From: Hadesarchaea archaeon
GTDB taxonomy: Archaea; Hadarchaeota; Hadarchaeia; Hadarchaeales; Hadarchaeaceae
DNA: 32,037 nucleotides
Assembly (NCBI GenBank): GCA_030672285.1
Contig: DAOVGS010000018.1
Coordinates: forward strand, 1 to 32,037
Direction: 5' to 3'
Position 1 is the stretch's first letter. The number at the start of each line of letters is the position of its first letter. The notes under the pieces are model-generated. The model did not search any database, was not told where the DNA came from, and was given only the letters and a program-made list of their open reading frames with translations. Below, piece after piece: positions 1 through 32,037 of this stretch. The position numbers and the translations under genes are program-made.

Positions 1-38
1 TGGGGCTGTTGTGGCAATTTTCATTTCATTCACACGTA

Positions 39-419
39 TCACCGCTGAACATAAACCCAACCTTTTTCTTCTCTAACGCGACCAAGTTCTCCCTTTCTTA
101 AAAGGCGAATAACAATCGCAGATAAAGATGATTGGGGGTAAATGTAACCATGTTTCTCCAACTCTTTCTGAATATCGCCAAGAGTTCTTTTTTCTTTGAA
201 AAATCCTTCGTTTTTAAGCCTGAGAATCATGTCTGTTGCGCTTATTGGCTTCCTACGTCCATGAACCATCTCATTTCTCCTTTTTACAAGCTCCATTCTG
301 GATCTTTCAAGCATCCCTTCCCGTCTATAAAGCGCCATCACTATTTCTTCTACTGTACGTCTGTCGCTTTCTATCGTCATTTCTGTGCCGCTTTTAGTTT
401 TTATTATCGCTTTTACCAT
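39..419 (-). CDS. Small winged-helix-type protein, hypothetical
   Basis: A 126-residue basic protein. The first ~35 residues (MVKAIIKTKSGTEMTIESDR) look like a short beta-rich domain, and a charged helix follows. Residues ~60-126 look like a winged helix: helices in the region ISATDMILRLKNEGFF and DIQKELEKHGYIYPQSSLSA, then a recognition-type helix and a hairpin ending GWVYVQR. It probably binds DNA, but no specific family is assigned. ATG 419 is preceded by a TATA-like stretch and a palindrome about 30 bp upstream, so the transcript would be short-leadered and perhaps autoregulated. AT-rich base use matches other accessory genes here rather than the GC-rich metabolic genes. Confidence 0.6.
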   Translation of the reverse strand: MVKAIIKTKSGTEMTIESDRRTVEEIVMALYRREGMLERSRMELVKRRNEMVHGRRKPISATDMILRLKNEGFFKEKRTLGDIQKELEKHGYIYPQSSLSAIVIRLLRKGELGRVREEKGWVYVQR

Positions 420-447
420 ATTTTTACCTGAATAAGTATGTAAGCAT

Positions 448-461
448 AAGTATTAATACTT
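448..461. promoter_or_regulatory. Palindromic operator/TATA region upstream of the 39-419 gene
   Basis: AAGTATTAATACTT is a perfect 14-bp palindrome about 29 bp before the minus-strand ATG at 419. It overlaps the likely TATA box (TTAATACTT read on the minus strand). A related half-site (AAGTATG) lies at 434-440. Its position suggests an operator for autoregulation by the adjacent winged-helix protein; that is inference. Confidence 0.4.
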
Positions 462-469
462 TTTGTCGG

Positions 470-712
470 CCCCCTCAACGTGAGCCCCCACGGGTTCGCG
501 ACCGGGCGCCCGGCCTCGGTGGGAGTGGACGAGTATCGGCGACTATTCCTCCAAATCGTAGATCATCGCCGTCCCCGTCTCCTCGAGCTCGCCCTTCGAG
601 CAGGGCTCCGCCCCCTCCGAGATCTCCTGCGCGCTCAGCGGCCCGTGGCAGCCCGCACACCGATGGTGCCCGGCCCCAGGTCAGGTCTACCAGCCCCCCA
701 ACGTGAGCTCCT
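470..712. repeat. Imperfect direct repeats bounding a 240-bp GC-rich segment
   Basis: A ~20-bp unit with core CAACGTGAGC, preceded by a C-run and followed by YCC, occurs at 470-490 and again at 693-712 in the same orientation. On the minus strand both copies encode the same peptide start (GAHV) in one frame, so they may be two copies of the same coding start rather than transposition marks. The enclosed segment is much more GC-rich than the sequence on either side and holds a decayed zinc-ribbon frame. Confidence 0.45.
543..690 (-). pseudogene. Fragment of a small zinc-ribbon protein, probably frameshifted
   Basis: On the minus strand one frame reads HHRCAGCHGPLS, continues through an acidic stretch with a further Cys (EGAEPCSKGELEE), and ends MIYDLEE-stop at 543. 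The CxxCH motif suggests metal binding. This frame is closed upstream by TGA and has no usable start. A neighbouring frame upstream reads GAHVGGLVDLTWG and would join it after a +1 shift, so the gene looks frameshifted. It may also be one decayed copy of a duplicated unit, because GAHV recurs at the 470-490 repeat. Family unknown. Confidence 0.35.
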
Positions 713-725
713 ACCCCCTTAAAAA

Positions 726-760
726 CGATATTTTTAAGTATCGGTTTATCTATAAAAATA
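726..760 (+). promoter_or_regulatory. Promoter/operator of the Fic gene
   Basis: The AT-rich block before the Fic start contains an inverted repeat (CGATA at 726-730, TATCG at 739-743) and TATA-like TATAAAAATA at 751-760. The ATG at 771 has no SD sequence, so translation is probably leaderless or short-leadered. A third copy of the half-site (TCGAT) abuts the ATG. The repeated half-sites suggest repressor binding. Confidence 0.4.
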
Positions 761-770
761 TGGAATCGAT

Positions 771-1730
771 ATGGTTCAGTTAAGCGAGCGCCTGCACCGA
801 AGGCTGCTGGAGAAGAAGCGCAGGCTGGATGTGCACCGCCCCCTCTCCACCGAGATGCTGGAGAAGCTCCGCGAGCAGTTCGTGATCGAGTACACCTACC
901 ACACGAACGTCATCGAGGGAAACACCCTGACCCTTCGGGAGACCCAGCTTGTGATCCAGGAGGGAATCACCGTCAAGGGGAAGCCCCTCCGCTACCACCT
1001 CGAGGCGATCAACCACCCCAAGGCCATCGAGTTCATCGAGCGCCTCGCTCAAGGCAAGAAGCCGACCAGCGAAAAGGACATCCCATACCTCCATGGCGTC
1101 GCGATGAAGGGAATCGGGGAGGCCGAGCCGGGGGCCTACCGCCGTGGGCAGGTCGCGATCACGGGCAGCCGTTACAGGCCCCCGCCCCCATACGAGGTTC
1201 CCTTCCTCATGACCGACTACGTTGGCTGGCTGAACGGCAACCCGGAGGAGCTGCGGCCGGTTGAGCTGGCCGGGCTGGCGCACTTCAAGCTCGTCCACGT
1301 TCATCCATTCGTCGACGGCAACGGCCGCGTCGCCCGCCTCCTGATGAACCTCTTTCTCCTGCGCCATGGCTACCCCATCGCTTACGTCCGTCGAGAGGAG
1401 CGGGGGCGCTACTACGATTCATTGGAGCGGGCCCACTTCGGCGCCCCCCGCCCACTCGTCAACTTCATCGGGCGCTGCGTCGAGCAATCCCTCGATTTAT
1501 ACCTCGCCGCAATCGAAGCTGCAACGCCGGAAACGACATTCATCCCCCTAGCCGAGGCGGCGAAGGAAACGCCATTCAGCGTCGAATATTGGGGGCTGCT
1601 CGCGCGGAAGGGTAGGATCGACGCGGTCAAGCGAGGGGGTCGCTGGTACATTCGAAGGGAGACCCTGCGCCGCTACCTCGAGGAGGTCGGACGCGAGAAG
1701 CACGCAAGGGCCGTTAAACACCGTGGATAG
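771..1730 (+). CDS. Fic family protein (AMPylase-type) with C-terminal winged helix
   Basis: A 319-residue Fic-domain protein. The catalytic loop HPFVDGNGR is intact at residues 178-186, with the His that acts as base and the Arg that contacts phosphate. Upstream, TNVIEG at 45-50 fits the inhibitory-helix motif (S/T)xxxE(G/N), placing it among Fic proteins with an N-terminal built-in inhibitory helix. The family usually transfers AMP from ATP to a Ser, Thr or Tyr hydroxyl of a target protein. The C-terminal ~80 residues (LAEAAKETPFSVEYWGLLAR onward) look like a DNA-binding winged helix, as in the common Fic-wHTH architecture. It stands alone, with no antitoxin gene beside it, consistent with built-in inhibition. 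Target unknown. Confidence 0.9.
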   Translation: MVQLSERLHRRLLEKKRRLDVHRPLSTEMLEKLREQFVIEYTYHTNVIEGNTLTLRETQLVIQEGITVKGKPLRYHLEAINHPKAIEFIERLAQGKKPTSEKDIPYLHGVAMKGIGEAEPGAYRRGQVAITGSRYRPPPPYEVPFLMTDYVGWLNGNPEELRPVELAGLAHFKLVHVHPFVDGNGRVARLLMNLFLLRHGYPIAYVRREERGRYYDSLERAHFGAPRPLVNFIGRCVEQSLDLYLAAIEAATPETTFIPLAEAAKETPFSVEYWGLLARKGRIDAVKRGGRWYIRRETLRRYLEEVGREKHARAVKHRG

Positions 1731-1789
1731 CCCCTTGAAATGAGATAAAACACATCGAAACTACATGCCCTCGAGCATTACTCTAGTTC

Positions 1790-2023
1790 TCAAGCAGTGG
1801 CCGGAGCCCTCGTGCCTTCCCCTGCCTCGATGGAGACCCGCTTGGAAAATTCGAGCACCGTGACGCCGATAACCTCACCCTTCCTGTACCTGACTACCAC
1901 GTCGTTGCCCGTCAGCTCGGAGTCATCCGCCTCCCGAACCCCTCCGAAACTGATGTAGAGCACGTCATGATCCCTGTCGTAGGAGACGTCTATGTCCTCC
2001 ACATTTTTTATTCTCGCTTCCAT
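1790..2023 (-). CDS. DUF2283 family small protein
   Basis: A 77-residue protein matching the DUF2283 pattern: VSYDRDHDVLYISFG, then a DSELTGNDVVVRYRKGEVIG stretch and a VLEFSKR end. DUF2283 proteins are small beta-rich proteins of unknown function, often found beside DUF4258 or other toxin-antitoxin genes. It is the last gene of a minus-strand trio with two YgiT-type zinc-finger genes, with gaps of 37 and 52 bp, so co-transcription is plausible. GAGGGGGATCG before the ATG provides an SD-like site. Confidence 0.8.
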   Translation of the reverse strand: MEARIKNVEDIDVSYDRDHDVLYISFGGVREADDSELTGNDVVVRYRKGEVIGVTVLEFSKRVSIEAGEGTRAPATA

Positions 2024-2060
2024 AACACGATCCCCCTCTTTAGTTCCAGCGAGGTCGACT

Positions 2061-2288
2061 TCACGAGTCCAGAGCTTTGACCCTCTCAGCGGATACCTCG
2101 ATTTGGTCCAGATTTTTTACGGCTTCCCTGATTCCCTCGATCATCGTGGCTACTCCAGGGGGATACCACTCCTCCCCGCACCGCGTGCAAACCAGTACGG
2201 GCACCCCTTTGATCGAGATGTCGCCCGTGCGTTCCTGCTTGTGCTCAAGGCGCGTTTTTCCGCCGCATCTGCACGGGTATGCTCTCAT
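2061..2288 (-). CDS. YgiT/MqsA-type zinc-finger protein
   Basis: A 75-residue protein with CRCGG near the N-terminus and CTRCGEEWYPP about 30 residues later, the paired-cysteine zinc ribbon of YgiT/MqsA-type antitoxins. The helical C-terminus (MIEGIREAVKNLDQIEVSAE) is short and lacks the HTH of E. coli MqsA. The start at 2288 is chosen because GAGGAGG lies 7 bp before it; an upstream in-frame start at 2360 lacks this and would overlap the preceding gene. Its paralogue is immediately upstream. No toxin gene is adjacent. Confidence 0.75.
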   Translation of the reverse strand: MRAYPCRCGGKTRLEHKQERTGDISIKGVPVLVCTRCGEEWYPPGVATMIEGIREAVKNLDQIEVSAERVKALDS

Positions 2289-2340
2289 TTTCTTTTCCTC
2301 CTCGTGAAAGTCGGATCCCATATCAAACGGAGAAATTATC

Positions 2341-2583
2341 CTAAACGGCGAAAACCGCAACTTCCTCGACGGTGATGGGCTTCACCAAATTATCCTGAAT
2401 CTTCTCCCGTAATTTTTCCATCTTCTTGAGCTCGCCTTGGGAGTACAGCCTCTCGCCGCACCGCATACAGACCTCCGCAGAGACGCCTCGGATGACGACC
2501 AACTTCCCATTGATGGTATCAACTACGTCGACGCTCTTGTCCACCATCTCGCCGCCGCAGATCGAGCAAATTCCCGCCATCAT
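2341..2583 (-). CDS. YgiT/MqsA-type zinc-finger protein, paralogue of the 2061-2288 product
   Basis: An 80-residue zinc-ribbon protein: CSICGGEM at residues 6-13 and CMRCGERLY about 30 residues later, with the same spacing as its downstream neighbour. A helical tail (ELKKMEKLREKIQDN) and an acidic end (ITVEEVAVFAV) follow. AGAGGAG precedes tandem ATG codons at 2583 and 2580, so either may start. It is the first gene of the minus-strand trio. The family is usually the antitoxin half of a pair, but here two such genes occur with a DUF2283 gene and no recognisable toxin. Confidence 0.75.
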   Translation of the reverse strand: MMAGICSICGGEMVDKSVDVVDTINGKLVVIRGVSAEVCMRCGERLYSQGELKKMEKLREKIQDNLVKPITVEEVAVFAV

Positions 2584-2684
2584 TTTCTCCTCTCCCTAAG
2601 ATCGATCCACTCGTTTTCACTAGGGATATAGACGGTGATGATTATTAATAAAAACCAACAAAAATGACGCCTTCAAAAATCGGT

Positions 2685-4280
2685 TTACCGTTTAAATACT
2701 GTCTCCTGAACATCCTCAGCCCAAGCGAACTTCCGCTGGAGGGTCTTGGGGTAGATCCTTTTCCAGTCGTATGAAACCTCCTCCGCCCACCCGACGTAGA
2801 GGCGCGGGTCGATGTAAGATTTGAGCGATGTCCCGAGGTTGTAGTTGCGCGTGGCCCTTGCCAGCTTCACCTTAAGCCTAGCAGCTCTTACCCGCCTCCG
2901 GAGGCTCTTTATCCGCTTTGTACGCGCGCGGGAGCGGGGCCTTCCCCTGACCTCCTTCAGCTTCACCTCCAAGGCCTTCATGCGGTCAACCTTTTTCCCG
3001 AGGGATTCCTTCCAGTTCTTCGGGAGCTTCCGCTTGTGGTGGCAGGTGATCGCAGCCTCGAGGTTCGCGAGCTTGGCCACATAATTCTTCTCGAAATCCT
3101 GGGCTTCCGGCCGAACTTTGGAACCCGCCAGGTACTCCCTGACGACCTTCGAGGCGTGATAGGTTCTGAAGACCTTGGCCGTGAGCCCGGGCATGACTTG
3201 GCCCAAAAAAGCGTTCACGTGCTCCGAGCGGACCCCCGAGAAAATGGGCGCCCTGGGCTTCTCGATGAAGGACCTCAGGTTATTCACGACTTGGGTCGGC
3301 GGCTTGATTGTCCTACGCCATCGCACCGAGTCCTTGCCCAGAAAGTCAAATTTCACCAGCCCGGAGCCGTCTATCTTGATGTGCGAGCCCCTCAGGGTCG
3401 TGGCCCCAATGGTATCGGCCTCGTCCTTGTCCTTCTCGTCACCGACCCTGAGCTTCAGGTTGTCGATCAGGTAAGATACGGTCGCTATTTTGCGCTGGGC
3501 GATTTCCTCCGAGGCTAGGTTCCCCTCGATGTGCTGCCGAACCCTCTCGACGAGCCCCTCCAGCTCGCGCGCCCTGTTGAACTTTTCGATCTCGCGCTCC
3601 TGCTTGAAGCGCGCGGTGTCGGCTATCCATAGATACTTGAGCTCCCCGCTGAGCTTGTCCTGCCACTTGGCTATCCAGAGGGCATGCGGATCGAAGACCC
3701 TTTCCTTCCAGTGCCCACCGCTTGAAGGTTCCGGGGTTGGAGCATCGGGCGACAGGTTCAGGATAATGTCTTCATAATTGACCCTCGGCTTCCACCGGCC
3801 TCGGAGCGGGTGCTTCCCACGCCCCATAAATATCGAGGGAGGTTCTACGGTGTAGCTGCCGATCTCGATAACCTCGCCGTTCACCTCGGCATACCCATAT
3901 CTCTGCTTGTTCTCCTCCCGGGCTTTTTTCCTGACCTCAGCGAGATTTTTCCTCTCCTCGCGCGACATCGCCTCCCTTCTCGCTTTTTCGGCCTCCACCC
4001 ATCGGATGATCTCTGAGAAATCGAAGTCCGCTATCTTGGCTGAGGTTTCAAGACCCAGGGCCTTCGAGAAGTCACCGGCGAAGTTTCTGACGAAGACCGG
4101 GTCCTCCACGTAGTCAGTTCCCAGCTTCTTGACCCACGAAAGCGCCATCTCCTCCTGCTCCGGGGCCAATTTGATTCGCTTGCCCTTGCAGCAGATGGTG
4201 AAGCCTCGGAATTCATAGATCGGGACGAGCACTCCGTTGTGTTTCAATCTCTCGATCTTAAACTGGTTCAACATTGACAT
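2685..4280 (-). CDS. DNA topoisomerase IB (eukaryote-like)
   Basis: A 531-residue type IB topoisomerase, which relaxes supercoils by single-strand nicking through a 3'-phosphotyrosine. The N-terminal core carries FMGRGKHPLRGRWKPR and YEDIILNLSPDAP, matching the eukaryotic Topo I signature. All five catalytic residues can be placed: Arg278 (LRVGDEK), Lys316 (KFDFLGKDSVRW), Arg372 (TAKVFRTYHAS), His415 (TCHHKRKLPKNW) and Tyr489 (LKSYIDPRLYVGW). A short basic linker of charged helices (~430-475) separates the core from the C-terminal Tyr domain. ATG 4280 is taken as start; TTG 4283 and ATG 4274 are alternatives. A TATA-like TGATATTTAATGG lies ~30 bp upstream. It sits alone among accessory genes. 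Confidence 0.93.
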   Translation of the reverse strand: MSMLNQFKIERLKHNGVLVPIYEFRGFTICCKGKRIKLAPEQEEMALSWVKKLGTDYVEDPVFVRNFAGDFSKALGLETSAKIADFDFSEIIRWVEAEKARREAMSREERKNLAEVRKKAREENKQRYGYAEVNGEVIEIGSYTVEPPSIFMGRGKHPLRGRWKPRVNYEDIILNLSPDAPTPEPSSGGHWKERVFDPHALWIAKWQDKLSGELKYLWIADTARFKQEREIEKFNRARELEGLVERVRQHIEGNLASEEIAQRKIATVSYLIDNLKLRVGDEKDKDEADTIGATTLRGSHIKIDGSGLVKFDFLGKDSVRWRRTIKPPTQVVNNLRSFIEKPRAPIFSGVRSEHVNAFLGQVMPGLTAKVFRTYHASKVVREYLAGSKVRPEAQDFEKNYVAKLANLEAAITCHHKRKLPKNWKESLGKKVDRMKALEVKLKEVRGRPRSRARTKRIKSLRRRVRAARLKVKLARATRNYNLGTSLKSYIDPRLYVGWAEEVSYDWKRIYPKTLQRKFAWAEDVQETVFKR

Positions 4281-4363
4281 CAACCTAGATTATTTTGCGC
4301 CATTAAATATCAGGTGATTCGAGTTGATCGAGTCAACTACCCGCCATGAGCGGGGGAGGTAGC

Positions 4364-4393
4364 TATAAATACTTAAAGTAAGATATATCTTAC
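4364..4393 (+). promoter_or_regulatory. TATA box and palindromic operator of the AbrB-PIN operon
   Basis: TATAAATACTT (4364-4374) is a good TATA box. It is followed by GTAAGATATATCTTAC (4378-4393), a perfect 16-bp palindrome between the TATA box and the ATG at 4405. A dimeric repressor bound there would block the start site. AbrB-type antitoxins commonly autoregulate this way, so the first gene product is the likely ligand. Confidence 0.55.
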
Positions 4394-4404
4394 CGGGTGG
4401 AGAT

Positions 4405-4671
4405 ATGGTTTTGGATATGACAAGGCTCTCGGAGAAGGGGCAAATCGTCATCCCAAATGAGCTGAGGAAGGAGATGGGTCTAAGGGAGGGCACCAGATTC
4501 GTAGTGATGGGGCTGGAAGACACGATCGTCTTGAGGAGGCTGGAGCTTTCCCAAGAGCGAATAAGGTTAAAACGCCTGCTGGAGCGATCAAGAAAGATGG
4601 CCGAGAAAGTTGGTTTCACGGAGAAAGAAGTTGACCGACTGATCCACTCCTTCAGAAAGGTTGGTAGATGA
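4405..4671 (+). CDS. AbrB/SpoVT-family antitoxin
   Basis: An 88-residue protein whose N-terminal swapped-hairpin domain (TRLSEKGQIVIPNELRKEMG, then EGTRFVVMG) is a clear AbrB-family DNA-binding domain. The C-terminal helices (residues ~48-88) are of the kind that bind and block a PIN toxin. The downstream PIN gene overlaps its stop codon, so the two are translationally coupled. GGGTGGAG lies just before the ATG. The palindrome upstream is the probable autoregulatory operator. Confidence 0.88.
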   Translation: MVLDMTRLSEKGQIVIPNELRKEMGLREGTRFVVMGLEDTIVLRRLELSQERIRLKRLLERSRKMAEKVGFTEKEVDRLIHSFRKVGR

Positions 4672-5132
4672 GGATTGCCCTCGACACGAATGTACTCGTC
4701 TCGGCGTTTATCTCAAAACGAGGGCAGCCGGCGAGGTTATTAGACATTCTTTTAACATTTCCGGAAATCCAGCTCATTTCGTCCACCCCCATACTTGAAG
4801 AGCTCAGGGATGTTTTATCGAGAAATGAGGTTAAGGAAAGGTTCCACTATTCGGCTCGTGATATAAAATCCTTCGTTCGGGCTGTTCGGAACGTTTCGGT
4901 TAGAGTAAAAATCAAGTCAAATTTCAAAGTAGTTGTAGACGACCCTAAAGATGATGTTGTCTTAAATACCGCACACGATGGCAGGGCTGACTACGTCGTC
5001 TCTGGAGATCACCATTTACGGGGGTTAAGGAGTTTCAAGGGTATCAAAATCGTTAGTCCCAACCAAATGATGAGGATAATTATGGGGAAGTTCGGCGAAT
5101 TCATCATCCCGAGGGAAAAATTAGGGAGATAA
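4668..5132 (+). CDS. PIN-domain toxin (COG1569-like, VapC type)
   Basis: A 154-residue PIN-domain nuclease. Acidic metal-binding residues are visible: Asp6 (ALDTNVLVSAF), Glu44 (TPILEELRDVL), Asp95/Asp96 (DPKDDVVLNTA) and Asp114 (VVSGDHHL). The domain is a Mg-dependent RNase, and in VapBC-type pairs it cleaves RNA when not bound by its antitoxin. Its ATG at 4668 overlaps the antitoxin stop by 4 bp. The RNA target cannot be deduced. Length is normal for the COG1569 branch, which is a little longer than classic VapC. Confidence 0.88.
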   Translation: MRIALDTNVLVSAFISKRGQPARLLDILLTFPEIQLISSTPILEELRDVLSRNEVKERFHYSARDIKSFVRAVRNVSVRVKIKSNFKVVVDDPKDDVVLNTAHDGRADYVVSGDHHLRGLRSFKGIKIVSPNQMMRIIMGKFGEFIIPREKLGR

Positions 5133-5140
5133 ACAACCAA

Positions 5141-5524
5141 CTACCTATGAGCGGAGGAGGTAGTCGATTTCTTGCCCTTCGTGATGGAGATTCCCTGCCC
5201 CGTCAGCATTATCTTCACCTTCTCCCGCGGGGCGAGGTTCAGGGACTTCGCCATGGCCCTCGGGATCGAGACGACCAGCGACCCTCCGACTTGCTTCAGC
5301 TCACGCTCCTCCTCCAGCCACGGCTTCCAGATCCCGAGCTTGATTGCCTTCTCCTGCGCCCGCGCGACCTGTTCGGCCGTGTAAAATTCCTCCCCACATT
5401 TAGCACATTTGTCCACCTCCAGCTTGGGTTCGATGACTACCCGTCCCATGAGGTAGGGTGCCCTCGCGCGTTTGACCGCCCCCCCGCAAATCGGGCATCG
5501 CTTGAGGTATTTTCCGACCATCAT
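5141..5524 (-). CDS. YgiT-type zinc finger fused to AbrB domain, putative antitoxin
   Basis: A 127-residue fusion. Residues ~9-45 form a zinc ribbon (CPICGG and CAKCGEEFY). After a linker helix, residues ~77-115 form an AbrB-type domain (VGGSLVVSIPRAMAKSLNLA). MqsA-like antitoxins have a zinc domain plus a DNA-binding domain; here AbrB replaces the usual HTH. It overlaps the stop of the upstream toxin-like gene by 4 bp (ATGA), so the order is toxin first, antitoxin second. Its last codons lie in the repeat that also flanks the AbrB-PIN module. Confidence 0.8.
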   Translation of the reverse strand: MMVGKYLKRCPICGGAVKRARAPYLMGRVVIEPKLEVDKCAKCGEEFYTAEQVARAQEKAIKLGIWKPWLEEERELKQVGGSLVVSIPRAMAKSLNLAPREKVKIMLTGQGISITKGKKSTTSSAHR

Positions 5525-5772
5525 ATCGCTCTCCTTGTGGTTTGTCCAATGTTTATCACGACGATTTTGTCGGCCAGTTCAGCATACCTGATGAGGACGA
5601 ACTTTCCGGCGAATTTGTCCTGCGCCAGCCATTTTCCGGCCTTTCGACTTTCAAGTTTCCGCTCCCCACCTTCTATCGCGGCGACCAACCTTTGAACCGA
5701 CATGCCGAGGTGATCCATCTCGCGCCGTGCCGACTTGGTTATCACCAGACGTTTCCCCTTCGTGTATAACAT
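5521..5772 (-). CDS. DUF4258/RelE-like small toxin candidate
   Basis: An 83-residue basic protein. The start VITKSARREMDHLGMSVQRL resembles DUF4258 proteins, where an early His follows a helix leading to an 'RGIS'-like turn. The second half (KWLAQDKFAGKFVLIRYAEL then DKIVVINIGQTTR) gives the strands expected of a RelE/DUF4258 fold. DUF4258 genes typically pair with YgiT-type zinc-finger genes, exactly the arrangement here with the overlapping downstream gene. Catalytic residues are not assigned. A copy of the shared TATA/inverted-repeat element lies 56 bp upstream, and a repeated GTTAAA stretch lies nearer the ATG. Confidence 0.65.
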   Translation of the reverse strand: MLYTKGKRLVITKSARREMDHLGMSVQRLVAAIEGGERKLESRKAGKWLAQDKFAGKFVLIRYAELADKIVVINIGQTTRRAI

Positions 5773-5827
5773 TTGTTTAACCTTTATTTAACTTTTTAGG
5801 GTGGATTTTCGGTGCCCGGTTTAAACA

Positions 5828-5867
5828 CTCCCGCCGAGGCTTTGCGCGGGGGTTGTTTATAAAGAGG
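5828..5867 (-). promoter_or_regulatory. Shared TATA/GC-inverted-repeat element, copy A
   Basis: Read on the minus strand: a TATA box (TTTATAAA, 5856-5863), then a C-run, then CCGCGCAAAGCCTCGGCGGG. The GC arms form an imperfect inverted repeat around CAAAGCCT. The TATA-to-arm distance puts the expected transcription start at the end of the repeat. It points into the toxin-like gene starting at 5772. Confidence 0.65.
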
Positions 5868-5894
5868 AAAACGTGGGGCTTGATTTAACCGACA

Positions 5895-5910
5895 TTATCA
5901 AAAATGATAA
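5895..5910. promoter_or_regulatory. Inverted repeat upstream of element copy A
   Basis: TTATCA-AAAA-TGATAA is a perfect 6-bp inverted repeat ~30 bp upstream of the TATA box of copy A and just past the end of the small ORF at 5930. It could be an operator or a weak terminator hairpin; the sequence does not decide. Confidence 0.3.
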
Positions 5911-5929
5911 GTTGGGTTGATTGAATCAG

Positions 5930-6100
5930 TTAACCCCTAAGCACCCGCCATGTTCGCACCGCTTCAGCTCGCGCCGGCCGCCCCTCGACAAAAATCTCCA
6001 TCGCCCGGTGCCGCGAAGTCCACTGAATCAGCCTGGGCTTCGAGATCCGCCTGCCCACGCACCTTATCTTCTCCGCCTCTATCCTATCGCTCCGGTTCAA
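5930..6100 (-). CDS. Small basic protein, overlaps the RHH regulator gene
   Basis: An uninterrupted 56-codon frame from TTG 6100 to TAA 5930. It overlaps the 3' end of the ribbon-helix-helix gene by 17 bp in another frame. GGGGGGAGG about 6 bp before the TTG would serve as SD. The product is strongly basic, with stretches RIEAEKIRCVGRRIS, IQWTSRHRAMEIFVEG and AVRTWRVLRG. This composition is more protein-like than the other two frames, which are broken or Gly/Ala-rich. It may be a nucleic-acid-binding partner of the upstream regulator. Family unknown; it could also be a remnant. Confidence 0.45.
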   Translation of the reverse strand: MNRSDRIEAEKIRCVGRRISKPRLIQWTSRHRAMEIFVEGRPARAEAVRTWRVLRG

Positions 6101-6416
6101 CCCAACCCTCCCCCCACAGTTCCAGCAGGAGCTCGTTGACGAGGTCGAAGTCTATCCTCAGGGCATCGCTTATCTCATCCGCACGCACGCGCTCCCTGCC
6201 CTTCAGGTACCGCTGGATCTCCTTCTTCGCCCGCCCCTTGGGCACGTCGCGGTAGGTGACGACTTCCAGGCCCCGAAGGTGCTCGGCGTAGTGTTTTATT
6301 GCCCCCCTTATCGCCTCCGCTTTCGAAACCCTGAGCCTTTCCGTAATCGCGTTCAAATCCTTCTGGCTCCCCGTGAGGTCAACCGGATAGACTAGCCTCT
6401 CGGTTTTCACGGGCAT
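6084..6416 (-). CDS. Ribbon-helix-helix plus winged-helix regulator
   Basis: A 110-residue protein from ATG 6416. Residues 1-45 (TERLVYPVDLTGSQKDLN then RLRVSKAEAIRGAIKHY) fit a ribbon-helix-helix DNA-binding domain. Residues ~55-110 look like a compact winged helix (EIQRYLKGRERVRADEISDA, ending LWGEGWVEPER). GAGGAG directly precedes this ATG. The frame is open further upstream to 6584, but that extension is encoded by the promoter element and AT-rich repeats, so it is rejected. The combination of two DNA-binding domains suggests a repressor acting on the adjacent repeated sites. Confidence 0.65.
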   Translation of the reverse strand: MPVKTERLVYPVDLTGSQKDLNAITERLRVSKAEAIRGAIKHYAEHLRGLEVVTYRDVPKGRAKKEIQRYLKGRERVRADEISDALRIDFDLVNELLLELWGEGWVEPER

Positions 6417-6419
6417 CTC

Positions 6420-6450
6420 CTCATTGTATAGGTTGTATAAATTTGTATAA
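6420..6450 (-). promoter_or_regulatory. AT-rich tandem repeats before the RHH regulator
   Basis: On the minus strand the leader carries TTTATACAAATTTATACAA followed by CCTATACAATG, giving three tandem TATACAA units at ~10-bp spacing just before GAGGAG-ATG. A similar AT-rich arrangement (TATATAAACTTATATAACC) precedes the other regulator at 7159. These could be a second TATA box or helical-phase operator sites for the regulator itself. Confidence 0.4.
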
Positions 6451-6486
6451 ATATCTGCTGGTGTGGCCTCGGATTTCTTCAACGCT

Positions 6487-6525
6487 TCCCGCCGAGGCTT
6501 TGGGCGGGGGTTCTTTATAAGGGGG
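6487..6525 (-). promoter_or_regulatory. Shared TATA/GC-inverted-repeat element, copy B
   Basis: Minus strand: CTTATAAAGAA, C-run, then CCCGCCCAAAGCCTCGGCGG. The arms CCCGCC/GGCGGG form a perfect 6-bp inverted repeat with a 9-nt spacer. It lies ~70 bp upstream of the RHH regulator start at 6416, with the AT-rich repeats in between. Confidence 0.65.
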
Positions 6526-6595
6526 CAAAAATCGTCGGGGCGATGCTCAAGAGCGCTCGAAAGCCTTATTTGCTGTAAAAACAATTCTTAACTGC

Positions 6596-6617
6596 CGTGA
6601 GGGGTGTGTCTTTTCCG
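6596..6617 (-). repeat. tRNA fragment copy (D-loop to anticodon) of the 6722-6794 tRNA
   Basis: These 22 nt match tRNA positions 6757-6778 at 21 of 22 sites, in the same orientation, 161 bp downstream of the tRNA in its direction of transcription. The match starts at the D-loop GGA and stops inside the anticodon loop; the flanks do not match well. Candidates are an attachment-site remnant, a tRNA pseudogene, or a functional tRNA-mimic RNA. Confidence 0.6.
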
Positions 6618-6688
6618 GGTTGGTCCCGGTTTTTAAACCCATTGATTTTTCTTTTTTCTCGTTTATTCTCTGCTTTTGTATCCAAAGT

Positions 6689-6805
6689 GGAGGCAAGCCC
6701 ACGCCCACGGCAGCGTGGTCGTGGCCCCGACGGGATTCGAACCCGCATCTCACCCTCCGTGAGGGGTGTGTCTTCTCCATTAGACTACGGGACCGGCTTG
6801 CCTCC
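6689..6805 (-). other. Leader-trailer helix and hairpin enclosing a pre-tRNA
   Basis: GGAGGCAAGCC in the tRNA 5' leader (6795-6805, minus strand) is perfectly complementary to GGCTTGCCTCC in the trailer (6689-6699). Leader and trailer can thus form an 11-12 bp helix around the tRNA. Between the tRNA 3' end and the trailer arm, 6699-6724 forms a hairpin with 10 of 11 pairs and loop CTGC (on the minus strand). Its arm includes the last three tRNA nucleotides, so it competes with the acceptor end. Confidence 0.55.
6722..6794 (-). tRNA. tRNA, Arg-like, with apparent 8-nt anticodon loop
   Basis: A 73-nt cloverleaf. Acceptor GGTCCCG/CGGGGCC (one G-U pair); D stem GTCT/AGAC with loop AATGGAGA; anticodon stem CACCC/GGGTG; T arm GCGGG-TTCGAAT-CCCGT; discriminator A; no encoded CCA. 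The anticodon loop reads CTCACGGA, eight nt instead of seven. Directly after U33 the triplet is CAC (Val). The loop end GGA, A20 in the D loop and the UAG-CU-type D arm resemble archaeal Arg tRNAs, where dropping one nucleotide would give an NCG anticodon. Identity is therefore open. Element copy C lies directly upstream as its promoter. Confidence 0.75.
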
Positions 6806-6840
6806 AGCTAGGCTTTGGGTGGGGGTTGTTTATTAAGGGG
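6802..6840 (-). promoter_or_regulatory. Shared TATA element, copy C (tRNA promoter)
   Basis: Minus strand: CCCCTTAATAAACAACCCCC then ACCCAAAGCCTAGCTGGAG. TATA and the CAAAGCCT core are kept, but the GC arms are partly lost. It ends 8 bp before the tRNA, so transcription would start in the short leader. This supports the element being a core promoter. Confidence 0.65.
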
Positions 6841-6877
6841 AAAATTGTGTCTCAACAACTTTCGATCCCAAGTGCTA

Positions 6878-7159
6878 CTACACCTTCTTGCTCTCCGCCA
6901 GCAATCTCCTCAGCTTTTCACTGTCAGCGAACACCCAGACTATCCTGCCGTCTTTCGTCACGATTATTTTGTTTGACCTCTGGAGGTACTCGAGGACCAA
7001 ATTAAAGGTCTGGTACATCACCTTCTTCGGCAGATGCCTGAGCAGCTCGGCCTTCGTCGGGTATTCCTTGGCGCTCCTGATGGCGTCCTCGATCATCATG
7101 ACCGTGTCCAGCCGAGGGTAGTGTATTATTTGCCGTCTTTTTCGCGTACTTCCCACCAT
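6878..7159 (-). CDS. Small winged-helix-type regulator
   Basis: A 93-residue basic protein from ATG 7159 (MVGSTRKRRQIIHYPRLDTV). Helices IEDAIRSAKEYPTKAELLRH and MYQTFNLVLEYLQRSNK followed by the hairpin KIIVTKDGRIVWVF fit a winged helix, which in archaea usually means a transcription regulator or plasmid-type DNA-binding protein. The frame is open upstream to 7219, but those codons lie in an AT-rich operator-like leader resembling that of the RHH gene, so the internal ATG is preferred. Element copy D lies 63 bp upstream. Target unknown. Confidence 0.6.
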   Translation of the reverse strand: MVGSTRKRRQIIHYPRLDTVMMIEDAIRSAKEYPTKAELLRHLPKKVMYQTFNLVLEYLQRSNKIIVTKDGRIVWVFADSEKLRRLLAESKKV

Positions 7160-7221
7160 GAATTGTTGGTTATATAAGTTTATATAATTAGCTGGATTCG
7201 TATCAAACGTTTTGTTCATCT

Positions 7222-7260
7222 TTCCCGCCGAGGCTTTGGGCGGGGGTTCTTTATAATGGG
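7222..7260 (-). promoter_or_regulatory. Shared TATA/GC-inverted-repeat element, copy D
   Basis: Minus strand: CCCATTATAAAGAACCCCC then GCCCAAAGCCTCGGCGGG. The perfect CCCGCC/GGCGGG arms match copy B almost base for base. It points to the winged-helix gene starting at 7159. Confidence 0.65.
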
Positions 7261-7374
7261 AAAAAATCCTGAAAAGTTGGAGGAATAGACAAAATTTTCC
7301 TAAATTTTCCTAAACTTTTAAACTTTAATTAGTCGGTTCTACTTTTTTGTTTGTGTAACAGGAGCATAATCGTG

Positions 7375-8127
7375 ATGAGCAACATAGCAACTGGAACAAA
7401 AGCGATAAGAAAACAGTTGATTGGCTTCCGCCCCGTCGGCATAGCCTTCGCCCTGTTCCTCCTCCTGAACCTCGCCCTCTACCTCCTAATCACCCTGCAC
7501 CCCCCGCTGCTGGAGGACCTCTGGCTCTCGGCCGACCGCCCCTGGGGCATCCTGACCTCGATGTTCGTCCACCAGGAGCTCGATCACCTCGCCGGCAACC
7601 TGCTCTTCTTCACGATCTGGAGCGCCCTCTTCGTGACCGTGAACTTGCTCAGCGGCGCGGAAGCGAGGAGATGGTGGAGCAGGTTTTTCCTCGGGGCGGT
7701 CTTCCTCGCGGGCATCACGGCGAACGCCATCGAGTTTGGGGCGTGGGGGATGGCCGGCGTGCCGGATAATTCGTGGGGCGCATCGGGGGTGGTCTATGCC
7801 GCTATGGGGGTTCTGCTGGCGTGCGCCCTTTACAACCTCCCCTCCAACCTGACTGCCCTTCGTGCGGCGGTTGCCACGCGGAGGCGTAAACCCAGGAAGA
7901 TCCGGCGAAGACTGAAGCTCGTCCTAAAATTTGAGAAAACATTCATCGTGTCCATGGTCACCATAGGAGTCGTGGTTGTTTTCCTGTCCCAGCTGGTTCT
8001 GGACCCGGGGACCTTCTTCAGCGCTGGACCGGGGGTCGACGTGCTGGCCCACGAGCTTGGGTTCCTCCTCGGCTTCCTGCCGGCGATGCTCCTGTTCTAC
8101 ACCCACGTTTCCAAGAAAGGAAAGTGA
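7375..8127 (+). CDS. Rhomboid-family intramembrane serine protease
   Basis: A 250-residue membrane protein with about six hydrophobic segments. Rhomboid hallmarks are present: HxxxN at His71-Asn75 (HLAGN), the catalytic serine in GASG at Ser137, and the partner histidine His226 in the last segment (VLAHELGFLLGFL). It would cut substrate transmembrane helices in the cytoplasmic membrane. A long basic loop (residues ~165-187, RRRKPRKIRRRLK) sits between the Ser and His helices, which is unusual. ATG 7375 is used; GTG 7372 is closer to AGGAG. TATA-like TTTTAAACTTTAATTAG lies 45-60 bp upstream. Confidence 0.85.
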   Translation: MSNIATGTKAIRKQLIGFRPVGIAFALFLLLNLALYLLITLHPPLLEDLWLSADRPWGILTSMFVHQELDHLAGNLLFFTIWSALFVTVNLLSGAEARRWWSRFFLGAVFLAGITANAIEFGAWGMAGVPDNSWGASGVVYAAMGVLLACALYNLPSNLTALRAAVATRRRKPRKIRRRLKLVLKFEKTFIVSMVTIGVVVVFLSQLVLDPGTFFSAGPGVDVLAHELGFLLGFLPAMLLFYTHVSKKGK

Positions 8128-8142
8128 ATGCGGGCTATCCCC

Positions 8143-8445
8143 CTAAATCTCTCCCTTCTTGCCCGCCCTTAAACGAGCAATTCTCCTGATCATTTCGTCG
8201 ATGACGTCGAGGCGATATGCTACTTCCCTCGGTAGGATTTTGAGGATGTACGCCTCATCCTCCTCCTGCCAGTAGAAAATCCGCCACTTGCCTATCCTCA
8301 ACCTGAAAAGCCCGTCTCTTATCTTTCGAATGTCTCCTTTGCCAGTTTTCTCGAATTCCCTGAGTTTACTTCGAATCAGTGCCCAGTCCTTTGAGGGTAG
8401 TTTCTTTAGATCATCTAAGACCTTTCTTTCGACGTTCAACTTCAC
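8143..8445 (-). CDS. RelE/ParE-family toxin
   Basis: A 100-residue basic protein with RelE-fold features: an N-terminal strand and helices (ERKVLDDLKKLPSKDW), then IRKIRDGLFRLRIGKWRIFY and a final strand AYILKILPRE. The basic and aromatic residues in LRIGKWRIFYW occupy the usual catalytic face of ribosome-dependent mRNA interferases. The 3'-terminal helix (MIRRIARLRAGKKG) is long and basic. It follows its antitoxin gene with a 35-bp overlap. Confidence 0.85.
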   Translation of the reverse strand: MKLNVERKVLDDLKKLPSKDWALIRSKLREFEKTGKGDIRKIRDGLFRLRIGKWRIFYWQEEDEAYILKILPREVAYRLDVIDEMIRRIARLRAGKKGEI

Positions 8446-8623
8446 GAATCGCTTCCTCCAACGGTATGAACTCGCCTTCCTTGAGGGTCTTTAAAAGATC
8501 GTCTATGAACGCCTCACGTATTTCGATGAGTTCGTGAATGATCTGGTCGTAAGTCTTCCCCTTCTCCCCAACACTCTTGAGCAAATCTCGTGTGCTCTCT
8601 TGGACTTGGATAGTCGTGACCAT
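8411..8623 (-). CDS. Antitoxin of the RelE-type toxin
   Basis: A 70-residue acidic/helical protein: MVTTIQVQESTRDLLKSVGE forms an RHH-like strand and helix, as in VapB/RelB-type antitoxins, and the C-terminal half (IDDLLKTLKEGEFIPLEEAI) is suited to wrap the toxin. ATG 8623 is chosen because GGGAGGAG lies just before it; an in-frame ATG at 8635 lacks an SD. A palindrome next to the TATA box upstream suggests autorepression. Confidence 0.8.
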   Translation of the reverse strand: MVTTIQVQESTRDLLKSVGEKGKTYDQIIHELIEIREAFIDDLLKTLKEGEFIPLEEAIREVERRKKGLR

Positions 8624-8641
8624 TTCTCCTCCCATTCAGTA

Positions 8642-8666
8642 CTATAGCGGCTATAGCTTTATATAG
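8642..8666 (-). promoter_or_regulatory. TATA box and palindromic operator of the RelE-type operon
   Basis: CTATAGC-G-GCTATAG (8642-8656) is a perfect 15-bp inverted repeat. The adjacent CTATATAAAGC (8656-8666, minus strand) is the TATA box. The operator lies between TATA and the antitoxin start at 8623. Confidence 0.55.
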
Positions 8667-8785
8667 TTGTTGATGAGAAGGCGAGAATCCGCAAGACGGG
8701 AGCCTCGTGCATCAAGGGGCGAGATCATACGGAAATTGGTGGCGGTTTTTTAACCACCGACGCACACCCAAGCTTGGTTGAGAGC

Positions 8786-10060
8786 ATGGCGCTCGAGGAG
8801 AAGACTATTCACGACCCGGTGCACGGCAGCATGCGCCTGAGCGGCCTCGTCCTCGAGCTCGTCGACACCCCCGAGGTCCAGCGCCTTCGAAGCATCCGGC
8901 AGCTCGGCCTCGCCAACCTCGCGTTCCCTGGCGCAAATCATTCCCGCTTCGAGCATGCCCTCGGCGTCGCATACCTCCTGAAGCGGATGAGCGAGGAGCT
9001 CAAGCTGCGCGGGCGTGAGCTGAACCTCCTCCTCGCCGCCGCAACCCTCCACGATGTCGGCCACGCCCCCTACTCCCACACTCTCGAGTACCTGACGAAG
9101 GAGTACGTGGGGAAGGACCACATGCAGGTGACCGGGGATATCCTGCGGGGGAAGCTCAGCATTTGCCCGCCGGGGGAAGTCAAACACCTTCGGGAGCTGC
9201 GGGTGCCGAGCGTGGTCGAGGTGCTCGAGCGCCACGGCATAAACCCGGGGGAGGTCGCGCGGTTGTTGCTGGGGAAGCACCGCAAGCCTTACCTCGGGCA
9301 GCTCATCTACGGCGATGTCGATGTCGACCAGATGGATTTCCTGCTCCGCGACGCCCACTTCACGGGCGTGGCCCTCGGGATGGTGGATATCGACCGCCTG
9401 ATGGACACCCTCTGCGTGCATCGCGGGCGCCTGGCGATCCTGAGCAAGGGAATCGAGGCGGTCGAGGGGCTGCTGACCGCGCGCGCCCTGATGTACACCT
9501 CGGTCTACTTTCACCACACCACGCGCGCGGCCGAGATGATGCTGATGAACGCGGTTGAGTTTGCGATCGAGCGGGACGAGGCGGTCACCAAGGACAATTT
9601 TTACCTGATGACGGACGCCGAGCTGATGGGGCACCTTTGCTCGATGGATGGATACCCTAAAGATATCGCGCTTCGCCTCCGTTACCGCCAGCTCTTCAAG
9701 CCCGCATACGTCGAGGAGCGCCGCGAGCTAACGAGCGCTGAGAAGCGGGGATACCTCAGGCGCTACGGCCGATGGCGCCGCACCCGCGAGCTGCAGGATG
9801 AAATCGCGGATGAGGCGGGCGTACCCCACGGTCAGGTCATCCTCGACATCCCGATCGTCGACATAATAATTTCAGAACCCCGCCTGGCGAAGGTCGAGAT
9901 TCCCGTGCTCGCGGAGGGGAAGCTTGAGAAATTATCTAAGCTCTCACCCATAGCGGCTGCCGTCGAGAAGCGGCAGGCCCCCCGATACCTGCTGCGGGTC
10001 ATCACCGAGTCCAGGCACGTGGACCGGGTGAGGCTGGCGACGAAAAAAGTTTTGAGTTAA
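8786..10060 (+). CDS. HD-domain nucleotide phosphohydrolase (COG1078, SAMHD1/dGTPase-like)
   Basis: A 424-residue HD-superfamily protein. The N-terminal IHDPVHGSMRL signature and HSRFEHALGV (His52) are followed by the HD pair at His89-Asp90 (TLHDVGHAPYSH) and the fourth ligand region VDVDQMDFLLRD (Asp181), the set used for metal binding in dNTP triphosphohydrolases such as SAMHD1. The likely reaction is removal of triphosphate from a (d)NTP; the substrate cannot be read from sequence. ATG 8786 is preferred over TTG 8774. No partner gene is evident; the flavodoxin gene follows after 20 bp and may be co-transcribed. Confidence 0.87.
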   Translation: MALEEKTIHDPVHGSMRLSGLVLELVDTPEVQRLRSIRQLGLANLAFPGANHSRFEHALGVAYLLKRMSEELKLRGRELNLLLAAATLHDVGHAPYSHTLEYLTKEYVGKDHMQVTGDILRGKLSICPPGEVKHLRELRVPSVVEVLERHGINPGEVARLLLGKHRKPYLGQLIYGDVDVDQMDFLLRDAHFTGVALGMVDIDRLMDTLCVHRGRLAILSKGIEAVEGLLTARALMYTSVYFHHTTRAAEMMLMNAVEFAIERDEAVTKDNFYLMTDAELMGHLCSMDGYPKDIALRLRYRQLFKPAYVEERRELTSAEKRGYLRRYGRWRRTRELQDEIADEAGVPHGQVILDIPIVDIIISEPRLAKVEIPVLAEGKLEKLSKLSPIAAAVEKRQAPRYLLRVITESRHVDRVRLATKKVLS

Positions 10061-10080
10061 AATCATCTGGAAATGAGATA

Positions 10081-10569
10081 ATGACCGGAGTTGTAGCATA
10101 CTACACCAGGACTGGAAAGACGAGATTTGTTGCACAACGGTTGGCCAAGGCACTGGGTTGCAGAGCGCTCGAGATATCAGATCTGAAAAAGCGAATGGGG
10201 TTAATAGCATACCTAAAGGCCGCGAGAGATGCCAGGGGCAAAAAGAGGACAGAGATAGAGCCAAAGACGATCGATACCACAGGATGCGACCTAATCTGCC
10301 TCGGAACCCCGGTCTGGTGGTCTAACCCCACCCCAGCGATGATGACCCTGCTAGACAACCTTGATGTAAAGGGGAAAGATGTGGTGATATTTGGCACGGC
10401 AGACAGGTCTCCTGAACGAACCATTGACATCCTCAGGAAAAGGGTGGAGGAGAAGGGGGGTACTATCGTGGAATCCTTCTTTTGCCTGAAGGGGAGCGAT
10501 GAAGAGAGAATGAAGGTTGTGGAAGATTTCGTAGACCGCTTCAGAAAGCAGTCCCGATTGCACTTTTAA
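10081..10569 (+). CDS. Flavodoxin-family protein
   Basis: A 162-residue flavodoxin-like protein. YYTRTGKTRFVAQRLA is the phosphate-binding loop for FMN, preceded by the first strand (TGVVAYY). LICLGTPVWWSNPTPAMM is the ring-binding loop, with the GxPVWW pattern of the flavodoxin/NAD(P)H-dehydrogenase-like branch. It probably carries FMN and transfers electrons in the cytoplasm; its partner is unknown. ATG lies 20 bp after the HD gene within ATGAGATAATG, with a GGAAATGAG SD-like site. Codon use is less GC-rich than the neighbours. Confidence 0.83.
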   Translation: MTGVVAYYTRTGKTRFVAQRLAKALGCRALEISDLKKRMGLIAYLKAARDARGKKRTEIEPKTIDTTGCDLICLGTPVWWSNPTPAMMTLLDNLDVKGKDVVIFGTADRSPERTIDILRKRVEEKGGTIVESFFCLKGSDEERMKVVEDFVDRFRKQSRLHF

Positions 10570-10674
10570 CATTAAAGAAAGTTACCTTGACAGTTTTGTG
10601 ATGAGGAGAATAATTGAAATATCGGGGACAGGTATTACCTAAATTTTCCAGGTAAAGTGGGTTGATGAAAAATT

Positions 10675-11265
10675 TTAAACTAGGGCTTCCCGCCCCTGGT
10701 CAGTCAGCCTCATGCGGGCGTCCAGATAACCCAGGGTCTGCAGCCTCCTGACCTGCCCCCGCGCAACCATCACGGGTACGCCCACGTCGCTGGCGGCCCG
10801 CTCTAGGGGAATCCCGGTGTCAAGGTTTCGGAGGATGCCCCTACCGACCTCACCCACAAGCAACTCGTCGGCGAGCCTCCGCTTGGTCGCGGAGTTCATC
10901 TCCGGCCGCGCGGCGAGGATGCGCTTGAGGAGCTCGGGCCCCGGGGCGGCGCCGTACTTCTGGGTGAGCACCCGCTGGCAGGAACTCGACCCGGCTATCG
11001 CACACCGGAGGCCCTCGAGATCCCTCACCAACCCGAGCAGATCTCCAAAACGCTTCACCCGCCTTTCCGCCCCTATACCCAAACTGCCGCGGAGCGCCTC
11101 GTTTGCGTCCAGCAATCGCTTCACTTCCTTGCGCAGGAAATTGACCTCCCCCGAGAGTTTGCGCCTTCGAGCGATGCCGCCGCCGGAAAAGAGGATTATC
11201 CCTAGGAGCAGGAGGATGATGACCACGAGCAACGCTTCAACCCACACCCCCACCACCGCTCCCAT
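10675..11265 (-). CDS. Membrane-anchored coiled-coil protein with C-terminal winged-helix-like domain
   Basis: A 196-residue protein. One N-terminal transmembrane helix (VEALLVVIILLLLGIILFSG) precedes a basic patch (ARRRK) and a predicted coiled coil (~38-75). A middle helical region contains two Cys (LRCAIAGSSSCQRV). The last ~60 residues (IPLERAASDVGVPVMVARGQ, ending LGYLDARMRLTDQGREALV) look like a winged helix. The soluble part should face the cytoplasm. It may be a membrane-tethered regulator; no family is recognised. Confidence 0.6.
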   Translation of the reverse strand: MGAVVGVWVEALLVVIILLLLGIILFSGGGIARRRKLSGEVNFLRKEVKRLLDANEALRGSLGIGAERRVKRFGDLLGLVRDLEGLRCAIAGSSSCQRVLTQKYGAAPGPELLKRILAARPEMNSATKRRLADELLVGEVGRGILRNLDTGIPLERAASDVGVPVMVARGQVRRLQTLGYLDARMRLTDQGREALV

Positions 11266-11358
11266 TTACGCGCTAGGGATTAAAAACAGCTGGGTCGGCA
11301 ACGCACGTCATCGCCTAAACCCTTATTTTCAGGGCACCAGAGGTTACGCGGTGCTCAC

Positions 11359-12606
11359 GTGTTCGTCGAGGGACTCAAGTGCCTGAGGTGCGGACGAAAG
11401 CACGCGCCGACGAAGGGTTTGTACACCTGTGAGAAGTGCGGGGGCAAATTGGAAATCCTTTACGATTACGACGCGATCGCCGACGTGGTGGGGAAAAGGG
11501 AATTCGCTAAGCGGCGCGCGGGCGTTTGGAAATATTTCGAGCTCTTGCCCGTGGCCAGCAGGAAGAACATCGTGACGCTGGGCGAGGGGGGCATGCCGCT
11601 CCTGGAGGCGAAAAACCTGGCCCGCAAGCTAGGGCTCAGGCGGCTCCTCCTCAAGGATGAGACCAAGAACCCGACGGCATCATTCAAGGATCGACCGATG
11701 AGCGTCGGTTTATCCAAAGCGGTCGAGTTCGGGGCACGAAAGGTCGTGACGGCGTCGAGCGGGAACGCTGCGATCGCGCTCGCGGCCTACGCGGCGAAGG
11801 CGGGGGTCGAGTGTTACGCTTTCGTCCCAGCGGGGGCAGCGGCGAGCAAGCTGGCTCAGCTCTCGATGTACGGGGCCCACGTGGTCAAGGTTACCCGCAG
11901 GGGGGTGGGTGACCCGACCTACGAGCTCATGCGCGCGGCGTGGAGGAAATTCGGGTGGCATCCCATCCCCAGCTGCGGCGCCTTCAACCCCTACCAGCCC
12001 GAGGGCTCCAAGACGATGTCGTACGAGGTGTGCGAACAGCTGGGCTGGCGGGTGCCGGATTGGGTCGTCGTTCCGGTCGGGGCGGGGACCTTGCTTTCGG
12101 GGAACGCCAAGGGCTACTTCGAGTTCGAGCAACTTGGCTTGGTCAAAGGGGTGCCTCGCCTCGCAGCGATTCAGGCCGAGGGTTGCGCCCCTCTCGTCAA
12201 AGCGTTCAGGGAGGACACACCGCCCTATGAAATTCCGACTTGGCCGAACCCGAACACCGTGGCGTCGGGGCTTGTGGATCCCTACCCTTGGGACGCCGAT
12301 ACCGCGATCCCCGCGATCAAACGTTCGAGGGGTGCCGCGCAGGCGGTGAGCGACGCGGAGATCCTGGAGGCGGAGAAGCTCTTGGCTAGAAGTGAGGGGG
12401 TCTTCGCCGAACCTTCGGGCGCGGCAGGGCTGGCAGGGCTCCGCAAATTACTCGAGGCCGGAGTCATCGATCGTTCGGATGTCGTCGTGGTCGAGGTGAC
12501 GGGGGGCGGGCTCAAGGATGTGCGGACGGCGATGAAGTTAGCCGAGGAGCCGACAGTGATCGAGCCGGAGCTCGGGCAGTTCAAGCGGTTGTTGAAGAAG
12601 GGGTAG
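11359..12606 (+). CDS. thrC: Threonine synthase
   Basis: A 415-residue PLP enzyme converting O-phosphohomoserine to threonine. An N-terminal zinc ribbon (Cys8-x2-Cys11 and Cys24-x2-Cys27) is typical of archaeal and plant-type threonine synthases. Lys110 in NPTASFKDRPMSV binds PLP, and the glycine-rich PVGAGTLLSGNAKGY holds its phosphate. The C-terminal FAEPSGAAGLAGL motif is also in place. The start is GTG 11359, the first start after upstream stops, giving the expected N-terminus just before the zinc ribbon. It appears monocistronic; no other threonine genes are adjacent. Confidence 0.93.
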   Translation: MFVEGLKCLRCGRKHAPTKGLYTCEKCGGKLEILYDYDAIADVVGKREFAKRRAGVWKYFELLPVASRKNIVTLGEGGMPLLEAKNLARKLGLRRLLLKDETKNPTASFKDRPMSVGLSKAVEFGARKVVTASSGNAAIALAAYAAKAGVECYAFVPAGAAASKLAQLSMYGAHVVKVTRRGVGDPTYELMRAAWRKFGWHPIPSCGAFNPYQPEGSKTMSYEVCEQLGWRVPDWVVVPVGAGTLLSGNAKGYFEFEQLGLVKGVPRLAAIQAEGCAPLVKAFREDTPPYEIPTWPNPNTVASGLVDPYPWDADTAIPAIKRSRGAAQAVSDAEILEAEKLLARSEGVFAEPSGAAGLAGLRKLLEAGVIDRSDVVVVEVTGGGLKDVRTAMKLAEEPTVIEPELGQFKRLLKKG

Positions 12607-12682
12607 CGACAAATTCACAACATTTAAATTGGGCTTGAAAAAAGAGTAAAAACTGTCTGAAAGGGTTAAGGAGGTGAAATGG

Positions 12683-13111
12683 ATGGAAAAGAAAACGTTG
12701 ACGTATATCGGGCTTATCGGTGGTATAATTGCAATAGTCGGAGTTTTCTTGGACTGGATAACCGTAACGGTGACCGCTGGAGGCTTTTCAGTATCGGCCG
12801 GAGCATCAGGGTGGACGTGCACAGCAGCGGTGGTTTCACCCTATCTTGCTTTGCTCGGCGGCATCCTCGCGCTGCTAGGTGGTATCGGGCTGCTGTCTGG
12901 TAAGAGGGGCCTCGGCTTCTTGCTTCCCATAGGCGGGATACTTGCTATCGTTGGCGCAGGTTGGTTCTACGCTGACCTCAATGCTGCGATAGGAGCAGCG
13001 GGGGCTGCAGCTGGAGTGGGCGTATCGGTAGGCGCTGGTATCGGCCTCTATGCATCCATCGTCGGCGGCGTAATAGCCCTGATTGGAGCGGCCGGCCTGA
13101 GAGGGAAGTAA
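12683..13111 (+). CDS. Small Gly/Ala-rich four-helix membrane protein
   Basis: A 142-residue protein with about four hydrophobic helices: LTYIGLIGGIIAIVGVFLDW, a mid pair around PYLALLGGILALLGGIGLL and LGFLLPIGGILAIVGAGWFY, and a last one YASIVGGVIALIGAAGL. A small extracytoplasmic loop after helix 1 (TVTAGGFSVSAGASGWTC) is Ser/Gly-rich. GGAGGTG 8 bp before ATG 12683 fixes the start; the upstream GTG overlaps that SD. It resembles uncharacterised small archaeal membrane proteins with repeated GG-containing helices. Function unknown. Confidence 0.7.
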   Translation: MEKKTLTYIGLIGGIIAIVGVFLDWITVTVTAGGFSVSAGASGWTCTAAVVSPYLALLGGILALLGGIGLLSGKRGLGFLLPIGGILAIVGAGWFYADLNAAIGAAGAAAGVGVSVGAGIGLYASIVGGVIALIGAAGLRGK

Positions 13112-13138
13112 CCCCGCGGACACGTACCAAGCGAAGGC

Positions 13139-13152
13139 TTTTTTAATTTTTT
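13139..13152 (+). terminator. T-rich terminator after the small membrane gene
   Basis: TTTTTTAATTTTTT follows the end of the plus-strand membrane protein gene by ~28 bp. Archaeal termination is typically at such T-runs without a strong hairpin. It also sits just after the stop of the convergent carbamoyltransferase gene. Confidence 0.5.
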
Positions 13153-13165
13153 CACAAGAAGTAGC

Positions 13166-14218
13166 CTACGGCATGAACATTGCCATTACTGCCTTCTGCA
13201 CGTGCAGTCGATTCTCGGCCTCATCGAAGTAAAGCGAGCGCTCGTACTTGTCTAGTACTTCATCGGTAACTTCCTGTCCTCGATCCGCAGGTCCGCAGTG
13301 CATGTAGTGGGCCTTATTTGTGATGTCTAGCAGTTCTGGGGTTGTGATCCAGTCCTTGAACTTGCCTTGGTAGGCTGAGGCCCCCTCCTTGTCGACCGTC
13401 TTGCTGTGGGGCGGGACGAACTGCTTTGGCGACCAAGCCTTCGGGTAGACGAAATCAGCGCCCTCGAATGCCTTCTTCATGTCGTTGACGATCTCGAAAC
13501 TTCCCCCGTAACGTTTGGCGTTATCCTTCGCGGCCTTGATCGCGCTATCCTCGAGCTCGAATCCCTTGGGGTGAGCGAGCACGACATCCATCCCGAACTG
13601 GGTCGTTATCAGGACCTCACTCTGGGGCACTGCTAGGGGCTTGAGGCCGCCCGAGTACGCATAGGATACAACGAATTTCTTTCCTTGGAGCTTTGGTTCA
13701 GTTTCTCTTGCAGCTTGGATATCCGCCAACGCTTGGAATGGGTGATAGAGGTCGTCTTCCATGTTGAGCACGGGGATTTCGCCCCACTTTGCGAACTCCT
13801 CGATGACCCGATGTCCCCGCCCGATGGTCCACTTCGCGGGGTCACCGTAGATTCGGATGGCGATAGCGTTGCCGTAGCGGCTCAGCACCCTTGCGACATC
13901 GGAGATCGATTCGGTTGCATAGGGTACCATGTCTTCTGGAAGGGTCGGGGTGTAAAGGTCTTGGGGGCTGAGGAAGTGGGCGTGTCCCCCAAGTTGGTAC
14001 ATCCCTGCCTCAAAGGAATTCCGCGTCCGGAGGGAGCGGTTGTAAAATATCATGAAAAGGGTTCTTCCAGGCAAGTACGGTGTGGGTTCCCGGCTCCTAA
14101 ACTTCCGCTTCAAGTCGTCTGCTGCGTCCAAGATTTGTTTGATTTTTTCTTGAGTGAAATCTTGGGTGTTGAGGAAATCCTTCCCCTTGAACGCGCCGAC
14201 GTACTTTGGGATTTTCAT
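13166..14218 (-). CDS. Carbamoyltransferase, ornithine/N-acylornithine type (knotted family-like)
   Basis: A 350-residue aspartate/ornithine carbamoyltransferase-family enzyme. The carbamoyl-phosphate loop is FYNRSLRTRNSFEAGM (Ser62-Arg66); HPFQALADIQ at 159-168 matches the conserved HPxQ region; HCGPADRGQEVTDEV (307-321) replaces the usual HCLP motif. The length and the SLRTR and NMEDDLYHPFQ context resemble N-acetyl- or N-succinylornithine carbamoyltransferases more than classical OTCase (~310 aa), so the substrate may be an acylated or other amino acid. AAGGAGGT lies 6-7 bp before ATG 14218. Divergent promoter upstream with a palindrome. No other arginine genes are adjacent. Confidence 0.85.
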   Translation of the reverse strand: MKIPKYVGAFKGKDFLNTQDFTQEKIKQILDAADDLKRKFRSREPTPYLPGRTLFMIFYNRSLRTRNSFEAGMYQLGGHAHFLSPQDLYTPTLPEDMVPYATESISDVARVLSRYGNAIAIRIYGDPAKWTIGRGHRVIEEFAKWGEIPVLNMEDDLYHPFQALADIQAARETEPKLQGKKFVVSYAYSGGLKPLAVPQSEVLITTQFGMDVVLAHPKGFELEDSAIKAAKDNAKRYGGSFEIVNDMKKAFEGADFVYPKAWSPKQFVPPHSKTVDKEGASAYQGKFKDWITTPELLDITNKAHYMHCGPADRGQEVTDEVLDKYERSLYFDEAENRLHVQKAVMAMFMP

Positions 14219-14239
14219 GTGGGGTACCTCCTTTATGTA

Positions 14240-14277
14240 ACAAATCGATTTGTCTTAAGAAAGGTTTAAATGTATAA
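14240..14277. promoter_or_regulatory. Divergent promoter with shared TATA region and palindromic operator
   Basis: ACAAATCGATTTGT (14240-14253) is a perfect 14-bp palindrome. AGGTTTAAATGTATAAG (14262-14277) supplies a TATA box on both strands. For the plus-strand gene it lies ~25 bp before ATG 14295, predicting a leaderless transcript. For the minus-strand carbamoyltransferase it predicts a start inside the palindrome. A repressor there would act most directly on the minus gene. Confidence 0.5.
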
Positions 14278-14294
14278 GTCGCCTATGTGCAACC

Positions 14295-15023
14295 ATGAAA
14301 TTATTACTCGCCGGTGAACCTGAAGTATATGCAAAATACTTGATAGCTGTAATGAAAAAATCAGGTATCGATTTTACCCATATCCCACCAGATCGATTAC
14401 AGGAAATGCCATCGACGCAGGACCAATTATCAGGATACAATGCAGTAGTAATAAGCGATGCTCCGGGTTCGTCACTATCGGACCGAATGAAGTTGTTGAA
14501 AGAATATGTGGAAAGGGGTGGAAGCCTAGGAATGATAGGTGGATGGTGGTCATTTACTGGTTCTAAAGGAGACTACAGGGGTACAGCTGTTGAAGAAGTA
14601 CTGCCGGTAAATTGTTTGCCAGAGGACGATAGGATTAACGATTCAAATGGTTTCAAGGTAATTAAGAAAAAAGAACATCCGATCCTAGAAGGATTGCCAT
14701 GGAATGATGCACCTACTATTTGTGGATACAATAAAGTCAACGCAAAACCCGAGGCTGAAATTCTCCTAACTTCGAGAAGAATAGAATCTGTTGGCAAGGA
14801 TAGGGTTGAAGGAATAAAGTTGGCCGAAGAAGAAAATCCCTTGCTTGCAGTTCGTAAGTATGGAAAGGGCAGAAGTCTTGCATTTATGACCGATGCATCA
14901 CCGCATTGGGTCGGTGGAATGGTAGATTGGGGAACGGAAAGGGTAACAATCGGTGACATGGAACTAGGTGATCAATACGTTCAATTCATATCCCAGATTT
15001 TAAAATGGTTGGCAAAAATTTAA
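14295..15023 (+). CDS. Class I glutamine amidotransferase-like protein (PF07090/ThuA-like)
   Basis: A 242-residue protein with a flavodoxin-like GATase1 fold: strand MKLLLAGEPEVY, then YNAVVISDAPGSSLSD, and RGGSLGMIGGWWSFTG, the usual 'GGxxMxGGxxSF' nucleophile-elbow region. No Cys is at the elbow (IGGWW), so classical glutaminase activity is unlikely. ASPHWVGGMVDWG near the C-terminus resembles the 'GPHW' end motif of these proteins. Function unknown. Its low-GC base use (many ATA, GAA, AAA codons) differs sharply from the adjacent GC-rich genes, suggesting later acquisition. Confidence 0.72.
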   Translation: MKLLLAGEPEVYAKYLIAVMKKSGIDFTHIPPDRLQEMPSTQDQLSGYNAVVISDAPGSSLSDRMKLLKEYVERGGSLGMIGGWWSFTGSKGDYRGTAVEEVLPVNCLPEDDRINDSNGFKVIKKKEHPILEGLPWNDAPTICGYNKVNAKPEAEILLTSRRIESVGKDRVEGIKLAEEENPLLAVRKYGKGRSLAFMTDASPHWVGGMVDWGTERVTIGDMELGDQYVQFISQILKWLAKI

Positions 15024-15048
15024 GTTATTTTACTTTCGAATCAAAAAC

Positions 15049-16941
15049 TCATTTCCTTAACCTGTCGGCGACCCATCCGACATCGAGCTCCTCTAACTTC
15101 GCCTTGGTGGGCACGCCAGTTTCGTCCCAACCCATCATCTGATAGTACGCGGCGATTGCCTGCTTGAATTCATCTTTCGAGAGTTTCTTGCCCTTCAGCG
15201 GGCCGCCTTCGAGAGGCTCAAAAAATCGCTCCGGGATCCAATCGTCATCTTTGGTAAAGCCCTCCCTGACGTTGAATGCCCGGGCCATCGTGGTGCAGCG
15301 TTCCCCGACCTTCATGAGCTCCCACGTCGTCGTGTCCCAGCCCGTGACCGCATTTACCATTTGCGCCGCCTGCGGTATCGTCCAAACCCTGGCGGGGGCA
15401 GTCGAAAACAAACATAATTCAATACAATCACCCACACTCCACCAATGCTGCAAGTATGTGAAGAGCCTGACCTTACGCGGCCCTATATCGGTACTTTTCA
15501 CGGGCTCTTGGATGCCGAGTGGACTGAGCTCATCCAAGAAGGGGTTCTTCGTTTCAAAACAGGGGTCATGCTCTATTTGAGTGTGATCGGCCCCGATGGG
15601 CGAAACGGCGTAACCCAGCCCCACGCCCGCTTTCAAGCGGACCTCGTGCATCGGGAGCTCTTTACCTTTGGTGTGCAACGCGAACTTCTCAGCTCCTTTC
15701 CCGATTTTTTCGGCTGCTCGCTTGACGCCCTCGGCGAGGATGTCACCTAGACCCTCGCGTTTGGCTATCATCTCCGCCATTTTTACCACTGCTTCGGCGT
15801 TGCCGAATTTCAGTTCGAGCCCCCCCGTATCGTCTTTTGTAAGAATGCCGTTCTCGAAACATTCAATCGCGAAAGCCACTGACATGCCCGTGGATATGGT
15901 ATCCATTGTGTATGCATTACAGATCTCCGCAGCCTTTACCACGGCCTTCAAATCATCTACGCCACAGTTCGAACCGAAGGCGGCGAGTGTTTCGTACTCC
16001 GGGCCTCCGTAAGCAGGGTCAACTTTGTAGGGCTCATCAACTTTAACTTTTCTCTTGCATCCCACGGGGCAAGCAAAACACGCTTCCTGGCCGGCATCCA
16101 AGGTCTCCTTTAGTTTCTCACCGCTTATCTTCTCGGCTCCTTCAAACGCGCCCTCGTGAAAGTTCCTCGTTGGGAGGGCCCCCAGTTTTTGATGTACTAG
16201 AATGAGAATGGGTGTGCCCAACTCGTGGAGTCCTGAAGTATCCCCTTTCTTCTTGAAGTTCTCGGCAAACCACCTGGCAAGCGCTTTCACGGTATCCGAA
16301 TCTTTTACCTCGACTTTTTTCGTTCCCCTCACCGCTACGGCCTTGAGGTTTTTCGACCCCATGACCGCACCCATGCCGCCGCGACCGTTCATGTGTTTTA
16401 ACTCGTTGGCGATGCAAGCATATCGAACGAGCTTCTCACCAGCGGGACCTATCAGTGCAACCCTAATCTTGTTATCTCCTAACTCCTCGCGGATGCCTTC
16501 TTGGGTCTCCTTGCCCGTCTTTCCCCACAGCTTGCCGGCATCACGTATCTCAACTTCGCCGTCATGAATCCACAGGTAAACGGGCTTGTTTGCCTTCCCT
16601 TTAATGATTACCGCGTCATAGCCAGTGAACTTCAACTCGGGGCCAAAGAAACCTCCAGCTTCAGACCCAATGAAGGTCCCGGTCAATGGAGACTTCGCGG
16701 CAACTGTGAACCGGGCAGCACCAGGGAGTAGGGCACCAGTGATGACGCCCGGCGCAAAGATCAGCATGTTGTCCGGTCCGAGCGAATCCACATCCGGCTC
16801 CAGCTCCTTCAGCAGGTAGTAAAGTGCGAGGCCCCTTCCCCCGATGTACCTCCTGTAAAAAACCTCATCCGGCTCATCCACCGAGATTTTTCCGCTCGAC
16901 AAATCGACGCGTAAAATCTTGCCATTATAGCCGTAAGCCAT
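15049..16941 (-). CDS. Aldehyde:ferredoxin oxidoreductase, tungsten-type
   Basis: A 630-residue AOR-family enzyme oxidising aldehydes to carboxylates with ferredoxin as acceptor. The N-terminal domain (NGKILRVDLSSGKIS, YIGGRGLALYYLL) binds the pterin cofactor. Cys288, Cys291 and Cys295 (CFACPVGC) plus Cys506 or Cys510 (VGDCIELC) ligate the 4Fe-4S cluster; the first three numbers equal those of the Pyrococcus enzyme. GADHTQIEHD is the second pterin-binding region. It follows the PfkB kinase gene by only 4 bp, so they form an operon, suggesting a sugar-derived aldehyde as substrate. It could belong to another AOR subfamily such as FOR or GOR. Confidence 0.92.
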   Translation of the reverse strand: MAYGYNGKILRVDLSSGKISVDEPDEVFYRRYIGGRGLALYYLLKELEPDVDSLGPDNMLIFAPGVITGALLPGAARFTVAAKSPLTGTFIGSEAGGFFGPELKFTGYDAVIIKGKANKPVYLWIHDGEVEIRDAGKLWGKTGKETQEGIREELGDNKIRVALIGPAGEKLVRYACIANELKHMNGRGGMGAVMGSKNLKAVAVRGTKKVEVKDSDTVKALARWFAENFKKKGDTSGLHELGTPILILVHQKLGALPTRNFHEGAFEGAEKISGEKLKETLDAGQEACFACPVGCKRKVKVDEPYKVDPAYGGPEYETLAAFGSNCGVDDLKAVVKAAEICNAYTMDTISTGMSVAFAIECFENGILTKDDTGGLELKFGNAEAVVKMAEMIAKREGLGDILAEGVKRAAEKIGKGAEKFALHTKGKELPMHEVRLKAGVGLGYAVSPIGADHTQIEHDPCFETKNPFLDELSPLGIQEPVKSTDIGPRKVRLFTYLQHWWSVGDCIELCLFSTAPARVWTIPQAAQMVNAVTGWDTTTWELMKVGERCTTMARAFNVREGFTKDDDWIPERFFEPLEGGPLKGKKLSKDEFKQAIAAYYQMMGWDETGVPTKAKLEELDVGWVADRLRK

Positions 16942-16945
16942 GTTC

Positions 16946-17881
16946 TCACTTCACCGTTCCTCTCTCGGGGTTGCCTGCCAAAAACTTTTCGACCTCTTTC
17001 AATGTCGGCATGGATTGGGCACCTATCTTCATCACAGAGAGGGCCGCGGATGCCGCTGCAAAATCCGCAGCCTCCCTCGGGGCCATCCCCTTGTAAATGC
17101 AGCTGATGAAAGCCGAGTTGAAGCAATCACCCGCGCCAGTCGTGTCCACCACGTTTTCGACTTTATAAATTGGTATTTGGTGCTCCCCCTCGGACGTTAC
17201 GAGCATGGATCCCTCTTCACCCATTGTTATGAGGACAAGCTCAGGGCCAAAGCTTAAGAGTTTTTTTGCCGCCTTCTTAACATCGGTTTCTTTGGTAAGT
17301 TCAAGGGCCCCTCTGCGGTTGGGTAGGAGGATATCCGTCATCCCAAGCAAATCCTTGATCGCATCCAAGCCGTAAACGGCGACATGCCTTTCCAGGTCGA
17401 ACGAAACTTTCTTACCAGCTTCCTTTGCGATTTTCATGCATTTTCTGGCTGGATCAATTTTCACGGCATCCGTGTGGAAAATATCCGCTTTTGCGACATA
17501 ATCTGATATAATTTCACCTGCATCGAGGACATTTTTTTCCATGTATATATCTTGAAGTATTTGGCGACTTCCGTGAGAATCCACGACTATGATGTTGACC
17601 GGAGTTTTTGTCTCTTTTTTCAGAAAGAAATGGTCCATGTCCATGTCGTGATTTTTAAAATTTTGTACTATCTCATGACCGTTGGAATCGTCGCCAGCTG
17701 AACCCATGAAACCGGACTTGACACCGTTGCGTGCAACCCCAACGCAGAAATTCGCGACGACCCCCCCACATTGCCTCGCGAAATTTTTTATCCAAATCTT
17801 GTCGTCGGGTTTGCAGAACTCCTCGACTATTACAAACTCATCTATCGAGGATACGCCCAAGCCTATTATCTTTGCAACCAT
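16946..17881 (-). CDS. PfkB-family carbohydrate kinase
   Basis: A 311-residue ribokinase-family kinase. The N-terminal signature CGGVVANFCVGVARNG (38-53) and the C-terminal DTTGAGDCFNSAF (246-258), with catalytic Asp252 and the anion hole, are intact. It phosphorylates a sugar or nucleoside with ATP; the substrate is unknown. ATG 17881 is used because it begins with the first fold strand and has GAGG 8 bp upstream; an upstream ATG (17914) adds 11 unlikely residues. It is the first gene of the operon with AOR. Confidence 0.87.
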   Translation of the reverse strand: MVAKIIGLGVSSIDEFVIVEEFCKPDDKIWIKNFARQCGGVVANFCVGVARNGVKSGFMGSAGDDSNGHEIVQNFKNHDMDMDHFFLKKETKTPVNIIVVDSHGSRQILQDIYMEKNVLDAGEIISDYVAKADIFHTDAVKIDPARKCMKIAKEAGKKVSFDLERHVAVYGLDAIKDLLGMTDILLPNRRGALELTKETDVKKAAKKLLSFGPELVLITMGEEGSMLVTSEGEHQIPIYKVENVVDTTGAGDCFNSAFISCIYKGMAPREAADFAAASAALSVMKIGAQSMPTLKEVEKFLAGNPERGTVK

Positions 17882-17973
17882 AACTCCAACCTCGTGTGAT
17901 TTTTGCCATTTCATCTAAATTTGCCCAACTTTAAGTTTTTCGCCCGAAGCTTGGAGAGCTAGAGCTTAAAGAC

Positions 17974-18678
17974 GTGGCCGACGATTGGAAGCTGGGTCAG
18001 CGGATGGAGATCATCTACGAGGGCAAGACCAATCGTTTGATTCGCCTAGGCGATCGAACTTTGCTGCAGTTCAAAGACGCATTGGTCGGCGACGCGAAGG
18101 GTAACGTCGACCCGGGCGGTGATTTCGTCGTCGGGCAGCTGGAGGGCAAGGGCGCGGCGTCCGCAAAGGTCGCTGCTTATTTTTTTAAACTCATGAACGA
18201 AGCCGGTATCGATACCCACTTCTTGGGGGTGCACTCGGATACCGAGCTGGAGATTCGCCCAATCACAAGGATTCAGCTAGAGGTGATCTACAGGGCGCTG
18301 GCGTATGGGAGTTTTCTTCGGAGATATCGCGGCTATGTGCAGCCGATGGCGGAACTCGACTTGGTTGAATTTAATCTCAAAGACGATGCTCTGGGAGACC
18401 CCCTGCTCGAGCGCCGCGTCGTCACCAAACTCGGAATCGCCAGCCCTGATGAGGTCGGGCGCATGGAAGTGATAGCTCGTCGGGTCGTGAGGGCGGTAAC
18501 GGGGGTGCTTACCGACCAAGGGTTAAAACTCGTCGACATGAAGCTGGAGTTCGGTAGGATTGGTGAAAATCTTGTGGTAATCGATGCGTTGAGCGGGGAC
18601 ACCATGCGGGTTTACGATCCCGAAAAAAGAAAAGTGTTGAACCAGCTTGAACTAGCGGAGGGACTTGGTCTTACTTGA
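17974..18678 (+). CDS. purC: SAICAR synthetase
   Basis: A 234-residue phosphoribosylaminoimidazole-succinocarboxamide synthase, which joins aspartate to CAIR with ATP in purine synthesis. Recognisable parts are IIYEGKTNRLI (ATP loop), TLLQFKDALVGDAKGN, VIYRALAYGSFLRRY, and LVDMKLEFGRIGENLVVIDA, which carries the metal and nucleotide acidic residues. GTG 17974 gives ten residues before the usual start; ATG 18004 (MEIIYEGKTN) is an alternative closer to the family norm. Its 3' end overlaps the convergent proteasome gene by 8 bp. No other pur genes are in the window. Confidence 0.93.
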   Translation: MADDWKLGQRMEIIYEGKTNRLIRLGDRTLLQFKDALVGDAKGNVDPGGDFVVGQLEGKGAASAKVAAYFFKLMNEAGIDTHFLGVHSDTELEIRPITRIQLEVIYRALAYGSFLRRYRGYVQPMAELDLVEFNLKDDALGDPLLERRVVTKLGIASPDEVGRMEVIARRVVRAVTGVLTDQGLKLVDMKLEFGRIGENLVVIDALSGDTMRVYDPEKRKVLNQLELAEGLGLT

Positions 18679-19288
18679 CGAGCTTTTCTACCTCTTCCTC
18701 TGAGAGCTCGCGGTAGCCTCGCTCATCGATTAGCGCGATGACCGTCTTGTCCCCAGTCGCGGCATCCCGCTCGATTGCGATCTTGATCGACTGCGCCACC
18801 AGCTTCGCCCCATCGTCGAGCTTCAACCCGTCGCGGTAGTTCTGCTCGAGCACGCCGTAAGCCACCGTGGATCCGGTGCCGGCGCTCGCGAACTTCTCCT
18901 CCTCGAGCTTGCCCCCCACGGGGTCGAGGAAGCAAAGGCGTGGCCCGTCGCTATCGACGCCCGAAATCACACCCGCCACTATGTAGGGAAATACCCGCCG
19001 CCCATGGAGCATGTTTGACGCCACCTGAGCCAAGCTCTTCGTCGAGATCGGGCGCCCGTGACTCAGGCGGTAAAGGTTAGCCTCAGCTCGGAGCATGTTG
19101 ACCAAGCTCTGGACATCGCCCGAGCTGCCCGAAATAGCGGCCCCAATCCGCCCATCGAGCTTGAAGACCTTCCGGACGCGCTTGCTGAGCACCAGATAGT
19201 AAGCCGTACCCCGGGTGTCCGAGGCCAGGGCGATTCCCTCCTTGCATCGAACCCCAACGATCGTTCCCGTGAAGCCGTACATTGTCAT
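18671..19288 (-). CDS. psmB: Proteasome subunit beta, atypical N-terminus
   Basis: A 205-residue 20S proteasome beta subunit, aligned without gaps to the start of the Thermoplasma mature chain. Asp24 corresponds to Asp17 and Lys40 to Lys33. The Thr1 position is Gly8 in YGFTGTIVGV, with Thr7 one residue before. The Ser and Asp that complete the site are kept (SAGTGS, RDAATGD). With no Thr at position 1 and almost no propeptide it may be a non-catalytic beta paralogue, or its cleavage register differs. TTATAA at 19311-19316 puts the transcript start at ATG 19288, so translation is leaderless; GTG 19291 and ATG 19282 are alternatives. Confidence 0.9.
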   Translation of the reverse strand: MTMYGFTGTIVGVRCKEGIALASDTRGTAYYLVLSKRVRKVFKLDGRIGAAISGSSGDVQSLVNMLRAEANLYRLSHGRPISTKSLAQVASNMLHGRRVFPYIVAGVISGVDSDGPRLCFLDPVGGKLEEEKFASAGTGSTVAYGVLEQNYRDGLKLDDGAKLVAQSIKIAIERDAATGDKTVIALIDERGYRELSEEEVEKLVK

Positions 19289-19319
19289 CACACGTAGATT
19301 GGCGTGCTGGTTATAAAAA

Positions 19320-20759
19320 TCATCGCCGCCGGAGCAGGACCGCGGCGAGCGCTACAATCGAGCCGACGAGCACGGCAACCAAGGCGTAGAGCAAAAGGTT
19401 GAAAAGTTGCTCGGCGGGCGGGGCCGGGAGAGAGGAGATCGACACCGACGCCTCGCCCTTTGCCAAGAAAGTTCCACTAATAGTATCGTGGGGACTGTCG
19501 TAAGTTACATTGACCGTGAGGGTGTGGGACTCACCGTAAGCCCCTTCCTTGACCCTTGGCCTGAAGGTTACCTCCCCCGTACTCCCTGAGGGGATGTCCC
19601 CGATGTTTTCAATTGGAACTTCATCGAAATAGCTCGAATCCACCACGAGCTGCGCTTTGACATTTGATGCAGGACGCCTACCGATGTTCTTGACTTGTAG
19701 GGTTGCGATCAGTTCTCCGTCTGCGATTTCGCGTGACGGAGTCAAGTTAAGTTGGAGTGCTATCTCCGGGGCAACCGTCCCGGTATGGGAACCGCGGACA
19801 GTTGCAGGAGGAGGTTTAGTCCACCTCCACCCCCACACACCCGAACCTTGCCATTTAATTTCACCATCCTTAACGACATTCTCACCACCCACTGAGGCAC
19901 CGACGATGTGTGAATAATCGATGTACCCAAAGGATCCGACACCGGTGGGCCAAACGAGGTCAAGGGGGACCCATCCAATGCTTGGCAGATAGATCATCAC
20001 CCATTCATGCCCAATTTCATCAACATCGGCGCTGATCTCCGTAGCCCCGTAAAGCGGGGAGTAGGCCAAGCCAATGATGGCCTTAGCTGGCACCCCAACC
20101 GCTCGCGCCAAAGCTATGTATAGATTTGAATAGTCGCTGCAATCTCCTTCTCTTGGAGAAAGGCGAAATGCGTCGAGGGCCCCATGCTCAACCAGCTGGC
20201 GTTTGTAGGAGAAATAGCTTATCACATTTTCAAACAGCAGCCTCGCTTTTCGATAAAGATTGGTTTCATTCTCCACCACTTGGTCCGCGTAGGCGACGAT
20301 TTCAGGCGCATTTTCAAAAAGCCCATCAACCGGCAAAGTGTATTTTACAACCTCGGAAGGGATAGAGGTGCCGACCGACTCCGGATCTATCTCGAACTGA
20401 GGAACTGTTTTGACCCGCAAGGTTTGAACCACGGTTATCGTCTTTGAAGCGCCCACGGGAATGTTGCCAACGTTGACCTCTACCCAACGGTTTTCCTCGC
20501 CCCTAGATGCTGTGAAAGAGGTGGGCGCCCCGTCGACACTTATTTCTTCGCTCAACACCACTTGGTCTGCCCATACGGAGTAATTATCGAAGAGTGAAAT
20601 CGTTGCTCTGACATTGTTTGCTTGGTTGGGGCCATCGTTCGTCAACTCATAATCTATCGTGATGGTATAGATGGCTGCCTCCTCCGCTTGGGCACTTGCA
20701 ACCGGTTGGATTAAGAACAGCACGAAAATGGAGAGCCCGATAACAGCCAGCTTGCGCAA
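19320..20759 (-). CDS. Exported transglutaminase-like protein, membrane-anchored
   Basis: A 479-residue secreted protein. TTG 20759 with GAGGGTGAG 3 bp upstream gives a signal peptide (MRKLAVIGLSIFVLFLIQPV, then ASAQA). A beta-rich domain follows (~30-120). The transglutaminase-like core has Cys207 (REGDCSDYSNLY), His251 (IGHEWVMIYLP) and Asp267 (GWVPLDLVW), a complete triad. A CARDB-like beta domain (~370-440) and a C-terminal helix with LLRRR anchor it outside the membrane. It may act as a peptidase or crosslinking enzyme on surface proteins. The frame is open far upstream, antisense to the OB-fold gene; that part is rejected. Confidence 0.8.
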   Translation of the reverse strand: MRKLAVIGLSIFVLFLIQPVASAQAEEAAIYTITIDYELTNDGPNQANNVRATISLFDNYSVWADQVVLSEEISVDGAPTSFTASRGEENRWVEVNVGNIPVGASKTITVVQTLRVKTVPQFEIDPESVGTSIPSEVVKYTLPVDGLFENAPEIVAYADQVVENETNLYRKARLLFENVISYFSYKRQLVEHGALDAFRLSPREGDCSDYSNLYIALARAVGVPAKAIIGLAYSPLYGATEISADVDEIGHEWVMIYLPSIGWVPLDLVWPTGVGSFGYIDYSHIVGASVGGENVVKDGEIKWQGSGVWGWRWTKPPPATVRGSHTGTVAPEIALQLNLTPSREIADGELIATLQVKNIGRRPASNVKAQLVVDSSYFDEVPIENIGDIPSGSTGEVTFRPRVKEGAYGESHTLTVNVTYDSPHDTISGTFLAKGEASVSISSLPAPPAEQLFNLLLYALVAVLVGSIVALAAVLLRRR

Positions 20760-20848
20760 CTGCTCACCCTCTAGGCTATTTTTTACCACTTTAAAGAACC
20801 TCCGTATCCCGTTGGGCGGCACACGTATGTCACATCTGCGCAAATTTT

Positions 20849-20887
20849 CCCCCTTATAAAGAACCCCCACGCAAAGCCTCGGCGGGA
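20849..20887 (+). promoter_or_regulatory. Shared TATA/GC-inverted-repeat element, copy E
   Basis: CCCCCTTATAAAGAACCCCC then ACGCAAAGCCTCGGCGGGA, ending 5 bp before the ATG at 20892. TATA (20854-20860) to ATG distance predicts a start at ~20884, inside the right arm, so the mRNA would be almost leaderless with GGGAG acting as a weak SD. Confidence 0.65.
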
Positions 20888-20891
20888 GAGA

Positions 20892-21560
20892 ATGGATGAG
20901 AAAACCATGACCAAGCTGAGTCTGCTTTGCTCGCTGACGGGGCTGGCGGCTATCTACGCCGCGGCGATGCAGGTCCGCCCGACGATGACTCCCATCGCGA
21001 GCCTGGACAACGAGTTCGTCGGGCTGCAGGTGACAGTTTCCGGGCAGGTCGTCGACTCCTACGAGCACCCCGATGGGCACCTCTTCCTGAAGCTGCGCGA
21101 CAACTCGGGAGGCGTGGTCAGCGTTCCGGTGTTCGCCCGGGTGCGCGCGGAGCTGAGCGAGCCAATAGAGTTTCTGGACATCGTGCAGGTTGCAGGCGAG
21201 GTGACGCTCTACAAGGGCGAGCTCGAGGTGATTCCCAGAGGGGCGGGTGACTTGCGAGTGGTGCACACGGCTCCGGCCAAGCTCTCGAGCCTGAGCCGGG
21301 AGCATGTGGACATTCCGGTGAAGGTGCAGGCCACCATCGTAGAGCGCGAAATCGTGGGGGGTGGAAGCCTGATCCTGACGCTCCAGGAGGATGACAGCCA
21401 GCTGTTGGTCTTCGTCCCCGCATGGGTGGTTGAGGATGGCTTGCCCGAGCTCCACGTCGGCAACGTGGTGTGCGTCGACGGGTGGCTCCAGCTTTACAAC
21501 GACGAGCTCGAGCTGAAGCTCGGGGCCCCATCGCACCTGCGGGTCGTCGAGGCGGCGTAG
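20892..21560 (+). CDS. OB-fold protein with N-terminal membrane helix
   Basis: A 222-residue protein. An N-terminal hydrophobic helix (LSLLCSLTGLAAIYAAAM) could be an anchor or signal. Two OB-fold-like repeats follow: residues ~45-120 (VTVSGQVVDSYEHPDGHLFL, IVQVAGEVTLYKGELEVIP) and ~140-220 (IPVKVQATIVEREIVGGGSL, NVVCVDGWLQLYNDELELKL). Both share the 'V.GxVxxYxxELEL' strand pattern of nucleic-acid-binding OB proteins, but with a membrane helix the ligand may differ. Its stop abuts the ATG of the permease gene, so the two are probably translationally coupled. Confidence 0.65.
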   Translation: MDEKTMTKLSLLCSLTGLAAIYAAAMQVRPTMTPIASLDNEFVGLQVTVSGQVVDSYEHPDGHLFLKLRDNSGGVVSVPVFARVRAELSEPIEFLDIVQVAGEVTLYKGELEVIPRGAGDLRVVHTAPAKLSSLSREHVDIPVKVQATIVEREIVGGGSLILTLQEDDSQLLVFVPAWVVEDGLPELHVGNVVCVDGWLQLYNDELELKLGAPSHLRVVEAA

Positions 21561-22802
21561 ATGCTGGAGGTGCTCGCCTACACGCTGCTGGGCGTGGGGC
21601 TGGGCACCTTCACGGGCTTGATCCCTGGCGTCCACGTGAACAACCTCGCGCCCTTATTGGTCGGAGTAGCAGCGGTCTCAGGCCTGCCACCGATGAACAT
21701 CGTGGCCGCTATCGTGGCGATGATGATGGCCCACACTATCATCAGCTACATCCCAGCGACCTTCTTGGGGGCGCCCGAGCCCGGGACTGAGCTCTCGGTG
21801 CTGCCCGCCCACCGCCTGCTGCTCGAGGGGCGGGGATACGAGGTCATCCGCCTGACCGCGTTCGGCTGTCTCGGGGCCCTGATGCTGAGCGCCGCGCTCG
21901 CCCTGCCCCTTTCGCTCATATTCGCCCCCGCCTACGCGTTCGTCCAGCCCCAGATGCACTGGCTACTACTCTCGGTGATCGTAATCATGATCGCGCTCGA
22001 GCGCTCGCGTTCGGGCATCCTGTGGGCGATGACAATTTTTCTGCTCTCGGGTCTGCTGGGTCTGTTCACGTTGGACACCAACCTCGTGAGGGGAGACGTG
22101 GCCCTGTTACCCTTGCTCAGCGGGCTCTTCGGGGTGAGCGTTCTCCTGCTTAGCGCCGTCCGCAAGAGCAGCCTTCCCAAACAGAAAGTTGATAACCCGG
22201 AGCCGCTCGAGTTTCGTGAAAACGCGAGAGCTTTGTGCGCGGGAACCGGGGCTGGCGTCCTGACGGGCATCATCCCGGGCATAGGCCCATCGCAGGGGAC
22301 GGTGCTCGCCCAGCTGGTGACCCGCTCGAGCGGCACGCGTGAGTTCTTGGTGGGGGTGAGCGGGGTGAACACGGCGAAGGCGCTATTCTCATTTGTCGCG
22401 CTTTACGCCATCGCCAGACCCAGGAGCGGTGCAGCCGTCGCCGTCGACCAACTCGTGGATAAAGTTGGTTTGAATGAACTCATCTTTTTGATAGGAGTCG
22501 CGCTCGTCGCGGGGGGGATTGCGACGGTGCTTCACTTGAGGCTCGGCAGGCTCGCGGCCCGCCACATCGGGGGGCTGCCTTACCGGACGATGTGCCTGAC
22601 GGTGATCTCGGGCATGGCGGTGATGACGTTTTGTTACGCGGGTTTGATGGGCCTGCTCATTTTAGCAACTGCGACTGCGATCGGGATACTTCCCGCGGTG
22701 GCCAAGGTCAAGCGTACCCACTGCATGGGGGTGATAATGTTGCCTTGCATCCTCTATTTTGCGGGGGCGAAGGATGGAGTGCTCGCGGCGCTCGGCTTAT
22801 AA
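21561..22802 (+). CDS. TctA/DUF112-family membrane permease
   Basis: A 413-residue protein with about ten hydrophobic segments. Two similar halves each carry a re-entrant-like motif: GLGTFTGLIPGVHVNNLAPL near the N-terminus and AGVLTGIIPGIGPSQGTVLA at the middle. The 'GxxTGxIPGxxxxxxxxL' repeat is characteristic of the tripartite tricarboxylate transporter TctA family, of which DUF112 is the archaeal branch. No periplasmic-binding or small-subunit gene is adjacent, so it may work alone or with the OB-fold protein encoded directly upstream with zero spacing. Substrate unknown. Confidence 0.8.
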   Translation: MLEVLAYTLLGVGLGTFTGLIPGVHVNNLAPLLVGVAAVSGLPPMNIVAAIVAMMMAHTIISYIPATFLGAPEPGTELSVLPAHRLLLEGRGYEVIRLTAFGCLGALMLSAALALPLSLIFAPAYAFVQPQMHWLLLSVIVIMIALERSRSGILWAMTIFLLSGLLGLFTLDTNLVRGDVALLPLLSGLFGVSVLLLSAVRKSSLPKQKVDNPEPLEFRENARALCAGTGAGVLTGIIPGIGPSQGTVLAQLVTRSSGTREFLVGVSGVNTAKALFSFVALYAIARPRSGAAVAVDQLVDKVGLNELIFLIGVALVAGGIATVLHLRLGRLAARHIGGLPYRTMCLTVISGMAVMTFCYAGLMGLLILATATAIGILPAVAKVKRTHCMGVIMLPCILYFAGAKDGVLAALGL

Positions 22803-23162
22803 GCCCCGCTCCCTGATCGCCTTCCACAGCTTGAACCCGGCGTAGAGGGCGAGCACGAGCCCCGGGATTGCGAGCGAAAGCTTGAGCTCGATCGAGACCA
22901 GCCCCGCTCGGACCAGACCGAAGCCCAGCAAGACGAGCCCCACCACGAGCAGGACCGGCATGAATGTCATCTCGGGAGGCGCCCGGAGCCAGTGCCAGAA
23001 ATAATCGCCGATCAGCCGGAAATAGCTGAGTATGAGCACGACCCCCAGCCCCATGAAGGCCGCATCGACCAAGCTTTTGGGGGCTGGGTAGACCCCCTCA
23101 ATTAAAAGGTACACTCCGATCACGAGGGCGATGAATGCGAGGTAAGGTCTATTGGCGTTCAT
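22797..23162 (-). CDS. Small four-helix membrane protein
   Basis: A 121-residue protein with about four transmembrane segments (AFIALVIGVYLLIEGVY, SLVDAAFMGLGVVLILSYF, MPVLLVVGLVLLGFGLV, LSLAIPGLVLALYAGF) and a basic C-terminus (KLWKAIRERGL) facing the cytoplasm. ATG 23162 is used; a TTG four codons upstream is weaker. It converges on and overlaps the permease stop by 6 bp. No family recognised. Confidence 0.65.
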   Translation of the reverse strand: MNANRPYLAFIALVIGVYLLIEGVYPAPKSLVDAAFMGLGVVLILSYFRLIGDYFWHWLRAPPEMTFMPVLLVVGLVLLGFGLVRAGLVSIELKLSLAIPGLVLALYAGFKLWKAIRERGL

Positions 23163-23217
23163 CTTCTCTTCCAAAAATCATTTGAGTTTATCTGATTAAA
23201 GGACATAGCTTTTCCTG

Positions 23218-23895
23218 ATGGGAATGCGGGTCGCGGCCCTTTGCTCGGGTGGGAAGGATTCGGCGTATGCGCTCTGGCTGGCGATGGAGCAGGGGCACGA
23301 GGTTGCGCAGGTAGTGGCGATGATCCCGCGCCGAGAGGACTCCTGGATGTTTCACTTCCCAAACATTCACCTCATCGACCTCTTCGCCGAATGTGTGGGC
23401 CTGCTCCTCATCAAGGCCGAGACGAGCGGCGAGCGCGAGGCGGAACTTGAGGACCTGAAACGAGTGCTTCAAACGCTTGACATCGAGGGCGTGGTAAGCG
23501 GCGCAATAGCCTCGAACTATCAAAAGAGCCGCATCGACCGCATCTGCGGGGAGCTCGGTTTAAAGTCGATAGCACCCCTCTGGGGGAGGGAGCCCCTCGA
23601 GCTTTTGCGGGAGTTCATCGCGGCGGGTTTTGAGGCAATCGTGACGAGCGTCTCCGCTGAAGGCTTTGATGAGAACTGGCTGGGGAGGGAGCTCGACGAG
23701 GCAGCGGTACGCGATTTGCTCGAACTCAATCGTAGGTACAAGGTCAATTTGAGCGGAGAGGGCGGCGAGTACGAGAGCCTCATCCTGGATGCGCCATTTT
23801 TCGGGAAGCGCATCGAGCCCGTCGAGGTGGAACGTGTCTGGCGGGGGACTAACGGATATTTAATCATCAAGCAAGCAAAGCTCGTGGAGAAGTGA
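23218..23895 (+). CDS. dph6: Diphthine-ammonia ligase, archaeal Dph6
   Basis: A 225-residue PP-loop ATPase. SGGKDS at residues 10-15 binds ATP, and the family's GEGGEYESLILDAP motif lies near the C-terminus. SGAIASNYQKSRIDRICGEL and LAPLWG-type IAPLWGREP are also characteristic. It catalyses the last step of diphthamide formation on elongation factor 2, amidating diphthine with ammonium and ATP. The length fits the single-domain archaeal form. The HDAC-family gene follows after 3 bp, so they are likely co-transcribed. Confidence 0.9.
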   Translation: MGMRVAALCSGGKDSAYALWLAMEQGHEVAQVVAMIPRREDSWMFHFPNIHLIDLFAECVGLLLIKAETSGEREAELEDLKRVLQTLDIEGVVSGAIASNYQKSRIDRICGELGLKSIAPLWGREPLELLREFIAAGFEAIVTSVSAEGFDENWLGRELDEAAVRDLLELNRRYKVNLSGEGGEYESLILDAPFFGKRIEPVEVERVWRGTNGYLIIKQAKLVEK

Positions 23896-23898
23896 ACC

Positions 23899-24927
23899 AT
23901 GTCGACCGCCATCGTTTACTCGGAGAAATACCTCGAGCACAAACCGGGCATGGGGCACCCCGAGCGGCCCGAGCGCCTGAAGGCGATAGTGGAAGCGCTG
24001 AGGGGGGCAAAGCTCTGGGGAACGCCGAGCGTAAAGGTGATCGAGCCCAAGCCAGCTAAACGTGGGGATATCGAGCTCGTTCATGCCACCGAGCACATCG
24101 AACTCGTCGAACGCCTGAGCAAATCCGAACGCCCCCTCGATGGCGACACCCCCGTGCGCAAGAACACCTTCGAGCTCGCGCTGCTCGCCGCGGGAGGGAC
24201 GATCGATGCCGGGCGCGCGGTACTCTCGGGTGAGGCCTCGAACGCATTCGCCTTGGTTCGTCCTCCGGGTCACCACGCGTCCCGAGCGCGGGGCGGGGGG
24301 TTCTGCTACTTCAACAACCTCGCGGTGATGATCGAGCGCATGAAGCGGGAGTTCGGGCTGAGACGAATATTCGTCCTGGACTTCGACGCCCACCACGGCA
24401 ACGGTACCGAGGACATCTTCTACGAGGACCCGAGCGTGCTTTACATGTCGTTGCATCAGGACCCGCTCACGCTTTACCCCGGGACCGGCTTCGTCCACGA
24501 GCTGGGCTCGGGGGAGGGCGAGGGATATACCGTCAACGTGCCCATGCCCCCTGGGAGCGGCGATGCCGAGTACGCGGGCGCCATGGGTGAAATTTTCGTG
24601 CCGCTGAGCGAGCAGTTCAAGCCCGACCTTTTCGCGGTTTCCGCCGGGTTCGACGCGTACGCCGATGACCCACTCACACAGCTGCGGCTATCAACACCCG
24701 CCTATGGGTGGCTCACACGTTTCGTCGTCGAGCAAGCTGAGAGGCTGTGCAAGGGGCGGGTGGTTTTTGTGCTCGAAGGTGGTTATGTGCTCGACGCTTT
24801 GGCGGAGGGAGTGGTAAATGTAGTGAAAACCCTGACCGGCGAGAAACCTCCAACGCCCGTCGAACCTCGCCGCCCCAGCGTTATCGATGAGCTCAAGCGG
24901 GGGCTCGCGAGCTATTGGAAACTGTGA
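23899..24927 (+). CDS. Histone deacetylase/AcuC-family amidohydrolase
   Basis: A 342-residue zinc deacetylase-fold protein. His125/His126 (RPPGHHASRA) form the charge relay; Asp163 and His165 (DFDAHHGNG) and Asp252 (SAGFDAYADDPL) bind zinc; Tyr296 (LEGGYVLDAL) is the transition-state Tyr. All active-site residues are present, so it should be active as a deacetylase on acetyl-lysine, acetylpolyamines or another amide. The N-terminal MGHPERPERL signature is typical. The overlapping gene order with dph6 is suggestive of shared expression, not of shared function. Confidence 0.9.
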   Translation: MSTAIVYSEKYLEHKPGMGHPERPERLKAIVEALRGAKLWGTPSVKVIEPKPAKRGDIELVHATEHIELVERLSKSERPLDGDTPVRKNTFELALLAAGGTIDAGRAVLSGEASNAFALVRPPGHHASRARGGGFCYFNNLAVMIERMKREFGLRRIFVLDFDAHHGNGTEDIFYEDPSVLYMSLHQDPLTLYPGTGFVHELGSGEGEGYTVNVPMPPGSGDAEYAGAMGEIFVPLSEQFKPDLFAVSAGFDAYADDPLTQLRLSTPAYGWLTRFVVEQAERLCKGRVVFVLEGGYVLDALAEGVVNVVKTLTGEKPPTPVEPRRPSVIDELKRGLASYWKL

Positions 24928-24953
24928 GTTCACACGTGTGCATTGCTGAAATT

Positions 24954-24994
24954 TTCCCCTTTATAAACAACCCCCGCCCAAAGCCCCGGCGGGA
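24954..24994 (+). promoter_or_regulatory. Shared TATA/GC-inverted-repeat element, copy F
   Basis: TTCCCCTTTATAAACAACCC followed by CCGCCCAAAGCCCCGGCGGG; the CCCGCC/GGCGGG arms are perfect, and one base of the CAAAGCCT core is changed. It lies 83 bp upstream of the intron-containing tRNA, with the tRNA-fragment copy in between. The fragment would therefore be part of the same transcript. Confidence 0.65.
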
Positions 24995-25014
24995 GAACAG
25001 TGAAAAAAAGGAAA

Positions 25015-25046
25015 AACGGACAACATCCCGGTCTGGCAACTAAATC
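25015..25046 (+). repeat. tRNA fragment copy (D-loop to anticodon) upstream of the intron tRNA
   Basis: 25015-25037 matches 25090-25112 of the tRNA at 22 of 23 sites. The fragment then continues AACTAAATC, resembling the tRNA 3' exon (AACTGGAAATCC) without the intron. It could therefore derive from a spliced or intron-free tRNA copy that lost its ends. Same orientation, 75 bp upstream. Confidence 0.6.
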
Positions 25047-25076
25047 TCTCTCCCAACTCGGTAAAAGATTTTCGGT

Positions 25077-25166
25077 GGGCGCGTAGTGTAACGGATAACA
25101 TCCCGGTCTGGCGGTCGCTCGTGCGGCCGAAAACTGGAAATCCGGGTTCGAATCCCGGCGCGCCCG
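25077..25166 (+). tRNA. tRNA, Arg-like, with 17-nt bulge-helix-bulge intron
   Basis: Acceptor GGGCGCG/CGCGCCC with discriminator G; D stem GTGT/ACAT with loop AACGGATA; anticodon stem CCGGT/ACTGG; T arm CCGGG-TTCGAAT-CCCGG. The anticodon loop holds an intron, predicted at 25115-25131. TGGC/GCCG forms a 4-bp central helix flanked by 3-nt bulges GGT and AAA, and CGC/GCG with loop TCGT closes the tip. Cutting after the second bulge base leaves loop CTGGCGGA, eight nt. After U33 this reads GGC (Ala), but discriminator G, A20, the acceptor sequence and the GGA end favour Arg(GCG) with one extra nucleotide. Exact splice sites need RNA data. Confidence 0.8.
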
Positions 25167-25229
25167 ACACTACGGGTTGAGAAAGCGCTAGACATTTAAC
25201 GCCAGCCATAAATCGGTTTTCGGGAGTGA

Positions 25230-26615
25230 ATGGATAAAATTCTAAAATCGATCCTCAAGCGGGTCAAGCCAACCCCAGCCGACCGGGAGCGCCTCGAGCG
25301 GGCGACGGCCGAGCTCATCGAGCAGACGGACGCAACCTGCTCCAAGCTCGGCATCAAAGCAAAAGCAATGCTCGTGGGTTCCGCGGCCCGCAACACGTGG
25401 CTCCGTTCCGAGCGCGACATCGATATCTTCATCCTCCTTCCAGAGGGGCTTTCACGCGAGGAGCTCGAGCGCCAAGGGCTAGCAGTAGCGCGGGAGGTGG
25501 CCGGTAAGCGCGGAAAGGAGAGCTTCGCCGAGCACCCCTACGTGACGATGCGATTCAAGGGCTTCGATGTCGATCTCGTCCCCTGCTACGACATCGCCAA
25601 GCCGAGTGAAATCCGCAGCGCGGTCGACCGCTCTCCCCACCACCAGCGCTACATCACTAAACACCTGAAGTCCGAACTTCTCGATGAAGTGCTGCTGGCG
25701 AAGCAATTTATGCTCGGCATCGGTTGTTATGGCGCAGAGCTGAAGGTACAGGGTTTTTCAGGATATCTCTGCGAGCTCCTCGTGCTGCACTACGGCTCAT
25801 TTGAAAAGTTAGTGGAAAGTGCGAGCGGTTGGAAGCCAAGCACGGTCATCGACCTCGAGCGCAGTTACCCGGACCCATCCGAAGCTGAGAGGATGTTTGA
25901 GGGGCAGCCGCTGATCACGATTGATCCCGTCGACGCCAGCCGGAATGTAGGTGCCGCGGTGTCGATGCGGAGCTTCGCCACTTTCGTCCGGGCATGCCAA
26001 GATTTCGCGCAGGGGCCGGGGGAACAATTTTTCTTCCCAAAACCCGTGCGAAGGCTGAGTGCGCGGGAGATTCAGGCGACGTTGGAGCGGAGGGGGACGA
26101 CACTCTTTTGCGTTGCCTTCTCCCCGCCCGATGTCGTCCCCGACGTGCTTTACCCCCAGCTCCGGAAGGCCGAGCGGACCCTTGTGACGCGGCTGGCGCG
26201 GGCTGGGTTCGGGGTGATGCGGAGCGACGTGTGGTCGAATTCTCAGGCCCTCATCCTGCTCGAGTTGGCGGTGACGAGGCTACCCCGGGTACGCACCCGC
26301 GTTGGGCCCCCGGTTTCGATCGAAGTAGGGGATTTCATCCAAACTCACCTAAAATCGAAGCGAAAATTCGCCGGCCCATTCGTCGATACCGCAGGAAGGC
26401 TAATCTTTGAGATCGAGCGCGAGCAAGCGAGTGCGAGGGAAGTACTCGAGCAGGCGTTAGGGGAGCGCACGACCCTCGGCAGGCACGTGGGTGAAGCCAT
26501 CGCAAGGGGATATCAAATCTACAAGGGGAAGAATATCGTCCAGCTCTGCAAGGATGAAAAGGTCAGCGAGTTCATCTCCGAATATTTAACGCGCTGCCTG
26601 CCTTGGTATCGGTGA
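25230..26615 (+). CDS. cca: CCA tRNA nucleotidyltransferase, archaeal class I
   Basis: A 461-residue enzyme that adds CCA to tRNA 3' ends; needed here because neither tRNA gene encodes CCA. The nucleotidyltransferase core has GSAARNTWL (Gly50-Ser51), Asp63 and Asp65 (RDIDIF) and Asp113/Asp115 (FDVDLVPCY). The downstream PHHQRYITKHL and QGFSGYLCELLVLHYGSFE are signature regions of the archaeal class I enzyme. Length is normal. It starts at ATG 25230, 64 bp after the tRNA, and may share its transcript. The last 25 bp of the coding end recur at 28424-28448. Confidence 0.95.
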   Translation: MDKILKSILKRVKPTPADRERLERATAELIEQTDATCSKLGIKAKAMLVGSAARNTWLRSERDIDIFILLPEGLSREELERQGLAVAREVAGKRGKESFAEHPYVTMRFKGFDVDLVPCYDIAKPSEIRSAVDRSPHHQRYITKHLKSELLDEVLLAKQFMLGIGCYGAELKVQGFSGYLCELLVLHYGSFEKLVESASGWKPSTVIDLERSYPDPSEAERMFEGQPLITIDPVDASRNVGAAVSMRSFATFVRACQDFAQGPGEQFFFPKPVRRLSAREIQATLERRGTTLFCVAFSPPDVVPDVLYPQLRKAERTLVTRLARAGFGVMRSDVWSNSQALILLELAVTRLPRVRTRVGPPVSIEVGDFIQTHLKSKRKFAGPFVDTAGRLIFEIEREQASAREVLEQALGERTTLGRHVGEAIARGYQIYKGKNIVQLCKDEKVSEFISEYLTRCLPWYR

Positions 26616-26718
26616 CGAGAAGGTGTTATCTCAAGAAAAAAGATATAAAATTTTATTAACACGAGTGGCTTGTCACTGCTTTGAAACAAAAACAATGCAC
26701 CAACTCCCGCATAGGCAA

Positions 26719-26730
26719 AAAATAAATACT
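26719..26730 (+). promoter_or_regulatory. TATA box of the 26759 gene
   Basis: AAAATAAATACT lies ~30 bp before ATG 26759, which has no SD. A start near the ATG is expected, giving a leaderless or very short-leadered mRNA. Confidence 0.4.
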
Positions 26731-26758
26731 CACAAAAAAGTTTAACTGCGGATAGAAA

Positions 26759-27841
26759 ATGAGAGGAACTGTTTTGAGAGTGGCAGGGGCTATCTTTTCC
26801 ATTCTGATCGCGATTGTCGTCGCCTATGTAATGCTAACCTACGTGATACCGGAGGTTCTTTATGAGGACCAAGAGCCAACCAGAGAGATAACATTGTCCT
26901 CGGTCGAATCCTCTGACCCCCAAGCAATCCGCATGCATTACGAGTGGGAGCACGGTTACAACAAATACTCATGGGACGTAGCCATTCCTCGTGAATTGCA
27001 CCAGTATGCTGAAAACAAACCAAGAATTTCCTCATCCCAACTCCAGTCTGTGTCCCGCCGCTACTCTACCTACATTACCGACCCCAGAGACGATAATCTT
27101 TTGAAAACCATGGTGGCATCGATAGATAATCTCGTAACGAAAGAAGGGCTTAGCGAGGTAGAAAGGCTGTATACCGCGATAACGTTTGTTCAAAGCGTGC
27201 CATACGGATACGACACTGAAACAACGGGCCAAGTTGAGTACCCGAGGTACCCTGTTGAAACACTGGTAGACAATGTGGGAGACTGCGAAGACACATCCAT
27301 CCTGATGGGAGCTTTGCTCAGGGAAATGGGCTACGATGTAGCGTTAATTATATATGAAAATATCCACAGTGCGCTGGGCGTCTGTGAAACAGATGACATG
27401 AATTTTTATGGTACGTATTACCCGAAAGAGGGCAAAAGGTATTACTACCTAGAAACGACGAGCGAGGGTCGTGGAGTGGGGGAAATCCCTGACGAGTACA
27501 GCGGAGAATCTGCTAGCGTCTTCGGCATTATACCAGTTCCGATATTCACGCATACTTGGCAGAGTAGCTGGTACGGCACGAGCCTGACAGTAACGGTTAT
27601 CGTCAAAAATGAGGGGACCGCAGCGGCGGAGGGGGTATCTGTAAAAGTTGGTTTCGTGGACACCAACAGCCAGTTATGGAATGTTCAGTATAGTGAAAGT
27701 TTTAACCTTGAGCCGAACTCTGAGGGAACTGTAGCACTGCAACTTCAAAGGACTACGGGCAAGTATGTCCGGGTGGCTGTTTACGTGATCTACGAAGGTT
27801 ATAATTACGATAAATCATACTCCGACTGGTTTAGCACGTAA
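26759..27841 (+). CDS. Exported transglutaminase-like protein
   Basis: A 360-residue protein with an N-terminal membrane helix (AGAIFSILIAIVVAYVMLTY). The transglutaminase-like core has Cys176 (VGDCEDTSILMGALLREMG), His203 (YENIHSALGV) and an acidic Glu232 (YYYLETTSEG) at the usual Asp position. A C-terminal beta domain (~270-355) resembles CARDB-type adhesion modules (LTVTVIVKNEGTAAAEGVSV). It should act outside the cell membrane. It shares architecture with the 19320-20759 product but is not a close copy. It is the main gene of the segment bounded by cca 3'-end repeats. Confidence 0.78.
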   Translation: MRGTVLRVAGAIFSILIAIVVAYVMLTYVIPEVLYEDQEPTREITLSSVESSDPQAIRMHYEWEHGYNKYSWDVAIPRELHQYAENKPRISSSQLQSVSRRYSTYITDPRDDNLLKTMVASIDNLVTKEGLSEVERLYTAITFVQSVPYGYDTETTGQVEYPRYPVETLVDNVGDCEDTSILMGALLREMGYDVALIIYENIHSALGVCETDDMNFYGTYYPKEGKRYYYLETTSEGRGVGEIPDEYSGESASVFGIIPVPIFTHTWQSSWYGTSLTVTVIVKNEGTAAAEGVSVKVGFVDTNSQLWNVQYSESFNLEPNSEGTVALQLQRTTGKYVRVAVYVIYEGYNYDKSYSDWFST

Positions 27842-27908
27842 TCGTGAAGATAAATTACAATTGGCGGGAATTCTATCGCAGGTAGTTGAGCGAAGAAACT
27901 CAAAATCC

Positions 27909-28115
27909 CTAGACCCGAAACTTAGCGACCGCAGGAAGAAAACATAGAATCCCCCACACCGCGTATCCAATAAAATCCTTCCACGTTTCTTCGTGCCTGA
28001 GCTCCCTCTTCCCTATTTCCCTTTTCGCCCCATCGGATGTGATCTCTCCTTTCCTGAGTTTTTCCGCCAAATCTTTTGCCCGTCCGCCCTTTCCCCGTTT
28101 CTCTTCTTCAGCTAT
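27909..28115 (-). pseudogene. Small membrane protein frame with SHOCT-like helix, start lost or non-canonical
   Basis: An open frame reads EEEKRGKGGRAKDLAEKLRK, then GEITSDGAKREIGKRELRHE and a membrane helix FIGYAVWGILCFLPAVAKF before TAG at 27909. The KDLAEKLRKGEITSDG stretch resembles the SHOCT-type short helix pair often found next to membrane helices. The frame is closed by TAA at 28116 without ATG/GTG; TTG 28070 (53 codons) is the only usual start and lacks an SD. It may be a truncated gene or start at a rare codon. Confidence 0.4.
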
Positions 28116-28182
28116 TTACTAACCCTTCAACGGGAATCTAATTAGGTGGGATTGATAAAGCCACAAACTACTGCCATGTCCT

Positions 28183-28404
28183 CTATTTTTCCTCGCGGAG
28201 CAATTTGTCGCTAGATCTCAGCAGCGCGATGAACAACACCATTGAAACGATGAAGATGATCAAAAAAATAGGCAGCGGTCCTAGCCCAAGGAGGCTCACG
28301 GGGTGCAAGCCGAGCCAGAAAACAATCGCAAGAATAAATATTGTATAAATCCCAGTGGCTAACAGGCCCAACAGCGTAAGTTTCTTCCTCTTTTTTTCTT
28401 CCAT
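28183..28404 (-). CDS. Small two-helix membrane protein
   Basis: A 73-residue protein with a charged N-terminus (MEEKKRKK), two transmembrane helices (LTLLGLLATGIYTIFILAIV and LPIFLIIFIVSMVLFIALL) and a charged tail (RSSDKLLREEK). No family recognised. It lies just inside the right 25-bp repeat. The remaining spacers within the insert hold no other supported gene. Confidence 0.55.
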   Translation of the reverse strand: MEEKKRKKLTLLGLLATGIYTIFILAIVFWLGLHPVSLLGLGPLPIFLIIFIVSMVLFIALLRSSDKLLREEK

Positions 28405-28497
28405 GATTCCACATTATTTACCTAACGCGCTGCCTGCCTTGGTATCGTTGATCGAGCGCAAAATCGTTTGGTTGATTTTACTTTTCCGCAAATGATT

Positions 28498-28902
28498 TCA
28501 GCGAACTTTAGGTCTATATCTGTCCCAGAAGAAACCGACGAGAACTCCCCAGATCAAGGCAGATATCAAACTCGTTACAGCGTGGACAGGCATCGATTCT
28601 ATGGTTCCCAAGTAATACCCGAGCCCCAGCCCTATGACAATCCACCATATTATTCCGAGGGATATCCCCTTCGAAATACTTTTAGCCCCAGGCAGATGGC
28701 CGTAAGCCGCTGCATATATCGTCCCGAAAATTAGTCCGACCATGGCATAAGCTATTATGTATCCAATCGCCCTTTCGTAGACTATGTATTCGCCGGGTCC
28801 GAGTTGCGTGTAAGTGTAGACAATGGCTATTATTGAGAATATTATCCCGTAAACAGCTCCTGCTTTTGCACCCGCCGACATGCCCCTTTTAAACTCGGCC
28901 AA
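28498..28902 (-). CDS. Four-helix membrane protein, hypothetical
   Basis: A 134-residue protein starting at TTG 28902 with AGAGGTGA 4 bp upstream (MAEFKRGMSAGAKAGAVYGI); an in-frame TTG at 28923 is the alternative. Four hydrophobic segments: AGAVYGIIFSIIAIVYTY, IGYIIAYAMVGLIFGTIYAA, GISLGIIWWIVIGLGLGYYL and VTSLISALIWGVLVGFFW, with a basic end (DRYRPKVR). The Gly/Ala-rich helices resemble small archaeal DUF5518-like membrane proteins, but this is not certain. First of a minus-strand row of short membrane genes. Confidence 0.6.
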   Translation of the reverse strand: MAEFKRGMSAGAKAGAVYGIIFSIIAIVYTYTQLGPGEYIVYERAIGYIIAYAMVGLIFGTIYAAAYGHLPGAKSISKGISLGIIWWIVIGLGLGYYLGTIESMPVHAVTSLISALIWGVLVGFFWDRYRPKVR

Positions 28903-28996
28903 TCGTTCACCTCTTTCAGTCAAGCCCTTCTCACTTTACCTTCTTAACTGTATCATCCACTAAGATTTTTCTTTTTTCCCATCTTTCAACCCTTCA

Positions 28997-29227
28997 TCAT
29001 TCTTCGCGACGTGATTTCCGACCCACTCTCGTGATAAACAAAGCGATTCCTATTATGATCACCCAAACGATTATCAAAACAATTCCGATAAAAATAAACT
29101 GAGCCACCCACGTGGGGCGCGGCGGCTTCCAAAATATGTGAAAGAGCGCTGCAAGTGCCACCCACATTACAGATATGATAGCCAAACTCTGGGCTGCCAT
29201 CAGTTTCTTGGACTTTGCGCCCCTCAC
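28997..29227 (-). CDS. Small two-helix membrane protein
   Basis: A 76-residue protein from GTG 29227 with GGAGGTC just upstream; GTG overlaps the stop of the preceding gene (GTGA), implying translational coupling. Two hydrophobic helices: QSLAIISVMWVALAALFHIF and VAQFIFIGIVLIIVWVIIIG, then a basic tail (TRVGRKSRREE). A longer frame to 29311 is rejected because its extra residues are Gly/Arg filler antisense-like to nothing conserved and overlap the upstream gene. Confidence 0.55.
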   Translation of the reverse strand: MRGAKSKKLMAAQSLAIISVMWVALAALFHIFWKPPRPTWVAQFIFIGIVLIIVWVIIIGIALFITRVGRKSRREE

Positions 29228-29655
29228 TCGACCTCCTCCTTCTTTGATTTGATTTTCTGTAGGTCCCCCTTGAACTCCTCCCACCTCTTGCCCACACCGC
29301 CTTCTCTCCAAATATTCTTACGAATCTTTCTGCCATCGGGGGTCAAACCCGTTATCTTTAAACCCTCCGTCCCGCCGCGTTTGATTATTTCCAAACCAGT
29401 TATCTCTCGAATGGTAATCGGCCGGAACTTCCGCTGAAAGGTCATACCCTCCTTGTCAAAAACTATTTTCTCGATATAGAAAAGAACACCCAAGATGCAC
29501 ATCGCGACTACAGCTGGTAAGAAAACCCAAATGTATTTCAGAATAAGAGCAGAAAGGCCCAGCAGGTAAAGGAAAGAGAAGAGTATCAGACAACTCGCTA
29601 GGAAAATCAGAGATATTATGTAACTTTTCCTTATCAGATAAACTTTTTGCGCCAT
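29224..29655 (-). CDS. Membrane protein with C-terminal PH-like domain
   Basis: A 143-residue protein. Two membrane helices (SYIISLIFLASCLILFSFLY and IWVFLPAVVAMCILGVLFYI) are followed by a soluble domain (~68-143): VFDKEGMTFQRKFRPITIRE, ITGLEIIKRGGTEGLKITGL, DGRKIRKNIW, then a helix EEFKGDLQKIKSKK. The strand-rich layout after two helices resembles bacterial PH-like (bPH2) membrane proteins. Coupled to the downstream small membrane gene. Confidence 0.6.
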   Translation of the reverse strand: MAQKVYLIRKSYIISLIFLASCLILFSFLYLLGLSALILKYIWVFLPAVVAMCILGVLFYIEKIVFDKEGMTFQRKFRPITIREITGLEIIKRGGTEGLKITGLTPDGRKIRKNIWREGGVGKRWEEFKGDLQKIKSKKEEVE

Positions 29656-29723
29656 CGGATGACAACCAACCCACTTTATTTTTTATCTAATTTTTTAACT
29701 CCTTTTTTCATCTTTCACGGTGG

Positions 29724-29963
29724 TTAATACCATCTCTCTCCTCTCTTCCTCTTTATGATGGTGATAGGAATAGCGAGGATAGCTACGTAGATCAATGCAA
29801 ATACGAACATCCACACGAAAGAACTCCCGGGAGAACCTACCTCAAACGGGCCAATTCCTGGAAGGTCATGCGACGTCACATACCACACGATAATGAATAC
29901 CGGTAACAACAGAGCCGCAAGGGCCCCAATTGCCGCGGCAGCAAATTTTACATTCTTTCTCAT
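29724..29963 (-). CDS. Small two-helix membrane protein
   Basis: A 79-residue protein with basic N-terminus (MRKNVK), helices FAAAAIGALAALLLPVFIIV and FVWMFVFALIYVAILAIPIT, and a basic tail (IIKRKRGERWY). The loop DLPGIGPFEVGSPGSS would be outside. It follows the exported 29973-30794 gene by 9 bp and is likely co-transcribed. Confidence 0.55.
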   Translation of the reverse strand: MRKNVKFAAAAIGALAALLLPVFIIVWYVTSHDLPGIGPFEVGSPGSSFVWMFVFALIYVAILAIPITIIKRKRGERWY

Positions 29964-29972
29964 TTTGCCCCC

Positions 29973-30794
29973 TCAGCGCAAGCGGGAGTATAACAAGGCC
30001 AATATAGCTACGACCACGCAGATGACGGGCACGATGATCCAAACGATCGGAACGCCTTCCTCAGCAGGGGCAGCGCCGACGCTTAGCTGCAGCGAGTCAA
30101 GAATGGAGTGCAGATCCCCTTTGAGCACCTCTGATGCATCTGCTCCACCGATGGTATCAGGAAGAGGAGGGAGGGCACTTGAAGGATAGACGTTAAGGGT
30201 ATAATTGGCATCAAAAGACAAATAGAGGGCACCGCCCGGCATCCAAGGGACGTAGGGTGATTCCTCGATATAGCTATTTACACGGACGAGCATCATGAGC
30301 CTGCGACTAATCGCACCGTAATCGGTCTCGTGAATGGTTTTGATGAGAACATAATAGGCATCATGCCCGCTGATTTGGGTGTCCTCTTCTTCTTCGATCT
30401 CCCTCCTGAAACCTTCCACTTCTTCCCACCCTTGAATATGGTCTAGCAGTAATTCGTTCATCGGCAGTTGGTTTTCGTTCGGCCAAAAAGAAACGCGTAT
30501 AGTGATAGGTTGTGAAGCGTATAAATGAGGAATAGGTTTTCCTGGCTCGGACTGCCTACTATCAATTGACGTATTCGCAAATAACATTGGTCCACCTTCG
30601 TATGTCTCGAGCTCATCAACCGCGTAGTTGGGCGGTAACGTGAGGTAAAGCGTTATCTCATCGGCATTCTCTAGCACCCTCCAAGGGCCCATCGTCACCC
30701 GCGTCCCCTCTTGAGCTTTGGCTATGGGGGAAATCAAAGAAAGTGCCGCTATCGCTAACAAAAGACCAAGCAACCAAATCGCTTTTCGACCCAT
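29973..30794 (-). CDS. Exported, C-terminally anchored protein, hypothetical
   Basis: A 273-residue protein from ATG 30794 (MGRKAIWLLGLLLAIAALSL, then ISPIAKAQE), a clear signal peptide. GAGGCG lies 7 bp before this ATG; an upstream in-frame start at 30851 would bury the signal. The extracellular part is beta-rich with an acidic run (REIEEEEDTQ). A C-terminal helix (IVWIIVPVICVVVAILALLY) and basic SRLR anchor it to the membrane. Surface-exposed by architecture; function unknown. Confidence 0.65.
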   Translation of the reverse strand: MGRKAIWLLGLLLAIAALSLISPIAKAQEGTRVTMGPWRVLENADEITLYLTLPPNYAVDELETYEGGPMLFANTSIDSRQSEPGKPIPHLYASQPITIRVSFWPNENQLPMNELLLDHIQGWEEVEGFRREIEEEEDTQISGHDAYYVLIKTIHETDYGAISRRLMMLVRVNSYIEESPYVPWMPGGALYLSFDANYTLNVYPSSALPPLPDTIGGADASEVLKGDLHSILDSLQLSVGAAPAEEGVPIVWIIVPVICVVVAILALLYSRLR

Positions 30795-30854
30795 CCTCGA
30801 CGCCTCACGACTTTCTAGCGGACTCTCTTCCCTCCAAATGATACTCAGCACATT

Positions 30855-31415
30855 TTATAAGCCTAGCTCGATCCGCGCTAGAGTGCTGTAAATAGGCCCC
30901 TTCTGCGTGAGCGTGCTTTGCTTCAGCTCCACCGCCTGGGCGCGCGTCGTTCCGAATTCCGTGCCCGCCATTTCTTTGATGAACGCTGCGAGTCGCTCTT
31001 TTTGTTTAGCTGTTTTGACCCGGGCAATTGTTAGGTGGGGAACAAAATCTCGCTCCGGGCGAAACCCCAGCGGCCCCAGCTCGCGGTCGATCCCTTGCTG
31101 GAGGCCGATGACCTCGTCGCGCCCCTCGGCCACGCCTGCCCACACGACTCGGATGTAGCGCAGGTTCGGGAAGACGCCTATGCCCTTAACCCCGATGTCA
31201 AATTGCCCCCTTCCCGCAGCGGCCCTTCTTAACGCCTCGGCGACCGCACCGATCTTGTCTTCGGGAACCTCCCCGAGGAATTTCATCGTCACGTGGATGT
31301 TGGGTGGTTCGACGAGCTTGAGCTGCGCCCCGGTTGCCTGGAGTTGCTCTTGGGCGGCCACCAGCTTGTGCCTGACCGCCTCGTCGATATCGATTCCGAT
31401 GAAAACTCGTGGCAT
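30855..31415 (-). CDS. thpR: RNA 2',3'-cyclic phosphodiesterase
   Basis: A 186-residue 2H-phosphoesterase. The two catalytic HxT motifs are His41-Thr43 (NIHVTMKFLG) and His127-Thr129 (VPHLTIARVK). The family opens 2',3'-cyclic phosphates and was first known for RNA ligase activity on tRNA halves (LigT), so a role in tRNA splicing or repair is possible; one intron-containing tRNA lies in this window. Length is typical. Spacing of 60 bp to the following exported gene makes co-transcription possible. Confidence 0.92.
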   Translation of the reverse strand: MPRVFIGIDIDEAVRHKLVAAQEQLQATGAQLKLVEPPNIHVTMKFLGEVPEDKIGAVAEALRRAAAGRGQFDIGVKGIGVFPNLRYIRVVWAGVAEGRDEVIGLQQGIDRELGPLGFRPERDFVPHLTIARVKTAKQKERLAAFIKEMAGTEFGTTRAQAVELKQSTLTQKGPIYSTLARIELGL

Positions 31416-31585
31416 TTATTTGAACCCCTACTTCTTCCTCCACTTCAATAATCAAATTAAGCATATCAGATTAAAATAACTGTCTCTCAAGATGAATCGC
31501 GAGCGCTACTTGAACTAGCGGGCACCCTTTGATGTAGCACTAACTATTTAATAGTGAAACAAGACTCTTTTTAGGAGTTGTTGAA
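31416..31585. other. Divergent intergenic region
   Basis: 170 bp between thpR (minus) and the surface protein gene (plus). ACTATTTAATAGT near 31543-31555 is a TATA-like near-palindrome ~30 bp before ATG 31586, which has AGGAG at 31573-31577. Nothing else is recognised. Confidence 0.4.
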
Positions 31586-32037
31586 ATGGTTTCGAAGTTA
31601 GCAGTTGGAGTAATTGTGGTGATCGTGGTGGTCGGTGGAGGGGCAGCGGCATATGTATTGACGCGTCCGCCTGAAGCAGCTGAGACGTATACTCTAACAA
31701 CTTCCGTCAGTCCATCAGGGAGCGGTTCCGTCAGCCCAAGTTCAGGGACCTATGATGCTGGGACCTCGGTGACGCTCACAGCAACACCAGCTTCTGATTA
31801 TCAGTTTGACAATTGGAGTGGTGATGCCTCTGGGACCTCAACTTCAGTTATCATAACGATGGATTCAAACAAGTCGGTTGTGGCGCATTTTAAAACAATT
31901 CCAGAAACGTACGAGCTCTTCTATGACTACGAAGTCGGCGAATATTACGTCTACGAGACGACTACGACTACGACCATGGATAATACGACGGAAAATATCT
32001 TGTCGACCTATACCATGCAGGTGACCGCAGTGGAGGA
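31586..32037 (+). CDS. Membrane-anchored surface protein with InlB-type repeat, partial
   Basis: 150 codons run off the right edge of the window. AGGAG 8 bp before ATG 31586 sets the start. An N-terminal membrane helix (LAVGVIVVIVVVGGGAAAYV) is followed by a bacterial-repeat/InlB-B-like module: LTTSVSPSGSGSVSPSSG, TYDAGTSVTLTATPASDYQF, DNWSGDASG and KSVVAHFK, the full consensus of that ~70-residue extracellular repeat. A Thr-rich stretch (YETTTTTTMDN) follows, probably glycosylated. The remainder is outside the window, so total size and role are unknown. Confidence 0.75.
   Translation, partial: MVSKLAVGVIVVIVVVGGGAAAYVLTRPPEAAETYTLTTSVSPSGSGSVSPSSGTYDAGTSVTLTATPASDYQFDNWSGDASGTSTSVIITMDSNKSVVAHFKTIPETYELFYDYEVGEYYVYETTTTTTMDNTTENILSTYTMQVTAVE

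What the first reader, a model, noticed from the sequence alone, without database searches (positions are those of the whole stretch)
5828..7260. A recurrent TATA plus GC-inverted-repeat element drives six unrelated genes
Six ~40-bp copies (A 5828-5867, B 6487-6525, C 6802-6840, D 7222-7260, E 20849-20887, F 24954-24994) share TTTATAA, a C-run, and CCCGCC-CAAAGCCTC-GGCGGG. Each points into a gene: a toxin candidate, two small regulators, two tRNA genes and an OB-fold protein gene. In copies C and E the TATA-to-start distance shows the inverted repeat lies between TATA and the transcription start. This suggests a lineage-specific core promoter or a repressor-controlled regulon linking tRNAs with TA/regulator genes. 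The sequence match is direct; function is inferred.
Basis: partly seen in the sequence, partly recalled or inferred. Interest (0 to 1): 0.75.

Follow-up and report, generated by a model that had tools for sequence, protein, structure and literature searches.

The report
Shared pilus-and-toxin promoter in Hadesarchaea
About twenty genes per genome in one family of uncultured deep-subsurface archaea start behind the same roughly 45-letter promoter, which ties hair-like surface fibres (pili) to toxin-antitoxin genes and odd tRNA-like RNAs and may be read by a second, specialised version of a basic transcription factor.

Summary
The element is real. The window holds six copies and this 0.96-Mb Hadesarchaea genome about 22; shuffled sequence holds essentially none. 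It occurs in 20 of 28 genomes of the phylum, all in one family, with zero hits for the reversed pattern. In 128 distinct sites the conserved block runs from a TT-plus-C-run through TATAAA to GGCGGGA; in 71 a start codon begins at the fourth base after it. Before six groups of matching genes the block is 73-85% identical, while the flank upstream is at chance level. It is therefore a selected core promoter reaching from upstream of the TATA box to the predicted start of nearly leaderless transcripts. The inverted repeat is not conserved (3 of 124 sites pair fully), and ordinary tRNA genes lack the element. The vertically conserved core is type IV pili: the pilin operon and the pilus ATPase operon. 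Toxin-antitoxin, Cas2-like, nuclease and regulator genes are added in individual genomes. Best mechanism, inferred: the promoter is read by a second TFB with a changed BRE-recognition helix, whose own operon carries a diverged copy in register. Unexpected: the tRNA-like genes behind the element carry a second copy of their own anticodon-arm sequence.

The parts
5827..5873 (-). Copy A, 47-bp promoter element; predicted transcript start about 5832; precedes an 83-aa RelE/HicA-like toxin candidate (5521-5772) and a YgiT/MqsA-zinc-finger plus MazE antitoxin candidate (5141-5524)
   Evidence: the same element-gene pair in G004 and G014
6485..6531 (-).
6800..6846 (-). Copy C, weakest copy; precedes a tRNA-like RNA
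6689..6805 (-). Predicted tRNA-like RNA behind copy C: tRNA (6722-6794) with an aberrant, 8-nt anticodon loop, enclosed with a 3' hairpin by a long helix GGAGGCAAGCC / GGCTTGCCTCC that begins at the predicted transcript start
6595..6616 (-). Second, same-sense copy of the tRNA's D-3'/anticodon segment (GGAAAAGACACACCCCTCACGG; original at 6757-6778)
7221..7267 (-). Copy D; ATG at 7219 (offset 3) of a 113-aa winged-helix-like protein (6878-7219)
20843..20889 (+). Copy E; ATG at 20892 (offset 4) of a membrane-anchored OB-fold protein (20892-21560), followed by a TctA-family membrane protein (21561-22802); same element and gene in several other genera
24950..24996 (+). Copy F; precedes a ~80-nt leader and an aberrant tRNA gene
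25015..25037 (+). Leader copy (AACGGACAACATCCCGGTCTGGC) of the D-3'/anticodon segment of the following tRNA (25090-25112)
25077..25166 (+). tRNA behind copy F with a large insertion in the anticodon loop (ARAGORN: no isotype)

Best explanation
The element is a dedicated archaeal core promoter class. A BRE-like box (TT plus C-run), the TATA box and a fixed block ending at the transcription start (predicted at the first G of GGGA) together direct nearly leaderless transcripts whose start codon follows a few bases later. It co-ordinates a regulon whose vertically inherited core is type IV pili and other surface genes, joined by toxin-antitoxin, Cas2-like, nuclease and regulator genes and by tRNA-like RNAs. 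Shown from sequence: the element, its register, its selection, its family restriction and its gene set. Inferred: it is read by TFB2, a divergent second TFB of these archaea, which reads the upstream box through its altered C-terminal helix and possibly the downstream block through its B-reader/linker, and which reinforces its own operon. This would work like an alternative sigma factor with an extended promoter.
For: About 22 sites per genome, essentially none in shuffled genomes. Present in 20 of 28 genomes of the phylum, reversed control 0. Start codon at one fixed offset in 71 of 128 sites, 96 of 128 within 0-6 nt against 11% at random. Element 73-85% identical between orthologous genes, upstream flank 42-55%, random 47%. 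Pilin and CL1 promoters keep it in register in most genera of the family; the pilus operon reads element-CL3-CL2-T2SSE ATPase-HTH-T2SSF. General promoters here have an A-rich BRE, the element T/C. TFB1 keeps the canonical helix VTEVTVRNRYKEL; TFB2 has GVGVSSLS-type sequence. The flavoprotein-TFB2 operon carries a diverged element at the same distance from its ATG in seven genomes of four genera, up to 28.8 bits; a comparable score arises by chance with P about 3e-4 per locus. Genomes with two or more elements have TFB2 in 16 of 17 cases, others in 6 of 11 (Fisher P 0.022).
Against: G021 (90% complete) keeps the element at its pilin gene but no TFB2 was found; G008 (66% complete) has eight elements and no TFB2. 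TFB2 also occurs in family f3, where this element is absent and the pilin promoter has a different GC block. The co-occurrence test ignores phylogeny. The TFB2-operon copies lack the GCCTCGGC half, and the genome's own copy scores below the best shuffle of the whole genome. A TFB is not known to read bases from TATA to +1 with such stringency, so another factor may be needed. No transcript 5' ends and no binding data exist.
Confidence: 0.5

Rival explanations
1. A conventional regulator (activator or repressor) other than a TFB binds the non-palindromic block between TATA and the start site, while TFB1 does the initiation. Repression by occlusion is the classical archaeal arrangement.
For: The strongest conservation (AAC C..CC..CAAAG.C...GGCGGG) lies where archaeal repressors act. 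The HTH_23 family CL7 is itself mostly element-driven and one member lies inside the pilus operon.
Against: CL7 is found in only 10 of 28 genomes and not in element-rich G014, G010, G004. The block has no conserved dyad. It does not explain the unusual box upstream of TATA.
Confidence: 0.33
2. The element is a recombination or cassette site (integron-like), so the fixed distance to start codons reflects cassette insertion rather than transcription.
For: Window copies D-C-B-A form a same-orientation array of small genes. The element is gained and lost at homologous genes. The first codons of unrelated genes can be shared. Integrons are reported from Hadarchaeota (PMC9668308).
Against: No tyrosine recombinase in this genome, in G007 or in the element-richest genome G020, and none on contigs with element-linked tRNA-like genes. 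The fold needed for attC-like sites is not conserved. Orthologous pilin loci keep the element in register across genera. It contains a TATA box.
Confidence: 0.08
3. A mobile repeat (MITE-like) that spread recently and carries a promoter by accident.
For: Many copies, some clustered, some with shared downstream sequence.
Against: Conservation stops at the start codon; the same orthologues carry it in many genera with substitutions scattered but consensus kept; none in viral contigs.
Confidence: 0.05

Closest known systems
UV-inducible promoters of Sulfolobus acidocaldarius with the A(N)TTTC box (ups pili, tfb3; PMC5817253)
   Same: T-rich box upstream of TATA, weak canonical BRE, type IV pili and an alternative TFB gene among the targets.
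   Different: Here the box is followed by a C-run directly before TATA and lies about 4 nt nearer the predicted start; a long block downstream of TATA is conserved as well; TFB2 is a full-length TFB with zinc ribbon and two cyclin repeats; no link to UV known.
Shared early-gene / anti-defence regulatory sequences of archaeal viruses (SIRV2 and others; PMC11065993)
   Same: One long consensus around BRE and TATA in front of many small unrelated genes.
   Different: Those are viral, virus-specific and have a strong purine-rich BRE; this one is chromosomal, family-wide, has a T/C-rich BRE region and a vertical core of pilus operons; none found in viral contigs.
Multiple TFBs as global regulators (haloarchaea, Pyrococcus TFB2), from general knowledge
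   Same: A second TFB as candidate selector of promoters.
   Different: To my knowledge no described case combines it with a rigid ~45-bp promoter that reaches the start site.
TFB-RF1 (PF1088) recruitment at weak BREs (PMC5937170)
   Same: Non-canonical BRE compensated by an extra factor.
   Different: That is described for an ABC-transporter operon with a weak BRE; here the extra conservation is mainly downstream of TATA, at about 20 promoters.

Membership tests
Alternative-TFB-dependent promoter class | More than one TFB gene in the genome | tested here: met
   TFB1 and divergent TFB2 in this genome and in most of the family
Alternative-TFB-dependent promoter class | Second TFB has a different BRE-reading helix | tested here: met
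   VTEVTVRNRYKEL in TFB1, GVGVSSLS-type in TFB2
Alternative-TFB-dependent promoter class | Promoters share a BRE distinct from general promoters | tested here: met
   TT + C-run against A-rich
Alternative-TFB-dependent promoter class | Element and second TFB occur together across genomes | tested here: inconclusive
   Fisher P 0.022, not corrected for phylogeny; exceptions G021, G008
Alternative-TFB-dependent promoter class | Transcription depends on that TFB | not testable with these tools
   needs in vitro transcription or genetics
Sulfolobus A(N)TTTC / TFB3 regulon | A(N)TTTC at -44 to -39 from the start | tested here: inconclusive
   A/T-T-T-T-C present but at about -40 to -35 from the predicted start (PMC5817253)
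Sulfolobus A(N)TTTC / TFB3 regulon | TFB3-type truncated TFB | tested here: not met
   TFB2 has zinc ribbon and two cyclin repeats; that TFB3 is truncated is from general knowledge
Palindromic repressor operator | Conserved dyad symmetry | tested here: not met
   3 of 124 sites with all six pairs, 9 of 744 compensatory cells
Integron cassette array | IntI-type tyrosine recombinase | tested here: not met
   no PF00589 match in G000, G007, G020; genomes incomplete
Integron cassette array | attC R/L boxes | not tested
   no attC model run; only the absence of a conserved hairpin was tested
Viral early / anti-defence regulatory sequence | Located in viral genomes | tested here: not met
   no match in 2.9 million viral contigs

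The most novel reading that the evidence does not exclude
An archaeal counterpart of an alternative sigma factor: one specialised TFB reads an entire ~45-bp promoter from BRE to start site, controls its own operon, and switches on pili, toxin-antitoxin genes and a new class of tRNA-like RNAs that keep a second copy of their own anticodon-arm sequence.
Probability: 0.33. Interest if true: 0.8.

Novelty: new variant of a known kind. Interest (0 to 1): 0.62.

Why it matters
Archaeal promoters are usually described as BRE plus TATA with little fixed sequence up to the start site. A family-wide promoter of some 45 bp, in fixed register with the start codon and linked to a second TFB, would show that TFB choice can work like sigma-factor choice. 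It also yields a defined regulon (pili, toxin-antitoxin, nucleases, tRNA-like RNAs) in a phylum with hardly any cultured members, so its function becomes testable from sequence and in vitro.

Tried and rejected
Inverted repeat as operator or RNA hairpin: pairing not conserved. Promoter common to all tRNA genes: 23 ordinary tRNAs lack it. HTH family CL7 as universal regulator: 10 of 28 genomes only. Viral origin: no match in viral contigs. Integron-like array: no integrase, no conserved fold. Sister class in family f3 with its own consensus: the pattern taken from the f3 pilin promoter was no commoner than its reversed control. Relaxed pattern in the poorest family members: a few extra sites in G016, otherwise near control. 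The first PWM iterations counted off-by-one registers and were redone with de-duplication. Element-linked tRNA copies as remnants of integration: no nearby integrase, left open.

Full report
Observation. Five match TATAANNAACCCCCNCNCAAAGCCNCGGCGGGA exactly, and shuffles of the window give none. The window is contig C41 of a 957,912-base assembly, 82% complete. Exact matches to the core in named genomes all fall in Hadesarchaea/Hadarchaeum MAGs (one set is labelled 'Hodarchaeaceae'). I rebuilt the whole assembly from stretches and scanned it with a 47-position matrix. About 22 sites stand clear; in 20 shuffled genomes the best score was 12.5 bits, and all the clear sites score above 40.

Distribution. 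A three-mismatch search of 28 genomes of the phylum found matches in 20, all in the window's own family, with none for the reversed pattern. Counts run from 1 to 25 per genome; families f2, f3 and f4 had none. No exact match to the core occurs in viral contigs.

Anatomy. From 128 distinct sites the conserved stretch is: T-T at -42/-41, C-rich -39 to -35, TTATAAA -34 to -28, then SAACCTCCACCCAAAGCCTCGGCGGGA to -1. Conservation ends there, apart from the start codon. ATG, GTG or TTG begins at the fourth base after the element in 71 of 128 sites, and 96 of 128 have an ORF of at least 45 codons starting 0-6 nt downstream, against 11% of random positions. The distance from TATA and the start of the closing helix of the tRNA-like RNAs both point to the first G of GGGA (-4) as transcript start. 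This is inferred; no 5' ends are available. Summing the columns gives near 59 bits, inflated because orthologues were counted repeatedly.

Selection. Between orthologous genes of different genomes the element is 73-85% identical, while the 45 bp further upstream are 42-55% identical, which is the level of random sequence. For the single-copy pilin gene the element stays in register in most genera of the family and is still recognisable in f2 (G023) and in the most distant genus g10. In f3 the downstream block is different, but a TT/C-rich stretch before an A-rich box remains.

Inverted repeat. CCCGCC/GGCGGG is complete in only 3 of 124 sites. The commonest base at -19 is A, facing C. Double compensatory changes make up 9 of 744 cells. 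The dyad is a feature of some window copies, not of the class.

Genes. Vertically kept targets: a pilin-like operon (CL4, G000:C9) with the convergent gene CL1; an operon of CL3, CL2, a T2SSE ATPase, an HTH protein and a T2SSF protein (G000:C31), that is, type IV pilus assembly; large secreted proteins (CL9); the OB-fold protein with TctA (window copy E); an unknown 107-aa protein (CL0), often with a Cas2-like protein; and an unknown 250-aa protein (CL8, no family match). Scattered targets: RelE/MqsA-type, VapBC and DUF4258 toxin-antitoxin genes, a SNase, a DNA methyltransferase, a Schlafen AlbA_2 protein, LAGLIDADG proteins and HTH_23 proteins. TTG starts are frequent.

Who reads it. General promoters of this genome have an A-rich BRE; the element has T/C there. 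TFB1 was found in all but two of the 28 genomes (both incomplete), and most carry a divergent TFB2. The helix that in TFB1 is the canonical BRE reader (VTEVTVRNRYKEL; role from general knowledge of TFB structures) is replaced in every complete TFB2 by GVGVSSLS-type sequence. TFB2 is encoded behind a flavoprotein in nearly all genomes with both genes on one contig, and in seven genomes of four genera the sequence before that operon is a diverged element in the same register (28.8 bits in G020, 21.9 in G015, lower in others; background about 3e-4 per locus). This copy has GGAGGAGGGG in place of GCCTCGGCGGG. Sulfolobus offers a parallel: tfb3 and ups pili share an A(N)TTTC box upstream of a weak BRE (PMC5817253). 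Against TFB2: G021 and G008 lack it on present assemblies, and f3 has it without this element. I give the promoter-class reading above 0.9 and the full TFB2 mechanism about 0.5.

tRNA-like RNAs. The two window tRNAs and their counterparts behind the element in G007, G009, G014, G015 and G020 are not ordinary. Several have an 8-nt anticodon loop or an insertion there. Those of the C type are enclosed, with a 3' hairpin, by a long helix. All eight intact cases examined carry a second same-sense copy of their own anticodon-5'-arm and loop (14-28 nt), roughly 75-180 bp away, and the copy differs between genomes together with its tRNA. The 23 other tRNA genes of this genome show nothing comparable. 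In G008 and G015 only the 3' part of the F-type tRNA remains, as if the two copies had recombined. Anticodon loops are known integrase crossover sites (PMC8371274), but no integrase lies on these contigs. I leave the function open.

Limits. All genomes are MAGs, many incomplete; ORF calls are mechanical; the 128 sites include orthologues; the search cut-off was set on this family's consensus, so a diverged class elsewhere would be missed.

Noticed in passing
window 6595-6616 (-) and 6757-6778 (-); 25015-25037 (+) and 25090-25112 (+); L163, L134, L183, L217, L225, L214: Every intact tRNA-like gene behind the element has a displaced same-sense copy of its own anticodon-5'-arm/loop sequence, co-varying with the tRNA between genomes; 23 ordinary tRNAs lack it.
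   Followed up: partly
L168 (from 2068), L219 (from 2133), L037 (minus strand, downstream of 4976): Truncated tRNA 3' parts directly behind the element; in L168 and L219 followed by the CL8 gene, in L037 joined to a stretch resembling the start of a Cas2-like gene (GCGAACGTTCGC), with the join at the anticodon loop.
   Followed up: partly
G002:C41, G015:C28, G018:C11, G021:C2, G023:C18, G026:C1: TFB1 genes whose matches are split by more than 1 kb of in-frame sequence (open frames 658-857 aa), probably inteins; in G015 an element-driven LAGLIDADG gene lies next to it (L223).
   Followed up: no
L175, L191, L174, L037: Perfect palindrome GGCGAACGTTCGCC (or its core) at the start of the Cas2-like CL12 ORFs, repeated in L174.
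   Followed up: no
window 6084-6482 and 6878-7219: The genes behind copies B and D share a similar N-terminal segment (..YTNLYNLYN.. / ..YINLYNQQ..), suggesting that promoter and first codons were duplicated together.
   Followed up: no
G000:C24:12929-13272 and C29:9362-9705: Nearly identical element plus HTH gene lies ~300 bp from the end of two contigs: a recent duplication or an assembly break at a repeat.
   Followed up: no
L039 / L127: In G013 the OB-fold gene start is fused to the TctA gene end (..EFVGLKDGVLAALGL), an apparent deletion.
   Followed up: no
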